The translations under genes were made by a program, and so were the position numbers. Under the pieces are notes generated by a model. That model was given only the letters and a program-made list of their open reading frames with translations, did not search any database and had not been told where the DNA came from. From contig NZ_JAMOKO010000003.1 in NCBI RefSeq assembly GCF_023656745.1, positions 1-64,000 of the forward strand: 64,000 nt of DNA. The letters run 5' to 3'. This stretch comes from Collinsella sp. BG-O-102. Its GTDB lineage: Bacteria > Actinomycetota > Coriobacteriia > Coriobacteriales > Coriobacteriaceae. Positions 1 through 64,000 of this stretch are shown here, in pieces. Numbering within the stretch: the first letter of the stretch is position 1; every line of letters begins with the position of its first letter.

Positions 1-59
1 TTGCCAGGCAAGCGTCGACTAAGCCATGCAGCGTGCGCGGGCTCTCCCGACGGGAAACG

Positions 60-84
60 AAAAAGCCCGGTTTCAAACCGGGCT
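60..84 (-). terminator. Rho-independent terminator downstream of the Abi-like gene
   Basis: A perfect GC-rich inverted repeat (AGCCCGGTT / AACCGGGCT, 64-84) is followed on the minus strand by five T. No other gene lies between it and the minus-strand Abi-like stop at 280, so it most likely ends that transcript after a 3' leader of about 195 bases. The rest of 1-279 shows no convincing gene. Confidence 0.7.
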
Positions 85-279
85 CGAACGAACATGCCTA
101 TTGACAATGGCTTTCTCATATTAAAATAGGGCAGAATCGCTTTCACGATCCCGCCCCGCAAACCCGAGGGTTTCTAACTAGAGTCCATTATGCAGCTAAA
201 CGCCTCTTTGTCAATCCCATGGATGCTTGACGCGCACATCAGCACCGAGCAAAGCTTGCGCGCAAGTGGGAAGCAGATC

Positions 280-1233
280 CTACCCGAGCCAGGCTTTGAA
301 GACCATCGCAATGAAGTCGTGCGACGAGGCTATCACTGTGTTGCCCGCGTACCAGTCGCCGTGAAGCTCGGACCTGTCGGCAAGAGCGAGTAGCCTCTCG
401 GGAGTCCCTTCTGCTTTCTCCCTAGGAACGAATCGAGAGTAGGCGTAAGCGAGGACGGTCATCTGCAGGATGCGTGGATTGCGCATCTTCGAGCGCCTGA
501 GGCGCTTGGACACGCCGATTTCGCCGAGAGCCGCGGCCAGCGGCGCGGGGTACCTCAGCTGCGGCGCGCTCGATGACGAGCCGAGCCCGTTCACGATGGC
601 GCTCGAATGCGCCGCGGCGTTTCGCAGCGAGTTCGCGCGCCTGAGCATGTAGTGCTCGTCCCTCATCTCGGAATCGCCCCATCGATCGGCGCAGAAGAGG
701 TAGAAGTCGGCGAAGGCGCCGAAAGACGACAGCTCCAGAAAGACCCACGCCGGCATCTCGCCAATCGGGTACCTCGAAACGAGCGATCCGAGGTAGGCGT
801 CGTTTTTCAGGCGGTTGAGCTCTCCCTCCCTGCGGTTGCGGTCGCCGTGGTTGAGGGCTGCAAGGTAGTCGGAGAAGATCGAGTAGCCGTCCTCGTCCGG
901 CTTTTCGGTGATGCGCTCGACCAGCCTGGTCTTCGCGGAGTTCTCCACGTCAAGGGTCAGCGGCAGCAGGAAGCTGCGCAGCTCGCGGTCGATGGCGGCG
1001 AGGTCGACGAGGTGCCCGAAGTCGAGCCCGGCGTATTGGCCGTCTCGCGGCCCGCCTACGCGTTTGGGGAACAACACGCGGTAGGCAGCGAGTCTGAAAT
1101 AGTGATCTTGGCCGGCCAGGATGCGCGCGGCTTCCGCTTCGGAGCACAGCTCGAAGGAGACGCCCTTCCGCCTCAGGTGCTCGATCTGCTGTTCTATTGT
1201 GAGAATGGGCTTCCTGCTCGGGATATCGGCCAT
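280..1233 (-). CDS. Abi-family (Abi_2/AbiD-AbiF-like) HEPN protein
   Basis: A 317-residue protein resembling the Abi_2 (AbiD/AbiF) family, whose members are phage-defence abortive-infection proteins with a HEPN fold. The start at 1233 is chosen because AGGAG lies seven bases upstream and the family's opening (TIEQQIEHLRRKGV, then Y/FRLAAYR) follows directly; the frame stays open for 42 more codons upstream without a ribosome site. The HEPN signature R-N-x3-H (RNAAAH) lies near residues 204-209, which in the family is the RNase active site. It is monocistronic, with a terminator at 60-84 and an extended -10 (TGGTAGAAT, minus strand) about 30 bases before the start. Family assignment is strong; anti-phage action here is inference. 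Confidence 0.8.
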   Translation of the reverse strand: MADIPSRKPILTIEQQIEHLRRKGVSFELCSEAEAARILAGQDHYFRLAAYRVLFPKRVGGPRDGQYAGLDFGHLVDLAAIDRELRSFLLPLTLDVENSAKTRLVERITEKPDEDGYSIFSDYLAALNHGDRNRREGELNRLKNDAYLGSLVSRYPIGEMPAWVFLELSSFGAFADFYLFCADRWGDSEMRDEHYMLRRANSLRNAAAHSSAIVNGLGSSSSAPQLRYPAPLAAALGEIGVSKRLRRSKMRNPRILQMTVLAYAYSRFVPREKAEGTPERLLALADRSELHGDWYAGNTVIASSHDFIAMVFKAWLG

Positions 1234-1921
1234 CGTCGGTCTCCTGTCATTGATTTGCAGACCATATTCTACCAGTATGTTTTCTCGAAACTCTGAAGGC
1301 TTGCTTGTCAACTCATGGGCAAGCCCCCCGAGACTACTCACTTTGCCCACCGATACCAAAGACCTGTGACCTGCGGTTTTGCGAACGGCTCGAAAACCAC
1401 CAGCGCTGACTCACTTGCGGTTGAAGCTGGCGGCTTGCACGCTAAAGGTCGGTTGAGTTTCAAAACGGGCGTTTTCGGCGAAATCGAGCCTCCAAAGGCG
1501 GTCCGCCGCGCCCTTTGGGACAAAAACAAAAACTCAATGCCCTTGAGTTTGAAAAAAGTTTTTGGAGTTGTCCCCGCTTTTGTCCCCGAAGCCGACGAAA
1601 CGCGACATGGCGTTACCTGGCGGCACTCGTCTCGAGACGGCACCGAAAACTGGGTGCAACTGGAATGACGGGACGACAAAAACAGAGCCATCGAGTGGGA
1701 ATAATTAAGCCCCTTGCTTTCGGGTTGATTCGCTCGCGTCCCCTGGGGCGGGCGATGTTCTCAACCGCGGCATGCGCCTCCTCTTGGCATCCCGGCGTCT
1801 CCAGCCAGTGTTGGACTGCTGCTGTCGTCTGTGCGTTGCTTTGCGTTTCATGCATAATGCCAACCGCCCCGCGACATCACGTTCGCAGCGCGCAGGGGCC
1901 GGAGAATCTTCGCGATGAGAG
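1234..1921. other. Intergenic stretch without a convincing gene
   Basis: About 690 bases with no supported gene. A plus-strand frame (1315-1668) stays open and reads plausibly toward its end (residues such as FGEIEPPKAVRRALWDKNK), but it has no ribosome site and no recognised family, and the overlapping minus frame is equally open. It could be the decayed tail of a lost gene. No tRNA, repeat array or terminator was seen. Confidence 0.4.
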
Positions 1922-1967
1922 TTGACGTCTAATACCTTGCATCGTATAGTGTGTATAGCATAGTATA
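1922..1967 (+). promoter_or_regulatory. Promoter and probable PadR operator
   Basis: TTGACG (1922-1927), a 17-base spacer and TATAGT (1945-1950) form a near-consensus sigma-A promoter. The -10 is embedded in an AT-rich imperfect dyad (TATAGTGTGTATAGCATAGTATA, arms TATA..TATA at 1945-1967), the kind of site PadR regulators bind. Autoregulation of the operon that starts at 1988 is therefore likely. Confidence 0.65.
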
Positions 1968-1987
1968 TGACGAGAGGAGGTGTGCGG

Positions 1988-2308
1988 ATGGAGGCACAGA
2001 TGAAGCGCGGCTTCCTGGAGGCCTGCGTGCTCGCGGCCGTCTCCGGCGAGGAGTCCTACGGCTACCAGATCGTGAAGGACGTACCGGCGAGCATGGGGCT
2101 CACGGAGTCGACGCTCTACCCGCTGCTCAAGCGCCTGGAGAAGGCCGGGTGCATCACGGCGCGCTCCGCCGAGCACAACGGGCGGCTGCGCCGGTACTAC
2201 CGCATCACGGACGACGGGCGAGCGCGCATCGAGGAGTTCCTGGCCGAGTGGCCGTCCGTACGGGAAATTTACGCATACGTTGAGGGGGCGCACCATGACG
2301 CGCGATGA
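1988..2308 (+). CDS. PadR-family transcriptional regulator
   Basis: A 106-residue winged-helix protein of the PadR family. AGGAGG at 1975-1980 fixes the start at 1988 rather than the upstream in-frame ATG at 1967. The family pattern is clear: an N-terminal helix, SYGYQIVKD, then ESTLYPLLKRLEKAG (recognition helix) and the wing RLRRYYRITDDGR. It overlaps the following DUF1700 gene by 14 bases, and PadR-DUF1700 pairs are a standard arrangement in which the repressor controls a small membrane-protein operon. An AT-rich dyad sits on its own promoter. Confidence 0.9.
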   Translation: MEAQMKRGFLEACVLAAVSGEESYGYQIVKDVPASMGLTESTLYPLLKRLEKAGCITARSAEHNGRLRRYYRITDDGRARIEEFLAEWPSVREIYAYVEGAHHDAR

Positions 2309-2918
2309 GTTTCTGGGCCGGTTGGGCGAGCTGCTCGCCTGCCTGCCGGCCGAGCAGGTGGAGGAGACCAAGGCGTTCTATGCGGAGGCCATCGCCGACC
2401 GCATGGAGGACGGTATGAGCGAGGAGGAGGCCGTGGCCGCCATGGGCACGCCCGGCGAGGTGGCGGAGGCCACGCTCGACGACCTGCCCGCCGTGCCGCG
2501 CGCGATCGCGAGGACGCGCCGGCGCAGCACCGCGCTGCTGTGGGTGCTGGCCATCGTGGGCTCCCCGGTGTGGGTGCCGCTGCTCGCCGCCTTCGCCGCC
2601 GTGGCCGTCACGGTCTATATCTGCATCTGGGTGCTGGCGCTCTGCGTGTGGATCGTCGCGGCGGCACTCGGGGGCGTGGGCGTAGTTGAGCTCCTGCTTG
2701 CCGTAAGCGGCGTCACCATCGGCCACTTCCCGTACGCCCTCGCCTCGGCGGGCGTGGGGCTCGGCCTCGTCGGCGTGGCGCTCTTCGTTGGTGCTGGCGC
2801 TTGGGCCGCCTCAAAACAAATTGCGCGCCTCTCGGCGCTCTGGGCGAGGAAGGCCGCCTCGCCCTTCTGGAAGGGTAAGGGCGAGAAGGGCGGTGCTGCC
2901 GCGCATCTCGCGGCGTAG
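2295..2918 (+). CDS. DUF1700 (HAAS-domain) membrane protein
   Basis: A 207-residue protein. The N-terminal ~65 residues carry the HAAS/DUF1700 pattern (EFLGRLGELLACLP ... MSEEEAVAAMGTPGEVA), a cytoplasmic module that usually accompanies PadR regulators; the rest is hydrophobic with about four membrane segments, then a basic tail. It starts inside the end of the PadR gene (14-base overlap), implying translational coupling. Such proteins are thought to sense envelope state or interact with a partner DUF4097 protein; here the next gene is much shorter than a DUF4097 protein. Very GC-rich. Confidence 0.85.
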   Translation: MTRDEFLGRLGELLACLPAEQVEETKAFYAEAIADRMEDGMSEEEAVAAMGTPGEVAEATLDDLPAVPRAIARTRRRSTALLWVLAIVGSPVWVPLLAAFAAVAVTVYICIWVLALCVWIVAAALGGVGVVELLLAVSGVTIGHFPYALASAGVGLGLVGVALFVGAGAWAASKQIARLSALWARKAASPFWKGKGEKGGAAAHLAA

Positions 2919-2933
2919 AAAGGAGTGAGTACC

Positions 2934-3215
2934 ATGATCAGCGCGAAGAAGATCTACCTCGCCGTGGCGGGCGGGCTCGTTGCCGCGGGCGTCGTCCTCG
3001 CGGGCATTGGCTTTATCGCCTCGGACTTCGACCCGGCCGTGTTCACGACCCAGATAGACATGCGCGACGACACCATCGTCCTCGGCGGCGTCGAGGTGGA
3101 CGACCCGACGGGCCTCCCCCTCATCGAGCAGCTCGCCGGAATCGGCGAGGTCGACACCTCCGGCATCACCGCGTCCGAGGCCCCTGCTGCCCCGGAGGCG
3201 CCCACCGCTCCCTAA
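2934..3215 (+). CDS. Short membrane-anchored protein of the PadR operon
   Basis: A 93-residue protein, start at 2934 supported by AGGAG at 2921-2925. Residues 5-28 form one membrane segment (YLAVAGGLVAAGVVLAGIGF), followed by an acidic outside segment and an Ala/Pro-rich tail. It is the third gene of the PadR-DUF1700 operon, the position usually held by a DUF4097 adhesin-like protein; it may be a shortened version of that partner. I do not recognise a specific family. Base composition matches the two genes before it. Confidence 0.65.
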   Translation: MISAKKIYLAVAGGLVAAGVVLAGIGFIASDFDPAVFTTQIDMRDDTIVLGGVEVDDPTGLPLIEQLAGIGEVDTSGITASEAPAAPEAPTAP

Positions 3216-3377
3216 GCATAGCGCGCTCGGACGCCCCGTCCGTCGGGCTGTGCAAGCCTGTGGAACCCGAGCCTCAACCCCAACCCAACCGGCCTCGAGC
3301 CTGCGTCGATTCGTTCCCCGCCCCGCGCGGGGGCCCATGACGCATACCCAAAATCCATCCGAGGAGAAAGGAACGCG

Positions 3378-3695
3378 ATGACGACAGCCACGCCCCTCCG
3401 CCTTCACGGGGTCACGAAGGCGTACCGCGGGAGGACTGTCCTCGGCCCCATCGACCTCGCCCTCGAAGCGGGGCGCGTCTACGGGCTCATCTGCGAGAAC
3501 GGCGCCGGGAAGTCCACGCTCATCCGTATCGTCACTGGCACCGCCAGCCCCAGCTCGGGCTCGGTCGAGCTGTTCGGCGAGCGCGGCGAGCGCGGGCTTG
3601 CCGCCGCCCGGAGGCGCATGGGCTACATGCCCGACGCGAGCTCGGCCTACCCGGAGCTCTCCGCGCGGGAGAATGGATTTGCAACGGTTGCTTAA
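3378..3695 (+). pseudogene. ABC transporter ATP-binding protein, 5' fragment
   Basis: The first ~100 residues of an ABC ATPase: a Walker A (ENGAGKST, preceded by an unusual Cys instead of Gly) and the expected run to the Q-loop region (MGYMPDASSAYPELSAREN). The reading frame then leaves the family at about 3678 and stops at 3695; signature motif, Walker B and H-loop are all missing. The break coincides with the end of an IS3-family remnant on the other strand. Ribosome site AGGAGAAAGG lies just before the ATG. The lost permease partner is not in the window. Non-functional. Confidence 0.85.
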
Positions 3696-3775
3696 ACATT
3701 TTTTACAGGGACAGCCCTGCGTTCCTGAACTCAACTGGGCTCATGTAGCCCAGTGTCGAAGGGGCAGTCGCCCCA
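3678..3775 (-). mobile_element. IS3-family insertion remnant (3' end of OrfB transposase and IS end)
   Basis: Reading the minus strand from about 3775 to 3703 gives APSTLGYMSPVEFRNAGLSL and a TAA stop, matching the C-terminal tail of IS3-family OrfB integrases ((R)HSTLGYLSPxEF). Beyond the stop, about 25 bases to ~3678 form the IS end, abutting the broken ABC ATPase gene. No more of the transposase (DDE core) remains upstream, so the element was inserted and then mostly deleted. The tail also contains CAGGGACAGCCCTG, similar to GGGACA palindromes elsewhere in the window. Confidence 0.7.
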
Positions 3776-3872
3776 GTCCGTGTATCAGACCTGCGTGCTG
3801 TGCCGCCGAGGGAGTTCTTCCTCCAGTAGGGCCAGTGCGGGACGTCCATCCTCTTCTCCTCCTTTCGGGGCG

Positions 3873-4322
3873 TCAGGCGCCGGGCCTAAGGCCGCACCTA
3901 CGCTCGAGCTCTGCCACGAGGGCGTCGTTGTCGGTCACCGAGACGATGGCGTCGCCGTCGTAGGGCGCCTCGATGTAGACGCGGTCGAGCGAGTTGGCCG
4001 TCCCCGCCCAGAGCGTCCTGGTGCGCCGGACGTCCCGTACGTGGGCGTAGGGTATCACCGAACGCGTCCCAGCGTACACGACGACGAGGCGGTCGCCGTA
4101 GAGCTCGAGGCGGTTGCTGCGGACGGGAAGGGCAGCCAGGGCCACGAGGGCCGGGACGGGCAGCAGCGCGAGCCAGCCCCATAGGAGCGCGGGACTCGAG
4201 CTCAGGAAACACGCGATACACGCCGCTGATAAACCGCCCACCACAATCACCATGGCCGCCATGAACCACGGGTCTGTCCTGCCGGGGAACACCCGCTCCG
4301 GCCGCTCACCCTTCTCACCCAT
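3873..4322 (-). CDS. PH-domain-like membrane protein
   Basis: A 149-residue protein with GGAGG five bases before the ATG. A cytoplasmic start of ~18 residues is followed by two membrane helices (FMAAMVIVVGGLSAACIACF and ALLWGWLALLPVPALVALAAL) and then a bacterial PH-like domain (LYGDRLVVVYAGTRSVIPYAHVRDV ... VTDNDALVAELE in pieces), as in bPH_2/YdbS-type proteins. Neighbours are the IS remnant and decayed DNA, so no functional partner is visible. Role unknown; the two-helix plus PH layout is what is seen, the family name is recognition by pattern. Confidence 0.7.
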   Translation of the reverse strand: MGEKGERPERVFPGRTDPWFMAAMVIVVGGLSAACIACFLSSSPALLWGWLALLPVPALVALAALPVRSNRLELYGDRLVVVYAGTRSVIPYAHVRDVRRTRTLWAGTANSLDRVYIEAPYDGDAIVSVTDNDALVAELERRCGLRPGA

Positions 4323-4712
4323 TACGGCCTCCCTCCCGACGCCCCCCCCTGGCAGCGCGTGGGGCCGGAGAGTGCCTTGAACCCGTCGCCGACCATCTCG
4401 CCCCCCGTTCCGTGGGCCTTCTGTAGTGGTGTGTACCCCCGACTGTTCGAGGGATGTCGTACGATTAAACGTTTTCGAACTTCTTTAAGACGGGTACGGC
4501 AGGATCGAGCAGATTGTTCGCGCGAGAGGCTCCCCGCCGCTGCGCCCGGTCTCGGGTTCGATGCGTCGACATCCGTCTCAGGTGGTGTCTCCGCTGCGCG
4601 ACATTGCAGGAGGCAAAGCCGAGATGCCATGGGGCGCGCCGAAGCTTTGCCCGGGGGCGAAGATTCTAGGGGTCTGACGTGGCCCGGAGGGGAGACGGAC
4701 ATGTAAGCGCTT
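4323..4712. other. Intergenic stretch, decayed or non-coding
   Basis: About 390 bases. Frames on both strands stay open because the DNA is GC-rich, but none has a ribosome site, recognisable motif or normal codon usage for this genome. I see nothing that can be supported as a gene, RNA or repeat. Confidence 0.4.
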
Positions 4713-5050
4713 ATGACCGAGGAGCTGGCCGAGGGCCCGCTGCCGCTGTACGCGACCGAGGGAGGGGCTCTCGCCCTCGACCGCGCAAGCCCGGAAGGCG
4801 AGGACTACCTTGACCTCTGGTGCTCGCTTACCATCAACCTTTCGGGTGGCCCCTTCGCTTCCACGTGGCGCATTCACGCTTGTGCCCGGCATCATGGACA
4901 CGGGCGTCGCCAAGTTGGCCGACGGGGCGCAAGCCCCTGTTGACTCAACGTTCGACGAGATAAACCGCATGTTCTCAAAACTCGGCTTTATCGATTACAA
5001 TTCACGCCTCGCGCAAGGGCCGTTCTACTCCCCAAACCTAATCTGCCTGT
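4713..5050 (+). pseudogene. Coding remnant(s) of unknown protein, frameshifted
   Basis: From 4713 the frame reads like a real protein with host codon use (EELAEGPLPLYATEGGALAL, then EDYLDLWCSLTINL). At about 4860 sensible coding jumps to another frame (GAFTLVPGIMDTGVAKLADG, then DSTFDEINRMFSKLGFIDYN), and this decays after about 5010. The second piece vaguely recalls the end of Crp/Fnr-type regulators, but I cannot name the family. Best read as one or two broken genes in the accessory zone. Confidence 0.4.
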
Positions 5051-5198
5051 CGCACGCCTCGAGGCGACGGGGCGGCGCCTTCTCGCGTGAGTCAATTCCC
5101 GTTTTACTGGTGCGGATCCCAACATGCCCTTATGCATGTTGCTCCGCCGCTTTCGAAACTTCAAAACCATTCGATTTTCAAAACTGAGTGGGAATAAG

Positions 5199-5250
5199 TT
5201 ATCGGTACGCTTTTTTATAAAATGTAAAAAATCACCCCCATAACCGATAA
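5199..5250. repeat. Inverted repeat TTATCGGT/ACCGATAA before the AAA_14 ATPase
   Basis: An 8-base perfect inverted repeat (TTATCGGT 5199-5206, ACCGATAA 5243-5250) brackets an AT-rich 36-base stretch with possible -10 sequences (TATAAA near 5216, TAAAAT at 5248). It lies 28 bases upstream of the TTG start at 5278. An operator or cruciform is possible; no direct evidence. Confidence 0.4.
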
Positions 5251-5277
5251 AATGGACGCTGAGGAAAGGGGTGCATC

Positions 5278-6513
5278 TTGCGTATATACCGACGTGAAAA
5301 GTATCTGAAGCGAATGCGTGGTTTCTACCACGATGACGGGATGATCAAGGTGATCACCGGTGTTCGCAGGTGCGGCAAATCCTGTCTCATGCAATCGATT
5401 GCGGACGAGCTCGTGGAATCCGGTGTGGCGGAGGATCACATTATCTATATCGACCTCGACTCACGGGAGAACAGGAAGGTCAAGACGACCGATGAGCTCG
5501 AAAACCTTATTGACATGTCGACCCCCGCAGACACTGAGGGGACAAAGTACCTTTTCATCGATGAGATTCAGAACGTAGAGGAATTCGAGCTGCTCATCAA
5601 CGGCTACCGGACAGATGGCGGTTGGTCCATCTTCATTACCGGTTCGAATTCATATCTGCTTTCTGGGCAGCTTGTTACAAAGCTGACGGGTCGCTATATC
5701 GAGTTCGAGGTGTTCCCACTCGATTTTGCGGAATATATCGATATGAAGCGTTTTCTCGGCAAGCCCGTCAATGACCTTCTCGTGGGAGAGTTTACCGAGT
5801 ACCTGACCCTTGGAGGCTTTCCCAAAGCGCTGGAGTATGAGGGCGAGGATGAAAAGCGCACCTATATCAAAAGTGTTATTCATGAGATCTTTGAAAAGGA
5901 CGTCAAACATTCGAACAAGATCAAGAATGTCTCGGTTTTCGATGCCGTCCAGACGTATCTCATCAACAACTTTGGTGCGCCGACGAACCTGAAGAACCTC
6001 CTTGCGTACTTCAATGATGTCGAGAAGATTCCCATCAAGCGCGAAACGCTCAATCGGTATATCCAGATTCTTGTTGACGCGAAGATCCTTTATCGCTGCT
6101 CGAGGTTCGATCTCAAGTCTCGGCGATCGCTTATCCGCGAAGAGAAGTACTACCTGGCTGATCCCGGCTTCTATTTCGCCATGAACACGGATGCGAGGAT
6201 TAACTACGGACCGGCGTTGGAGAACGTGCTCTACCTCTATCTTGCATCGCGCGGGTACGAGCTTTCTGTGGGCCGTATTGGGAAGCTCGAGTGTGACTTC
6301 ATCGCTCGTAGGCGCAATGCTTACGCCTACATCCAGGTCTCTATGTCGATTGCCGACAGAGGCGTCGAGGAGCGCGAGTACAGGCCGTTCGGCCACATCA
6401 GGGATGGGTATCCGCGCTACTTGTTCACGCTTGATCCTCTATTGCAGGAGAGGGATGGCGTCAGGCACCTTAACATGGCGTCGTTTATGCAAGATGGCGG
6501 TGATCTTATTTGA
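5278..6513 (+). CDS. AAA_14 / DUF4143 ATPase
   Basis: A 411-residue protein starting at TTG 5278 with AAGGGG six bases upstream. It has the AAA_14 N-domain (Walker A GVRRCGKS near residue 30, Walker B YLFIDEIQ near 95, sensor ITGSN) and the C-terminal DUF4143 domain, a PD-(D/E)XK-like fold (KLECDFIARRR ... YIQVS carries the D...(Q)xK-like positions with Q-V in place of the usual E-x-K). Such proteins are widespread, mobile single-gene ATPases of unclear role. Codon use and lower GC than neighbours suggest transfer. An inverted repeat lies before it. Confidence 0.85.
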   Translation: MRIYRREKYLKRMRGFYHDDGMIKVITGVRRCGKSCLMQSIADELVESGVAEDHIIYIDLDSRENRKVKTTDELENLIDMSTPADTEGTKYLFIDEIQNVEEFELLINGYRTDGGWSIFITGSNSYLLSGQLVTKLTGRYIEFEVFPLDFAEYIDMKRFLGKPVNDLLVGEFTEYLTLGGFPKALEYEGEDEKRTYIKSVIHEIFEKDVKHSNKIKNVSVFDAVQTYLINNFGAPTNLKNLLAYFNDVEKIPIKRETLNRYIQILVDAKILYRCSRFDLKSRRSLIREEKYYLADPGFYFAMNTDARINYGPALENVLYLYLASRGYELSVGRIGKLECDFIARRRNAYAYIQVSMSIADRGVEEREYRPFGHIRDGYPRYLFTLDPLLQERDGVRHLNMASFMQDGGDLI

Positions 6514-6539
6514 GCGGCGGCCAGATCCCTTTGGCGGCG

Positions 6540-6689
6540 TTATCGAACGTGCGCGTTCTCGTAGGCGTCATTAATCTCTTCCGACAAATCGTCGGGAATC
6601 AGCGCCTTCACCCTATTCTCACTGCCATCCTGAATCGCCTGTTCGTAGTATCAGCATTTGAACCTCAGCATATCCAGCGCACGGTTCAT
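6540..6689 (-). pseudogene. 49-codon ORF coupled to the SirTM-like gene, with in-frame TGA
   Basis: The ATG (6689-6687) overlaps the upstream sirtuin-like stop as ATGA. The frame reads MNRALDMLRFKC, then TGA at codon 13 (6651-6653), then YYEQAIQDGSENRVK and continues as clean, acidic coding sequence to TAA at 6540-6542. Both halves have normal composition, so a one-base change (for example TGG to TGA between C and Y) probably killed a small gene. The downstream part alone has no start codon with a ribosome site. Family not recognised with certainty. Translational coupling ties it to the sirtuin-like operon. Confidence 0.55.
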
Positions 6690-7525
6690 GTCCGCGCCGC
6701 CGAGAGCAGTGCGCCCAAATCGGCCTGGATCGCCTCTGCCTTGCTTCCAAGCTGCAGCGGCGCCGAGTCGCCCGATATGTTTACGCTCAGCAGGTGCGCA
6801 TCCGGCAGCTTTGCGGTCATGCTCCAGAACGGGAGCGTGATGATGCCGGGGGTCATCTCGCCCACGCCGAGCTCCAGCAACAGCACGCGGCTACTACCGC
6901 GCTCGCGCACGAAGTGCTCATATCGTTCGAGGCCCTCGCGCCATGCCGTGCCCTGCAAAAACGTGTCGTCGCGCACCCACGGCACAAGCTGCCAACCGCA
7001 GTGCGGGCATCGGGGGACATCCTCGCTGCGGATCTCGAACCCCGCCATGCCTGCGAGCATGCGCTCGACGTAGGGGCCCGCGTCGAAGAGCTCGTCGCAG
7101 CATGGCTGCTTGCATTGAAGGTGCGCGAAGCTTCCCTGATAGTTACAGGTCCTCTCGGCGGGAAACATCTTCTCGACCTGGGTGTCCACATTGGTGCTCA
7201 GGATGAAGTAATCCTTATGGCCGATGAGGGCCCGCAAGTCGAGATAGGGCTGTGAGGCGGGCTCGCGCAGCATGAAATCGATGTATCGCGCATAGTATGC
7301 CCATTGCTGTTCGAGGCTGGGGTAGAGGTGGTAGAAGCCGTCGAAAAGGCTCTTGAAGCCAAAGGCTTGCTGCCAGTCCGCCATTCCGGCACGCGTCATG
7401 CCCGCGTGGTTGTAATGGTTGAACCCGGCGGCGCTCGACATGCCCGAGCCGATGCCGACGATGATGGCGTCGGCATCGTCGATAAGGCTTCGAAGCCTCA
7501 TTGCTTCTCTTTCTAGAGGCGGCAT
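6686..7525 (-). CDS. SirTM-like (class M) sirtuin, third gene of array
   Basis: A 279-residue SIR2-fold protein. Visible motifs: nucleotide loop GIGSGMSSAAG (residues 24-34), TNVDTQVEK (111-119) in place of the usual TQNIDxLH, and NYQGSF (128-133) where ordinary sirtuins have the catalytic His-Gly; Gln at this position is typical of SirTM enzymes, which transfer ADP-ribose instead of deacetylating. A zinc ribbon follows (C138, C142/143, C173, C176). GGAG precedes the ATG at 7525, which lies inside the end of the previous gene (13-base overlap); an ATG nine residues in is an alternative start. No macrodomain, GcvH-L or lipoate ligase, the known SirTM partners, is nearby. Confidence 0.75.
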   Translation of the reverse strand: MPPLEREAMRLRSLIDDADAIIVGIGSGMSSAAGFNHYNHAGMTRAGMADWQQAFGFKSLFDGFYHLYPSLEQQWAYYARYIDFMLREPASQPYLDLRALIGHKDYFILSTNVDTQVEKMFPAERTCNYQGSFAHLQCKQPCCDELFDAGPYVERMLAGMAGFEIRSEDVPRCPHCGWQLVPWVRDDTFLQGTAWREGLERYEHFVRERGSSRVLLLELGVGEMTPGIITLPFWSMTAKLPDAHLLSVNISGDSAPLQLGSKAEAIQADLGALLSAART

Positions 7526-8211
7526 CGGGCAATCTCCTCAAAAGCCGGGGCCATATCGCCGTCAACGAGAATTGTCTCGCACGATGCATCGGGCGCCAAG
7601 GCCTGACTGTAGTTGAACACAATGTAGGTGGCGTGTTCGCAGACGTTCGCGACCTGAGCGAGCATGCGCTTTATGACGCCGTTGCGCAGTCCCACACCAA
7701 GTTCGAGGATGGCAACCTTGTGGTTGCGATGGGCTTGCACAAGGTGTGCGAGCTCTTCGAGCTGTGCCATGGCGAGGGCATCTGGATGGGCGAGACGCCG
7801 CTCGTCAATCGACGTGCGTATGCTCCCCTCCGTTTCGAGCACGCTGTTCTCGTTGAACCCTGCACGTGCGAAGTGTCCGTCGATATTGCACGTGATCACG
7901 AAGGTGTCAGCGTGCTCCGTAAGATGCCGCAGCCTGTTCATGAGTGGGCTGGGCTCATACTCGACATACTCCTTTTGATGGAACCGCTCGGCCCATCGGC
8001 GTCGTACGTTTGCATCTAGAGAGGCGAGCCCCTGCAGTATGCAGCCGATGCCGTCGGCCTGGGCGAGGTCCCCGTACGCCTCTCGGAAATGGGCGTCGGC
8101 GCAGAAGAGATTGAGCCCCTCCGCTATGTCGAGCCCGTTGCTGGCGCCGATGATGACAAGATCCGCCTCGGCAAGTGCCTGGCCGATACGAACCGCTTTT
8201 ACCGTTTCCAT
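7513..8211 (-). CDS. Divergent SirTM-like protein lacking zinc ribbon, second gene of array
   Basis: A 232-residue relative of its neighbours: IIGASNGLDIAEGLNLF for the nucleotide loop, ITCNIDGHF in the NID position, and LELGVGLRNGVIKRM matching the LELGVGxMTP stretch of both flanking proteins. Two features are lost: the zinc-binding Cys pairs are absent, and the Gln-Gly is Glu-Gly (ETEGSIR). It is therefore likely a regulatory or degenerate paralogue rather than an enzyme. It begins three bases after the stop of the upstream copy and overlaps the downstream copy, so the three form one transcript. Confidence 0.7.
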   Translation of the reverse strand: METVKAVRIGQALAEADLVIIGASNGLDIAEGLNLFCADAHFREAYGDLAQADGIGCILQGLASLDANVRRRWAERFHQKEYVEYEPSPLMNRLRHLTEHADTFVITCNIDGHFARAGFNENSVLETEGSIRTSIDERRLAHPDALAMAQLEELAHLVQAHRNHKVAILELGVGLRNGVIKRMLAQVANVCEHATYIVFNYSQALAPDASCETILVDGDMAPAFEEIARCRL

Positions 8212-8214
8212 GCG

Positions 8215-9181
8215 CTACCTACCCAGCGTCTTGCGCACGTCGGCGAGCACGTCGGCGATATCGGCACGAACGGCGAGCCCCCGGTCCTCGATCGCGCGGG
8301 GGAGAAACTGCGTCTTGTTGTTTACGGCGATGTAGCTGGCCTGCGGCAACTGCGCCGTGAGGGCCCAGAACGGCTCCTGGATAAACGCAGGCGTCATGCG
8401 GCCCACGCCCAGCTCGAGGAAGAGGATCCTCTGCCGCGCGTGCGCGTCGAGCCAGTCGGACACCTTGCGGTACTGCTCCTCGTAGAGCTCGCCCTGCAGG
8501 AAGTTGCCGTAGCCGCGAACCCAAGGGAACGCCTCTGCCCCGCAGTGCGGGCAGCGTGGCACGAGCTCTGTCGGAACCTCTAGGCCGTCTCCCATGGCCT
8601 CTACCATACGAGAGACCGGCTCGATGGCGTCCCATACCTCGTCCGTACAGCAACGGGAGCACTGGAAGAAGCGGTGGTCGCCTTGGATTTCTGCCACCTT
8701 CTCCCAAGGGTAGATTTTCATGAACTGCGTGTCCTGGTTGGTGGTGAGAACGAAGAAGTCTTTCTCGGTAAGAATGGCGTCGAGATTTTTTGTAGGGCTC
8801 GCGCAGCGGGGCGTTGAGCGTGGTGTCGAGGAAGGTGGCAAGGTAGCCCCAGCGCGACTCGGCGGTGGGCCAGCGGTAGGACGACCCTTCAAAAGCGCCC
8901 CTGAAACCGTAGCGCTCGGCGAATTTGCCGAAATGCCTGCGATGGGTCGCGTTGTCCTCGTAGTAGAAGTCGCCGCCGCCCGCCGCGGAGAGCCCGGAGG
9001 CCCCGCCTACAAGCACGCAATCGGCTTCATCGATCATGCGGGCAAACGTTTCGATTTGCTGGTCGTAGGGCTCGGGCTCGCGGGCACTCAGCTCATAGGG
9101 CGTGCCGCCGGTGCGGTAGGCGGTCTGATGGGAAAACGATTGGTTGGTGAGTTCGATAACGAGCCGCTCGTATAGAGTCAC
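8215..9181 (-). pseudogene. SirTM-like gene with frameshift at an A6 run, first gene of array
   Basis: Two frames together make a full SirTM-like protein of ~320 residues. The 5' part (probable GTG start at 9181, GAGAG seven bases upstream) gives VLVGGASGLSAAGG and runs to NAPLREPYK; the 3' part continues NLDAILTEKDFFVLTTNQD, EIQGDHRFFQC, a CxxC pair (CPHCG) and ends at 8215. The switch occurs at six A (forward T run 8786-8791); five A would restore one frame. This is either a mutation, a sequencing error, or a slippage site. The Gln-Gly of SirTM enzymes is kept (IQG). Confidence 0.75.
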
Positions 9182-9231
9182 TTGATACTCTCTTTCAACT
9201 ACAATGAACAGGTGTCTATAAAAAGTATCAA
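9182..9231. promoter_or_regulatory. Dyad between the SirTM-like array and TetR gene
   Basis: TTGATACT (9182-9189) and AGTATCAA (9224-9231) form a perfect 8-base inverted repeat. On the plus strand TCTATA (9215-9220) could be the -10 of the TetR gene; on the minus strand the left arm overlaps the start of the sirtuin-like array. This is the natural place for a TetR operator controlling both directions. Confidence 0.45.
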
Positions 9232-9324
9232 TGTTGATTTGCGTCAGAGCAATGAACAGCTTCGAGCTGCTGTCGATAAACGAGCGGCTTCTGGATATTG
9301 TTGAGCGCTGCAATTGGAGGGGCC

Positions 9325-9882
9325 ATGGAATCGGGGAAGATCGATCGTCGCCGACGCTATACGCTCTCGGTCATACGGGAGGCGTTCTTTGCGCTGCTGG
9401 CCGAGGTCGGCTTCGCGAAGATGACGGTGGCGGATATCTGCCGCCGCGCCGATATCAACCGCGGCACGTTCTATTTGCACTACGAGGACAAGTTCGCGCT
9501 GCTCGACGAACTTATCGACGAGGCCCTGGCGGCGGCGCCGCCGCTCGAGGGAACGGAGGCGGGCGCCCTCTGCCAGCGCCCGCCGGCAAACGATGACTAT
9601 TATCTGCTTTACTCGGATGACGACGCATACGCCCGGGTGGCTCAGCGCGTCGTCGACCGCGGCGCTGAGCAGATGGTCCCCTCGATCATGGAGGAGACCG
9701 GGCTTTCGCGCGAGGACGCCTATCTGCTCTTCGTCCACAACGTCCAGGGAAATCTCGCGGTCAACCGCCTGCTCGGTTGGAGGCGAGGGTCCGAGTTCGC
9801 TCACGCCCAGGAGCTGCTCAGCGCCTATTCCGAAGGGGGCATGCGGGCGGTATCGGCCCCTTGCACACCGATCGCGAATTAG
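9325..9882 (+). CDS. TetR-family regulator
   Basis: A 185-residue protein. GGAGGGG just before ATG 9325 supports this start over the upstream frame opening at 9298. The N-terminal HTH is typical (AFFALLAEVGFAKMTVADIC then RRADINRGTFYLHYEDK), and the tail fits the TetR_C domain 33-type ligand domain. It is divergent from the SirTM-like array across a dyad and convergent with the cupin gene (4-base overlap of stops). Controlling the array is the simplest inference; no ligand can be named. Confidence 0.85.
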   Translation: MESGKIDRRRRYTLSVIREAFFALLAEVGFAKMTVADICRRADINRGTFYLHYEDKFALLDELIDEALAAAPPLEGTEAGALCQRPPANDDYYLLYSDDDAYARVAQRVVDRGAEQMVPSIMEETGLSREDAYLLFVHNVQGNLAVNRLLGWRRGSEFAHAQELLSAYSEGGMRAVSAPCTPIAN

Positions 9883-10232
9883 AGCATGATAGCGTCGTCG
9901 GCCGTGAAGGCATCAAGGGATCCCTGCTTGACCTGGATGCAGACGTATGTGATGCCCGAGTCGGATGCGGCGCGGAACTGACGGTGTGCGGCGGGGGAAA
10001 TGCGCAGCCAGTCGCCGGCTGCAAGCTCGATTTCCTCACCGTCGATCGTGACCGAGCCAGCGCCTTCGATCACGCCATAGATTTCCTCGTTTTCCTTGTG
10101 TGCATGGACGAACGGAACGCCAGCGCCGGCGGGAAGATTGTTGACACTCACCTCTGCCCCGGTAAGCCCGAGCACTTCGTGCAGCTCGACACGGCTCTCA
10201 TTACCGATGTGGGTCTTTGCATAATTAGCCAT
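9879..10232 (-). CDS. Small cupin-domain protein
   Basis: A 117-residue single-domain cupin. Motif 1 is present as PFVHAHKENEEIYGVIEG (His, His, Glu metal ligands) and motif 2 as GDWLRISPAAHRQFRA (His ligand). GAGAGGAACC precedes the ATG. Its promoter region is shared with the HxlR regulator on the other strand, so it is probably part of that electrophile- or quinone-responsive set. Substrate unknown; such cupins range from quercetinase-like to sugar isomerase-like. Confidence 0.85.
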   Translation of the reverse strand: MANYAKTHIGNESRVELHEVLGLTGAEVSVNNLPAGAGVPFVHAHKENEEIYGVIEGAGSVTIDGEEIELAAGDWLRISPAAHRQFRAASDSGITYVCIQVKQGSLDAFTADDAIML

Positions 10233-10316
10233 AATGGTTCCTCTCTTGGGGTTGATTTACCTTGCAGGCATCTCCTGCGTGAGATATATTCAACGCGAAG
10301 GCGCATGCAAATACGA

Positions 10317-10342
10317 GTACGCACATATTTGTAACTGCGTAC
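10317..10342. promoter_or_regulatory. Probable HxlR operator
   Basis: GTACGCA (10317-10323) and TGCGTAC (10336-10342) form a perfect 7-base inverted repeat with a 12-base centre, between the divergent cupin and HxlR genes. DUF24/HxlR regulators bind such dyads beside their own genes. Confidence 0.5.
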
Positions 10343-10386
10343 TTTTTTGTGAAACCGGTATGGTCAAGGAGGTTGAGTCTCCCGTG

Positions 10387-10710
10387 ATGGCGAAAGAGGA
10401 GCTTCCGGAGTGTCCGGTCGCAACGGCGGTAGCGCTCATTGGCGGCAAGTGGAAGCTGCTCATTATCCGTAACTTGCGCGTACGCCCCTGGCGTTTCAAC
10501 GAGTTGCGCCGCGACCTTGAGGGAATCTCTCAGAAGGTGCTTACCGACAGCCTGCGGCAGATGGAGGATGATGGGCTGGTCTTTCGCCACGACTATGGCG
10601 AGAATCCTCCCCGCGTTGAGTATGGCCTTACCGAGCTCGGCCGCCAGATGATGCCCGTCGTGGACTCGCTGGCAGACTTCGGCGCTTATTACAAGACGGT
10701 CGTTTCGTAG
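10387..10710 (+). CDS. HxlR-family (DUF24) regulator
   Basis: A ~107-residue winged-helix regulator: CPVATAVALIGGKWKLLIIR is the hallmark opening with its sensing Cys, then FNELRRDLEGISQKVLTDSL and RVEYGLTELG. Starts at ATG 10387 or GTG 10384 lie 11-14 bases after AAGGAGG (10366-10372); an ATG at 10360 is also in frame. HxlR proteins sense electrophiles or disulfide stress through the N-terminal Cys. Divergent cupin and downstream flavodoxin-like reductase fit a quinone-stress regulon. Confidence 0.88.
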   Translation: MAKEELPECPVATAVALIGGKWKLLIIRNLRVRPWRFNELRRDLEGISQKVLTDSLRQMEDDGLVFRHDYGENPPRVEYGLTELGRQMMPVVDSLADFGAYYKTVVS

Positions 10711-10809
10711 CGGACACGCTGCTTAGGGGGCGGAGAACCGCTATGAGGGTGCTAACGAAAACCTGTCCCGAATCATCGTGCGCCTGCGGCATGAAGAAGG
10801 GAGATTCTT

Positions 10810-11340
10810 ATGAATATCGTTGTATTGAGCGGCAGCCCGCGTAAGGGCGCCAATACCGACACTATGGTCGAGGCGTTTGCCGAGACCGCGCGCGAGGGCG
10901 GCCATACGGTCGAGGTCGTCCGCGTTGCCGGCAAAAAGATCGCTGGTTGTCTGGGATGTCAGTACTGCTTTACCCATGAGGGCACTTGCGTGCAGAAGGA
11001 TGACATGGCCGACGTGATCGAGTCGCTGAAAGGCGCCGACATGGTCGTCTTCGCCTCGCCTATCTACTGGTTTGATATCACCGCGCAGGAGAAGGCCGCC
11101 ATCGACCGCCTGTACGCCTTCGGTGCCACGGGATTCCCGTTTACCAAGACGGCCCTTTTGCTCGATAGCCACAGCGAGGGCGTCTACGATGCGGCAATCG
11201 CTATGTACAAGTCGACCTGCGCGTACTGCAAGTGGGAGGACCAGGGCATTGTCACCATCAGCGGTATGACCGAGCGCGACAGCATGGCATCGTCGCCCAA
11301 GTTGGAAGAGGTGCGAGAGCTCGCTCGCAAGCTCGCCTAA
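10810..11340 (+). CDS. NADPH-dependent FMN reductase / flavodoxin-like oxidoreductase
   Basis: A 176-residue flavodoxin-fold protein. The FMN phosphate loop SGSPRKGANTDTM is at residues 7-19, and C46/C49/C52-type cysteines (GCLGCQYC) and ASPIYWF follow as in iron-sulfur-flavoprotein-like/NQO-like reductases. AAGGGAG precedes the ATG. It lies 100 bases after the HxlR gene on the same strand and is the likely regulon target, reducing quinones or nitro compounds in the cytoplasm. Confidence 0.85.
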   Translation: MNIVVLSGSPRKGANTDTMVEAFAETAREGGHTVEVVRVAGKKIAGCLGCQYCFTHEGTCVQKDDMADVIESLKGADMVVFASPIYWFDITAQEKAAIDRLYAFGATGFPFTKTALLLDSHSEGVYDAAIAMYKSTCAYCKWEDQGIVTISGMTERDSMASSPKLEEVRELARKLA

Positions 11341-11355
11341 GGACAAGGAGAGCGC

Positions 11356-11451
11356 ATGGCACTCAGCGTTGGCGGAAAGCCTGCTTCCCTTACCAAGAGG
11401 ATTGCTGATTGCCATGCGTTGATGCTCCCGCGGACAATTCCGGCGTGCTAA
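11356..11451 (+). pseudogene. 31-codon ORF, probable 5' scrap of a lost gene
   Basis: AAGGAG (11345-11350) stands five bases before ATG 11356; the frame reads MALSVGGKPASLTKRIADCH and stops at 11449-11451, overlapping the stop of the convergent ATPase gene by four bases. The good ribosome site and 15-base gap after the reductase suggest the start of a second operon gene that was cut off when the ATPase module arrived. Could also be a genuine small protein. Confidence 0.35.
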
Positions 11452-12542
11452 AACGCCTTCTCGTTCAAGAATTCCCTGAACGCGGGGATGTCGAAGCCGA
11501 CGAGGCCACGTCCACGTTCCCCGATAACGCCGTCTTCGAGGAGGCGGCGTTTATATTGACTTGCATAGTTGCTGGCGACGCCCATACGCTTGGCAATTTC
11601 TGAGACCCTGCTGGGGCCAGAATCGGGCAGCATTGCCAACAAAAATTCGATGTCTTTATCGGAAAGCTCTCGATAGGTCGTTTCGAGAATACGATCGCGC
11701 AGCTCCATGCGTGCGAGCAGGGAACCCTGCTGAACATCGGACGTACTGATTTGGGGCGAGTTCTTCGAAACATCCCAAGTGCGATATCCGACGAGCTGCA
11801 TCATGTAGGGGAATCCGTCGACCGCCTTCACAGCATCCTCGAGCGCCTCTGGCGTAATCGACCGTTCTCCGGCCTCAACGGTTTTGCGGAAGGCATTTGC
11901 AATTTCAACGTCAGTGATTCGTCCTAACTGATGATATTGAGAGCGCCTGAGGAACGAGACGGAATCGTTGCGTAGCAGTGCCGATACTTTGTAAGGCAGT
12001 CCTGCCATGAGTAGGGCGACTTTTTTACCTTCGCGCACAAAGTGCTGGTAAACAGAGGCAAATTGGAGCATTTCATCAAGATCTACTGTGACTTCATCGA
12101 TGGTGATGAGAAGTCCGATGTCATGTTTTTCGAGTTGCTTAAAGATGCCATTCATGCGTGTGCGCCAGTTGCCCTGGGCCTCTTGAGCATATGTCCAATC
12201 GATGCCCACTGGGCCAATTTGAACACCGTTTATGCGCGCGTGAGGCTGTGAGAGGTAGCTATCTGCGGCTTCTTTGGTTCGCTCGATAATATCTTCGAGC
12301 ATGCCTGGCATGGCGGAGACATTTGCTGCGATCCAGTCGTGTCCAAGCGCCGTTTCTGAAAGGAGCGAGAGAAGCGCCGTCTTGCCCGTTCCCCTTGCGC
12401 CCGTAAAAATAGTCGACAGGTTGGGATCTCCCGGGCCATTGATAAAGCCACGGTTGATGTCACGCAGAATATGCTCGCGGCCCGCTAGAAAGGGAGGGAC
12501 GCTTCCAAATGTTGGGGTAAAGGGGTTCTTGCTGTACTCCAT
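11448..12542 (-). CDS. ORC-like AAA ATPase with C-terminal winged helix (copy 1)
   Basis: A 364-residue protein; AAGGAG six bases before ATG 12542 sets the start. N-terminal NPFTPTFGSVPPFLAGRE, Walker A GARGTGKT (near residue 50), Walker B LLITIDEVT (near 148), and a C-terminal winged-helix region (SRVSEIAKRMGVASNYASQY ... GERGRGLVGFDIP). It is homologous to the protein at 60019 and the partial one at the right edge. Family resembles archaeal-ATPase/AAA_16 single proteins, with no known role in bacteria. Three 19-bp-spaced direct repeats lie directly upstream, an obvious target for its own winged helix. Confidence 0.85.
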   Translation of the reverse strand: MEYSKNPFTPTFGSVPPFLAGREHILRDINRGFINGPGDPNLSTIFTGARGTGKTALLSLLSETALGHDWIAANVSAMPGMLEDIIERTKEAADSYLSQPHARINGVQIGPVGIDWTYAQEAQGNWRTRMNGIFKQLEKHDIGLLITIDEVTVDLDEMLQFASVYQHFVREGKKVALLMAGLPYKVSALLRNDSVSFLRRSQYHQLGRITDVEIANAFRKTVEAGERSITPEALEDAVKAVDGFPYMMQLVGYRTWDVSKNSPQISTSDVQQGSLLARMELRDRILETTYRELSDKDIEFLLAMLPDSGPSRVSEIAKRMGVASNYASQYKRRLLEDGVIGERGRGLVGFDIPAFREFLNEKAF

Positions 12543-12551
12543 GGTAGCTCC

Positions 12552-12606
12552 TTTGCAAGTTTTGCTAATTTTTGCAACTTTTGCTAACTTTTGCAAGTTT
12601 TGCTAA
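12552..12606. repeat. Three direct repeats (17 bp, 19-bp period) before ATPase copy 1
   Basis: Units TTTGCAA(G/C)TTTTGCTAA start at 12552, 12571 and 12590, an exact 19-base period. Each unit contains two half-sites (TTTGCAA, TTTTGCTAA). The array abuts the ribosome site of the minus-strand ATPase gene, so bound protein would block its transcription or translation. A further inverted repeat (ACGCAGA 12650-12656, TCTGCGT 12679-12685) lies beyond it. Confidence 0.75.
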
Positions 12607-12701
12607 CGGCTGACCAAAGGACATCGAAGCAGTGACGCTGACATTTTTTACGCAGAAAAATAAGCAGAAATCAATTTATCTGCGTTAAAAAAAGTTGAGA
12701 A

Positions 12702-12748
12702 GAAAAACGACGAGTCCCGGGCGCAATGCCGTTGCGTTCCGGGCCTCG
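12702..12748 (-). terminator. Terminator of the parE-parC transcript
   Basis: On the minus strand an interrupted stem (CGAG-CCCGG-CGCAA pairing with TTGCG-CCGGG-CTCG) is followed by CGTTTTTCTT. It starts about 40 bases after the parC stop. Confidence 0.75.
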
Positions 12749-12788
12749 CCGCTTTGAGAAGTATCTAACGGTCTCGTTGCCGTGGCGC

Positions 12789-15029
12789 CTAGTCAAACAA
12801 ACTCGGCATGTCGTTTTCCTTCATGAGGGCACCGGCAGAAGGCAGGCTCTGCGCGGTGAACTTTTCGGCCGAGACGCCGGCGCCAAGGATCTCTTCGGTT
12901 GTGCCGACGGTGGTGACCGAGCGGCCCTTCTTGGCCGTAAAGGCCTGGACGCCCTGCGTGTTGGTGGTCGTCTTGGTCTTGAGCAGCGACGTGTTGAAGT
13001 TCATCAGGCGATAGTCGCTCGAGACCAGCGCGATGTCGCGATCTTCCTTGAGCACCTGGGCATACAGCAGTTTGCTGCCGCCGTAGATGGCGTTCTTAAG
13101 GCGCTTGCGGTTGGTCTTGGTGACGTATCCGGAAAGCGCGACGCGCACCACGCGGCCGTTCTCAAAGACAAACAGCACGTCGGCCTTGTAGTCCTCGGGG
13201 TCGATGACCCAGATGACGCTCTCGTCGGGTTCCATCTCAAGATCGGTGGGCAGGTACGAGCCCAGCTGGGCCGACTTGGTGTCCTCAAACGCCGCAACCT
13301 TGCACTTGTACACCTGGCTCTTGTTGGTAAAGACCAGCAACTCGTGGGTGTTGGAGGACGGAAACTCGATAAAGGGCTTGTCACCGTCTTTGTACTTGAG
13401 CGAGGTGGCCTTCTTGAGCACTCGGTCGGTCATCTTCTTAAGGTAGCCATCGCGCGAGAGCATGATGGTGACCGGGTACTCCTCGACCTCGGGCTCCAGG
13501 CTCACCTCGATGACCTCATGGGGCTCGATCCTGCCCGTGCGGCGCGGCATCACGTACTTCTTGTTGACTGCGGCCAGCTCGTCGCTGATGACCTTCTTGA
13601 TGTTCTCCTCGCTGGAGAGGATCTCCTCAAGCTCGGCAATCTCACCCTCGAGCTTGGCGATGTCCTTGGTGCGGTTGAGGATGTACTCCTCGTTGATGTT
13701 GCGGAGCTTAAGCTCGGCAACAAACTCGGCCTGGGTCTCGTCGATGTCGAAACCCTTCATAAGGTTGGGCACGACCTCGGCTTCGAGCTTGGTGCCACGG
13801 ATGATGGCAATCGCCTTGTCGATGTCGAGCAAGATCGCCTCAAGGCCGTGCAGCAGGTGCAGACGCTCGGACTTTTTGCCCAGGTCAAAGTTGATGCGGC
13901 GACGCGTTGACTCAATACGCCACTTGACCCATTCGTGCAGAATCTGGCGCACGCCCATAACGCGGGGATAGCCGTCGACGAGCACGTTGAAGTTGCACGA
14001 GAACGAATCCTGCAGCGTGGTCGAGCGATAGAGTTTGGCCATGAGCTTGTCGGGGTCGACACCGCGCTTAAGGTCGATGGCGATGCGCAGACCCGAAAGG
14101 TCTGTCTCGTCGCGGATGTCGGCGATCTCCTTGACCTTGCCCTCCTTGGAGAGCTTGACGATGCGCTCGATGATGACATCGGTCTTGGTGGTGTAGGGAA
14201 TCTCGTACACCTCGATGATGCGCTCTTCGGGGATCCAGCGCCAGCGGGAGCGAATCTGGAAGCTGCCAAGGCCGGTCTCGACGATCTTCTCCATCTCCTC
14301 GCGGCGGTAGATAATTTCGCCGCCGGTCGAGAAGTCGGGCATGGGCATGTACTCGAGCAGGTCGCAGTCGGGGTCCTGCAGGTAGTGCATTGTGGCAGTG
14401 CAGACCTCGTTGAGGTTGAAGCCGCAGATGTCGGACGCCATGGCGACGCCGATGCCTTTGTTGGCCGAGACGAGGATGTTGGGGAACGTGGTGGGCAGCA
14501 GGCGCGGCTCCTTCATGGCGCCGTCGTAGCTGTCGACGAAGTCGACCGGGTCCTTGTCGATGTCCTTGAAGATCTCGGCGCTGATGGGGGAGAGCTTGGC
14601 CTCGGTATAACGCGAGGCGGCGTAGCTCAGGTCGCCCGAATAGTACTTGCCAAAGTTGCCCTTCGACTCTACGAAGGGGGCGAGCAGCGCCTCGTTGCCG
14701 GTGGCCAGACGCACCATCGTCTCGTAGATCGCGGCATCGCCGTGCGGGTTGAGCTTCATGGTCTGACCCACGATGTTGGCGCTCTTTTGGCGCTCGCCCT
14801 TGAGCAGACCCATCTTGTACATGGTGTAGAGCAGCTTGCGATGCGAGGGCTTAAAGCCGTCGATCTCGGGGAATGCACGCGAGACGTTGACGCTCATAGC
14901 GTAGGGCATGTAGTTGACCTCGAGCGTCTGCGTGATCGGCTGATCGGTGACCTCGGAGTGCAGGCCGATGACGTTTTCGGCGTTGACCTGCTTTTTCTTG
15001 GGCTGGTTCTTCGTCTTCTTCTTTGCCAC
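12789..15029 (-). CDS. parC: Type II topoisomerase subunit A (ParC/GyrA-like)
   Basis: A 746-residue DNA topoisomerase A subunit with a Lys-rich start. The catalytic tyrosine is Y141 (AASRYTEAK). The quinolone region reads NPHGDAAIYETMV: Ala99 sits where E. coli GyrA has Ser83 and Glu103 where it has Asp87. A coiled-coil-like stretch follows (~residues 440-470) and then a shortened C-terminal beta region. It cleaves and rejoins DNA with the ParE-like subunit encoded 45 bases upstream. The pair is divergent from standard gyrase; canonical gyrA/gyrB presumably lie elsewhere. ParC versus a second gyrase cannot be settled from sequence alone. Confidence 0.88.
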   Translation of the reverse strand: MAKKKTKNQPKKKQVNAENVIGLHSEVTDQPITQTLEVNYMPYAMSVNVSRAFPEIDGFKPSHRKLLYTMYKMGLLKGERQKSANIVGQTMKLNPHGDAAIYETMVRLATGNEALLAPFVESKGNFGKYYSGDLSYAASRYTEAKLSPISAEIFKDIDKDPVDFVDSYDGAMKEPRLLPTTFPNILVSANKGIGVAMASDICGFNLNEVCTATMHYLQDPDCDLLEYMPMPDFSTGGEIIYRREEMEKIVETGLGSFQIRSRWRWIPEERIIEVYEIPYTTKTDVIIERIVKLSKEGKVKEIADIRDETDLSGLRIAIDLKRGVDPDKLMAKLYRSTTLQDSFSCNFNVLVDGYPRVMGVRQILHEWVKWRIESTRRRINFDLGKKSERLHLLHGLEAILLDIDKAIAIIRGTKLEAEVVPNLMKGFDIDETQAEFVAELKLRNINEEYILNRTKDIAKLEGEIAELEEILSSEENIKKVISDELAAVNKKYVMPRRTGRIEPHEVIEVSLEPEVEEYPVTIMLSRDGYLKKMTDRVLKKATSLKYKDGDKPFIEFPSSNTHELLVFTNKSQVYKCKVAAFEDTKSAQLGSYLPTDLEMEPDESVIWVIDPEDYKADVLFVFENGRVVRVALSGYVTKTNRKRLKNAIYGGSKLLYAQVLKEDRDIALVSSDYRLMNFNTSLLKTKTTTNTQGVQAFTAKKGRSVTTVGTTEEILGAGVSAEKFTAQSLPSAGALMKENDMPSLFD

Positions 15030-15074
15030 GATTTCCTCTTGAACTTCTTATGGGCCGTCGTTATCGATTTGCTG

Positions 15075-17072
15075 CTATTGCAGGTCCAGCTGGTCCAGGT
15101 ATTCCTTGCCGTGCTCCGAGATATGGCGCTTGCGGCCCGCCTCGTCGTTGCCCAGCAACAGGTTGAACATGGTTTCCATCTTGGTGACGTCCTCGGGCTC
15201 CACCTTGATCAGACGACGCGTCTCGGGGTTCATGGTGGTGAGCCACATCATGTCCGGGTCGTTCTCACCAAGACCCTTGGAGCGGTTGATGGAACACTTC
15301 TGGTCGCCGATCTCTTTGAGGATGCCGTTCTTCTCGAGCTCGGTGTAGGCAAAGTAGGTCTTCTCTTTGCAGTTGATCTCGTAGAGCGGCGACTCGGCGA
15401 TATAGACGTAGCCCTCGTCGATAAGCGTGGGTACCAGGCGATAGAGCATGGTGAGCACGAGCGTGCGGATGTGATAACCGTCGACGTCGGCGTCCGTACA
15501 GATGATGACCTTGTTCCAGTTGAGGTTGTCCAGGTCAAAGGCGCCAAGGTTCTTGATGCGCTTGTCCTTGATCTCCACACCGCAGCCCAGCACGCGCATG
15601 AGGTCCATGATGATGTCGGACTTAAAGATGCGCGGGTAGTCCTCCTTTAGGCAGTTGAGGATCTTACCGCGGACGGGCATAACGCCCTGGAACTCGGCAT
15701 CGCGCGAGGTGCGAATGGCGCCTGCTGCCGAGTCGCCCTCTACGATGTAGATCTCGCGACGGCTCTTGTCCTTGGAGCGGCAGTCGATGAATTTCTGCAC
15801 GCGGTTGGCCATGTCGGTCTTCTGCTGCAGGTTGGTCTTGATGCTCTGGCGCGTCTTCTCGGCATTCTCGCGCGAGCGCTTGTTGATGAGCACCTGCTCC
15901 ATGATCTTATTGGCGGCGTCCTTGTTCTCGATCAAGTAAGTCGAGAGGCGCTCCTTAAAGAAGGCCGTCATAGCCTGCTGGATAAAGCGGTTGTTGATGG
16001 CCTTCTTAGTCTGGTTCTCGTAGGACGTCTGGGTTGAGAAGCAGTTGGTCACCAGCACCAGACAGTCCTGGACGTCCTGCCATTTGATGCCGCTCTCGTT
16101 TTTGTTGTACTTGCCCTGTTGCTTGATGTAGGCATCGATGGCGCTGGTCAGAGCGCTGCGGGCAGCCTTCTCGGGCGAGCCGCCGTTCTCGAGCCACGAT
16201 GAGTTGTGGTAGTACTCCTGCATCATGAAAGTGCGCGAGAAGCACATGCAAGCAGTGATTTTTACGTTGTAGTCGGGCAGGTCCTCGCGATCGCGACCGC
16301 GACGGTCGGCCTCGATAAAGAAGGGCTCGGTAAGGTAGTCGGTACCGACCTTCTCGAGCACGTAGTCCTCGATGCCCTTGGGATAGCAAAAATCCTCTTC
16401 GGAAAACTCGCCATCGTCGCCCTCGATGCGCAGGCGGAAGGTCACGTTGGCGTTGACCACGGCCTGGCGGCGCATGGTCTCGCGATACCACTCGTGGGGA
16501 ATGCTAATCGAGGTAAAGACCTCAAGATCGGGGCGCCACTTGATAGTGGTGCCGGTGCGGTTCTCGTCGCTGGGCTCAATCTCGAGTGCCTTCTTCTTGG
16601 CGCCGACGACCTTGCCCTTTTTAAAGTGCAGAGAGTACTTGTTGCCGTCGCGCCAAACCGTGACGTCCATGTACTCGGAGGCGTACTGAGTCGCGCAGGA
16701 GCCCAGGCCGTTGGTGCCGAGCGAGAAGTCGTAGTCGCCGCCTTGGTTGTTGTTATATTTGCCGCCGGCGTAGAGCTCGCAAAAGACGAGCTCCCAGTTA
16801 AAGCGCTTCTCGGAAGGGTTCCAGTCGAGCGGGCAGCCACGGCCATTGTCCTCTACCTGGATAGAGCCATCGCGAAAGGCGGTAAGGGTGATGAGCTTGC
16901 CGTAACCCTGGCGCGCCTCGTCAACGGCGTTGGACAGGATCTCGAAGGCGGCATGCGCGCAACCGTCGAGTCCGTCCGAGCCAAAGATAACGGCGGGGCG
17001 CAGGCGTACGCGTTCCTCGTCCTTGAGCTGGCGGATACTGTCGTTACCATAGTTTGCGGTGTTTTTTGCCAT
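15075..17072 (-). CDS. parE: Type II topoisomerase subunit B (ParE/GyrB-like)
   Basis: A 665-residue ATPase subunit. GHKL motifs: AAFEILSNAVDEA with catalytic Glu44 and Asn48, EDNGRGCP (Asp75), GTNGLGSC where gyrases have GLHGVG; the TOPRIM part has EGDSAAG and DADVDGYHIRT. The substitutions around the ATP lid mark it as a divergent ParE type. It precedes parC on one transcript. It supplies ATP-driven strand passage, probably decatenation. Start ATG 17072 has GAGAG five bases upstream. Confidence 0.88.
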   Translation of the reverse strand: MAKNTANYGNDSIRQLKDEERVRLRPAVIFGSDGLDGCAHAAFEILSNAVDEARQGYGKLITLTAFRDGSIQVEDNGRGCPLDWNPSEKRFNWELVFCELYAGGKYNNNQGGDYDFSLGTNGLGSCATQYASEYMDVTVWRDGNKYSLHFKKGKVVGAKKKALEIEPSDENRTGTTIKWRPDLEVFTSISIPHEWYRETMRRQAVVNANVTFRLRIEGDDGEFSEEDFCYPKGIEDYVLEKVGTDYLTEPFFIEADRRGRDREDLPDYNVKITACMCFSRTFMMQEYYHNSSWLENGGSPEKAARSALTSAIDAYIKQQGKYNKNESGIKWQDVQDCLVLVTNCFSTQTSYENQTKKAINNRFIQQAMTAFFKERLSTYLIENKDAANKIMEQVLINKRSRENAEKTRQSIKTNLQQKTDMANRVQKFIDCRSKDKSRREIYIVEGDSAAGAIRTSRDAEFQGVMPVRGKILNCLKEDYPRIFKSDIIMDLMRVLGCGVEIKDKRIKNLGAFDLDNLNWNKVIICTDADVDGYHIRTLVLTMLYRLVPTLIDEGYVYIAESPLYEINCKEKTYFAYTELEKNGILKEIGDQKCSINRSKGLGENDPDMMWLTTMNPETRRLIKVEPEDVTKMETMFNLLLGNDEAGRKRHISEHGKEYLDQLDLQ

Positions 17073-17288
17073 ACTCGCTCTCTCGGTGCTCCTTTGCTGC
17101 GTTTAAGTCATATAGATAGTCAAGGTAGCATAGCCGAGCCCGCAGACGATTCCACCCAACACGAAATCCATCGAACAATCGTTCGGATTAAAGGGGATAG
17201 TGTTTAGTGGTAGCGCGGCATTGTTAAACAAATTTGGATACAGATGAATTTTATTTAATAGGGACCTAGTTTTACTAAACAAAATCGA

Positions 17289-17507
17289 ATGATGCTGATT
17301 GTGCGAGCGGGCACATCGATCGACTATCAATCACGTTTACTCGGAAAAAACCGAGTCGGTTTTGTCCGAGTAAGATTGAAGGCGATCGAATGCGTTCTGC
17401 TGCGTTTGCGGTTGGATGCGTTTATCAAAAACGTGCCATGCGGATTGTTGGCGAAAAAGCGCCGTGCCAAGCTCGAGGCAGAACTCAACTCCTCTGACGA
17501 CATCTAA
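17289..17507 (+). CDS. Doubtful small ORF ahead of a plus-strand terminator
   Basis: A 72-codon frame with a basic middle and an acidic end (RRAKLEAELNSSDDI), stopping six bases before a terminator hairpin. There is no good ribosome site, and a perfect hairpin (17337-17373) lies inside it. A second frame over the 3' half is equally open. It may be a remnant, a small protein with a later start, or a non-coding transcript. Confidence 0.25.
   Translation: MMLIVRAGTSIDYQSRLLGKNRVGFVRVRLKAIECVLLRLRLDAFIKNVPCGLLAKKRRAKLEAELNSSDDI
17337..17373. repeat. 37-base near-perfect palindrome
   Basis: TTACTCGGA pairs with TCCGAGTAA as outer arms and AAAAACCGA with TCGGTTTTG as inner arms, leaving a one-base centre with a single mismatch. 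Could be an RNA hairpin or a protein-binding dyad. Confidence 0.6.
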
Positions 17508-17512
17508 TGCGT

Positions 17513-17550
17513 AATGGGCTGGCTCTGGGTATCCAGAACCAGCCCATTTT
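17513..17550 (+). terminator. Hairpin with plus-strand T-run
   Basis: AATGGGCTGG-c-TCTGG pairs with CCAGA-a-CCAGCCCATT (loop GTAT), followed by TTTTG on the plus strand. The minus strand has only TT after the stem, so it would stop a rightward transcript best, though it also lies 50 bases downstream of the minus-strand surface-protein gene. Confidence 0.6.
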
Positions 17551-17597
17551 GATGGTCGATGAGCCGAGTCGGCGTCTCTCGCAAAGGTAACTGAGAG

Positions 17598-20500
17598 CTA
17601 GTGAGGCTTATCAGAATTGACCTCATCGGCGGCGTCGTTTTCGAGCGCCGTGCGGCGGGCGCTGTAGGCGACAAGGCCGGCACCAGCTGCGGCGAGTGCT
17701 GCTGCGGCTGCCGTAAGGGGAGCGTTGACATCGCCCGTGCCCGCAAGCGCGCCCGATTTTCCGGAGCGCTTGTTAGTGCCGTGGTCCTTGCCACTGCTGG
17801 AGCTGCTTCCGCCGGAGCCGCCGCCCTTGTCAGTACCGCCGCCACTCGAGTCGCCACCGCCGTCCGCCGTCATCGGTGCATCGTGAAGCCCCGTCGTATC
17901 CGCGCTGTCGCATACGCCGACCTGAACTTCTGAGCGTTCGCATGCCGCGTCGGGCACATGAAGCTCGTGCAGTACGGCGCCCAGCGCCGAGTTTGCGCCC
18001 GGTCGAATTTCCTCGAGCGTTACGGGATCGAGCGCCACCAGATTACGCGCTTTCGCATATAGCGTTACACGTTTGCCCACCTCGTCGCTCCAGCTCTCCG
18101 GGATAGCAAAGCTCATGCGGAACTGTGCCGTGCAACCCGGTGCCAGCACGGCGTTGCCGTTGTCGGCTACCAGCGGGTGCGTTGCAAAACATGTGCCCAG
18201 CGTCTCGAGCGCGTACTTCACGTGTGCCATGTCGTTGGCCGAAGCGCTCTCGGCAAGCTCTGGATCGTAGATCGATGCCATGCGTGCGTTCGCTCCGAAC
18301 CCGATGGATGCGCTGGAGAACGGCTGGCTGGAGCTCTCTCGGTACAGATCGATCGTGCCGGCGGTCAGCAAGGTGTTGCCGTCGTTTCGCACCGTGACCA
18401 TGAAGGATTCGCCTGCTGCTCCGGGCACCACAGCGCCCGAGGTGGCGACCGCGCCCGTCGGAGTGGCACACGCCACCAAGGGCACTTCGATGCCGTGCAG
18501 CTCTGCCTCGCTCTTCTCCGCGCTCGCAATGTGCGTGGCGAGTGCGGAGAGCATGCCTCCCGACGTCAAAAATGTCGTTATCTGATCGACGGGATGGTCC
18601 AGCTCGCACATCACGAACGGCTCCGTGAACAGATCGCCTGCCAAGGTGCTGGCGAAGATGCGGAAGTGCTTGCCCATCACTGCTACCGGGTTGCCTTCTT
18701 CGTCGTAGGTTTGCCCCACCTTGCCATCGGTGTTCTCTACATAGACCACGCACCTGCCGTTGTTGCTTACGCTAAACGATGCCGGGCCACAGCCTGCGGC
18801 ACCCACGGGCTGCGTTGCAAATGCCGATGCGCCTCGCGTCCAAGTAATATGCTGCAGTTGCTCGTTGACGGTTGCCAAAAAGCCCGAATGTTGTGGCCAC
18901 GGCACCGCGTGGGGTACTGTGGCATCTGGTGGCATAACGCCCCAACCCGCGATGGACTGGCCGATCACGGCATACGATGCGCAGCCACTACCGTTTGCAG
19001 TTTCGTATGCAACGGACACCACCATTTTGCCGTTGATATTCTCGGGTACGCCCAGCTCGATGCTCGATGGCGCTTGCGGAAAGCGGAGGACCTGACGGAA
19101 CGTGAGGCTGTCGCCCGAAACGTCCGACCACAGGGTGAAGCACTCCAGCGCAACCTCTGCCTCATTGCCCAGCGCCTTTTCTGCGGTGGTTCCGCGGCGG
19201 TGGAGGTAAGCGCCCGACAGGCGCCCGTCGACCAGCGTCTTGCCCACCGTGATGCGTGGACACTGCAGACAATGGTGGCCATCCTCCTGAAGGCGGCCGC
19301 GCGAGATGCTGCGCCACGACGTATGAGACATCACGCGAACTTCGTCGTTGCTTATGCGCAGGCGCACAACGGACAGTATGCCGGCTGTGCTTGCCGTATC
19401 GAAAAGGGTGTTGTCGCCGTCGGGGCGCTCGCCCGAGACCAGCAGCACGTAAGCGTCCTGGTTTTCTCTTCCGTCCGTATATTCCACTACGTCGAAGTCG
19501 TAATCGAATATGCCGTCGCGCTCCACGTCGCCCTCGCCAAAGCCAAGGGGGAAGTCCACGGGCATGGGGGCAGACCACGTGCCGTTTGCCTTTGTGTGCA
19601 CCACTAGGCGCGAGCGGCCATTGTCGCCGTAGCGCACCGAGGCGATACGGAACAGGCATTCTACGCCGGCGATCATTGCCAGCTTCATGTGAGCTTCGCT
19701 GAGCACGCCAGTAAACAGCACGTTGTCGCTCGAGGGCTTGATGCCGCCACGCTCGTCCTCCGATACACCAGCAGAATTGGCGTTGGGGTCCGCAACGGCG
19801 TCCTTCGCCTGCCCGATATGGGTGTACGCATACATCGGCGCGGCGTTTTCGTCGTTCTCTATCAGTGCATGGACGAAATGCTCGATCTGTCCCGTGTCGT
19901 CGCTTTCTGCATCCGCCTCGAGCTCAATGCGCGTGACCGCTTGATCCCAATCGCGCACGACAGGCGCGACGTTTACGGCGGTGGCCTTAACCTCGGCGCG
20001 TGCGAGTAGCTCGGCGTTGGTGACGATGGTGGCCGATGCGATAAATTGCGGCACGCCGCCCGCCTCGATGTTGCCGGGCGTGCCTAAGCGGGCATCCAGC
20101 GTGTAAGGCGTATCCCCACCCAATGCAAGCTCAGAGCGTTGGAGCACATACTGGTTGCCATTGTTCACCGACATATTCCACGAATCGAGGAGTGTGGGCC
20201 ACGACCCCGACCAAGCCTTGGTGGTCCACTTGAACATTACGAACTGGAGTATCACATCGACATCGACGTCCGCACCCACGCGCAGTCGCGGAAGCTGGTG
20301 TCCATCTGCCTTCTCGTACCCAATGAACAGCGTGAGGGATGCGGCGCCGCGCACGGCAGACGAAGCGACGCCTGCAACGCCGGCGCCAAAGGTGACGGCA
20401 AGCCCGATTTGGATGGTGAATGAGCCTGAGGTGTTTGAATAGTCGAGCGAAATGTTTTTAAAAAACGCCGCGCCGCTACCGTGCGTGTGGGCGCCCACGG

Positions 20501-21965
20501 CGAGTGCCAGTTTTGCCAGCACCCAGGGGTTGACGTTTAGGAAAAATGGCACCGGTCCTAGGGTAAACTGCTCTGTCCAATTGAGATCGGTTCTTACCTG
20601 AAAGAGGGCCTTGATATTGCCGTATGCGGGGTCGTTGTTGTTGCCCCAGGTTTTGCCCACCCAATCGTAGGCGAGCGAGCCATACAGCTGTGTGGCGATA
20701 TCCATCGTGAACAGCAGCGTGCAATGGTGGCGAAGGAGCTTGGTGTTTCTTGGATCGGTACCCGAACCGGCACTCATACTCTTATATTGATTCCACTTCC
20801 CCTCCATCTCGTCGAGGTAACGGTTTGCCTGCTTGGCACCCGACTCGCGCGGTGACTTCTTCCAGTACTCTGGATCAGGGTTACCCGAATCGTTCATGTA
20901 GCCGACCGGCTTGTATCCTCCGCCAAACAGTACGTACCCGGCAAACGAGAAATCGAACAGAATGGGGAACGAGGGCATCCAGCAGGTGAACTTGTTGCCG
21001 CCGATGCCGGGAAACGCCGCCGGAAAATCAAACGGAGTAATCTCTTGGTCCATGGTAGTGGGGACGATAGTGGTCGATCCGGATTCCGCCTTTGCGGCCG
21101 GCGCGGTGACAACGGCCATGGGGGATGAGAGCGTGTAGGTTTTGCCCTGATAGTCGAGGCCAAAGCGCAGCTTGCATCCTTCTTCCAGAAGGCTCGATGC
21201 CGCGTCGAGGAACTTGTCTTCGAGCGTGAACGTCGCCAGATTATCCGCGCCCGATGCACTGGCCTTGACTTGGCCAATCTGCGTGACGGTTTCGGATGAG
21301 CTGCCCGCAGCGGGCATCACTTTATTGATATGCAACGTTGCCTGCCCGCCCTGCGGCAGATGGGCCTGCACGGTAAAAGCGTGCGTGTCGGGCTGATCGT
21401 TTGCTGCTTCGTCCGCTGGCATTGCCATAAACGTGGCGTCGGCGTACTGGATGTCCCATTCGTCGAATGTGAGCTGGCGAAAGTACGGCTCGCCATCGGA
21501 GAGCGGACGTGTGGGTGCGGTAATGGCGGTGCCGCCTTGGACACGCGCGAGGGGAATCTCGACATCGCGGTAGCCCGCCATGCTAATGGAGATGCCGCCG
21601 TTAAAGTCATACGCGTCGAGAAGCGTCGCCTCGTCCACGTAGCCTTCTGAAAGCGGCGCGACCTCAAAGATGGCCGTGCCTTCGTCATCGGTAGCGGCGG
21701 TGAGCTGCTTGCCTGCGGCATAGCGCGATGTGAGTGTGACCTGGGCACCCGTGATGGGCGTATTCTTGTTGGCGACGTCGACCACGACCACACCAAACAT
21801 GGTGCGCGAGAGAACGAGCACCCTGAAAGGGTCTTTTTCGTCGGCATAGGCTTCGGTGGGCGCGAACGGCAATATGAAGGCGTTTGCGCTTCCCGGCACG
21901 CGCGGCAACATAATGCTCGCCAGCGAGGACGCTCCGGCAACAAGTAACGAACGGCGATCAAGCAT
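17598..21965 (-). CDS. Large cell-wall-anchored surface protein
   Basis: A 1,455-residue secreted protein. Start 21965 is set by GGGAG six bases upstream; the protein then opens MLDRRSLLVAGASSLASIML, a Tat-like twin-Arg signal with an Ala-x-Ala cleavage zone. Residues ~55-125 form a carboxypeptidase-regulatory-like beta fold (TPITGAQVTLTSRYAAGK). The long middle is beta-rich with no recognised enzyme motif. The end has a Gly/Ser linker, LAGTGD (sortase motif of the LAxTG type used by actinobacterial class E sortases), an Ala-rich membrane segment and a short charged tail. A Tat route for a sortase substrate is unusual. Function unknown; adhesion or polymer binding is possible. Confidence 0.8.
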   Translation of the reverse strand: MLDRRSLLVAGASSLASIMLPRVPGSANAFILPFAPTEAYADEKDPFRVLVLSRTMFGVVVVDVANKNTPITGAQVTLTSRYAAGKQLTAATDDEGTAIFEVAPLSEGYVDEATLLDAYDFNGGISISMAGYRDVEIPLARVQGGTAITAPTRPLSDGEPYFRQLTFDEWDIQYADATFMAMPADEAANDQPDTHAFTVQAHLPQGGQATLHINKVMPAAGSSSETVTQIGQVKASASGADNLATFTLEDKFLDAASSLLEEGCKLRFGLDYQGKTYTLSSPMAVVTAPAAKAESGSTTIVPTTMDQEITPFDFPAAFPGIGGNKFTCWMPSFPILFDFSFAGYVLFGGGYKPVGYMNDSGNPDPEYWKKSPRESGAKQANRYLDEMEGKWNQYKSMSAGSGTDPRNTKLLRHHCTLLFTMDIATQLYGSLAYDWVGKTWGNNNDPAYGNIKALFQVRTDLNWTEQFTLGPVPFFLNVNPWVLAKLALAVGAHTHGSGAAFFKNISLDYSNTSGSFTIQIGLAVTFGAGVAGVASSAVRGAASLTLFIGYEKADGHQLPRLRVGADVDVDVILQFVMFKWTTKAWSGSWPTLLDSWNMSVNNGNQYVLQRSELALGGDTPYTLDARLGTPGNIEAGGVPQFIASATIVTNAELLARAEVKATAVNVAPVVRDWDQAVTRIELEADAESDDTGQIEHFVHALIENDENAAPMYAYTHIGQAKDAVADPNANSAGVSEDERGGIKPSSDNVLFTGVLSEAHMKLAMIAGVECLFRIASVRYGDNGRSRLVVHTKANGTWSAPMPVDFPLGFGEGDVERDGIFDYDFDVVEYTDGRENQDAYVLLVSGERPDGDNTLFDTASTAGILSVVRLRISNDEVRVMSHTSWRSISRGRLQEDGHHCLQCPRITVGKTLVDGRLSGAYLHRRGTTAEKALGNEAEVALECFTLWSDVSGDSLTFRQVLRFPQAPSSIELGVPENINGKMVVSVAYETANGSGCASYAVIGQSIAGWGVMPPDATVPHAVPWPQHSGFLATVNEQLQHITWTRGASAFATQPVGAAGCGPASFSVSNNGRCVVYVENTDGKVGQTYDEEGNPVAVMGKHFRIFASTLAGDLFTEPFVMCELDHPVDQITTFLTSGGMLSALATHIASAEKSEAELHGIEVPLVACATPTGAVATSGAVVPGAAGESFMVTVRNDGNTLLTAGTIDLYRESSSQPFSSASIGFGANARMASIYDPELAESASANDMAHVKYALETLGTCFATHPLVADNGNAVLAPGCTAQFRMSFAIPESWSDEVGKRVTLYAKARNLVALDPVTLEEIRPGANSALGAVLHELHVPDAACERSEVQVGVCDSADTTGLHDAPMTADGGGDSSGGGTDKGGGSGGSSSSSGKDHGTNKRSGKSGALAGTGDVNAPLTAAAAALAAAGAGLVAYSARRTALENDAADEVNSDKPH

Positions 21966-22121
21966 CTTTGGCTCCCATCCCGCAGGTATCGGTGGAAATA
22001 ATCCAATTTTGCGAGAAGGCATCCTGTCACGGTAGTGCCGTCCGAGGGCCAAAATGTCCAATTTGAGCGAGTGAAGCGCCGGGGCTCCGGGGCGCACGTG
22101 CCGCGCTAGGCAGTCTGGCTG

Positions 22122-23126
22122 CTAACGCAGCATATGCGCGACCAGCTCAGTGCGCGTGCCGATGCCAAGCTTTGCATACACGTTGGACAGTCGATTTTTA
22201 ACGGTACCTGGCGACACACCCATATGACGAGCGATTTCGGCGTTGGTCCATCCGCGGCAGGCGAGCATGGCCATGGTGAACTCTGTGGTCGTCAGGTCGT
22301 CAGCCACGTCCTCGCCCGAATCGGGGTTGTGGATGCGCCGCCAGCCGTAGCTGAATCGATACGTAATCTCGATGATGCGTGCGAAATCGTCAGGGTATTG
22401 CGATTTTAGGCATGCCTCGATGAGCCCCTGCAAAAGGCCGTGGTGCTCGCCAATGAGCTCGATAAGGCCGTCGGGGCGCGCAATGTTCCAAGCGGCTCCG
22501 AAGTGCGTTTTTGCGGCGTCGATGTCCTTGAGGCTCATGCATGCCATGGAAGCTGCCAGGTGCAGGAACAGTTCCGAGATCGGATAGCTCCCCTGTTTCA
22601 TGATCAGGGCGTTTTCCGCCATGCCCAGACTGCGGCCATATTCGCCGCGCAGGTACAGGGCATGCGCCATCACGTAGCTGGCGAACAGGCGCAGGCCTTC
22701 GGGCAGATGCGCCGCAAGCGGATAAAACTCTTCGGCAGAATACGGGGAAGACAAGTGCAGCAGGACGCTTGCGGCCGAGGCGAACAGGATATGCGTGGCG
22801 TGGACGGCGGGTGATTCCTCGTCAGTTGGCGTATCGAGGATGCCCGCAAGACAACGGCGGGCGTCGGCGATACGGTTGAGCGACAGGCTGGCGTATCCGC
22901 AGATAAAGCATGCGGAATAGCGCAGTGCGGAATCGGTGGCGTCAAGATAGGGGCGCGCCGTCTTGGCAGCGAGGGCGGCCTGTCCGCGAAAGTACAGCGC
23001 TTCTGCCGTGGCGATGGTGCGTGAATCGGGGTCGGAAATGCCTGCAACCGCAGCGTCAATCTGCCCCGGCACAAAGGCAGTGCACATCAACGGCATGGGA
23101 ACGCATGGGTAGCCATCGCAGTCCAT
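22122..23126 (-). CDS. LuxR-type HTH regulator
   Basis: A 334-residue protein. GGGAG seven bases before ATG 23126 marks the start. The first ~260 residues are alpha-helical repeats (TPR-like: LRGEYGRSLGMAENAL), and the end is a LuxR/GerE HTH (LTTTEFTMAMLACRGWTNAE, then IARHMGVSPGTVKNRLSNVY). It has no receiver domain. It lies 157 bases upstream of the surface-protein gene on the same strand and 69 bases after the histidine kinase, so it may control the surface protein. Confidence 0.85.
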   Translation of the reverse strand: MDCDGYPCVPMPLMCTAFVPGQIDAAVAGISDPDSRTIATAEALYFRGQAALAAKTARPYLDATDSALRYSACFICGYASLSLNRIADARRCLAGILDTPTDEESPAVHATHILFASAASVLLHLSSPYSAEEFYPLAAHLPEGLRLFASYVMAHALYLRGEYGRSLGMAENALIMKQGSYPISELFLHLAASMACMSLKDIDAAKTHFGAAWNIARPDGLIELIGEHHGLLQGLIEACLKSQYPDDFARIIEITYRFSYGWRRIHNPDSGEDVADDLTTTEFTMAMLACRGWTNAEIARHMGVSPGTVKNRLSNVYAKLGIGTRTELVAHMLR

Positions 23127-23194
23127 CTTCCATCTCCCAACAGCTGGCAACAATAGCAGCAATTGTACTCCTGTTGCTCGGGACCCCTTTCGTT

Positions 23195-24346
23195 TTACTG
23201 CTCGGTTGACGCTGCGGATCGTTTTGGAAGGCTTACGAGCATGGTGGTCCCGTTCTCGGAACTTGTTTCGACCTCTACTGTGCCACCGTGAAGAGCTGCA
23301 ATCTCCCAAACGAGCGCTAGTCCGAGTCCTGCGCCGCCGTATGCCCTGCTGCGGGATTTGTCTAGACGAATGAACGGCTGGAAGATGCTCTCTCGGTACT
23401 TCTTGGGTATCCCCGGGCCCTGGTCCTCGACTCGCAGGAACACGTGGCTGTCGTTGTCGCAGATGGAGACGGTAACGCTCGAGTCGGTGCGGCTATAGCG
23501 GATAGCGTTTTCGGCCAGGTTAAACACCAGCCGATAGAGGAGCGTGTCGCTCCCGATTACTAAAGCGTCTCCAGCACAATTGAGGGCTATGCCCCTTTTT
23601 TCGGCAAGTGGCGCAAGGTCGGTGAGGACCTCTTCGGACAAGGGGCCAAGCTCCACATCGTCCTCGCAAGGAACGCTGCGGAGCTCACTCATCTCGAGCA
23701 ATACCTTGGCCATTCGAGACATGCGCTCGGTTTGTTCTTGTAGCAGGCCGAGTAGCTCGGCAGTTTCGGGTTGCAAACCGGAGTGCTCGGAGATGAATAG
23801 TTCAATCTGTGCTTGCATAAGGGCGAGCGGGGTGCGCAGCTCGTGTGCGGCGTTGCCGGTAAACTGACGCTGTGCAGAGAACCCTTCGCCAAGACGGGCG
23901 ATCATGTCGTTGAAAGAGGCGCTGCATCGTTGTAGCTCGATGGGCACATCTTCACTGAGCCTGATTTCGCTTAGGTTGTCAGGCTGCACACGCTCGACCT
24001 GGGCCGCAAAAGCCCGTAGCGGTTTGAGTGCACGGCCGCTCACAAAGTATGCCAGCGCGCCGCCAAGGAGTGTGACTCCAGCCGTGATGTACCAGGCTGT
24101 CGTGCCAAAAGACTCCTGTGCGTCGTTTACGACGATCGTGACCTCGTCATCGAGGCTCTCCTTCGTTGGGTCAAACGCCTGAGGTGCATCTACGCCGGCT
24201 GCGCTAAGGGCCGAGATGTCGCTGCCGATAGCATCCATGTAGCGCATGCCCGTATAGCCGACCAGACAGTTCGTCAGCACGCATGCCGCACACGTCAGCA
24301 GTGCCGTCATAATCGTTATGCGCCATTGCAGCGAAAGCCTTTTCAT
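23195..24346 (-). CDS. Sensor histidine kinase (OmpR-type partner)
   Basis: A 383-residue membrane kinase: membrane segments near residues 10-32 and 85-105 with a ~50-residue outside loop, HAMP (~105-160), His box NAAHELRTPL, N box LAENAIRYS, G boxes EDQGPGIP and GGAGLGLAL. Its ATG overlaps the response-regulator stop as ATGA. It phosphorylates the regulator encoded just upstream. The divergent thiol-redox operon starting at 25108 is the likely target and suggests a redox or cell-envelope signal. Confidence 0.92.
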   Translation of the reverse strand: MKRLSLQWRITIMTALLTCAACVLTNCLVGYTGMRYMDAIGSDISALSAAGVDAPQAFDPTKESLDDEVTIVVNDAQESFGTTAWYITAGVTLLGGALAYFVSGRALKPLRAFAAQVERVQPDNLSEIRLSEDVPIELQRCSASFNDMIARLGEGFSAQRQFTGNAAHELRTPLALMQAQIELFISEHSGLQPETAELLGLLQEQTERMSRMAKVLLEMSELRSVPCEDDVELGPLSEEVLTDLAPLAEKRGIALNCAGDALVIGSDTLLYRLVFNLAENAIRYSRTDSSVTVSICDNDSHVFLRVEDQGPGIPKKYRESIFQPFIRLDKSRSRAYGGAGLGLALVWEIAALHGGTVEVETSSENGTTMLVSLPKRSAASTEQ

Positions 24347-25017
24347 TCGCTATCCTCCATAACGTAGCCCTCTCCAATCCGATTGCGAATCGGGTCGTAT
24401 CCCAAAGCGCTGCGTAGCTTTTTGCGGAGTGACGAGATGTGAACGCGGGTTGCGTTGCTAAAGCTGTTCACGCTGCTATCCCAAACGTGCTCGATAAGCT
24501 CCTCTTGGCTTACCGGTCGCCCCTGATTAAGCATCAGGTATTCCAAGATTCCCGTTTCCTTGCGTGTAAGAGATAGAGCCTCACTGTCCACGGAAGCGAT
24601 GCGCGCCTTGGTGTCAAAGCTGAGCTTTCCGCAGGCTAATACTATGTCGCTTTGTGCGAAGCGCCTGAGGGTAAGGCTGCGGATCCTTGCCGCAAGTTCG
24701 TCCAGATGAAACGGCTTGGTAAGGTAATCGTTGGCGCCGGCATCGAGTCCGGCGACTTTATCGGATACTTCGCCACGCGCGGACAGAATCAGTACCTTAG
24801 TCTCGCAATCGGTTTTCCTAAGTTCCCTGAGCACGGTCATGCCATCGATACGGGGAAGGTTGAGGTCGAGTACCACGAGGTCAAAGACTTCGACGCCCAG
24901 CAGGTCGAGCGCCTCCTGTCCGTCGTGGCAGCAGTCGACGCTGTACGCCAAGTTTCGCAAGCTGCGCGCGATTGCATCGCACAGTGCTCGCTCGTCTTCG
25001 ACGATCAAAATACGCAT
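24343..25017 (-). CDS. OmpR/PhoB-family response regulator
   Basis: A 224-residue regulator; AAGGAG six bases before ATG 25017. Receiver domain with acidic pair EDE, phosphorylated Asp in LVVLDLNLP, Ser/Thr in LILSARG and Lys in LTKPF; then a trans_reg_C winged helix (LSLTRKETGILEYLML ... VHISSLRKKL). Pairs with the kinase by a 4-base overlap. The 90 bases to the divergent redox operon give room for one operator. Confidence 0.93.
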   Translation of the reverse strand: MRILIVEDERALCDAIARSLRNLAYSVDCCHDGQEALDLLGVEVFDLVVLDLNLPRIDGMTVLRELRKTDCETKVLILSARGEVSDKVAGLDAGANDYLTKPFHLDELAARIRSLTLRRFAQSDIVLACGKLSFDTKARIASVDSEALSLTRKETGILEYLMLNQGRPVSQEELIEHVWDSSVNSFSNATRVHISSLRKKLRSALGYDPIRNRIGEGYVMEDSE

Positions 25018-25107
25018 AACAGTCTCCTTGCACATTCCAAATCGCGCTTAACACGGATTTTATAGTCGATATGGTCCAATGGTCGCGTAACGAAAGGAGT
25101 GGTTGGG

Positions 25108-25254
25108 TTGTTCAAAGCGGTAAAACCCGTGGTACAGGTCGCTTTGTTGATCGTCGGAATTGCCATGGTGTGCTTTGGTGTTATGCGTGGCGAGGCGGAT
25201 GCCGTGCTGGCCAAAGCGATTAGGCTGTGCTTGGAGTGTATCGGAATTGGATAA
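25108..25254 (+). CDS. CD1871A-family CXXC mini-protein
   Basis: A 48-residue membrane peptide starting at TTG 25108 with AAGGAG eight bases upstream. One membrane helix (VVQVALLIVGIAMVCFGVM) is followed by RGEADAVLAKAIRLCLECIG: the C-terminal CLECIGIG is the hallmark of the CD1871A CXXC family. These peptides sit before NapH-like ferredoxins and TlpA-type proteins and probably pass thiol electrons. The stop overlaps the next start by eight bases. Confidence 0.8.
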   Translation: MFKAVKPVVQVALLIVGIAMVCFGVMRGEADAVLAKAIRLCLECIGIG

Positions 25255-26149
25255 AAGAGAAAACACTGCGTCGCATGTTTTGGCCCGATTTCGCGGATTC
25301 ATTCAGGCGGCGGCGACGCTGGTCACCAATATTCACCTGCCAAACTTTGCCAAAGGAAGCATCTATCAGGGCGCGGGAAAAACAGTCTGCGTACCTGGAC
25401 TTAACTGCTATTCGTGCCCCGCGGCATCGGGTGCGTGCCCCATCGGGTCGTTCCAGTCGGTGGTAGGTTCATCCAAGTTCAACTTTTCTTATTATGTTAC
25501 CGGTACGCTCATTTTGCTCGGCGTGCTGCTGGGGCGCTTTGTATGCGGCTTTCTGTGCCCGTTTGGCTGGCTGCAGGAGCTGCTTCATAAGATTCCCGGC
25601 AAAAAGTTCTCCACGAAAAAGCTCAAGCCGCTCACATACATCAAGTACGTTGTGCTGCTGTTTGCCGTGGTGCTGCTGCCCGTCTTGGTGGTTAACGACG
25701 TGGGCATGGGCGACCCGTTCTTTTGTAAGTACATCTGTCCACAGGGTGTGCTCGAGGGCGCCATTCCACTGGCCATCGCCAATGCCGGCATTCGATCTGC
25801 GTTGGGACATCTCTTTACTTGGAAACTTGCCGTTCTCATTGCCGTGGTAGTGCTGAGCGTTTTGTTCTACCGCCCCTTCTGCAAATGGATTTGTCCACTC
25901 GGCGCATTCTATGCGCTCATGAATAGGGTGTCCCTACTGGGGATCCGGGTCGATACATGCAAATGTGTCTCGTGCGGCAAGTGCTCAAAGGTTTGTCAGA
26001 TGGACGTTGATGTGGTCCGCGCGCCCAATCATGCCGAATGTATCCGGTGCGGAAAGTGCATCGGGGCCTGTCCCGTCGATGCCATCAGCTATCGCTATGG
26101 CCTGGATGTGTCGGCGGAAAAGCTCCCCTTGACCGCCGATAAAAAGTAA
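25247..26149 (+). CDS. NapH/CcdA-associated-like 4Fe-4S membrane protein
   Basis: A ~300-residue membrane ferredoxin. No ATG exists before the conserved domain; TTG 25247, with GGAG ten bases upstream and an 8-base overlap with the CXXC gene, is the best start. Visible: NCYSCPAASGACPIG near the N-terminus, membrane helices with GRFVCGFLCPFGW and RPFCKWICPLGAF (NapH Cys-rich loops), and two 4Fe-4S motifs at the end (CVSCGKCSKVC, CIRCGKCIGAC). It would move electrons from the cytoplasm through the membrane to the thiol proteins encoded either side. Confidence 0.88.
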   Translation: MDKRENTASHVLARFRGFIQAAATLVTNIHLPNFAKGSIYQGAGKTVCVPGLNCYSCPAASGACPIGSFQSVVGSSKFNFSYYVTGTLILLGVLLGRFVCGFLCPFGWLQELLHKIPGKKFSTKKLKPLTYIKYVVLLFAVVLLPVLVVNDVGMGDPFFCKYICPQGVLEGAIPLAIANAGIRSALGHLFTWKLAVLIAVVVLSVLFYRPFCKWICPLGAFYALMNRVSLLGIRVDTCKCVSCGKCSKVCQMDVDVVRAPNHAECIRCGKCIGACPVDAISYRYGLDVSAEKLPLTADKK

Positions 26150-26178
26150 ACAAGCTTCGACAAAACGGAGGAATGACC

Positions 26179-27150
26179 ATGAAGCTTTCTAAGATTGCGG
26201 CCCTGTTTATGGTGCCGGTATTGGCCTTGTGCCTTGTGGCGTGCTCGGCACCCGGTGGCAATGCGAGTGAATCTGCGGGCTCCGATCCTAAGATCGCAGA
26301 ACTCACTGCGCAGAAGCCGACCAATGCCGAGGAGGCCGCCGAGTTGTATGCAAAACTCATGCAGAAGGAGAACGAGATCTTTTCGAGTGATAACGCGCTG
26401 TGGGAAAAGGTATTCAACGCGGCAAATAAAGACTCGACAATGATTGAGGACGGCAGCAATTACGGCGATTTCCTGCTCAAGACCATCGACGGCGCCAAGG
26501 ATGAGTTCACGGCGGATGAGCTTAAGACGCTCAAGGCCGGTGCGCAGCAGATCAAGGAGATCGAGGACAAGCTCGAGAGCCTGGAGAAGGAGTTCCCCGG
26601 CTGTGGAAGCACGCCGAGCTCAGGCGAGAGCGTCGACGCTTCGACCGCTGGCATGACGGCTGGTGCCAATGCTTCGAGCGAGGCGACGAAGTTCCCCAGC
26701 TTTACGGGCAAGGACCTGGATGGCAACGACGTGAGCAGCGACGAGCTATTCGCTAAGAACAAGGTCACCGTCATGAACTTCTGGTTCACCACTTGCAAGC
26801 CGTGCGTGGGCGAGCTGGGCGATCTTGAGAAACTGAATACGGAGCTTGCCGAGAAGGGCGGCCAGGTCGTGGGCGTCAATTCCTTTACGCTCGATGGCAA
26901 CAAGGGTGAGATTGCAGATGCCAAGGACGTGCTGAGCAAGAAGGGCGTGACATATAAGAACATCTGGTTCAAGTCGGATAGCGAGGCCGGTAAGTTTACG
27001 TCAAATTTATTCTCGTTCCCGACAACGTATGTCATCGATCAGAATGGCAACATCGTAGGGGAGCCCATCGTGGGAGCCATCAGCTCCGCCGAGCAGCGCG
27101 CAGCACTCAACAAACTTATCGACCAGGCGATTGCGAATAGCGAGCAGTAA
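26179..27150 (+). CDS. TlpA-like thioredoxin lipoprotein
   Basis: A 323-residue lipoprotein; GGAGG seven bases before ATG 26179. Lipobox LVAC with Cys22, then a ~140-residue helical linker and a TlpA/AhpC-type thioredoxin domain (FPSFTGKDLDGN, active site FTTCKPCVG near residue 206, cis-Pro in FSFPTTYVI). It acts outside the membrane as a thiol reductase. It completes the operon with the CXXC peptide and the NapH-like protein; a terminator follows at 27231. Confidence 0.9.
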   Translation: MKLSKIAALFMVPVLALCLVACSAPGGNASESAGSDPKIAELTAQKPTNAEEAAELYAKLMQKENEIFSSDNALWEKVFNAANKDSTMIEDGSNYGDFLLKTIDGAKDEFTADELKTLKAGAQQIKEIEDKLESLEKEFPGCGSTPSSGESVDASTAGMTAGANASSEATKFPSFTGKDLDGNDVSSDELFAKNKVTVMNFWFTTCKPCVGELGDLEKLNTELAEKGGQVVGVNSFTLDGNKGEIADAKDVLSKKGVTYKNIWFKSDSEAGKFTSNLFSFPTTYVIDQNGNIVGEPIVGAISSAEQRAALNKLIDQAIANSEQ

Positions 27151-27230
27151 AAAACACGTAAAGCATCGCGATGATCGTGCGCCGCTGTACGAAGTAGTCC
27201 GCTACCTTTCAAGATAAGCTCCACCATATA

Positions 27231-27257
27231 GAGGTCCCACTCGGGACCTCTTCTTTT
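27231..27257 (+). terminator. Terminator of the thiol-redox operon
   Basis: GAGGTCCC (27231-27238) and GGGACCTC (27243-27250) form a perfect stem, followed by TTCTTTT. Confidence 0.85.
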
Positions 27258-27404
27258 GGGCGCCGTCCCGTTCGTTTTTTGATGCGGTTCCCTACATTCC
27301 TCACTGGCGTCGGTGAAAAATGGGGATAGAGTAGGACAAACGCGTCGAATACGAACGGCGGGGGAGAGCGGGCGAGTGCGCCCGCGTGGGAGAGGTTGCC
27401 GTCC

Positions 27405-30400
27405 ATGTTGGAGCTCAAAGGTATTTGCAAAAGGTACGTTACCCAGTCGTTTACGCAGGTGGCGCTGGACAGCGTGAGCCTGTCTTTTCGCGATAACGAG
27501 TTCGTGGCCATTCTGGGTCCCTCGGGCTCGGGTAAGACCACGATGCTCAATGTTATCGGCGGACTCGATCACTTCGACTCGGGTGACCTGCTGATCGACG
27601 GTATTTCGACCAAGGACTTTCGCGATCGCGATTGGGATGCCTATCGCAACAACCGCATCGGCTTTGTGTTCCAGAGCTATAACCTCATTCCGCATCAGAC
27701 CATTTTGGAAAACGTGGAGCTGGCGCTCACGCTCACGGGCGTGGGGCATGCCGAGCGCCGCCAGCGTGCGCGCGAGGCGTTGGAGAAAGTCGGCTTGGGC
27801 GAGCACGTTAACAAGCGCCCGAGCCAGCTTTCGGGCGGGCAGATGCAGCGCGTGGCCATCGCCCGCGCCCTGATAAATGATCCTGAGATCGTTCTTGCCG
27901 ACGAGCCGACCGGCGCTTTGGATTCAACGACATCCGTACAGGTCATGGACCTGCTCAAGGACGTGGCGCGCGACCGCCTGGTCATCATGGTCACGCACAA
28001 TCCCGAGCTGGCGTACCAATATGCCACGCGCATCGTCAATCTGGCGGACGGCAAGATCACCGACGATTCCGATCCCTTCGATGCTGCCAAGGCCGCGCGC
28101 CGCGAGGCCAAGCCTACGCGCAAAACCTCGATGAGCTTTGTGACGGCGCTGGGGCTTTCTGCCCGAAACCTCATGACCAAAAAGGGTCGTACGGCCATGA
28201 CGGCCTTTGCGGGGTCGATTGGCATTATCGGCATTGCGGCGATCCTGGCGCTCTCCAATGGCGTAAACGGCTACATCAAAAAGGTCGAGGAGGATACGCT
28301 CTCGAGCTATCCGCTCACCATTTCCAAGCAGGATTACGACCTGTCGTCCATGATGGGCGGGCAGGGAACTGCGGATGATGACTCGTCTGAAAACGTGGAT
28401 TCGTCCGACGACAGTGCCGGCGGCAAGGCTCAGGGAACCGATAAGATTCCTGTGGTCACGGCCGTAAAGGATATGTTTGCGAGCGTTAAGTCTAACGACA
28501 TGACAAGCTTTAAGGCATGGCTCGATGCCGGTGGCGACGGCATCGATAAAGAGGTCAACGCCATTCAGTACGGCTACGGTGTATCGCCGGTTGTCTATCG
28601 TGCCGGCAAGGGCGATGAGAAGCCTGTTCGGCTGGTGCCCAACGCTATGACCGAGGCCATGAGCGGAGGCGCGAGCTCGGCGGCAACGGTGAGCATGGAA
28701 TCCATGGGAACCTCGGTCTTTAACGAGATGATCGACGACCAGAGCCTGCTCGACAGCCAGTATGATGTCGTGGCGGGGCATTGGCCTACGTCTGCTAACG
28801 AAGCCGTGATGGTGCTTTCGAGCCGTGGCACGGTGGGCGACTACACGCTCTACAGCATCGGTGCGCTGGATATCAATGAGCTCAACGATCTGGTAAACAG
28901 TGCTATGACGGCTGACGGTGGGGTCGAAACGCCCGAGACCGGCACCGAATTTACCTACGACGATGCGCTGTCCACGACGTTTAAGGTGCTGTCGCCGGCC
29001 GATGCGTATCGCAAAAACGAAGAGACCGGCATGTGGACTGACATGTCTGACGATGCCGACTTTATGACGGCCAAGGTTGCCGACGGTATTGACGTGCGCA
29101 TTGTGGGCGTGGTGCGACCTAACGAGACGGCCAATGCGAGCGCATTGACCCCGGGCATTGCCTATACGCATGCACTAACTCGTCAGCTTATGGAGCGCGC
29201 CGCCGATTCGCAGATTGTGCAGGAGCAACTCGCCCGCCCCGAGACGGATGTCTTTACGGGCAAGTCTTTCGATGAACTGCAGGGCGAGGCCAAGCAAGGC
29301 GTGGATTTGGGCAGCATGTTCAGTGTGGACGAGGCGGCGCTCAAGAGCGCGTTCTCGTTCGATGCGTCTGCGCTCTCGGGTGCATCCGGCGGTATGGACC
29401 TTTCTGGTATCGATTTGTCCGGGCTGGACATTGACCTTTCGGGCGTTGGCAAGGACATCGACTTCAGCGACATCATGGCAAAAGCGCCAACCCCAGATTT
29501 CTCGGGTATCTTTGACGGTCTGGAACTCACGCCCGAGCAAATGCAGCAGGTGGGAACACTAGCCAACCAGCTGTTTGAGGGCTTTTTGCAGTCTGATCAG
29601 TTTAAGGCGCTGTCGCCCGATAATCTTAAGGACGCGTCAAAGCTCGCCGCCGCATTCTCGACGTATCTTGAGAATGATGCCACGGCCCAGCAAATCCTTG
29701 CCCAGCTAAAAGCGCTCGGCGGCGATGCCCTGGCCGAGCGCCTGCAGCAGGTGATGACCGACTATGTGCAAAAGCAGCTGGCTCCGTATCTGCAGCGGGC
29801 TATGGATCAGATGATGAAAACAATTAGCGAGCAGATAGCGTCGACGGTATCGTCCCAGCTCAAGGCGGGCGCAGCGGGGCTTATGGACCAGATGGCGACG
29901 CAGATGTCTTCGAGTTTTGCCAACTTGGCGAGCGCCATGCACGTGGATGCGAGCGCCTTTGCTCGTGCCATCCATTTCAACATGGACGCCGAGGATCTGA
30001 GTTCGCTCATGATGAGTTATGCCAAGGTATCGCAGCTTACCTATGACAACAACCTGACCACACTGGGTTATGCGGACGAGGCGGACCCCATCTCGGTCAA
30101 GATTTTCCCGCGTGACTTTGAGGCCAAGGAGCGCGTACTCGACCATATCGATGCGTACAACAAGCAGGTCAAAGCCGCCGGCCACGACGAGCAGGCAATC
30201 TCGTACACCGACTACATGGGCATCATCATGGGCTCGGTGACTGATATCGTGAATACCATCAGCTTGGTGCTCATCGCATTCGTGAGTATCAGCCTGGTGG
30301 TGAGCTCCATCATGATCGGCATCATCACGTACATCAGCGTGCTGGAGCGCAAAAAGGAGATTGGCATCCTGCGCGCGATTGGCGCGTCGAAGCGTAACGT

Positions 30401-30659
30401 GGCAAACGTGTTCAACGCCGAGACCTTTATCGAGGGCCTCATTGCCGGCGTCTTTGCCATTGTCGTCGTGGTGCTCGTGAGTTTCCCGGTCAATGCCTGG
30501 GCGCTTGCGGCCAAAAAGGTCCCCAACCTGATGAGTCTGCCCGTGCAGGATGCGCTGGTGCTCATTGCAATTTCGGTGCTGCTGACGGTTGTTGCCGGCC
30601 TGCTGCCGGCCCGTAGCGCATCCAAGAAGGACCCCGTCGAAGCCCTGCGCTCCGAATAA
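27405..30659 (+). CDS. MacB-like ABC transporter, ATPase fused to permease
   Basis: A 1,084-residue fusion. GGGAGAGG nine bases before ATG 27405 sets the start. Residues ~1-230 are a LolD/MacB-type ATPase ([35 protein letters not shown]). A first membrane helix (~265-290) leads to a very large outside region (~640 residues) and then three helices of an FtsX domain ([20 protein letters not shown], then [16 protein letters not shown]). The outside region contains short DLSGx repeats (~residues 660-690) and amphipathic helices. Such fusions in Gram-positives export peptides or give antibiotic or bacteriocin resistance. The DNA just before (27258-27404) shows no clear promoter. Confidence 0.9.
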
Positions 30660-30660
30660 T

Positions 30661-30687
30661 GTGACAAAGGGACAGTCCCTTTGTCAC
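30661..30687. repeat. 27-base GGGACA palindrome (REP-like)
   Basis: GTGACAAAGGGAC and GTCCCTTTGTCAC are perfect 13-base arms around one A, starting right after the transporter stop. It may act as a terminator but has no T-run. Related palindromes with a GGGACA core occur at 55086 and 63646. Confidence 0.8.
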
Positions 30688-30712
30688 GTTCGTTGATATG
30701 AGAGAAGAGTAG

Positions 30713-31666
30713 ATGATCCTTTCGCTGGCCCCTATGGAGGGGATTACCGGGCATGTGTTCCGTCGCGTGCATGCGGAGTGCTTCGGTGCGCTCGATTGCT
30801 ATTACACGCCGTTTTTGCCGCCGCCGCGGGTGGGAAACCGCTTTGGCGGCAAGGCGTTTAAGGAGATCGATCCTGCCAATAACCAGGGGCTCAACGTGGT
30901 GCCTCAGCTGATGTCCAAGAACGCGGACGAGTTTGTGTGGGCGGCACAGGTGCTCGCCGACATGGGCTACCGCGAGGTCAATCTCAACCTGGGTTGCCCT
31001 TCGGGAACGGTTGTCGCCAAGGGCAAGGGCTCGGGTTTCTTGCGCAATCTCGACGAGCTCGAGGCGTTCTTAAGCGATGTGTGCGAGCGGTCGCCGTTGC
31101 CGGTGTCGGTAAAGACCAGGCTGGGGCTGGAGAATGACGACGAATACGAGCGCGTGCTCGATCTGTATTGCCGCATGCCGTTGGCAGAGCTGATCGTGCA
31201 CCCGCGCGTGCAAAAGGACCGCTATACGGGATCGCCGCGCAAGGAGTTTTACGGCGAGACGCTGGGGCGTGCGCCGTTCCCCGTGGCCTATAACGGCGAC
31301 ATTTTCGATCTTGAGGATATGGATGCGCTGGTGGAGGCCTATCCCGGGACGCGCCATGTGATGCTGGGGCGTGGCTTGCTTGCGAACCCCGCTCTGGCTC
31401 GCATGGTCAAGGGCGGCCCTGCTGCAACGGCTGCTGAGCTGCAGCGCTTCCACGACACGCTGTTTGCGGCATATGCAGAAGAGATTGGCGGCAATGCGGT
31501 CTTCCGCATGAAGGAGTGGTGGTTCTACGCCAAGTGCGCTTTCGCTGATCCCGCTACCGTCCACAAGATCGTACGCAAGACCAAAAAGGTCGACGAATAC
31601 CGCGCTGCCGTCGAGCGCGTCTTTCGCGAACAGCCGCTTGCACCCACAGCTCGCTTCAACGACTAG
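30713..31666 (+). CDS. tRNA-dihydrouridine synthase family protein
   Basis: A 317-residue Dus enzyme, an FMN TIM barrel that reduces uridines in tRNA. Motifs: LAPMEGITGHVFRR at the start, NLGCPSG with the catalytic Cys near residue 93, VKTRLGLE, ELIVHPRVQKD and YNGDIFD. It matches the shorter DusC-like/DUS-family form without a C-terminal extension. Alone in its transcript; a REP-like hairpin follows the stop at three bases. Confidence 0.9.
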   Translation: MILSLAPMEGITGHVFRRVHAECFGALDCYYTPFLPPPRVGNRFGGKAFKEIDPANNQGLNVVPQLMSKNADEFVWAAQVLADMGYREVNLNLGCPSGTVVAKGKGSGFLRNLDELEAFLSDVCERSPLPVSVKTRLGLENDDEYERVLDLYCRMPLAELIVHPRVQKDRYTGSPRKEFYGETLGRAPFPVAYNGDIFDLEDMDALVEAYPGTRHVMLGRGLLANPALARMVKGGPAATAAELQRFHDTLFAAYAEEIGGNAVFRMKEWWFYAKCAFADPATVHKIVRKTKKVDEYRAAVERVFREQPLAPTARFND

Positions 31667-31668
31667 TT

Positions 31669-31722
31669 AGTCGTTGGGGACGTTCTTTAACGACTAGTCA
31701 TTTAAGAACGTCCCCGATGACT
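31669..31722. repeat. REP-like hairpin, family A
   Basis: GGGGACGTTCTT (31676-31687) and AAGAACGTCCCC (31704-31715) are perfect arms, with partly matching outer arms AGTCGTT / GATGACT. The right half is almost identical to the element at 54188-54218. It directly follows the Dus gene. Confidence 0.8.
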
Positions 31723-31734
31723 ACCCGCAAAAAC

Positions 31735-31789
31735 TGTACACCAGCATCCAAAGATGTCGAAAAATGTCGACTTTGGATGCTGGTGTACA
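31735..31789. repeat. Perfect 19-bp inverted repeat with 17-base loop
   Basis: TGTACACCAGCATCCAAAG (31735-31753) pairs exactly with CTTTGGATGCTGGTGTACA (31771-31789). The loop holds a direct repeat of ATGTCGA. There is no T-run, so it is not a standard terminator; a small palindromic element is likely. Confidence 0.8.
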
Positions 31790-31836
31790 TGTTTGGGCCG
31801 TATGGGCTGGGTCCCTGGACGGACAGAGTGTGCGCA

Positions 31837-32082
31837 CTAGAGCAGATTCTCCTGCACCCATGCGATGATGTCGCTTGACTCGTAGAGCGGCTTGCCGTCG
31901 ATGAGCAAGCAGGGAACCTGGCGTTTTCCGCCGACGGCGATGAGTGTCTGCTCGGCTTCGGTATCGGTCGAGATATTGCGTTCGGGAATGGTCACGCTGC
32001 TATCGGCCAAAAAGCGCTTGACCTTTATGCAATACGGGCAGCCGGTCATAACGTAGAGCACGAGCTCGTGATCAGTAGTCAT
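31837..32082 (-). CDS. Glutaredoxin-like protein
   Basis: An 81-residue glutaredoxin; start 32082 has GGAG four bases upstream. Active site MTGCPYCIKV (CPYC), then the cis-Pro loop QVPCLLID and ESSDIIAW at the glutathione/mycothiol site. It lies 51 bases after the XRE-TipAS regulator on the same strand. The thiol partner in these bacteria is unknown. Confidence 0.9.
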   Translation of the reverse strand: MTTDHELVLYVMTGCPYCIKVKRFLADSSVTIPERNISTDTEAEQTLIAVGGKRQVPCLLIDGKPLYESSDIIAWVQENLL

Positions 32083-32133
32083 AGGTCTCCAATCGGTTGC
32101 GGTTTTGATTGAAATACCCAAAGCCGCCGCGGT

Positions 32134-32961
32134 CTATGCGCACGTCAACGACGACTCGATGGCCTGGACCAGAAACGCCGTGGCTCCGGTGCCGCAGGGC
32201 TTGTCGTAGTAGTCAACAAAGCGCTGGTCGGCAAGATAGCCGTGGGCGAGGCCCAGGTACGCCTCGTCTTGGGGCTCGCATCCCCAGTTGAGAGCAATCC
32301 ATCGACGGTGCATTGTAACCAGTTTTTGAGCTTCGTTGCTCTCTGGGTCGCCAATGCCCATGGCAATCGAGAGCTGGCCCAAAATGGCGCGTTCAAGTTC
32401 CTTCATGTCGTTCCATGTCTGAGGATCCATATCCAGTAACGTTTCGTTTGCTGCATCGATAGCCTCATTGCCATAGCGAGCTCGAGCCTCGGCGCCGTAG
32501 CATTCCTCGTTTTCCTGCACGGTGCGCCAGCGCTCCAGTTGCGGCAGGACGGCGCCCATGAGCGAGACGGCTTCGTCAAGCGACATGCCGGTGTTTTGCG
32601 CCAGGCGCGGGGCACAGTCCTCGATCATCGCCTCCATGGTGGTGGCGTAGGTGTACTTGCCGTGGTCGTAGCACCACTTGCAGTAATGGTCGGTCGTGGC
32701 GCCCGTGGCATCGGTGCCGCAGTCGTCGGGCGTGAGTATCATGCCGCAGCTCTGACAATAGTGCTCGGGCATTTCGAGCAGGTGAGACAGGGGCTCGCCG
32801 GTTACGGCGGCAATGAGCTTCATCATGTCGATGCCCGGTGTGACCTCGCCGCGCTCCCAACGGCTGATGGCCTGGCGTGTGACGAAGAGCTTAGCGGCAA
32901 GCTGCTCTTGGGTAAGGTGATGGGCGCGGCGGACAGCGATGAGCTTTTCTGCAAAGGCCAT
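32134..32961 (-). CDS. XRE regulator with zinc ribbon and TipAS domain
   Basis: A 275-residue fusion of three modules: an XRE HTH (residues 5-60, LTQEQLAAKLFVTRQAISRW), a zinc-ribbon (residues ~68-100; CQSCGMIL, then HYCKWC), and a TipAS antibiotic-recognition domain (residues ~150-270; YGAEARARYGNEAIDAA ... LGLAHGYLADQRFVDYYD). TipAS domains normally follow MerR HTHs and trap thiopeptide-type ligands; here an XRE domain replaces it. The gene opens a two-gene unit with glutaredoxin. Confidence 0.85.
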   Translation of the reverse strand: MAFAEKLIAVRRAHHLTQEQLAAKLFVTRQAISRWERGEVTPGIDMMKLIAAVTGEPLSHLLEMPEHYCQSCGMILTPDDCGTDATGATTDHYCKWCYDHGKYTYATTMEAMIEDCAPRLAQNTGMSLDEAVSLMGAVLPQLERWRTVQENEECYGAEARARYGNEAIDAANETLLDMDPQTWNDMKELERAILGQLSIAMGIGDPESNEAQKLVTMHRRWIALNWGCEPQDEAYLGLAHGYLADQRFVDYYDKPCGTGATAFLVQAIESSLTCA

Positions 32962-33102
32962 AGCGGCTCCTTTCTGCTGGTTGATGGCTTAAGCATACGC
33001 GGTGACAGGCGCCCTTCCAAGCAACCGTTGGTTGCACGACGGGGGACCGCGGCGAAGAATTGCGCGTAACGCCCCATGCCCCCATGCCGTACAATGACCG
33101 GC

Positions 33103-33840
33103 ATGGAACCTATCGCACACATACATACCGACCTGCCGCAGAAGTTCGGCATCCCGCGCAACAGCTTTTTGGCGCCCCATCTGCAGGGACGCATCGTTTT
33201 TGAGCCGGAATTTGCCTCCAATGCAGCGGTTGAGGGTCTGGACTCCTTCTCTCACCTGTGGCTGCTGTGGCGCTTCGAAAACGGAACGCCCGGCGGCACG
33301 GCTAAGGATATTGCCGTCGACGCTAAAACGCAGGACAGGTCCGGCACCAACGTCAAGTGGTCGAAAACCGTGCGCCCGCCGCGCCTGGGTGGAGCCGAGC
33401 GCGTGGGCGTCTTTGCCACGCGCAGCCCGTTTCGCCCCAATCCTATCGGACTTACCTGCGTAAGGCTCGATCACGTTGAGCTCACCGACGATGGCCCCAT
33501 CATCCATGTGCTGGGGGCCGATCTGCGCGACGGCACGCCCATCTACGACATTAAGCCCTACATTCCGTTTGCGGACTGTCACCCGGATGCGACCGGCGGC
33601 TGGATTGAGGATGCTCCGTGGCAAGAGCTCGACATCGAGTTCCCGCAGACGCTGCAGGATATGGTCCCGCCCACAAAGCTCCCCGGCCTGGTCGAGGTCC
33701 TGCGCCAAGACCCGCGCCGCGCAGGCAGCAAGCACGAGCCGAACCGCGTCTATCATCTGGCCTTCGCCGGGCTCGACATATCGTTTACGGTCGATGAAAC
33801 CCAGCTAACCGTAGTTGCCGTCAACGACGCGCGAGACTAA
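33103..33840 (+). CDS. trmO: TrmO-family tRNA methyltransferase (TsaA domain)
   Basis: A 245-residue protein with the TsaA/TrmO barrel: IAHIHTDLPQKFGIPR at the start, LDSFSHLWLLWRF, then ATRSPFRPNPIGLTCVRL and DLRDGTPIYDIKPYIP, the SAM-binding signature. TrmO methylates t6A37 of tRNA-Thr. The C-terminal ~80 residues fit the TrmO C-domain. No ribosome site is seen before ATG 33103, but a -10-like TACAAT sits at 33090-33095, which would put transcription start at or next to the ATG: a leaderless message is likely. Confidence 0.88.
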   Translation: MEPIAHIHTDLPQKFGIPRNSFLAPHLQGRIVFEPEFASNAAVEGLDSFSHLWLLWRFENGTPGGTAKDIAVDAKTQDRSGTNVKWSKTVRPPRLGGAERVGVFATRSPFRPNPIGLTCVRLDHVELTDDGPIIHVLGADLRDGTPIYDIKPYIPFADCHPDATGGWIEDAPWQELDIEFPQTLQDMVPPTKLPGLVEVLRQDPRRAGSKHEPNRVYHLAFAGLDISFTVDETQLTVVAVNDARD

Positions 33841-33952
33841 CCGGCCATTCGTCCGCACCCGTCAAATTAAGCGCCAAACCCCATGCCAAAACCGCCCACG
33901 CTGGTGGACAATAACGCCTATCGAAACAGTCTACTTTGCACGGGAGCTCAGC

Positions 33953-35167
33953 ATGAAATACGACTTTAGCTCGCTAATCGATCGCCACGGCATGGACTCC
34001 ATCGCCGTTGACTCCTGGGGCGAGATCCCCGGTATGGCTCCGAACGCACCCGACGAGGGCTTCGACCGCATTCCCATGTGGGTGGCCGACATGAATTTTG
34101 CCACGGTGCCCACGGTCCAGGAGCACATCATTCAGCGCGCTCAGCATCCCATGTTTGGCTACTTTAACCCGCGCTCCGAGTATTTCGACCGCATCATCGA
34201 ATGGCAGAGCCGCCGCAATGGCGTCGAGGGTCTGCGCCCTGAACATATCGGCTACGAAAACGGCGTGCTGGGCGGTGTCGTGTCGACGCTGCGTGCGTAT
34301 GTTCAGCCAGGCGATGCGGTGCTGGTCCACAGCCCTACCTACATCGGCTTTACCAAGTCCATCGAGGCCGCGGGCTATCGTATTGTCCACAGCCCGCTTA
34401 AGCTCGACGACCAGGGCGTGTGGCGTATGGACTTTGAGGACATGGAGCACAAGCTCGCCCAAAACCACATCCATGCCGCGGTGTTCTGCTCGCCGCACAA
34501 TCCCTGCGGCCGCGTATGGGAGCGCGACGAGATTGAGCGCGCCATGGACATCTATTGCCAGCACGATTGCGTGGTGATTTCGGACGAGATTTGGTCCGAT
34601 ATCATCCTGCCGGGGCACAAGCACATCCCGACGCAGTCGGTGAGCGAGGATGCCCGCATGCGCACGGTTGCCCTCTATGCGCCGAGCAAGACGTTCAACC
34701 TGGCGGGCTTGGTCGGCAGCTACCACATCATCTATAACGAGACGCTGCGCGACCGCGTGTGCGCCGTGTCCAACAAGACCCACTACAACGAGATGAACGT
34801 CCTCTCCATGCACGCGCTTATCGGTGCCTACCAGCCGCAAGGCTACGAGTGGGTGGACGAGCTCAACCAGGTGCTTGCCGGCAATATCGAGTACTTCTGC
34901 GATTACGTGGACGAGCATTTTGAGGGCGTGTCCTATTCGCGTCCGCAGGGCACGTACATGGTGTTTCTGGACTGCACCGAGTGGTGCCGAGAGCATGGCC
35001 GCGATATTCAGTGGTTGCTCGATGAGGGGGCACGCGTGGGCGTGGGGTATCAGGACGGCCGCCCGTTCCACGGACCCTGCCACATTCGCGTGAATCTGGC
35101 GCTGCCGCTTTCGCGCGTAAGGGAGGCGTGCGACCGCCTGGACCGCTACGTTTTTAATGCACGGTAA
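33953..35167 (+). CDS. MalY/PatB-type PLP C-S lyase / aminotransferase
   Basis: A 404-residue fold-type I PLP enzyme; GGGAG seven bases before ATG 33953. MalY/PatB features: IPMWVADMNFATVP near the start, NGVLGGVVSTLRAYVQPGD, SPHNPCGRVW, ISDEIWSDI and the PLP Lys in APSKTFNLAGL. The family cleaves cystathionine or cysteine conjugates (releasing H2S or thiols) or transaminates. Single-gene unit; a GC-rich hairpin follows at 35180. Confidence 0.9.
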   Translation: MKYDFSSLIDRHGMDSIAVDSWGEIPGMAPNAPDEGFDRIPMWVADMNFATVPTVQEHIIQRAQHPMFGYFNPRSEYFDRIIEWQSRRNGVEGLRPEHIGYENGVLGGVVSTLRAYVQPGDAVLVHSPTYIGFTKSIEAAGYRIVHSPLKLDDQGVWRMDFEDMEHKLAQNHIHAAVFCSPHNPCGRVWERDEIERAMDIYCQHDCVVISDEIWSDIILPGHKHIPTQSVSEDARMRTVALYAPSKTFNLAGLVGSYHIIYNETLRDRVCAVSNKTHYNEMNVLSMHALIGAYQPQGYEWVDELNQVLAGNIEYFCDYVDEHFEGVSYSRPQGTYMVFLDCTEWCREHGRDIQWLLDEGARVGVGYQDGRPFHGPCHIRVNLALPLSRVREACDRLDRYVFNAR

Positions 35168-35179
35168 GTGAGCACTGCA

Positions 35180-35217
35180 TGTGGGGCCTTCTGCCAAGTC
35201 GGCTGGAAGGTCCCACA
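35180..35217 (+). terminator. Hairpin after the C-S lyase gene (weak terminator)
   Basis: TGTGGGGCCTTC pairs with GAAGGTCCCACA (one G-T pair), with GCC/GGC continuing inside. No T-run follows, so termination is uncertain. Confidence 0.45.
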
Positions 35218-35311
35218 CGGTAAAGCGCCTGTAACAATTGGGCACTCGTGTGGTTTTGTTTGCTATTATCTTTAACCATTTAAGTCTGTAAACAGGATCG
35301 TATGGAGCTCG

Positions 35312-36181
35312 ATGAAAAGATCCCGTCGCTCGGTTGCCATTTCGTTGTTTGTTGCGCTTGCAGTGGCGAGCGTCTTTGTCGTAGCGATAGCTGGCTGTTC
35401 CGGGTCGAATGACGGAGCCTCGACATCTGCATTAGAAGGTCTGGACGCCTCGCAAGTCAAAGACGACGACCTTAAGACGCTCAACGTCGGAAGCGACCTC
35501 TATCCACCGTTTGTGTATACCGACGAGTACGGCGATATCGTTGGCCTGGATGTCGAGATATTGACCGAGGCTTTGGCTCGCATTGGTTACAAGCCAAAAT
35601 ACCAGCTGATTGACTGGGAAAAGAAGAAGGAGCTGCTGGCGAGCGGCGAACTCGATTGTGTCATGGGCAGCTTTAGTATGACGGGTCGCGAAAACGAATA
35701 TCGTTGGGCCGGCCCGTACCTTGCGAGCCGCCAGGTGGTCGCGGTCGATCCCCAGAGCGATATCTACACGCTTGCCGATCTTGAGGATAAGATCGTGGCG
35801 GTTCAGTCCACCACCAAGCCCGAGGACATTTTGCTCAATCGCATAAATGAAAACGTTCCGCAGATCAAGGAACTCTACAGCTTTTCGGACGGTTCATACC
35901 TGAACCCGGCGCTCGTCGAGGGCCTGGTCGACGCCATCGCCGCGCATGAGTCCTCGCTGCTCACCTACGAAAAAGACTATGGTGTGACATATCGCATTTT
36001 GGATGAGCCGCTGCTAGAGGTCGGTTTGGGCACCGCTTTCGATATCAACGATACGCGTGGCATCGACGTCAAGCTCACTCATGCCTACCAAGAAATGCTT
36101 GCCGATGGCACCATGGAACGCCTGGTGTCAAAGTACTTCGATGACCCTTCGCCATTTTTGAATATGGAGGGCCTGTCATGA
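35312..36181 (+). CDS. Solute-binding lipoprotein, sensor partner of a hybrid kinase
   Basis: A 289-residue lipoprotein: signal ending VVAIAGC (Cys29), then an SBP_bac_3 (amino-acid-binding) fold with VGSDLYPPFVYTDEYGDIVG, DCVMGSFSMTGREN and FDDPSPF at the end. No ABC permease or ATPase is nearby; instead its stop overlaps the next gene's start as ATGA. It therefore most likely binds a small amino-acid-like ligand and feeds the kinase rather than a transporter. Compare 38962-41766, where the same kind of domain is fused to the kinase. Confidence 0.88.
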   Translation: MKRSRRSVAISLFVALAVASVFVVAIAGCSGSNDGASTSALEGLDASQVKDDDLKTLNVGSDLYPPFVYTDEYGDIVGLDVEILTEALARIGYKPKYQLIDWEKKKELLASGELDCVMGSFSMTGRENEYRWAGPYLASRQVVAVDPQSDIYTLADLEDKIVAVQSTTKPEDILLNRINENVPQIKELYSFSDGSYLNPALVEGLVDAIAAHESSLLTYEKDYGVTYRILDEPLLEVGLGTAFDINDTRGIDVKLTHAYQEMLADGTMERLVSKYFDDPSPFLNMEGLS

Positions 36182-38370
36182 TCGATGCGCCCGACCACGC
36201 TGCTCAGGAGCGGGGCAATCGTTCGGCAGGGGCATGGCTCCTTGTCGCTCTGCTGGGGATAGCGCTCTCGGTTGTTGCCGGCATGATGAGCTACGGTTAC
36301 ACGACGGCCCAAGCCGAGCAGCGCTTTGCCGACGTTGTCGATTACGTGGCGACGCAGAGCCTTTCCTACGATGCATTCAATAGCGCCTATACGACCAAAA
36401 ACCTGATACGCGTTATGGAGATCGCCGGAGAGGCAGCGCGCGATATGGAGCGCGACGGTTCGGTGGATAACGCCATGCTGGAGCAATACGCCGACCAGTT
36501 CAACGTGAGCGCGCTGATCGTGACGGACGCATCGGGCAATTTGGTGTCCGAGTCCTCGACGGGCGATGTGGACTACGGGTCGCTCGCTACGTATCTCAAA
36601 GAATCACCCGTGCTGGAGGTGGCAACTCATCCGCTTAAGTCCTATACCGCCCGCATCACGCTTGCGGATGATTCGGTCGCAGACATTGGCTGCGTGACTC
36701 GGCAGGATGGCGAGGGCATCGTTATCGCGGTAAGGCATCAGAGCGCGAAAGCGGTTGCAAGCAATACACTCAAACTGCAGAGCTTGCTTGATGGCTATGA
36801 AACCATCGATAGCGGCAATATCGTGATCGAAAGCGACGGCAAGGTCGTTGCGACCAATGCCGTTGAACCCACCGTATTGGGCGTGTTCGATCTGCCTGCG
36901 ACGGATGTCTTTATTGTCGACGGTATTAAGGATCGATGCCTGGCTGGTAAGGTCAGATTGGTTAACGCCGACGGCGAGTGGTATTTGGGCACATTTGGAA
37001 AAGCGCACAAATTCTATGTGTACACCTATGCCTCGGCGCAGCGCTACTTTGAGGTCGCCGCGGCTGTTGCCGCCGGCGTGCTGGTGCTCTACGGCGGTGT
37101 TATAGCCGTTGTTGTGACGGTGCGTCGCCGCGCTGATCGTCGACGTTTGACGGACTTGCTGCAGCAGGAGCGCGACTATGGCGACAAGCTGGCAAAGGCG
37201 GCGTGTGAGGCCTCGTCTGCCAACTCGGCAAAGACGGAGTTTTTGCGTCGCATGAGCCACGATCTGCGCACGCCCATCAACGGCATTCGCGGCATGGTCG
37301 AGGTTGGCGATGCCAATGCGGACGATCTGCAAAAGCAGACTGAGTGCCGCTCAAAGATCTGGACGGCATCGGGACTGCTGCTCGACCTTGCCAACGAGGC
37401 CCTGGATATGAGTCGCCTGGAGAGCGGGCAAATCGATCTGGAGCTTGTTCCCACAAACTTGGTGACCCTCAACCACGAGGTGCGCGATATTCTGGAGCGC
37501 CAGGCCGAGGAGCGTCTGGTGACAATTATCTGCGACCAGCAGACGCTTAATCATCCCTATGCGCGGGTGAGCGTGACGCACCTCAAGCGCTTGTTGCTCA
37601 ATATTGCCGGCAATGCCGTCAAGTACAACCGCCAGGGCGGCTATGTTCGCCTGGTGTGCCGCGAGGTGGAGCCAGCGGATGGCGTCCCCGTCTATGAATA
37701 CACGATCGCCGACAACGGTATTGGCATGAGCGAGGAGTTCCAACAGCGCCTCTACGAGCCGTTTTGCCGTGAGGGGCAACAGGTGGAAGGCGCTTCATCG
37801 GGAACTGGCCTGGGCGCGCCTATCGCAAAACAGTTGGTCGAGCTTATGGGCGGAACCATGAGTTTTACGAGCGTCTTGGGGCAGGGGACGACGTTTACCA
37901 TCCGCCTGCCGTTCGAGAAATGCAAGCGCTCCGAGATTCCTCAGGCTGTGCGCGTGGACGCGGGAGACGGCGATGCACTCCAGGGCTTGCGCGTTTTGCT
38001 CGTAGAGGATAACGATCTGAATGCCGAGATCGCGCAGTTTACGCTCAGCCGTGCCGGTGCCGTCGTGACACACGCTAGGGATGGTGAGTCTGCCGTCGAG
38101 ATGTTTGCCGCGAGCGTGCCGCACGAGTACGACGTGGTGTTGATGGACATCATGATGCCGGGCATCGATGGCCTTGAGGCCACACGTCAGATTCGAGCAC
38201 TCGATCGCGAGGATGCCGCGACCACGCCGATTATCGCCGTGAGCGCCAACGCCTTTGCCGACGACCGCAGGCTTTCGCGTGAGGCGGGCATGAACGCGCA
38301 CCTGAGTAAACCCGTGAGCTCGCAGGAGCTCATTGAGGCGCTTGCGCACATAGCCGCCGACGCTCTATAA
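36178..38370 (+). CDS. Hybrid sensor histidine kinase with receiver
   Basis: A 730-residue kinase: membrane helix ~20-40, outside sensor region ~45-285, second helix ~290-312, HisKA with FLRRMSHDLRTPINGIRG near residue 360, N box LLNIAGNAVKYNRQ, ATP lid DNGIGMS and GTGLGAPIA, then a receiver with EDNDLNAE and phospho-Asp in VVLMDIMMPG. No HPt or DNA-binding output is attached or adjacent. Coupled by a 4-base overlap to its solute-binding lipoprotein. A strong terminator follows. Confidence 0.92.
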   Translation: MIDAPDHAAQERGNRSAGAWLLVALLGIALSVVAGMMSYGYTTAQAEQRFADVVDYVATQSLSYDAFNSAYTTKNLIRVMEIAGEAARDMERDGSVDNAMLEQYADQFNVSALIVTDASGNLVSESSTGDVDYGSLATYLKESPVLEVATHPLKSYTARITLADDSVADIGCVTRQDGEGIVIAVRHQSAKAVASNTLKLQSLLDGYETIDSGNIVIESDGKVVATNAVEPTVLGVFDLPATDVFIVDGIKDRCLAGKVRLVNADGEWYLGTFGKAHKFYVYTYASAQRYFEVAAAVAAGVLVLYGGVIAVVVTVRRRADRRRLTDLLQQERDYGDKLAKAACEASSANSAKTEFLRRMSHDLRTPINGIRGMVEVGDANADDLQKQTECRSKIWTASGLLLDLANEALDMSRLESGQIDLELVPTNLVTLNHEVRDILERQAEERLVTIICDQQTLNHPYARVSVTHLKRLLLNIAGNAVKYNRQGGYVRLVCREVEPADGVPVYEYTIADNGIGMSEEFQQRLYEPFCREGQQVEGASSGTGLGAPIAKQLVELMGGTMSFTSVLGQGTTFTIRLPFEKCKRSEIPQAVRVDAGDGDALQGLRVLLVEDNDLNAEIAQFTLSRAGAVVTHARDGESAVEMFAASVPHEYDVVLMDIMMPGIDGLEATRQIRALDREDAATTPIIAVSANAFADDRRLSREAGMNAHLSKPVSSQELIEALAHIAADAL

Positions 38371-38372
38371 GC

Positions 38373-38418
38373 ATATGGCCTGGTTCCAAGGTGGGTTGGA
38401 ACCAGGCCATATTGTTAT
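38373..38418 (+). terminator. Strong terminator after the hybrid kinase
   Basis: A perfect 17-base stem (ATATGGCCTGGTTCCAA with its complement at 38396-38412) with a 6-base loop, followed by TGTTATT. It separates the convergent oxidase gene. Confidence 0.85.
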
Positions 38419-38439
38419 TGATGAGGCCTGCTGAGGGGC

Positions 38440-38919
38440 TTACTTTTCCTGAATCTGCTTGCCGCAAAGATGCTCAATCGTAATCTCGTAGAGCTGGACG
38501 CCCTTAATGTCCTTGGCGATTTCCTCTTCGACTTCCTCGGCGGAAGGGTAGTACTTAAGGGCGAGCTGGCGGACTTTGTCTTCGATAAACGCGGGAGTGT
38601 CGTTCGCCAGGCGACAGCGGCCAAAGACCACGGTACTCATAACGTAGGGAGCCCAGTCACCGTCCTTGTGCCACTCGTTGCCGTAAACGGTAAAGCAGAC
38701 CTTGTCATCGCGCTTGAGTGCGTCGACCTTGTGGCCGGCTTTGGCGCCATGGAAATAAATCTTGTCGTGCTCGGCGTCAAAGAAGTAGTTGACGGGAATG
38801 GCGTACGGGTAGCCATCGTCGCCGTTGACGGCAAAGACGCCGCGCTTGCAGGTAGCGAGCAGTTCGCGCGCTTCCTCGTCAGTGATGGCGCGTTTCTTTC
38901 GACGTAAGGGCCTAAACAT
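38440..38919 (-). CDS. Pyridoxamine 5'-phosphate oxidase-like (NimA-type) FMN-binding protein
   Basis: A 159-residue split-barrel flavin protein; AAGGA eight bases before ATG 38919. Typical features are ITDEEARELLATCKRGVFAV, GYPYAIPVNYFFD, KIYFHGAKAGHKVDALK and VCFTVYG. This subgroup includes NimA-like nitroimidazole-inactivating proteins and heme or F420/FMN oxidases. Substrate is not predictable. It lies between two hybrid kinase genes and is co-directional with the second. Confidence 0.88.
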   Translation of the reverse strand: MFRPLRRKKRAITDEEARELLATCKRGVFAVNGDDGYPYAIPVNYFFDAEHDKIYFHGAKAGHKVDALKRDDKVCFTVYGNEWHKDGDWAPYVMSTVVFGRCRLANDTPAFIEDKVRQLALKYYPSAEEVEEEIAKDIKGVQLYEITIEHLCGKQIQEK

Positions 38920-38961
38920 CGTTGGCTTCCTTTCTGGTCGTGCGTGGTGGTTGAGCACAAA

Positions 38962-41766
38962 CTATAGCGAAACGGATCCGTTTTTCTTGATGCGGGCGAG
39001 TATGTTTTTGAGCTTGTTAAAGTCGAGCGGTTTGGACAGATGGGCGTTCATGCCGGCGTCGTGTGCCGCCTTGGCGTCCTCGGCAAAGGCATTGGCGGTG
39101 AGCGCGATGATGGGGATATCGGCTGCATCGACCTTCTCGCTCAGGCGAATCGCGCGGGTTGCCTCGTAACCGTCCATGTCCGGCATCATAATGTCCATCA
39201 GGATCGCATCGAAGCTGCCGGCGGGATGAGACAGGTACAGATCGACGACTTCGTTGCCGTTGACGGCGCGGGTGACCACGACGCCCTCGGATTCTAGCAG
39301 CGTCTGGGCAATCTCGGCATTCAATTCGTTGTCTTCGGCGAGCAGCACGTTCATGTCGGCGAGCGAGCAGTCGAGCGCCCTCTCGACCGTATTCGCCCGC
39401 GCCCGGGGGTTCTTGTCGATATCGAGCGGAATTTCCACGTAGAACGTGGTGCCCGCATGGAGTTCGCTGGTGACTTCGATGGTGCCGCCCATCAGTTCAA
39501 TAAGCGACTTGACGATTGGCATGCCCATGCCGGTTCCTTGGAACTTGCTGCGCGCATCGTCACCTTCTTGGGCAAACGGCTCATAGATATGCTTTAAAAA
39601 CTCGGGAGCCATGCCAATGCCGGTATCCGAAACGCTAAAGCAAAAGAGCGCGCGCCCGTTATCGAGTGGCTTGGTCTTTGAGCTAAAGGTGACGGAGCCG
39701 CCGTGCCTGTTGTACTTAATGCTGTTGTCTAACAGGTTGATCATGATCTGTCGGATATGGATGGGACTGCCGACCATGTATGGCCCCGTGGCGTATGGCA
39801 GACTATTGTCCTGCATGGTGATGCCGTTATCGGATGCGCGGAGCTTGCACAGAACCAGCGTATTGTCACAGAGCTCTTTGAGGTTAAAAGGCGCATGCTC
39901 CAGTGTTAGCTTGCGGTCTTCGATTTTGCCCATCTCGAGGATGTCGTTGATCAGCGAGAGCAGGTGATTGGCGGCAACGCGCGCCTTGGCACGGCTCTCG
40001 CGGGCGACTTGCATATCGCCTTCCTTCAATTCCTCGATCTCGATAAGGCCCAGGATACCGTTGAGCGGCGTACGGATGTCGTGGCTCATGCGCGTGAGGA
40101 ATGCCGTCTTAGCAGCGTTGGCAGCATCGGCTTTTTTGCGCTCGGTTCGAGCGCGCACGAGCGCCCAGATGAGCAGGACGATGCCGACCGACAACATACC
40201 GATGAGGGTAGCTGCAATGGCGGTGCGGTTGCGGTGGAGAAACTGGAACGTGTCCGATTCTTGCGCCGTGTACGACGTTGAGGAGTAATTGCTTGCGGAG
40301 AGCGATTCTCCGGCATTGATGATGCCCTTGTTGATGATTCCCGACAGCTCGGGTTTTCCGCGCGAAATCCAGCACGAGAGCTCACGGGTGTCAGGGAGTT
40401 CGGCCGTCTCGCAGTCCTCGAGATCATAACGGTCACCGATGGTTTTTACGCGTGAACTGGGAGCGACGATGCAGTGCGCCGTTCCCTTCCTGAGGGCGTC
40501 GAACGCTTCATCGTCGGATTGGTATTCGGTCACGGTCGCTGTGGGGAACAGACTTTCAAGTACATTTCGGTTGATAATCGATGATTTGGTGCAGGCGATG
40601 TTCTGAAGGTCTTTGTTCAGGTTGCTTCCGGTGTGGATGGCGGTGAGGGATATAGTCCCCAACGATACCGACTGCACAACGCCCGATTGCTCGGCAAACC
40701 AGTAATCTCGGTATATTGGCAGCGCAACGTCTATGCTTCCCTTTGACAGGGCCTTCGACATCATCTTGTAGCTATCAAAGGCGACGGTTTTGACCGTAAT
40801 GCCAAATTGATCGTGCAGCGTCGTTGCAAGCGATGCGAGCGAGCCTTCCATTTCGCCGTCTTCGTCTTCGTTGCAGTAGGGGAGTTTGCCCGTAATGTAG
40901 CCGAGCGTGATGGTGTTGCCATTTGCTTTGAGCCAGGAGCGTTCGGGGATGTTGAGCGATGATGAACCGCTGTTTTGGGTCGAGTAGTTAGATTTGACTT
41001 CGTCGTTATAGCGTGGGTTGACGCGGGCGATTGCCGTCATGGCAGCATTGATGTCGTTCATCAGGTCGGAACGACTTTTGGGGACGGCAAGGTAGTAGTC
41101 GCTTGAACCAACGTAGAACATGGGCGACGCCTCGGGCGACGAAATGGTGTCGTTCATGATTGCGGCATCGACTTCGTCGTCTGCGAGCGCGTTAAAGAGA
41201 TCGGATCCTCCGTCATACTCCCTGTATGCGCAGGCGATTCCTTCGTTGGCGAGCCATTGCTGGCCAACGAAGGTTTGCATAACGCCGGGGTTGCAGCCGA
41301 TAGTGAGACCCTGGAGTGCTTGAGGGTCACCCTTTGCGAGGTCGTCGCGATCGGGCTTGGCGTAGATGTAGTAGCGCTCGGTGCCCTCGGGGTTCGAGGA
41401 AAAGAGCAGCTTTTGGGCGCGTTCCTCGGAGTAGGAGATGTTGGGCATGAGGTCGATTTCGCCTGCCTCGAGCATGTCCATAAGCTCGGTGAAGGTGCCG
41501 GAGACGTATTCGTACCGCCAGCCGGGCGTGTAGTACGACAGGGTCTGGAGGTACTCGTAGCCCCATCCCGAGAGGCGCTCGCCGGGGGTGCCGTCCTGGA
41601 AGCCCTCGTTGTTGACGAGCCAGCCGACGCGGACCGTCTTGACCTGTTGAACGGTGTTGGCGGCATAGACGGGGGCGGGCGCGGCGGCGCTCAGCACGGT
41701 AAGCGCGACAAGCACGATGACCAAGGCGCGAGATATAACTAAACGAAGGGCGACGGTAGCTCTCAC
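38962..41766 (-). CDS. EvgS-like hybrid histidine kinase with two solute-binding domains
   Basis: A ~934-residue fused sensor. GTG 41766 has AGGA six bases upstream and opens straight into a signal peptide; ATG 41799 is an alternative with no ribosome site. Two tandem SBP_bac_3 domains lie outside (residues ~45-270 starting VRVGWLVNNEGFQDG, and ~285-520 starting TLGYITGKLPYC), then a membrane helix, HisKA (FLTRMSHDIRTPLNGILG), HATPase (LLDNSIKYNRHGG, DTGIGMAP) and a receiver (EDNELNAE, AILMDIMMPDMDG). No DNA-binding regulator is adjacent. Confidence 0.9.
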   Translation of the reverse strand: MRATVALRLVISRALVIVLVALTVLSAAAPAPVYAANTVQQVKTVRVGWLVNNEGFQDGTPGERLSGWGYEYLQTLSYYTPGWRYEYVSGTFTELMDMLEAGEIDLMPNISYSEERAQKLLFSSNPEGTERYYIYAKPDRDDLAKGDPQALQGLTIGCNPGVMQTFVGQQWLANEGIACAYREYDGGSDLFNALADDEVDAAIMNDTISSPEASPMFYVGSSDYYLAVPKSRSDLMNDINAAMTAIARVNPRYNDEVKSNYSTQNSGSSSLNIPERSWLKANGNTITLGYITGKLPYCNEDEDGEMEGSLASLATTLHDQFGITVKTVAFDSYKMMSKALSKGSIDVALPIYRDYWFAEQSGVVQSVSLGTISLTAIHTGSNLNKDLQNIACTKSSIINRNVLESLFPTATVTEYQSDDEAFDALRKGTAHCIVAPSSRVKTIGDRYDLEDCETAELPDTRELSCWISRGKPELSGIINKGIINAGESLSASNYSSTSYTAQESDTFQFLHRNRTAIAATLIGMLSVGIVLLIWALVRARTERKKADAANAAKTAFLTRMSHDIRTPLNGILGLIEIEELKEGDMQVARESRAKARVAANHLLSLINDILEMGKIEDRKLTLEHAPFNLKELCDNTLVLCKLRASDNGITMQDNSLPYATGPYMVGSPIHIRQIMINLLDNSIKYNRHGGSVTFSSKTKPLDNGRALFCFSVSDTGIGMAPEFLKHIYEPFAQEGDDARSKFQGTGMGMPIVKSLIELMGGTIEVTSELHAGTTFYVEIPLDIDKNPRARANTVERALDCSLADMNVLLAEDNELNAEIAQTLLESEGVVVTRAVNGNEVVDLYLSHPAGSFDAILMDIMMPDMDGYEATRAIRLSEKVDAADIPIIALTANAFAEDAKAAHDAGMNAHLSKPLDFNKLKNILARIKKNGSVSL

Positions 41767-41853
41767 GTGCAATCCTAACGAATCGAGACAATACCGCATA
41801 AGGATACCAGCTCAGCCTGCCTAGCCGGCGGCTGCACCGCTAAACGCTCCCGC

Positions 41854-41911
41854 CCGGCAGTTGGGGACAGCCCCTTTCTGCCGGCACAAAAGGAACGTCC
41901 CTAACTGCCGG
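41854..41911. repeat. REP-like hairpin, family B
   Basis: CCGGCAGTT-g-GGGAC (41854-41868) pairs with GTCCC-t-AACTGCCGG (41897-41911). Its reverse complement strongly resembles 54127-54175 (shared TAGGGACGTTCCTTTT and TGCCGGCAG). Confidence 0.8.
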
Positions 41912-41964
41912 TTGTGGGACAATACCGAGCAAACGTGATTGGACGTCTGGGAAAAGGGGTCGCG

Positions 41965-42390
41965 ATGAACAAGTTGAGGACGCTTGCCGATGTGTTGCGA
42001 CAGGCTGGCTTTGCGCGCATCACGGGCCTGTTTCTTATCTTCTATCTGCTGTGCTCGACGGCCGTCTGGCTGTCCGAGCCCACGACCCTTACGTTTGGCG
42101 ATGGACTTTGGTTTAGCTTTGAGACGGTCTCGACGATCGGCTTTGGCGATATCCCCGCCGAAACGCCGGTTGCCCGCGGCATTACCGTTATCCTAAGCGT
42201 CATCAGTATCTTCTATATCGCCATGCTTACGGGCGTGGCGGTGAACTACTGCAATACGCTCATCAAGCTGCGCCAAAAGGACACCATGGCGCGCTTTATG
42301 GACGATCTTGAGCATTTGGAAGAGCTCGATCGTGACGAGCTCGCCGACCTGTCGCGCCGCGTGCGCGAATATCGCCGGCGCCAACGCTAG
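41965..42390 (+). CDS. Two-helix potassium channel protein
   Basis: A 141-residue K+ channel of the KcsA-like two-helix type; AAAAGGGG before ATG 41965. First helix FLIFYLLCSTAVWL, pore helix and selectivity filter STIGFGD (TVGYGD type with Phe for Tyr), second helix GITVILSVISIFYIAMLTGV, then an acidic cytoplasmic coiled-coil-like tail. No RCK domain. Likely passes K+ as a tetramer. Confidence 0.88.
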   Translation: MNKLRTLADVLRQAGFARITGLFLIFYLLCSTAVWLSEPTTLTFGDGLWFSFETVSTIGFGDIPAETPVARGITVILSVISIFYIAMLTGVAVNYCNTLIKLRQKDTMARFMDDLEHLEELDRDELADLSRRVREYRRRQR

Positions 42391-42425
42391 AACGGGCGCC
42401 GCGCGTCACGACGAGGGGGACTGAA

Positions 42426-42959
42426 ATGAATATCACCGTGTATCTGGGTGCCAGCGTCGGTAATGACCCGGCGTTTCTGCCTGCGGTACAGGAGCTGGGC
42501 AACTGGATTGGCACCAACGGCCACGCGCTGGTATACGGCGGGTCCAAATCGGGCCTGATGGGCGCGCTCGCCGATAGCGTGCTCGATGCTGGCGGACATG
42601 TGACGGGCGTGGAGCCGAGCTTTTTTATCGAGGCCGAGTTTCAGCACGACGGAATCGACGACCTTATCGTGACGAGTGATATGGCCGAGCGAAAAGCCAA
42701 GATGATTGAGCTCGGCGATGCGTTCATCGCATTTCCGGGCGGCACGGGCACACTCGAGGAGATTGCCGAGGTTATGTCCGCGGTGTCGTTGGGGCACCTG
42801 AGTGCTCCGTGCATCCTGTATAACCTGGACGGTTACTACAACGACCTCAAGGCACTGCTCGGGCACATGATTGATAAAGGGCTTTCGAGCCTGAGGCGCC
42901 AGCAGGGCATCTACTTTGCCGACGATTTGCGCGAGATTGCCTCGATTATCAACGGATAA
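42426..42959 (+). CDS. LOG-family (TIGR00730) nucleotide phosphoribohydrolase
   Basis: A 177-residue Rossmann protein. The LOG signature PGGTGTLEEI is at residues ~100-109, with VYGGSKSGLMGALAD near 38-52 and MAERKAKMIELGDAFI before it. Members hydrolyse (cytokinin) nucleoside monophosphates to base and ribose phosphate. It starts 35 bases after the channel gene and probably shares its transcript. Confidence 0.9.
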   Translation: MNITVYLGASVGNDPAFLPAVQELGNWIGTNGHALVYGGSKSGLMGALADSVLDAGGHVTGVEPSFFIEAEFQHDGIDDLIVTSDMAERKAKMIELGDAFIAFPGGTGTLEEIAEVMSAVSLGHLSAPCILYNLDGYYNDLKALLGHMIDKGLSSLRRQQGIYFADDLREIASIING

Positions 42960-43082
42960 GTCTTGAGCCTTCCTCACTGTGAATCCCAATGGTGCCGTTT
43001 GCGGCGCAGATGGTTAGCTCGTTCGGCAACGCTCGCTCTACAATAAACGTATCTATGTCGACTTTGACCGCGGGAGGGCCCG

Positions 43083-44387
43083 ATGGATAACCTTGCCAAA
43101 CCCACAAACCGCGCGCTGTTTTTAGTTAGCGTTGCCGTGACCGGTGCGTTCGCAGGTGCCGCAGTCTGGCTGTTCTTCTTTGCGATGGAGCACGGCATTG
43201 ATTATTTGTGGACCGAGGTCCCGCATATGCTGGGTGTCTCTTCGCCCGAACTCGCCAGCGGCCCGTTTGGCTTTTTGCCGTACCCGTTTTTCGTTTGCCT
43301 GTTGGGCGGCTTGGTGATTGGCCTGTACGAAAAGATGACGGGCATCAAGACCGATGACCTCAACCAGGTGATGGCAAAGGTTAAGCAAGACGGGCGCTAC
43401 CCGTACGACAACCTGGGCAGGCTTTCGCTCGCGGCATTGCTGCCGCTGCTGTTTGGTGGAAGTATTGGACCGGAGGCCGGTCTGACCGGCGTTATCGCAG
43501 GTCTGTGCAGCTGGGTCGGCGATCGTATGCGTCGCTTTGGCGCCGAGTTTAGGGAGCTCACGCTGCTGGGCACCCAGGCTGCCCTGACGGCGCTCTTTAC
43601 CGCGCCCGTCTTTGGCTTTGTGGCGCCGCTTGCCGGTAGCACCGACGGCCAGGGTGAAGACGCCGACGATGAGTCCGCGTCCGGCGAGATCACCATCAAG
43701 CTGCCCAAGGCGCAAAAGACGGTGGTCTACGGTATTGCGATTGCCGGCGGTCTGGGCACCTACCTGCTGCTTGGACAGCTTGTGGGCGGCGGCATGGGCA
43801 TGCCCAGGTTCGAGTCCGCCGAGGTGGGCAACCTAGAGCTTACCTGGCTCGTCCCTCTGTCGTTGATCGGCACCGTCTGCGGCTGGCTGTACTTTGTCTC
43901 TGAGCATGCAAGCGAGGCACTGTCCCATGCAATAGGGGAGCGACCTGTCGTCAAGGCCATGCTGGCCGGTCTGGCACTCGCCATCTGTGGCACGGTCCTG
44001 CCCTATACCATGTTTGCCGGCGAGACCCAGGCCGACGTGCTCATGGAAACCTATCTGACCATTCCCGCTGGCGTGCTTATCGCGACCGGTCTTGTTAAGG
44101 CCATGCTGACGCCCGCCCTCATCAACCTTGGTTGGCGCGGCGGTCACTTCTTCCCGGTTATCTTCTCGGGCGTAAGCCTGGGCTATGGCCTTGCCATCCT
44201 CACCGGCGCAGATCCGGTCTTTTGCGTCGCCGTCTGCACGGCATCGACGATGGGTGCGGTCATGCGTCAGCCGGTCATGGTCGTGGGCCTGCTGCTCATG
44301 TGCTTCCCACTCAAGGGTATCGTCTGCATGATCATCGCGGCTGTCATCGCCGCCGGCATTCCACTGCCCAAGCCGCTGCGCAAGTAG
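43083..44387 (+). CDS. ClC-family chloride channel/transporter
   Basis: A 434-residue membrane protein of the ClC family: about ten helices, GGSIGPEAGLTG (GxGPEGP position with Ala for Gly), an internal acidic loop (QGEDADDESASGE), and GWRGGHFFPVIF (GxFxP motif). The gating-Glu equivalent is the E of GPEA. Likely a Cl-/H+ or F- related exchanger. An extra polar loop near residue 200 is unusual. Single gene with ribosome site GGGAGG. Confidence 0.88.
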   Translation: MDNLAKPTNRALFLVSVAVTGAFAGAAVWLFFFAMEHGIDYLWTEVPHMLGVSSPELASGPFGFLPYPFFVCLLGGLVIGLYEKMTGIKTDDLNQVMAKVKQDGRYPYDNLGRLSLAALLPLLFGGSIGPEAGLTGVIAGLCSWVGDRMRRFGAEFRELTLLGTQAALTALFTAPVFGFVAPLAGSTDGQGEDADDESASGEITIKLPKAQKTVVYGIAIAGGLGTYLLLGQLVGGGMGMPRFESAEVGNLELTWLVPLSLIGTVCGWLYFVSEHASEALSHAIGERPVVKAMLAGLALAICGTVLPYTMFAGETQADVLMETYLTIPAGVLIATGLVKAMLTPALINLGWRGGHFFPVIFSGVSLGYGLAILTGADPVFCVAVCTASTMGAVMRQPVMVVGLLLMCFPLKGIVCMIIAAVIAAGIPLPKPLRK

Positions 44388-44390
44388 TAC

Positions 44391-44423
44391 AGTGGCGCAC
44401 GCCGGGGACATGCCCTTTGCCAC
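44391..44423. repeat. Weak GGGACA-type palindrome after the ClC gene
   Basis: GTGGC (44392-44396) pairs with GCCAC (44419-44423) around GGGGACATGCCCTTT. Four bases after the ClC stop; a degenerate member of the GGGACA palindrome set. Confidence 0.35.
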
Positions 44424-44477
44424 GGATTTGCGGGGAGGGGCGGCGATCGCGTCCTTCGCGGATTGAGACTCGTGTGG

Positions 44478-45176
44478 CTACAGATCGCGTACTCGATAAA
44501 CCTTGGTGCTGACGGTGCAGCTGATTGCGCATAGTGCGAGCGCCAGTACGGCAATTCCTGCACACAGACAGCCAAGGACGGCAGGATTGGGATTCGCCCC
44601 GGCAATCGACATAAGCCAGTTGCTGATGGGGTTGGAGGAGCTCAGCGCTGCCATGGTAAGGCATCCGAGTAGGGCAAACAGGCCAACGGATAGGCGCAGT
44701 GCCTCCATGTGTCCAAATCGGAAGAACAGCGGCTGTGCCAAGAACACCATCATGAGGGAGATGAGCATCGATGCTGCCGAGGCAATTGCGATCTCAAAGA
44801 TGGTTTGTCCTGTCGAGGCCACGCCCGCGCTGTTGAAGAACGGAAGGGCGATGATGTTCAAAAGCACGGCGGCGCATGCCATGACGGCCGAGAAAGCAAT
44901 AATGCACAGGTAGCGTGCGCAGATGATGTCTTTGCGCGAGAACGGCAGCGTTGCCCGATAGCGCTCCCAGCCGTTTTGGTTATCGTAGCCAGCCAGTGAG
45001 TTCATGATTATGATGGGCGACATGGCGCTGACCGCGCAGGCGCCGGCGCTCATACCGGAATCGCCGTCCGATGCGATGGCAAGGGTTAGCACGACGAAGA
45101 TGAACAGGCCGACGCCCGCAATGCTCGGGATGAGCGTGCGAGCGATGGCGAGCTCGGACATAAAGGCGCGTTTCAT
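44478..45176 (-). CDS. ABC-2-type permease of the YtrA-regulated transporter
   Basis: A 232-residue membrane protein with six predicted helices (for example LIPSIAGVGLFIFVVLTLAI) and the ABC-2 pattern YDNQNGWERYRATLPFSRKD, the cytoplasmic coupling region. Its start overlaps the ATPase stop by four bases (ATGA). It is the third gene of the GntR-ATPase-permease operon, likely an exporter induced by cell-wall antibiotics as for YtrA/BcrAB-type systems. Confidence 0.88.
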   Translation of the reverse strand: MKRAFMSELAIARTLIPSIAGVGLFIFVVLTLAIASDGDSGMSAGACAVSAMSPIIIMNSLAGYDNQNGWERYRATLPFSRKDIICARYLCIIAFSAVMACAAVLLNIIALPFFNSAGVASTGQTIFEIAIASAASMLISLMMVFLAQPLFFRFGHMEALRLSVGLFALLGCLTMAALSSSNPISNWLMSIAGANPNPAVLGCLCAGIAVLALALCAISCTVSTKVYRVRDL

Positions 45177-46054
45177 TTCGAAGCCCCTTTCAGCGTGAGG
45201 CGCAGATAGTCGTCAATGGTTGCCCGATCGCAGGGAATCTCGGGAAAGGCCTCGAGCGTTTCGCGACGGTTGGGCACGAGCACGTCCACGCTATAGGCGT
45301 GGCGGGCGGCATGGGCACCTTCGACGCAAGTCATAAGCTCGGCGGCCAGCGCTTGGGTGCAGTGGGCGATGCCGGCGCGGTCGGTAATGTCCTCGCGCGG
45401 CAGGTCAAACACAATCGAGCCGTTATCGATGCAGATGACGCGGTCGGCGGTGCGATCGAGGTCGGACGTAATGTGGCTCGAGAGCAGCACGCTGTGCTGG
45501 TCGTCGGCGACAAAGGCAAGCAGCTCATCAAGCAGTTCCTCGCGTGCCATGGGATCGAGGCCCGCGGTGGCTTCGTCCAAAACGAGCAGCTTGGCATTGT
45601 GGCTGAGTGCACAGGCAAGCTGCAGTTTCATGCCCATGCCGCGGGAGAGGTCCTTGACCTTTGTCTTGGGATCGAGGCCAAATCGGTTGATGAATCCGGC
45701 GAACGTTTCGCGGTCCCACGTGGGGTACGCCGGGCCTACGAGCGACTCGACCTGGCCCACCTTGAGCGTGGAGGGGAAGGGGCACGTGTCCAGGACAAGA
45801 CCGACGCGGGAGCGTAGATGGCGTTGCGACCCATCGGGCGCGTCGGCGCCACAGCGCTGCCCAAACAGGTGCACCTCGCCGGCATCGAGCTTTATAAGCC
45901 CGAGCGCGGCGCGAATCGTCGTTGTTTTGCCGGCACCGTTTGCGCCTACAAAGCCGACGATCTGGCCAGGCTCCACGGCAAGCGTGACGTCGCGCAGCGA
46001 AAAGCGATCGCTCACATGGCGCGATGCACCTTTGATTTCTAGCAAATATTGCAT
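45173..46054 (-). CDS. ABC transporter ATP-binding protein
   Basis: A 293-residue ABC ATPase: Walker A GANGAGKTTT, signature LSRGMGMKLQLACAL (LSxGM form common in YtrB/BcrA), Walker B LLVLDEATAGLDP, H-loop LLSSHITSDLD. A ~70-residue C-terminal extension follows. It lies 23 bases after the GntR gene and overlaps the permease gene by four bases. Confidence 0.92.
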   Translation of the reverse strand: MQYLLEIKGASRHVSDRFSLRDVTLAVEPGQIVGFVGANGAGKTTTIRAALGLIKLDAGEVHLFGQRCGADAPDGSQRHLRSRVGLVLDTCPFPSTLKVGQVESLVGPAYPTWDRETFAGFINRFGLDPKTKVKDLSRGMGMKLQLACALSHNAKLLVLDEATAGLDPMAREELLDELLAFVADDQHSVLLSSHITSDLDRTADRVICIDNGSIVFDLPREDITDRAGIAHCTQALAAELMTCVEGAHAARHAYSVDVLVPNRRETLEAFPEIPCDRATIDDYLRLTLKGASK

Positions 46055-46077
46055 GGTATAGCCTTTCTTGCAGATGG

Positions 46078-46458
46078 CTACTGCATGGTTTCGGGGGCTA
46101 CCAGGTCGAGCATCTCGTGCAGCTTGTCGCGCGTGACACCCAGGGTTTCGGCTTGGCTCGCCGCTTTCGCAAGCAGCTCTTCGATATGGCAGAGCTGGTT
46201 TTCGCGCAAGAGCTCCTGGTTGCCCTCGGCGACAAAACAGCCCTTGCCCTGCACGGTGCAGATAAACCCGAGCTGCTCCAGGTCGGCGTAGGCGCGCTTT
46301 GTGGTGATGACGCTCACGCCAAGATCGCTCGCGAGTGCACGGATACTGGGGAGTTTGGCTCCCGCAGCGAGCGTGCCCGATAGGATCTGAGCTTTGACCT
46401 GCGAGGATATCTGTTCGTAGATGGGCTTATCGCTCGAATTGGATAGGATGATGTCCAC
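46078..46458 (-). CDS. GntR-family (YtrA-type) regulator
   Basis: A 126-residue short GntR protein. GTG 46458 is the start, with AAGGAG six bases upstream. Winged helix: PIYEQISSQVKAQILSGTL, LPSIRALASDLGVSVITTKR, YADLEQLGFICTVQGKG. The short C-terminal helical part is YtrA type. It heads its own ABC operon and very likely represses it through the AT-rich dyads at 46481-46519. Confidence 0.92.
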   Translation of the reverse strand: MDIILSNSSDKPIYEQISSQVKAQILSGTLAAGAKLPSIRALASDLGVSVITTKRAYADLEQLGFICTVQGKGCFVAEGNQELLRENQLCHIEELLAKAASQAETLGVTRDKLHEMLDLVAPETMQ

Positions 46459-46480
46459 AGCGGCTCCTTAGCTGATGGGC

Positions 46481-46536
46481 TACACGTGTATATAACCGGT
46501 AAGTACAGTATATATACACTATGCACAGTTCTGCAA
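46481..46536 (-). promoter_or_regulatory. Promoter and YtrA-type operator of the GntR-ABC operon
   Basis: On the minus strand TTGCAG (46536-46531), an 18-base spacer and TATACT (46512-46507) form a promoter. The -10 is covered by the palindrome GTATATATAC (46508-46517, within AGTATATATACACT), and a second palindrome TACACGTGTA (46481-46490) lies just downstream, matching the GTAnnnnnTAC-like sites of YtrA regulators. Confidence 0.6.
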
Positions 46537-46673
46537 GAGGCAAATGCGGATTGGACCGGCCGCCCAGGCCCCAACTGATGAATTTGTCCTGATAGGTGCC
46601 CTAGAGCGGGATTTCACGGCTACAATAATGCGGTTACAACGACGTAATGCACTCAATGCAAGAAAGGATCCGC

Positions 46674-48287
<1,614 letters not shown>

Positions 48288-48329
48288 CGCATCGGCGCGG
48301 TGGCCCTGCGGGGCTGCCGCGCCGTTTGC

Positions 48330-48358
48330 TTGCCTTATGCCGTGTGAGCGGCTATTAT
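48330..48358 (+). promoter_or_regulatory. Promoter of the queuosine-precursor transporter
   Basis: TTGCCT (48330-48335), 17-base spacer, TATTAT (48353-48358). Transcription would begin near 48365, 23 bases before the riboswitch hairpin. Confidence 0.6.
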
Positions 48359-48387
48359 ACCCACCGTCGTCTCAAGACCGGGGCGTC

Positions 48388-48437
48388 CGAGCAGTTCGGG
48401 TCCGATATCCTGCTCGTTAAACCTAAAACCAAAGGAG
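48388..48437 (+). ncRNA. Probable preQ1-I riboswitch
   Basis: CGAGCAG (48388-48394) pairs with CTGCTCG (48410-48416). The loop begins TTC then GGGT and ends C, and an A-rich tail with ACC triplets (48417-48430) runs straight into the ribosome site AAAGGAG. This copies the preQ1-I layout: stem, loop opening UUC, pseudoknot between loop and A-rich tail next to the Shine-Dalgarno. The downstream gene is a classic preQ1 target. Ligand binding would hide the ribosome site. The loop-tail pairing here would be GGU/ACC rather than the common UAG/CUA. Confidence 0.6.
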
Positions 48438-48443
48438 TACATA

Positions 48444-49166
48444 ATGATCAAGAAGGTCATGGAGGACTACAAGGTCCTGCTGCGGAGCATTCCCGCGGCA
48501 ACGGTTTCGCTGTTTTTCGTGAGCGTCATCATGATGAACCTGCTGGCCAACAAAGAGCTTATCAGCCTGCCGTATCTGGCACTCGATTGCGGCTTTGTGG
48601 TGAGCTGGGTTTCGTTTTTGTGCCAGGACATGATCTGCAAGCGCTTTGGCGCCAAGGCATCCATCAAAATCTCTATCCTCGCGCTGCTGGTCAACCTGGC
48701 CGTGAGCCTGTGCTTTTGGGCATGCTCGCTCACGCCCGGTATGTGGGGCGCCTACTACGACACCGGCATGATCGAGGTCAACACCGCCCTTAACGCCACC
48801 ATCGGCGGCACCTGGTACGTGGTGCTGGGCTCTTCGCTGGCAATGCTCGTTTCTGCCGTGGTTAACTCCACGCTCAACCAGTCGCTCGGCCGCATGCTCA
48901 AAAAGAATAACTTTGCGAGCTTCGCCTTCCGCTCCTATGTGTCCACGGGTGTTGGCCAGTTTATCGACAATCTGGTCTTTGCTATTGTGGTGAGCCACAC
49001 GTTCTTCGGCTGGACCTGGGTGCAAGTCCTCATGTGCTCGCTGACGGGCGCTGTTGCCGAGCTGCTGTGCGAGGTCTTCCTGAGCCCCGTGGGCTACAAG
49101 GTCGTGCGCGGCTGGGAGCGCGAGAATGTGGGTTCCGAGTACCTCGAGCGCCACGCAACCGCCTAA
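48444..49166 (+). CDS. VUT-family queuosine precursor transporter
   Basis: A 240-residue membrane protein of the Vut_1/YhhQ family with about six helices and family motifs LALDCGFVVSWVSFLCQDM and FIDNLVFAIVV. YhhQ-type proteins import preQ0/preQ1/queuine for tRNA modification. Ribosome site AAAGGAG lies at the end of the riboswitch tail. The SDR gene follows at 10 bases and is probably co-transcribed. Confidence 0.9.
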   Translation: MIKKVMEDYKVLLRSIPAATVSLFFVSVIMMNLLANKELISLPYLALDCGFVVSWVSFLCQDMICKRFGAKASIKISILALLVNLAVSLCFWACSLTPGMWGAYYDTGMIEVNTALNATIGGTWYVVLGSSLAMLVSAVVNSTLNQSLGRMLKKNNFASFAFRSYVSTGVGQFIDNLVFAIVVSHTFFGWTWVQVLMCSLTGAVAELLCEVFLSPVGYKVVRGWERENVGSEYLERHATA

Positions 49167-49175
49167 GGAGCAAGT

Positions 49176-49856
49176 ATGCGGGTTTTGATCACGGGCGCTT
49201 CGGGCGGTATCGGAGCCGCATGCGTGCAGCGCTTTTTGGACGAGGGCCACGAGGTTGTGGGCTTTGATCTGCTGCCGGCGGCGGTCGAACACGAGCGCTA
49301 CCGCCATCTGATCGTTGATGTCCGCGAGCCGGGCTCGTTTCCAGGCGACCTTGAACCCCAGGTAATCGTGAACGTTGCCGGTACGCAGGATTCGGCCGAT
49401 GACATCGCCGCCAACCTGTATGGCACCATCAACGTGACCGAGCGCTACGCCTTTGCGGGGGAGGGGCTTGCCGCCAAGCCGGCGCCCGCTATCAAATCCG
49501 TGGTCAATGTGGGGTCGGCGAGCGGGCATACGGGATCGGAGTTTCCTGCCTATGCTGCCAGCAAGGGCGGCGTTATCGCCTACACCAAGAACCTTGCAAA
49601 CCGCCTGGCGCCGCAGGCCATCGCCAACAGTGTGGACCCGGGCGGCGTTATCACGCCGCTCAACCGTTGCGTGATGGAAGACGAGCGCCTGTGGAATCAG
49701 ATTATGGAGCTCACGCCGCTTAAACGCTGGGCCACCGCCCAAGAGATCGCCGAGTGGATCTACTTTGTGGGCGTGACCAACCGGTTTATGACCGGACAGA
49801 GTCTGTTGATCGATGGCGGCGAGGCCGGCCGCACGCAATTTATTTGGCCCGAATAG
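49176..49856 (+). CDS. Short-chain dehydrogenase/reductase
   Basis: A 226-residue classical SDR: nucleotide loop TGASGGIGAAC (residues 6-16), NVAG, catalytic Ser-Tyr-Lys in GSASGH and YAASKGG, then DPGGVITPL. Substrate unknown. It follows the queuosine transporter at 10 bases and ends at a shared strong terminator. Confidence 0.9.
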   Translation: MRVLITGASGGIGAACVQRFLDEGHEVVGFDLLPAAVEHERYRHLIVDVREPGSFPGDLEPQVIVNVAGTQDSADDIAANLYGTINVTERYAFAGEGLAAKPAPAIKSVVNVGSASGHTGSEFPAYAASKGGVIAYTKNLANRLAPQAIANSVDPGGVITPLNRCVMEDERLWNQIMELTPLKRWATAQEIAEWIYFVGVTNRFMTGQSLLIDGGEAGRTQFIWPE

Positions 49857-49857
49857 G

Positions 49858-49893
49858 AAACGCGCCCGATGGAAAGCCGTCGGGCGCGTTTTT
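49858..49893. terminator. Terminator between SDR and ung
   Basis: AAACGCGCCCGA (49858-49869) pairs perfectly with TCGGGCGCGTTT (49880-49891), followed by TT on the plus strand. Lies between convergent genes and probably serves the plus strand best. Confidence 0.85.
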
Positions 49894-49906
49894 GATGTAT
49901 CGATTT

Positions 49907-50632
49907 TTAGCCGAGGCAAGTCCAGTTGACGGGGGTCGAGCCGTGCTGTTCGAGTAGCCGATTGGCTGCCGAGAAGGGACGCGACCCCATAAAGGCGGGG
50001 AGTTCTGCCGTGGCACGATTGGCCGAAAGCGGCGAGGGGTGCGTGGAGGCCAGACAGAACTTGTCGGTTGCCTTGCCCGCGTCAGTTGCGACGAGCTTGC
50101 CCTCGACCATCTGCTGGGCAAAGCGGCCCCATGCCAAAAAGACAACCGGTTGAGGCAGCTGGCAGCAGCGTTCGATAACGTAGTCGGTGAGCGTGCTCCA
50201 GCCCAGCTTGGCGTGCGAGTTCGCGGCATGCTCGCGCACGGTGAGCGTAGTGTTGAGAAGCAGGACGCCCTGTTGTGCCCATGGCGTTAAATCTCCTGTG
50301 GCGGGAATGGGACAACCCAGATCGGCATTGAGTTCCTTGTAGATGTTGCGCAGGCTCGGCGGCAACTTGGTTTGCGTCGCGGGGACCGAGAACGACAGCC
50401 CCATGGCCTGGTTGGGTCCGTGATAGGGGTCTTGACCCAAGATGACAACCTTGACCTGGTCGGCCGGCGTGTAGGCGAGGGCATTGAGGATGTCGTCTTG
50501 TGCCGGGTAGATAGTCTGCTCGGCACGCAAAAGGGCGATGCGCTCGAGCAGCTGGTTCGTAGTGTCACGTACCGGCTGCGGTGCATCGCCCAACCAAGTT
50601 GCTATGTTGCGGTCGCGGGTCGCGGCGTCCAT
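49907..50632 (-). CDS. ung: Uracil-DNA glycosylase
   Basis: A 241-residue family 1 uracil-DNA glycosylase. Water-activating loop GQDPYHGPNQAMGLSFS with catalytic Asp (~residue 67), PPSLRNIYKEL, LLLNTTLTV uracil pocket and the minor-groove loop HPSPLSA. Removes uracil from DNA in base excision repair. Single gene. Confidence 0.95.
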   Translation of the reverse strand: MDAATRDRNIATWLGDAPQPVRDTTNQLLERIALLRAEQTIYPAQDDILNALAYTPADQVKVVILGQDPYHGPNQAMGLSFSVPATQTKLPPSLRNIYKELNADLGCPIPATGDLTPWAQQGVLLLNTTLTVREHAANSHAKLGWSTLTDYVIERCCQLPQPVVFLAWGRFAQQMVEGKLVATDAGKATDKFCLASTHPSPLSANRATAELPAFMGSRPFSAANRLLEQHGSTPVNWTCLG

Positions 50633-50720
50633 GGGGCTCCTTTACGTCAGATGCTCTGTTGGCATCTATTGTAAAGGCGCACCGGTTGCCTTTATGCCGC
50701 GGCTGTATGAAGAGTGGGGT

Positions 50721-51623
50721 CTACGAGGCTTGCTCGGGTGCTCCTGCCATGCGAGCCTGTCCATGTGCGCGGAGGCGCGGAAGCTCGACGGTTGCCACCA
50801 TGACGCCGGTGAGGATGAGGGCGGCGCCAAAGAAGGCGATGGGGCTCAGGACCTCGCCGACCAGGAAGAACGAGAAGACGGCGGAGCAGACTGGCTCGAG
50901 CGAGAAGGCGAAGCCGGTGGTCTCGGCGGGCACGTGGGGCTGCACGAGCGTCTGGGTGATAAAACCGTAGGCAGAGCAGATGAGCGCGAGGGCAACGACG
51001 ACCACGATCTCGCTGGGCGTACTGGGAAGTGTGAAACCGCCAAAGACGCATGCGGCAATGCCCGAGAACAGGCCGCCAAAGCTCAACTGCCAAACGCCCA
51101 GGGACAGCGGGTCGACATCTTCGACAAAGCGCTTGGCTACGATAATGTGGCCGGCATAGATAAAAGCGGAGAGCAGCATGATGAGCGCGCCCGGATTCAG
51201 GCTGGTGAAGTCGGTGCCCGAGAGCAGCAACATGCCGCAGGTGACGATGGCGGTGCCGATGAGCACTTTGCGCTCGGGGGCGCGGCGCAGCAGGGCGGCG
51301 TTGGCAAACGGCACGATCACGACCGTCAGGCTCTGCAAAAAGCCGGCAGTGGAGGCAGAGGTGAGGCTGGAGCCCAGGCACATGCAGGTGAGCTCGGTTG
51401 CCATGATGGCGCCGATGATGGCGGCGCGAACCATAAGGTCGCGGTTGATGCGGAACGCGCGCTTGTGGAAGAGCAGCAGGCAGACCACAAAGGCGATGAT
51501 GCAGCGTAGCGCGACGATGCTCGTGGCGTTCATGCTGTCCATGCCGATCTTCATGAGAGGGTACGAAAAGCCCCATGCGACGGGAACGGAAAATGAGAGC
51601 GCGATTGCTTTTTTGCGATCCAT
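50721..51623 (-). CDS. EamA/DMT-family transporter
   Basis: A 300-residue drug/metabolite transporter with ten helices in two EamA repeats (AWGFSYPLMKIGMDSM; then LSAFIYAGHIIVAKRF and EPVCSAVFSFFLVGEVLS). Substrate unknown. It is divergent from the LysR gene over 158 bases, so the regulator likely controls it. Confidence 0.9.
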   Translation of the reverse strand: MDRKKAIALSFSVPVAWGFSYPLMKIGMDSMNATSIVALRCIIAFVVCLLLFHKRAFRINRDLMVRAAIIGAIMATELTCMCLGSSLTSASTAGFLQSLTVVIVPFANAALLRRAPERKVLIGTAIVTCGMLLLSGTDFTSLNPGALIMLLSAFIYAGHIIVAKRFVEDVDPLSLGVWQLSFGGLFSGIAACVFGGFTLPSTPSEIVVVVALALICSAYGFITQTLVQPHVPAETTGFAFSLEPVCSAVFSFFLVGEVLSPIAFFGAALILTGVMVATVELPRLRAHGQARMAGAPEQAS

Positions 51624-51781
51624 GGGACTCCTTTTGTTACAGAACGGTTTCGTACAAAGGATTCTGCTCCCAGATGTGGATGTAGTAAAGCGAATGTATC
51701 TTCAGTATGATTAAGAAATGCTAAAGTAGGCGCGAAAAGCGCTGACAAAACGTTTTACGGCTGCATTGATGTGGAGGCACG

Positions 51782-52648
51782 ATGACATCGCGGTATCAGA
51801 TTGTTTGTATGGTGGTCGATCGCGGCAGTCTTAAGGGCGCGGCGGACGAGCTGGGCTATACGCAAAGTGCGGTGAGCCAGGCCGTCAAAGCGCTCGAGCG
51901 CGAGCTGGGTACCACGCTTATCGAGCGCGGAAAGCAGGGCGTTACGCTTACGCGCGACGGTAAACAATATCTGCCGTACCTGCGCCAGATCGTGACTGCC
52001 GAGGCCGAGCTCGAGGGCAAGCGCCAGGAGCTGCTGGGGCTTTCGTCGACCGATATTCGCATTGCGACGTTTACCAACGTGAGTCGAACCGTGTTGCCGC
52101 GCGTGATCCGCGACTTTGGGGCCCTGCATCCGGGCGTGCACTTTACCCTCAAGCAGGGCGATTACACGCGCAACGCCCAGTGGGTGCACGATGGCGTGGT
52201 TGACTTTTGCTTTACGGCACGCGGGTTTACCGCTGGTCTCGAGAAGCGCGTGGTCTATCACGACGAGTTGGTAGCATTATTGCCGGCCGCGCATCCACTG
52301 ACGGCAAAGGAAAAGGTGACACTCGCCGACCTGGCGTCCGAGCCGTTTGTGCTGCTGGATGAGGGCGAACAGAGCCTGGTGCTCGATGCATTTGCTGCGC
52401 ATGGCCTGTCGCCGTATGTGACGAGTGAGGTGACCGACGACTACACCATCATGGCGATGGTGGAGGAGGGCCTAGGCGTGAGCATGCTATATCGCCGTAC
52501 CGTTGAGGGCATGCGAGCCGATATTCGCGTGCGGCCCATCGTGCACGCCCCCTCGCGCGACGTAGTGGCAGCCTGGCGCAGTTGGGACACCATGCCTATC
52601 GCCACGAGGCGCTTTATCGACTACATGAGCTCACATATTGTCAATTAA
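51782..52648 (+). CDS. LysR-family regulator
   Basis: A 288-residue LysR protein: HTH DRGSLKGAADELGYTQSAVS, QAVKALERELGTTLIERGKQ, then a substrate-binding domain (DIRIATFTNVSRTVLPRVI). The divergent EamA exporter is the probable target; a loose CTTnAG...CTnAAG dyad lies around 51700-51726. Ligand unknown. Confidence 0.9.
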   Translation: MTSRYQIVCMVVDRGSLKGAADELGYTQSAVSQAVKALERELGTTLIERGKQGVTLTRDGKQYLPYLRQIVTAEAELEGKRQELLGLSSTDIRIATFTNVSRTVLPRVIRDFGALHPGVHFTLKQGDYTRNAQWVHDGVVDFCFTARGFTAGLEKRVVYHDELVALLPAAHPLTAKEKVTLADLASEPFVLLDEGEQSLVLDAFAAHGLSPYVTSEVTDDYTIMAMVEEGLGVSMLYRRTVEGMRADIRVRPIVHAPSRDVVAAWRSWDTMPIATRRFIDYMSSHIVN

Positions 52649-52675
52649 TGACTGGCGTGGCGTTGAGTGCGGTGT

Positions 52676-54058
52676 TTAGCGGGCTGTCGCTTTGGCTTGG
52701 GTGGCGCGATAGGTGCGTGCCGGGTGGCAGAGCAATACCGCTACGACCATAAAGAACGCCGTGGTGCCCAGGCTGATGGGGTAGACCATCATGATGTTCG
52801 CAAAGGTGCGGAAGTGCGGGAACACGCAGAACACCCAGTAGAAGCGGATGCCGCAGACGCAGATCATGGTGATGAGGGCGGGCGTGAGCGAGATACCAAA
52901 GCCGCGCAGGTAGCCCGACATGTTTTCGTAGAACATGCTAAAGGCGTACGCCGGGAAGATTGAACATACGCGGATATAGCCGATCGAGACGATGTTGGGA
53001 TCGCTGTTGAACAGCGACAAGATCTCGCGCCCCAGGCCAACAATAACGATAATCGTGGTGAGCGCGACGATACCGCCTTCGACTAGGCAGACCTTGAGCG
53101 TCTTGGTGCAACGGTCGATCTGGCGGGCACCGTGGTTTTGTCCCACAAAGGTGGTGCAAGCCTGACTAAAGCTGTTGAGCAGGTTGTAGCACACGTACTC
53201 CAGGCTCATGGCGGCGCTCGATGCCGCCATGACCTCGGTGCCCAGGCTGTTGATGGCGGACTGGATGATGATGTTGGCGACGGCAAAGACAGCGCTTTGG
53301 ATGCCGGCGGGCAGGCCGATCTTAACGATGCGCTTGAGGGCGACGGGGTCGATAGCCAGGTCGCGCGGGGTGACGCGGACGACGGAGTCGGTCTTGAGCA
53401 GGCGAATAAAGAGCGTAGCGGCGCTGACGGTGTAGGCGATGGCGGTGGCGATGGCGACGCCCGCGACGCCCCAGTGGAGTACGGGGACAAAGATGAGGTC
53501 CAGGCCAATGTTGAGGACGGTGGACACGGCAAGCGCCTGCAGCGGCATGCGGGTGATGCCGACGGAGCGGAAAATCGCGGCCTCAAAGTTGTAGAGCAAA
53601 ATCGAGGGCATGCTGAGCAAAAAGACACGTAGGTAGAGTGAAGCGAGCGGCATGGTCTCGGCGGGAACGTTGAGCGCGGCGAGCATGGGCTCGGCAAAGA
53701 CCTCGCCCAGGGCGATGACGACAAAGCCCACGAGCGCCATTAAAATCGAGGTATGGACGGCGCGTTTGACCATGTTCTGATCGTTGCGGCCGATGGCGTT
53801 GGCGATGACCACGTTGGAGCCAAGCGACATGCCAATAAACAGGTTGAGCATAAGACTGGTAAGCGGAACATTGGAGCCGACCGCTGCCATGGCGAGGGTT
53901 CCCTGGTCGCCCGAGAAGTTACCGATGATGACCGTGGCGATGAGGTTCGACAGCTGCTCCAAGATGCTCGTGGCGGCCACGGGGAAGGCGAACAGGGGGA
54001 TATTGCGCCACAGCGAGCCGGTGGTCATGTCAATGTGCTTAGATACGGTGTCAGCCAT
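52676..54058 (-). CDS. MATE-family efflux transporter
   Basis: A 460-residue protein with twelve helices and the two-lobe MATE pattern (VAATSILEQLSNLIATVIIG; then IGLPAGIQSAVFAVANIIIQ and CTTFVGQNHGA). Expels cationic compounds with Na+ or H+. NorM/DinF-like group of gut anaerobes. Convergent with the LysR gene. Confidence 0.92.
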   Translation of the reverse strand: MADTVSKHIDMTTGSLWRNIPLFAFPVAATSILEQLSNLIATVIIGNFSGDQGTLAMAAVGSNVPLTSLMLNLFIGMSLGSNVVIANAIGRNDQNMVKRAVHTSILMALVGFVVIALGEVFAEPMLAALNVPAETMPLASLYLRVFLLSMPSILLYNFEAAIFRSVGITRMPLQALAVSTVLNIGLDLIFVPVLHWGVAGVAIATAIAYTVSAATLFIRLLKTDSVVRVTPRDLAIDPVALKRIVKIGLPAGIQSAVFAVANIIIQSAINSLGTEVMAASSAAMSLEYVCYNLLNSFSQACTTFVGQNHGARQIDRCTKTLKVCLVEGGIVALTTIIVIVGLGREILSLFNSDPNIVSIGYIRVCSIFPAYAFSMFYENMSGYLRGFGISLTPALITMICVCGIRFYWVFCVFPHFRTFANIMMVYPISLGTTAFFMVVAVLLCHPARTYRATQAKATAR

Positions 54059-54126
54059 ATGCTCTCAATCTCTAATATGCTCTTTCGTGCTTATTTGCGC
54101 AGATGATGATACTCCTAATGCAACCA

Positions 54127-54175
54127 GTCGGCACGTAGGGACGTTCCTTTTCTGCCGGCAGCTGGGGACACTCCT
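54127..54175. repeat. REP-like element, family B (partial)
   Basis: Contains GTCGGCA...TAGGGACGTTCCTTTT...TGCCGGCAG...GGGGACA, matching the reverse complement of the element at 41854-41911 but with weaker outer arms. Confidence 0.65.
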
Positions 54176-54187
54176 TATCTCTTCTAA

Positions 54188-54218
54188 CTAGTCATTCAAG
54201 AACGTCCCCAATGACTAG
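54188..54218. repeat. REP-like hairpin, family A (half element)
   Basis: CTAGTCATT and AATGACTAG are perfect 9-base arms around CAAGAACGTCCCC. It differs by only two bases from the right half of 31669-31722. Confidence 0.8.
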
Positions 54219-54274
54219 GCGGGGAAGGCGTGCGACAATGGTGGGCGTTGTGTTGTTCGCGCTAAGGAGTTGCC

Positions 54275-55087
54275 ATGTTGTTGTGTCCCGTTTGCCATGA
54301 GCCGTTGGTGGACGACGAGCGTGGTGCTGCATGTGCGGGCGGACACCGGTTTGACCGAGCTCGCGAGGGCTATCTATATCTACTACGTTCGTCCAAGAGC
54401 GGCGACTCCATGGGCGATCCCAAGTCGCAGGCACGCAGCCGTCGTGACTTTCTGAACCGTGGATACTATGCGCCGTTGCGCGATGCGATGGTTGAGCTGG
54501 TGCGCAAGCAGGTGTCTGGGCGCGCCGCGTCTACGAACGGCCCCATGACGTTGCTCGATATTTGCTGTGGCGAGGGCTACTACACCAGCGCCATGGGCGC
54601 GGTGCCGGGCGTGGATGCTTACGGTTTCGACTTGGGCAAAGAGATGGTTCGCCTGGCCGCCAAGCGCGGCGATGCAGCCTATTTCGTAGCCAACATGAAG
54701 GATATCCCCGTGGCCGATGGCGCCTTCGATATGGTGACCGAGCTCTTTGCTCCCTTTAACGAGCGCGAATTTGCCCGCGTGCTGGCGCCAGAGGGCTCGC
54801 TCTACACCGTGGTGCCGGGCGCCCGTCATCTCTTTGGGCTTAAGGAGGTGCTCTACGACACGCCGTACCTTAACGATGAGAAGCTGCCGAAGACCACCGA
54901 GCTCGAGTTAGTCGGAATGCAGCGGGTGTCTGCGAATATTACGCTTCAGACCCAGGCCGACATCGAGGCAGTGTTCCAGATGACGCCGTACTACTACCGT
55001 ACGCGCCCTTCCGACAAAGAACGCCTGGCAAATTTGGACACCCTTCAAACCGACATCGACTTCATCATCGCCGAGTACCGCCACTAA
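54275..55087 (+). CDS. rlmA: RlmA-type 23S rRNA (guanine-N1) methyltransferase
   Basis: A 270-residue protein with the RlmA layout: a Cys4-like zinc site (CPVCHEPLV ... CAGGHRFDRAREGYLYLL), SGDSMGDP...ARRDFL-type helix, then SAM-binding DICCGEGYYT and FDLGKEMVRLAA. Family members methylate G745/G748 of 23S rRNA; the G748 type (TlrB) gives tylosin tolerance. Which position is unclear. A terminator follows at 55139. Confidence 0.9.
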   Translation: MLLCPVCHEPLVDDERGAACAGGHRFDRAREGYLYLLRSSKSGDSMGDPKSQARSRRDFLNRGYYAPLRDAMVELVRKQVSGRAASTNGPMTLLDICCGEGYYTSAMGAVPGVDAYGFDLGKEMVRLAAKRGDAAYFVANMKDIPVADGAFDMVTELFAPFNEREFARVLAPEGSLYTVVPGARHLFGLKEVLYDTPYLNDEKLPKTTELELVGMQRVSANITLQTQADIEAVFQMTPYYYRTRPSDKERLANLDTLQTDIDFIIAEYRH

Positions 55088-55122
55088 CCTACCAAAAAGG
55101 GACAGATTTATTTTGGCAGGTT
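55086..55122. repeat. GGGACA-type hairpin after rlmA
   Basis: AACCTaCCAAAA (55086-55097) pairs with TTTTGGcAGGTT (55111-55122) around AGGGACAGATTTA. Starts at the rlmA stop codon. Confidence 0.7.
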
Positions 55123-55138
55123 TTATCTGGGAAAACGT

Positions 55139-55178
55139 AAAGGGTCGACCGCGGAGATGCGCGATCGGCCCTTTTTAG
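55139..55178 (+). terminator. Terminator after rlmA
   Basis: AAAGGGTCGACCGC pairs with GCGATCGGCCCTTT (12 of 14 matches), followed by TTTAG with a total run of five T. Confidence 0.75.
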
Positions 55179-55215
55179 TTGCTTGGCTGAAACAGAGGTT
55201 ATGAGAAGCGGGCGC

Positions 55216-55617
55216 TTACAGGCGGTCCTTGTTCTCGGCCTTAACGGCGTGTGCCTGCTGAACAAAGAACAGGTCGTACACCACGATGACAAAGGCGCCA
55301 AAGTTGATGGCGTCGCCGCCAAACGCGGGAAGCGTGAGCACCGCTTGGGCAAGCGTGGCGACCGCGGCAACAATACCGAGCTTAAACGCGCCGTCCACCT
55401 GCGAAGGCTTGTTGGCGCCCTTGATACCGGCGACGCCTGCGGCAAGGTCGACGAGACCCTTGGCGATAAGCACGACCGCTGCGAGCGTGGCGTACGAACC
55501 GTACGTGGAATCGAGACCGCCCGTGGCGATACCGACGCCGGCGGTGACGAGGCTGGCGATGCCCAAAACAAAGTAGATGAGAGCAAGGATTTTGAGAGTC
55601 TTGCGAGTGAAGCTCAT
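55216..55617 (-). CDS. Four-helix membrane protein, unknown
   Basis: A 133-residue protein with AAAGGA six bases before ATG 55617. Four hydrophobic segments (LALIYFVLGIASLVTAGVGI, LAAVVLIAKGLVDLAAGVAG, LGIVAAVATLAQAVLTLPAF, FGAFVIVVYDLFFVQQ) and a short basic tail. Fits small DUF-type membrane proteins common in Coriobacteria; no function can be given. Isolated, convergent with rlmA. Confidence 0.75.
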   Translation of the reverse strand: MSFTRKTLKILALIYFVLGIASLVTAGVGIATGGLDSTYGSYATLAAVVLIAKGLVDLAAGVAGIKGANKPSQVDGAFKLGIVAAVATLAQAVLTLPAFGGDAINFGAFVIVVYDLFFVQQAHAVKAENKDRL

Positions 55618-55844
55618 GGCTGGTCCTTTCGATACGAGTACGCCAACTTGGCGCACCCAATGTACTGCACATATGGTGAAGCACATTGTAGTTCAACGCG
55701 GCGATGCATGCGTTTGAAAGCGTCTCTTGCCCGCACGGTCCAACCTTTCAAAAAAGAAAGCTGGGCGTAAGTCAAATCGATGGCAGCGTATGCGCGGCGC
55801 TGCGATGATGGGGCCATGGTAAGAGCTGGACCGAAGGAGAAGCC

Positions 55845-55988
55845 ATGATGTACGGAGCAGGGCAAGTGCGTGAGCCGCGGTCGTTGGGAAGGCGCATGAG
55901 TGATTCCGTGATCGCTGCCGTGTGCACGGGATTGATGGCGGTGCTTTGCATTGGGATGCTGTGGACCATGTCGCATGTGGGACAATAG
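55845..55988 (+). CDS. 47-residue single-helix membrane peptide
   Basis: GAAGGAG lies five bases before ATG 55845. The protein has a basic N-terminus (EPRSLGRRMSD) and one membrane helix (VIAAVCTGLMAVLCIGMLW), then a short end. Orientation by positive-inside rule is N-in. It lies 63 bases before rsmJ. Family unknown; good ribosome site and composition support a real gene. Confidence 0.6.
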   Translation: MMYGAGQVREPRSLGRRMSDSVIAAVCTGLMAVLCIGMLWTMSHVGQ

Positions 55989-56051
55989 CGGACGGTTGGG
56001 TGCTGGCATAAACGGCGCTCACGTATTCGTTTTGCTTGTTAAGGAGTGTCC

Positions 56052-56756
56052 ATGGGCGTCTTCGATCCCTTTTCTGCTGCTCGGGCCGCGGGGCTTGAGC
56101 TGACCGGGAAGCCCGAGGGCCTCACGCTTACCGACGGCACGATGGAGCTGCGCGCCGATTTCGGCCGCATGCTTCCGCGGCTCAAGCAGGGCCGTCTGCA
56201 GCAAGAGCTGTTGGTAAAGGCTGCGCGCGCAAAAGGCATCGAGTGTCCATGGGCGATTGATGCCACGGCAGGCTTTGGCGAGGATTCGCTGCTGTTGGCG
56301 GCCGCGGGCTTTACCGTCGATCTGTATGAACAGGATTGCGTGATCGCGGCGCTCCTCAAGGATGCCCTGGATCGCGCGGCAGATGATCCGGCGCTTGTGG
56401 CTGCCGTGTCGCGCATGCGCTTACATGCGGGCGAGGACAGCATTGCCGGCCTTCGCCATACGGCTGAGCTGATCGGGCGGGGCGAGCTTGCCGCCCCCGA
56501 CGTGGTGTATCTGGACCCCATGTTTCCCGAGCGCACCAAGAGCGCGGCGGTGAAAAAGAAGTTCCAACTTTTGCATCATCTGGAACAGCCGTGTGCCGAT
56601 GAGGAGACGCTGGTCGAAGCTGCGCTTGCGGTGCACCCGCGCAAGGTCGTTATCAAGCGGCCGGTGAAGGGGCCACTGCTTGCCGGCGTTAAGCCGAGCT
56701 ATCAGCTTGCGGGCAAGGCCGTTCGCTACGATGTTTTGGTGCCGCCGCGCCCGTAG
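56052..56756 (+). CDS. rsmJ: RsmJ-like 16S rRNA (guanine-N2) methyltransferase
   Basis: A 234-residue SAM methyltransferase; AAGGAG five bases before ATG 56052. RsmJ features: DATAGFGEDSLLLAAAGFTV, VYLDPMFPERTKSAAVKKKF (DPMFP catalytic motif) and VIKRPVKGPLL. RsmJ modifies G1516 of 16S rRNA. Follows the small membrane peptide gene on the same strand. Confidence 0.88.
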   Translation: MGVFDPFSAARAAGLELTGKPEGLTLTDGTMELRADFGRMLPRLKQGRLQQELLVKAARAKGIECPWAIDATAGFGEDSLLLAAAGFTVDLYEQDCVIAALLKDALDRAADDPALVAAVSRMRLHAGEDSIAGLRHTAELIGRGELAAPDVVYLDPMFPERTKSAAVKKKFQLLHHLEQPCADEETLVEAALAVHPRKVVIKRPVKGPLLAGVKPSYQLAGKAVRYDVLVPPRP

Positions 56757-56804
56757 CTTGCGTGCGATGGTTGGCGCTCCGTCAGTGCCGTGCCGATGCG
56801 GGGC

Positions 56805-57101
56805 CTATTTCCAAGGGTGCGATGTCAGGTGCCAGCCACCGCAGTATTCGCATCTGTAGCAGGCCAGCCCGCGGCGTCCGCGGTTTTCGCAGTCAGCCAT
56901 AACTGCCTCGGCCTCGGCGCGCGTGTCGTAACGGTTTTTGCGCTCACACGATTTGTAGCGCCAAGCCTCATCGCGCTCGGCGTCCAAGGCGTCGCGACGC
57001 TCGTCCTCGCGCGCAAACAGGTCGCTCATATCGCCGCCGGTGGCAGCGCCCAAAAACTCGCTTTTGGCCTTTGACCAGGCGGCTCGCTTTTTGCTTCCCA
57101 T
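56805..57101 (-). CDS. Small zinc-ribbon protein, unknown
   Basis: A 98-residue, strongly charged protein. The end has CYRCEYCGGWHLTS, a CxxC...CxxC-H type ribbon (CERKNRYDTRAEAEAVM before it supplies another Cys). Start at ATG 57101 with GAGGGG 11 bases upstream; TTG 57122 is an alternative. Proteins with this tail are common in actinobacteria as hypotheticals. Convergent with rsmJ. Confidence 0.7.
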   Translation of the reverse strand: MGSKKRAAWSKAKSEFLGAATGGDMSDLFAREDERRDALDAERDEAWRYKSCERKNRYDTRAEAEAVMADCENRGRRGLACYRCEYCGGWHLTSHPWK

Positions 57102-57175
57102 CTGCTTCGCGCCCCTCTTCAAACGCTGGTATCATTGCTCAATCAAAGTGATACCAATAAACGTGAGGCCGCCGC

Positions 57176-57667
57176 GTGATGATCAGAAAAACCCTCGATA
57201 CCGACATTCCCGCCGTCATGGCTATCTACGACGCTGCCCGCGCCTTTATGCGCGCGCATGGCAACGCCACGCAATGGCCCGAGGGCACGCCTTCTGCCGA
57301 GCAGCTGGCTGCCGATATCGCCGCCGGTGGCAGCTATGTGTGCGAAGTCGACGGTCGCGTGGTAGCGACGTTTGCCTTTTTACCGGGCCCGGACGGGTGC
57401 TATGACGTAATTGAGGATGGTCAATGGCGCAGTGACACTCCGTACGCCGTGCTGCACCGTGTGGCGTCCGATGGCGCCGTACACGGTATCGCGGCTGCGA
57501 TGTTTGCCTTTGCCAAAGAGCGTGCCGATCACCTGCGTATCGACACGCATCAGGACAACCTGCCCATGCAGGGAGCCATTGCCAAGGCCGGGTTTAAGCG
57601 CGCCGGTATCGTATATGTGTCGGACGGTACGCCGCGCGTCGCGTTTGATTGGCTGCGCGAGGCATAA
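57176..57667 (+). CDS. GNAT-family N-acetyltransferase
   Basis: A 163-residue GNAT: LDTDIPAVMAIYDAARAFM at the start, VVATFAFLPGP, then LHRVASDGAVHGIAAAMFAF (acetyl-CoA loop, degenerate Q/RxxGxG/A) and LPMQGAIAKAGFKRAGI. GAGG lies seven bases before GTG 57176 (ATG 57179 is adjacent). Substrate unknown. Confidence 0.85.
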   Translation: MMIRKTLDTDIPAVMAIYDAARAFMRAHGNATQWPEGTPSAEQLAADIAAGGSYVCEVDGRVVATFAFLPGPDGCYDVIEDGQWRSDTPYAVLHRVASDGAVHGIAAAMFAFAKERADHLRIDTHQDNLPMQGAIAKAGFKRAGIVYVSDGTPRVAFDWLREA

Positions 57668-57921
57668 GAGTGGGAACGCGTGTCAACAATTCACTCGAAC
57701 GAAAATGGCCCCAGACGGGGCTATTTTCGATTACTGAGCTGTTTTGAAAGCCGGCTTTCGCAAGGCGCGAACCTACGAAAATCGCCGCGCGGCAACGCAG
57801 GGCGATGAGCTCGGTCGGGGGATAGGGCCCGCTTCGCCCGCCGGCCCGTAAATTGTATCATCCAGTGTGGAGCGTGAACGCCCGTTGCCGCGTGCGATGG
57901 GCTTGCAATAAGAGGAGAGCC

Positions 57922-59925
57922 ATGTCGAAGCAAGCGGTCGTTGGAATCTTGGCGCACGTCGATGCCGGCAAGACCACGTTGGCCGAGGTCATGCTGTTCA
58001 ACGCGGGTCGCATTCGCAAGCGCGGCCGCGTGGACGATGGCGATTCGCATCTGGACACGAACGCGATCGAGCGCGAGCGTGGCATCACGATTTTTTCGTC
58101 GCAGGCCGTGCTCGACCACGGTGATACCCACGTCATGCTCGTGGATGCGCCCGGCCACGTCGATTTTTCGGCCGAGGCGGAGCGCACGCTGCGCGCGCTT
58201 GACTATGCGATTTTGGTTGTGGGTGCCAACGACGGCGTGCAGGGACACACCGAAACCCTGTGGCGCCTGCTTGCACGTTATGACATCCCGACATTCATCT
58301 TCATCAACAAAATCGATTTGGAGAATCCCGGCCGCGATGTTTTGCTGGCACAGCTTGGGCAGCGTCTTTCCGAAGGCTGCCTGGATGCCAACGAACTGCT
58401 GGCGGGCGGCTCCGTTCAGGAGGACGCTGCTGCGTTGGACGAGGCGGCGCTCGAGGAGTTTCTTGAGGCGGATGAGCTTTCCGCCGCGACGCTGTCGCGC
58501 ATGGTTGCCGAGCGCAAGCTCTTTCCTTGCTTTGCCGGATCGGCGCTCAAGGACCAAGGCGTGGACGAACTGCTGGATGGCATATGCGCGCTGATGCGCG
58601 AACAGGCATGGCACCCGGAGTTTGCCGCGCGCGTCTATCGTGTCAGCCGCGGGGATCGCGGTGAGCGCTTGGCATGGGTTAAAGTGACCGGCGGCACGCT
58701 GCATGCCAAGCAGATGATTGGCGGACGTTCCGGTGCCGAGGCATGGGAGCAGAAGGTCGATCAGGTACGCATCTATAACGGCGAGAAGTATGAGCTTGCC
58801 CAAGAAGTTGCTGCTGGCGGTATTTGTGCCGTGACGGGCCTTGCGCACGTTCGCCCGGGGGACGCCCTGGGCGCGGAGCCCGCGGGCGATGCACCTGTCA
58901 TTGCGCCGGTTCTCACCTATACGGTGCTGCCGAACGAGCACGATGTCCATACGGTGTTCCAAGCGCTGGCCGAGCTTGCCGACGAGGATCCCATGCTCGG
59001 CGTAAGCTGGAATACGCATCTTGAACAAATACATCTGCAGCTCATGGGAGCGGTGCAGCTCGAGGTCGTGCAGCGCGTTCTTGCCGATCGTTTTGGCCTT
59101 GCGGTCGAGTTTGAGCCCGGCGGCATTCTCTATAAGGAGACTATTTCGCAGCCGGTCGAGGGCGTGGGCCACTTTGAGCCGCTGCGCCACTATGCCGAGG
59201 TACATCTGCGCCTGGAGCCGTTGCCAGCGGGTTCGGGCGTGCAGTTTGGCACCGTGACCTCGACCGACGAGCTCGATCTTAACTGGCAACGTCTGGCGCT
59301 CACCAACGCCATGGAGCGCGATCACCTGGGCGTGCTGACCGGCTCGCCCATCGCCGATGTGCGCATTACACTCACGGGCGGCCGTGCGCATGCCAAACAC
59401 ACCGAGGGCGGCGACTTTCGCCAGGCCACGTACCGCGCGATTCGCCAGGGTTTGATGCAGGCGCGTGACGCCGGCGCGGCGGTGCTGTTGGAGCCGTGGT
59501 ATCGCTTTGAGCTCGAGGTGCCGGGGGAGTGCGTGGGCCGGGCACTCTCGGATGCCACGCGCATGGGTGCCGAGTACGAGCCGCCGACGATGGCGGGAGA
59601 CCGGGCGAAGCTTGTGGGTCGCGTGCCGGCATCTGAGGTGCAGGATTACGCGCTGGAGGTGGCCGCCTATACGAGTGGTCGTGGGCATCTGTACCTAGAG
59701 TTCGCCGGCTATGCGGCTTGCCATGATGCCGAGCGCGTCATCGAGACGGCCGCCTATGAGCCCGAGGCCGATCTGCCCAACACGCCCGATTCGGTCTTTT
59801 GCTCCCACGGCGCCGGTTACACGGTCAAATGGTACGACGTCCCCGAGGCAGCCCACGTAAAGGTCGATCCCTCCACCTTCCGCCCCTGGCGAGCAGCAGA
59901 CGCAGAGTTCTTCTGCCATAGGTGA
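57922..59925 (+). CDS. Tet(M)-like ribosomal protection GTPase
   Basis: A 667-residue EF-G-like GTPase; GAGGAGAG before ATG 57922. GTPase motifs: AHVDAGKTT, RGITIFSSQ, DAPGHVDF, NKID. Domains II-V follow with FEPGGILYKETI and GSGVQFGTVTSTDEL. Length and layout match Tet(M/O/W)-type proteins, but identity to known resistance proteins cannot be judged here; many Coriobacteria and Clostridia carry chromosomal Tet-like factors that do not give resistance. Single gene without a tet(M)-like leader peptide. Confidence 0.85.
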   Translation: MSKQAVVGILAHVDAGKTTLAEVMLFNAGRIRKRGRVDDGDSHLDTNAIERERGITIFSSQAVLDHGDTHVMLVDAPGHVDFSAEAERTLRALDYAILVVGANDGVQGHTETLWRLLARYDIPTFIFINKIDLENPGRDVLLAQLGQRLSEGCLDANELLAGGSVQEDAAALDEAALEEFLEADELSAATLSRMVAERKLFPCFAGSALKDQGVDELLDGICALMREQAWHPEFAARVYRVSRGDRGERLAWVKVTGGTLHAKQMIGGRSGAEAWEQKVDQVRIYNGEKYELAQEVAAGGICAVTGLAHVRPGDALGAEPAGDAPVIAPVLTYTVLPNEHDVHTVFQALAELADEDPMLGVSWNTHLEQIHLQLMGAVQLEVVQRVLADRFGLAVEFEPGGILYKETISQPVEGVGHFEPLRHYAEVHLRLEPLPAGSGVQFGTVTSTDELDLNWQRLALTNAMERDHLGVLTGSPIADVRITLTGGRAHAKHTEGGDFRQATYRAIRQGLMQARDAGAAVLLEPWYRFELEVPGECVGRALSDATRMGAEYEPPTMAGDRAKLVGRVPASEVQDYALEVAAYTSGRGHLYLEFAGYAACHDAERVIETAAYEPEADLPNTPDSVFCSHGAGYTVKWYDVPEAAHVKVDPSTFRPWRAADAEFFCHR

Positions 59926-59954
59926 TAGAAGGGCGGCCTCTTTGTCACCTGCTG

Positions 59955-59984
59955 TTGGTATAACTCGGTATAAGTTGGTATAAC
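59955..59984. repeat. Three 10-bp tandem repeats before ATPase copy 2
   Basis: T(T/C)GGTATAA(C/G) starts at 59955, 59965 and 59975, an exact 10-base period (one DNA turn), ending 34 bases before the ATPase start. Repeats differ in sequence from those before copy 1, but placement is the same. Confidence 0.75.
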
Positions 59985-60018
59985 TATAGGCAGCGTTTGC
60001 CAATCCGAGGAGGCCGAC

Positions 60019-61137
60019 ATGAATCCAAATCCCTTTAAGCCAACGGCAGGCAAGCGGCCTCCGATGCTCATTGGTCGCGAGTCGGTCATCGAAGATTTCG
60101 AGGAAGGGCTCGATAACGGCGCCGGAGCGCCGGGCAGGCTCATGCTCATTACGGGAAACCGCGGCTGCGGCAAGACAGTTCTCCTGCGGGAGCTGCAACG
60201 TCTGGCCAGCGAGCGCGGATGGGCGGTTGTCTCCGATTCCGCTTCGCTTGGCTTATGCGACCGCTTGGCCGACGCGCTTCGCTCGAATAGGCCCGTTGTG
60301 ACGTCAATGGAATTCGGTTCGTCGTTTGGCCGGATGTCGGCCGAGGCGGCGCGAGCAAAGGGCGAAACGTTGCGAGGGCTGGTCAACGAGCGCCTCAAGA
60401 AGCTCGGTCCAGGCAAGGGCATACTGTTTGCGATTGACGAGGCGCAATCTGCGTCTATCGAGGAACTGGCGGCTCTTGCCGTTCTCTATCAGCAGGTGCT
60501 CGGAGATCAAGATGCCACGGGCTTGCCCGATAGCGACCAGCGCGGTCTTGCGCTGGCGTTCGCCGGCTTGCCCAGTATGGTTGATGACTTGCTCGAAGAG
60601 CCGAGCGTGACGTTTTTGCGGCGTGCCCAGCAGCGTACGTTGGGGGCGATATCTTTGCCCAAGGTGCGCGATTCGTATATCCAGACGGTCAAAGACGCTG
60701 GTCTTTACGTTGACGCGGAGACGGCGGACCTTGCGGCGCGCAAGAGCATGGGGCATCCCTACATGGTTCAGCTGGTGGGATATTACATGTGGCGGTCTGC
60801 TGTCCGGCGTGGCTCGCAGGTCATCGAAAGGCGCGATGTCGAGGATGGCCATGCGGATGCCGTCTCCGAGTTCTACGAAGCGGTTGACGCGCCCCTGTAT
60901 TACGGGCTGCGCAGTCCACAGCGCCTTTTTATCGAGGCTATGGCGGTTGACGAGAACAAACCGACGCGCATGGCGGATATCATTGAGCGTTGTGATCGTA
61001 CCCAGAGCTGGGCGAGTAAATATCGCGCAAGCCTGATTCGCGAGCGCGTCATCGAGGCTGCCGGATACGGCCTCGTCCGGTTTACCGTGCCCATGCTGGG
61101 CGCGTACGTTCGCGATCGAGTTTTATGGCATGAGTAG
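60019..61137 (+). CDS. ORC-like AAA ATPase with C-terminal winged helix (copy 2)
   Basis: A 372-residue homologue of the 11448 protein; GAGGAGG five bases before ATG 60019. NPFKPTAGKRPPMLIGRES, Walker A GNRGCGKT (residues ~47-54), Walker B GILFAIDEAQ (~134-143), and C-terminal MADIIERCDRTQSWASKYRA (winged helix). Its last eight bases overlap the UvrA-like gene. The phased 10-bp repeats just upstream suggest autoregulation. Confidence 0.85.
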   Translation: MNPNPFKPTAGKRPPMLIGRESVIEDFEEGLDNGAGAPGRLMLITGNRGCGKTVLLRELQRLASERGWAVVSDSASLGLCDRLADALRSNRPVVTSMEFGSSFGRMSAEAARAKGETLRGLVNERLKKLGPGKGILFAIDEAQSASIEELAALAVLYQQVLGDQDATGLPDSDQRGLALAFAGLPSMVDDLLEEPSVTFLRRAQQRTLGAISLPKVRDSYIQTVKDAGLYVDAETADLAARKSMGHPYMVQLVGYYMWRSAVRRGSQVIERRDVEDGHADAVSEFYEAVDAPLYYGLRSPQRLFIEAMAVDENKPTRMADIIERCDRTQSWASKYRASLIRERVIEAAGYGLVRFTVPMLGAYVRDRVLWHE

Positions 61138-63643
61138 GGTGATAAAGGTGACGGAACAGAAGATGAGCCCGCAGGCTATCGAGGTGCGTGGCGCGCGCGT
61201 CCATAACCTCAAGGACATCGATATCGACATTCCGCTGGGAAAGCTCGTGGGCATTGCCGGCGTGTCGGGTTCGGGCAAGAGCTCGCTGGCGCTGGGGGTT
61301 CTTTATGCCGAGGGCTCGCGCCGCTACTTGGAGGCGCTCAGCACCTATACCCGCCGTCGCCTGACGCAGGCCGAGCACGCCCAAGTGGACGAGGTGCTGC
61401 ACGTGCCGGCGGCGCTCGCATTGCATCAGCGCCCCAGCGTGCCGGGCGTGCGCTCGACCTTTGGTACCATGACCGAGCTCAACAATAGTCTGCGTCTGCT
61501 CTTTAGCCGTTGCGCCCATCATGTGTGCCCGCGCTGCGGGGCGCGTGTGGAGCCGAGCCTTAACGTTGCCGCAGGCCTGTCGCTCACGTGTCCGACATGC
61601 GGCCGCGAGTTCTACGCGCCGAGTGCCGAGGACCTTGCCTTTAACAGTGGCGGTGCGTGTCCCACCTGCGGCGGCACCGGTGTCATGCGCGAGGTGGACG
61701 AGGCGAGCTTGGTACCCGACGAGTCAAAGACTATCAACGAGGGCGCGGTGCTTCCTTGGGGCACGCTCATGTGGGATCTGATGAAGCAGGTGGCCGGCGA
61801 GATGGGCGTGCGCACCGACGTGCCGTTTAACCAGCTCACGCCTCAAGAGCGCGACATCGTGTTTCATGGTCCGGCGGTTAAGAAGCACATCCTCTACGTG
61901 CCCAAAAACGGCGAGGGCGCTACGCCACTCGACTTTACCTATTACAACGCCGTCTATACCGTCGAGAATGCGCTCGCCAAGGTCAAGGACGATAAGGGCT
62001 TAAAACGCGTTGCGCGCTTTTTGCGCGAGGGCCCATGCCGCGATTGCGGCGGCACGCGTCTCTCCGAGGCTGCGCGCCAGCCCCAGGTGCGCGGTATCAA
62101 TCTGGCGCAGGCAGCGGCTATGACGCTGGGCGAGGCGATTGAGTGGGTGCGCGGGGTGCCCGCATTCTTGCCGCCCGAGATGCGGCCCATGGCGACGGAT
62201 ATCTGCGATTCGTTTTTGAGCGCGGCCCGTCGTCTGGTCGACTTGGGTCTCGATTACCTTTCACTCGACCGCGCCGGCGCCACGCTTTCCACGGGTGAGC
62301 GCCAACGCGTGCAGCTTGCTCGCGTGGTGCGTAACCGATCGACAGGCGTGCTTTATGTGCTGGACGAGCCTTCGATCGGCTTGCATCCTGCCAATGTCGA
62401 CGGCCTGGTAGGCGTGATGCGAGATCTGGTGGATGACGGTAACACCGTGGTTGTTGTCGACCACGATACGCGCGTACTGGCGGATGCCGACTATCTGGTC
62501 GAGATGGGTCCCGTTGCCGGAGCAGGCGGCGGCAATGTGATCGCCGCTGGTACGGTAGACGAGGTCGAGCAATCGCAGGGCAGTCGCATCGCGCCGTTTT
62601 TGCGCTCAGAGTCCAAGCGCTTGCGTCCGCAGGTGACTGATGAGGAAATGTTCGACCAGGGCCATATCCGCATGGCGACCGATGCCATCCATACCGTCAA
62701 GCCGCTCGAAGTCGATATCCCGCGCGGTCGCTTGGTTGCGGTTACGGGTGTTTCGGGTTCGGGCAAGACGACGTTGGTGCTCGAGACGCTCATCCCGGCA
62801 CTCAAGGCGCAGGCAGCTGGCGAGCGCCTGCCGGGGCACGTGCGTTGGGTCGATGCCGAGGGTATTGCCCGCGCAAACCTGATTGACGCTACGCCCATCG
62901 GCGCCAACGTGCGCTCGACGGTAGCGACTTATGCCGACATCCATGATGAGCTGCGCCGCGCCTTTGCCCGTACGCCCGAGGCCAAGGCAGCCGGCTACAA
63001 GGCGGGCGCCTTTAGCTACAACACCGGCGCCTTGCGCTGCCCTACGTGTGACGGCACGGGCTCGATATCGCTCGACGTGCAGTTTTTGCCCGACGTCGAG
63101 ATCATCTGCCCAGCATGCCGTGGTTCGCGCTACGCCGAGGCCGCCTCGCATATCCATCGCGAGGGTAAGGACGGGAGCTTGCTGACGTTGCCGCAGCTCA
63201 TGGACATGAGTGTGGACGAGGCTATCGACGCTACGGTGGGGCTCAAGAAAGTTCAGGCGCGCTTGCAGACCTTGCACGACCTGGGCCTGGGTTATCTCAC
63301 GCTTGGCGAGCCCACACCGGCGCTTTCGGGCGGTGAGGCACAGCGTCTAAAGCTTGCGAGCGAGATGGGCCGCGTGCAGGATGATGCTGTATTCGTGTTC
63401 GACGAACCCACGATCGGCCTGCATCCGCTCGATGTTCAGGTGTTGCTGAGTGTGTTCGACGGCCTCGTTGCCAAGGGCGCCACAGTCGTCGTGATCGAGC
63501 ACGACCTCGACCTTATCCGTAACGCCGATTATGTGATCGACATGGGTCCGGGCGGCGGCGATGCGGGCGGGCAAATCGTCTGCGCCGGCACGCCGGGCGA
63601 CATCGCGGCCTGCGCCGCAAGCATCACCGGCCGCTATCTATAG
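61130..63643 (+). CDS. UvrA-like ABC ATPase (probable UvrA paralogue)
   Basis: An 837-residue UvrA-family protein, ~100 shorter than UvrA. Two ABC halves: Walker A GVSGSGKSS and GVSGSGKTT, signatures LSTGERQRVQLAR and LSGGEAQRLKLA, Walker B VLDEPSIGLHP and VFDEPTIGLHP. Zinc modules CPTCGGTG and CPTCDGTG with CPACRGSRY are kept. The UvrB-contact region (LSTYTRRRLTQAEHAQVDEV) departs from UvrA's LSPYARQF, so it may be a UvrA2-type paralogue, some of which give drug resistance. Start at ATG 61130 overlaps the ATPase by eight bases; ATG 61163 is an alternative. Confidence 0.85.
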   Translation: MSRVIKVTEQKMSPQAIEVRGARVHNLKDIDIDIPLGKLVGIAGVSGSGKSSLALGVLYAEGSRRYLEALSTYTRRRLTQAEHAQVDEVLHVPAALALHQRPSVPGVRSTFGTMTELNNSLRLLFSRCAHHVCPRCGARVEPSLNVAAGLSLTCPTCGREFYAPSAEDLAFNSGGACPTCGGTGVMREVDEASLVPDESKTINEGAVLPWGTLMWDLMKQVAGEMGVRTDVPFNQLTPQERDIVFHGPAVKKHILYVPKNGEGATPLDFTYYNAVYTVENALAKVKDDKGLKRVARFLREGPCRDCGGTRLSEAARQPQVRGINLAQAAAMTLGEAIEWVRGVPAFLPPEMRPMATDICDSFLSAARRLVDLGLDYLSLDRAGATLSTGERQRVQLARVVRNRSTGVLYVLDEPSIGLHPANVDGLVGVMRDLVDDGNTVVVVDHDTRVLADADYLVEMGPVAGAGGGNVIAAGTVDEVEQSQGSRIAPFLRSESKRLRPQVTDEEMFDQGHIRMATDAIHTVKPLEVDIPRGRLVAVTGVSGSGKTTLVLETLIPALKAQAAGERLPGHVRWVDAEGIARANLIDATPIGANVRSTVATYADIHDELRRAFARTPEAKAAGYKAGAFSYNTGALRCPTCDGTGSISLDVQFLPDVEIICPACRGSRYAEAASHIHREGKDGSLLTLPQLMDMSVDEAIDATVGLKKVQARLQTLHDLGLGYLTLGEPTPALSGGEAQRLKLASEMGRVQDDAVFVFDEPTIGLHPLDVQVLLSVFDGLVAKGATVVVIEHDLDLIRNADYVIDMGPGGGDAGGQIVCAGTPGDIAACAASITGRYL

Positions 63644-63645
63644 AC

Positions 63646-63678
63646 AATGAGGCAAAGGGACAGCCTCTTTGCCTCATT
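63646..63678. repeat. GGGACA-type palindrome after the UvrA-like gene
   Basis: AATGAGGCAAAG (63646-63657) pairs perfectly with CTTTGCCTCATT (63667-63678) around GGACAGCCT. Lies between convergent stops. Confidence 0.8.
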
Positions 63679-63683
63679 GATGC

Positions 63684-64000
63684 CTATTTCACGCATTGAG
63701 CCGCGAGATAGTCGCGGAAGAATGGCAATTCAAATGCGACGAGCCCTCGTCCTCGTTCTCCAATGATGCCGGCATCTATCATGCGGCGTCGGTAGCGGGA
63801 GACCTGCTGCGGCGAACGCTTAAGGCGCCCGACAAGGTCGGCGGTGGTGGACTCTTCCTCGTCATCGAGCATGGCGATGAGGAATCGCTTGTCCTCTGCA
63901 GTGAGTTCCCGATAGGTTGCCGCGAGGATTCGGTCGTCCATCTCGTCGCGCGCGATTTTGATTCCCAGGTCAAAGTCGCGTGACGAGATTTCCTTCGAAT
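63684..64000 (-). CDS. ORC-like AAA ATPase (copy 3), 3' end only
   Basis: The C-terminal ~105 residues of a third homologue, continuing past the right edge. It matches copy 1 closely: SSRDFDLGIKIARDEMDDR, LAATYRELTAEDKRFLIAML, a winged helix (TADLVGRLKRSPQQVSRYRR) and GERGRGLVAFELPFFRDYL. An internal ATG at 63941 is not the true start. Convergent with the UvrA-like gene. Confidence 0.88.
   Translation of the reverse strand, partial: SKEISSRDFDLGIKIARDEMDDRILAATYRELTAEDKRFLIAMLDDEEESTTADLVGRLKRSPQQVSRYRRRMIDAGIIGERGRGLVAFELPFFRDYLAAQCVK

Follow-up and report, generated by a model that had tools for sequence, protein, structure and literature searches.

Where sirtuin-like genes of the SirTM type stand side by side in a genome that carries neither the macrodomain nor the GcvH-L with which SirTM is known to work, the question arises whether they form a module of their own and what a copy with an altered active site would contribute to it. 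Such a locus was analyzed in a window of 64,000 nucleotides from Collinsella sp. BG-O-102 (contig NZ_JAMOKO010000003.1, positions 1 to 64,000).

Organization and integrity of the array

The sirtuin-gene array in the window is real. Three SIR2-fold genes, as described in the original prediction, follow one another tightly on one strand in the order sirC (9181-8215), sirB (8211-7513) and sirA (7525-6686), with a gap of 3 bases between sirC and sirB and an overlap of 13 bases between sirB and sirA. Overall, what the original prediction had observed was partly confirmed and its interpretation was partly supported. The features of the array and its immediate edge are:

8215 to 9181, minus strand: sirC, an EIQG SirTM-like protein of the C clade (100/96) that matches the C-type profile; frameshifted here
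about 8796 to 9181 and 8215 to about 8790, minus strand: the N-half and the C-half of sirC, from comparison with seven orthologues
7513 to 8211, minus strand: sirB, an EG (LETEG) sirtuin-fold partner of 232 aa that has lost the zinc module
6686 to 7525, minus strand: sirA, an NYQG SirTM-like protein of the A clade, intact, 279 aa
6540 to 6689, minus strand: the "tiny coupled ORF", which is the left-over 3' end of a MerR-type regulator gene, interrupted by an in-frame TGA; outside the system

The last of these had been counted as a coupled member of the array and proved to be a pseudogene scrap of a MerR gene. Its translation reads MNRALDMLRFKC, a stop and then YYEQ..., a Trp codon having been changed to TGA, and the whole MerR-type gene is found in genome G008 (L032, 11104-11544), where it lies about 1.3 kb further off, past a CMD-cupin gene. 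The DNA between the array and the MerR 3' end is gone from the window through a deletion of about 1.3 kb. With this intact counterpart at hand, the idea that the ORF encodes a small substrate or a regulator was ruled out.

Contrary to what had been presumed, the array is also not intact in the window genome. Relative to close congeners, sirC carries a +1 frameshift in a tract of six A residues near position 8790, where their CCCTACAAAGATCTC corresponds to CCCTACAAAAAATCTC in the window, so that the N-half and the C-half are read in different frames; sirC is intact in the congeners, seven orthologues having been compared. The frameshift may have arisen by mutation, may mark a site of slippage or may stem from an error in the assembly. 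Because sirC is frameshifted, the fully made products of the window genome would be A and B only, unless the A6 tract in sirC slips. Frameshifts confined to a single gene also affect sirA in G005 and sirB in G036. Deletion relics consisting of short sirA, sirB, sirC and TetR pieces fused in order were observed in G002 (L046, about 6396-7003) and G003 (L047, about 7404-8011). In G036, the region downstream of the array contains another TetR copy, which has diverged, and a sirA 3' fragment (L034, 9108-9954 and 11734-12030), a partial tandem duplication of the operon. Since many congeners have lost or broken it, the array is accessory, often lost and dispensable.

Fold, motifs and active site

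All three array proteins fell below the cut-off of the Pfam SIR2 profile and none carries the canonical deacylase signature of a catalytic HG together with a SIR2 profile match; the single canonical SIR2 of this genome is encoded on another contig (C45). In sequence searches, sirA matched the S. pyogenes SirTM (PDB 5a3a) with E=3.7e-35 and the fungal macrodomain-SirTM fusion 8rsn with 2e-16, and the sole match of sirB was a weak one to 5a3a (2.1e-5). The AlphaFold model of sirA (mean pLDDT 92) superimposes on 5a3a with a TM score of 0.88 and includes the zinc-binding small domain characteristic of SirTM, while the model of sirB (pLDDT 79) has 5a3a as its best PDB match (TM 0.64) and consists of the Rossmann part only, the zinc module being absent. 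Sequence and fold searches alike placed the proteins with SirTM, as had been predicted, and not outside it.

The activity of SpySirTM requires Asn118, Gln137 and Arg192 (PMC4518038). This triad is kept in sirA as Asn112, Gln130 and Arg185, along with four zinc Cys, and C proteins keep the equivalents of all three residues (Asn148 and Arg222 in the numbering of L084). Gln-Gly in place of the HG of canonical sirtuins is found in sirA (NYQG) and sirC (EIQG), which also have the zinc Cys, and the middle copy sirB reads ETEG and has none, in agreement with the original prediction. In sirB, Asn109 is retained, Glu128 occupies the Gln137 position and the Arg192 position is lost. The same pattern extends to the EG proteins as a group, in which the Asn is kept, Glu is invariant at the Gln137 position, an acidic residue or a gap stands at the Arg192 position and the GxGxS loop has become ASNG; the invariants ASNG...TxN...E-x-E-G (ExEG or xEG) are retained across two phyla. 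Loss of the zinc Cys, which had been taken to mark the partner, does not do so: most EG proteins retain these residues, the exceptions being the window lineage, which lacks them, and lactobacilli, with a partial loss. Complete absence of the zinc Cys characterizes the window lineage and was therefore ruled out as a defining trait.

Missing partners

At 2.27 Mb, the window genome is 99.98% complete, and neither GcvH nor a macrodomain is encoded anywhere in it, so that these two known partners are missing here as had been noted, as is the GcvH-L linkage of extended operons. An ARH-family gene is present elsewhere in this genome. Among 18 array genomes, the macrodomain gene is absent from ten (the window genome and nine more); in the other eight it is either at a distance of at least about 20 kb or on a separate contig, and in the two cases checked (G258 and G324) it adjoins another SirTM gene. 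ARH-family genes occur in 13 of the 18 genomes and are lacking in five. The neighbourhood survey that had been suggested found no macrodomain or GcvH-L gene beside the homologous arrays. Since macrodomain linkage defines class M, and this linkage was looked for and not found, the array is a sister branch and is not filed as class M.

Lipoylation-dependent modification of GcvH-L as in S. pyogenes would fit the QG motif, Asn118, Arg192 and zinc Cys that A and C retain. It is very improbable for this array, whose genome has neither GcvH nor a macrodomain; GcvH-L as the target in the window genome is refuted, and another lipoyl carrier is possible. The QG subunits of the array are nonetheless expected, from their conserved residues, to work like SirTM.

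Distribution of the array

A scan with the sirB profile, using one genome per species, yielded 16 loci in Collinsella, Hugonella massiliensis, Olsenella, Slackia, uncultured Coriobacteriaceae, Ureibacillus and Sporomusa. As a rule, each locus encodes one EG and two QG proteins according to their motifs. The gene order is C-B-A in the lineage of the window, whereas most other Coriobacteriia have B-A-C and Ureibacillus has C-C-B. For Hugonella massiliensis the identity is 88%, a clear sign of horizontal transfer. Its presence in many genera (Hugonella, Olsenella and others) and the purifying selection described below make the array more than a chance arrangement.

On Paenibacillus and Mesobacillus plasmids, a QG-EG pair is followed by genes for an HD protein, a nicotinate phosphoribosyltransferase and an isochorismatase-family (nicotinamidase-like) hydrolase; lactobacilli plasmids carry a QG gene, a gene in which EG is fused to a cupin, and a TetR gene. 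Because these Bacillus-group and Lactobacillus plasmids hold a QG and EG pair, the minimal unit, judged from gene content, is C plus EG. The EG-cupin fusions were located in L131 (6800-8134; Cupin_5/DUF985) and L137 (3965-5296), where the partner QG protein is devoid of zinc Cys. The Sporomusa locus (L092, 7413-11274) comprises a truncated C, EG, nicotinamidase and NAPRT, and adjoins a carbon monoxide dehydrogenase-like region. Among 398 Bacillota genomes, EG arrays were seen in Ureibacillus alone, and a second sample of 299 genomes around Sporomusa, many in common with the first, added Sporomusa only. No description of the QG/EG pair was found in the part of the literature that our search covered.

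Co-occurrence, phylogeny and selection

In 398 Coriobacteriia, with thresholds of over 225 bits for the EG profiles and over 350 bits for the C profiles (next value 288), EG was detected in 17 genomes and C in 18, with both in 16, C only in two and EG only in one (Fisher's p 2e-25, a statistic that ignores kinship). One of the C-only genomes (G287) has a truncated EG next door, and in the other (G359) no EG lies closer than 1.5 kb to C. In the single genome that has EG but not C (G148, L093), A is truncated. C and EG were adjacent in every locus read, and the same pairing recurs in Ureibacillus, Sporomusa, Paenibacillus, Mesobacillus and lactobacilli.

A tree calculated after masking of the columns for QG/EG and the GxGxS loop resolved EG (16 rows, 100/99), C (13 rows, 100/96) and A (9 rows, 100/98) as single groups, with the macrodomain-linked SirTMs (12 rows) as a separate group (98/98). 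A and C were sisters (99/97) and EG, A and C stood together (98/98) with the macrodomain-linked SirTMs outside, in a tree that has one long outgroup branch and an unsure root. The unmasked tree contained the same four groups. EG and C distances over 12 loci correlated with r=0.73 (0 of 10000 permutations), a similarity from which the relatedness of the organisms is not removed. For congener pairs distant enough, and with the codons around the sirC frameshift omitted, the dN/dS of A, B and C was in most cases 0.12-0.21, with sirB at about 0.15-0.20, indicating purifying selection. At the level of genes, clades and co-occurrence show that the QG/EG SirTM-like module is old, co-inherited and distinct from class M both in its clade and in lacking a macrodomain, a pairing that fits the catalytic/non-catalytic partnership proposed originally.

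These data also bear on whether the genes are simply diverging duplicates of an ordinary SirTM, sirB being a degenerate copy in the course of being lost. The broken or deleted arrays of many congeners and the frameshifts in sirC (window), sirA (G005) and sirB (G036) would fit such a course, which is nevertheless quite unlikely, as EG constitutes one old clade with invariant residues and low dN/dS that is present in nearly every C genome. A decaying sirB was ruled out by its dN/dS and its conservation across phyla.

Neighbouring genes

Beyond the upstream end of the array, the following genes were identified:

9325 to 9882, plus strand: TetR-family regulator, divergent from the array, a neighbour that co-diverges with it
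9879 to 10232, minus strand: Cupin_2 protein beside the TetR gene, retained in the closest congeners only
10381 to 10710, plus strand: HxlR-type regulator with relatives near macrodomain-linked SirTM loci and near Bacillus-group EG arrays

Identity of the TetR regulator to the window copy is 93% in Hugonella, 72% in G258, 68% in G324 and about 31-33% in lactobacilli, and its co-divergence with the array was seen in the C-B(-A) lineage. Between the TetR gene and sirC (9182-9324), an inverted pair, TTGATACT...AGTATCAA, was spotted by eye and might be a candidate operator. A cupin as a common component was ruled out, the window protein being a Cupin_2 and the Lactobacillus fusion a Cupin_5. Further away, the window contains an AbiD-like (Abi_2) gene (280-1359) and a DUF4143-type ATPase (5278-6513) that matches the PADLOC candidate PDC-S01 at 1.4e-132.

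A defence role, which had been raised on account of these last two genes, would make the array an anti-phage or toxin-like NAD-depletion system. Sirtuins do act in several defence systems, FAM118A/B and ThsA provide examples of paired or triggered NAD processing (PMC12700824, PMC9503650), and both the AbiD-like gene and the PDC-S01 ATPase are situated within 6 kb. We consider this role improbable, however: across the loci of relatives that were compared, neither gene is conserved beside the array (an Abi relative occurs at a similar distance only in G021, with 49% identity, and the ATPase elsewhere only as distant paralogues), and the genes that are linked to it are of metabolic and redox type. 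Neither of the features of known anti-phage systems, a PADLOC model match and conserved defence neighbours, was found, since no PADLOC model fits C and none was significant for A or B (best 0.04). Phage records contained no match for B, and viral contigs contained one 32-residue match for B and none for C. Phage carriage was ruled out by these counts and a defence island by the variation of the Abi and ATPase neighbours among relatives.

Proposed function

With moderate confidence, and on the strength of motifs, clades and gene content, we propose that the array encodes a two-component, macrodomain-independent SirTM-like module in which a QG ADP-ribosyltransferase or NAD consumer is joined by a non-transferase EG partner. 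By analogy with SpySirTM, the QG subunits would cleave NAD+, release nicotinamide and ADP-ribosylate a target. The EG subunit would not be a transferase, because it has lost the Gln137/Arg192 pair, which positions the nicotinamide ribose; it would form an assembly with C (and A) in which it would permit or limit their activity or pick the target. Expression in the window lineage would be controlled by TetR, and in the Bacillus group, the nicotinamide set free would be recycled to NAD by NAPRT and the isochorismatase/nicotinamidase.

Alternatively, EG might be an enzyme with an altered reaction, for example an eraser in which the Glu activates water and B strips the ADP-ribose added by C and A. 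This is rather unlikely, even though the Glu is found without exception in the EG proteins of two phyla, the Asn118 equivalent is retained, sirB is under purifying selection, ten of the 18 array genomes have no macrodomain and the macrodomain-linked SirTMs are a separate clade. The changed pyrophosphate loop and Arg192 position, together with the missing zinc module of the window lineage, look more like a loss of catalysis, and the ARH-family gene of 13 array genomes could serve as the eraser, though five are without it. It is likewise unlikely that the EG protein represents a novel type of eraser or NAD sensor, taking the place of the macrodomain and undoing or gating QG-made ADP-ribosylation; were it so, writer and eraser would share one common fold.

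Comparison with known systems

The proposed QG/EG module resembles SirTM of class M (SpySirTM, PDB 5a3a; PMC4518038) in fold and in the QG motif, Asn118, Gln137, Arg192 and zinc Cys of A and C. It differs in having neither macrodomain linkage nor GcvH-L, in its tandem QG+EG(+QG) arrangement and in forming a separate clade. With the lone SirTM/Zn-Macro pairs (PMC11490716), which are also found elsewhere in this genus (L041, L042 and L044), it shares the SirTM fold, the QG motif and nearby HxlR regulators, but the partner in those pairs is a macrodomain eraser and they have no EG partner. The only known SirTM substrate is GcvH-L, and the role of lone SirTMs is an open question (PMC11490716); a macrodomain-free SirTM branch with an EG paralogue, accompanied in some operons by nicotinamide-salvage genes, offers a testable handle on both.

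ThsA and other defence sirtuins are alike in the sirtuin fold, NAD processing being a feature of the known members; ThsA is far down the structure ranking (6lhx, rank 40), and the array has no conserved SLOG, TIR or Abi partner. Human FAM118A and FAM118B are, like the array, two sirtuin paralogues in one organism, and there they were shown to cooperate on NAD (PMC12700824). These proteins are ThsA-like and both keep the catalytic His and Asn, whereas the EG protein has lost the catalytic residue; both active sites are required there (PMC12700824), unlike what the lost residues would suggest for the array. Among bacteria, the QG/EG module may exemplify a sirtuin that is activated or aimed by a non-transferase paralogue.
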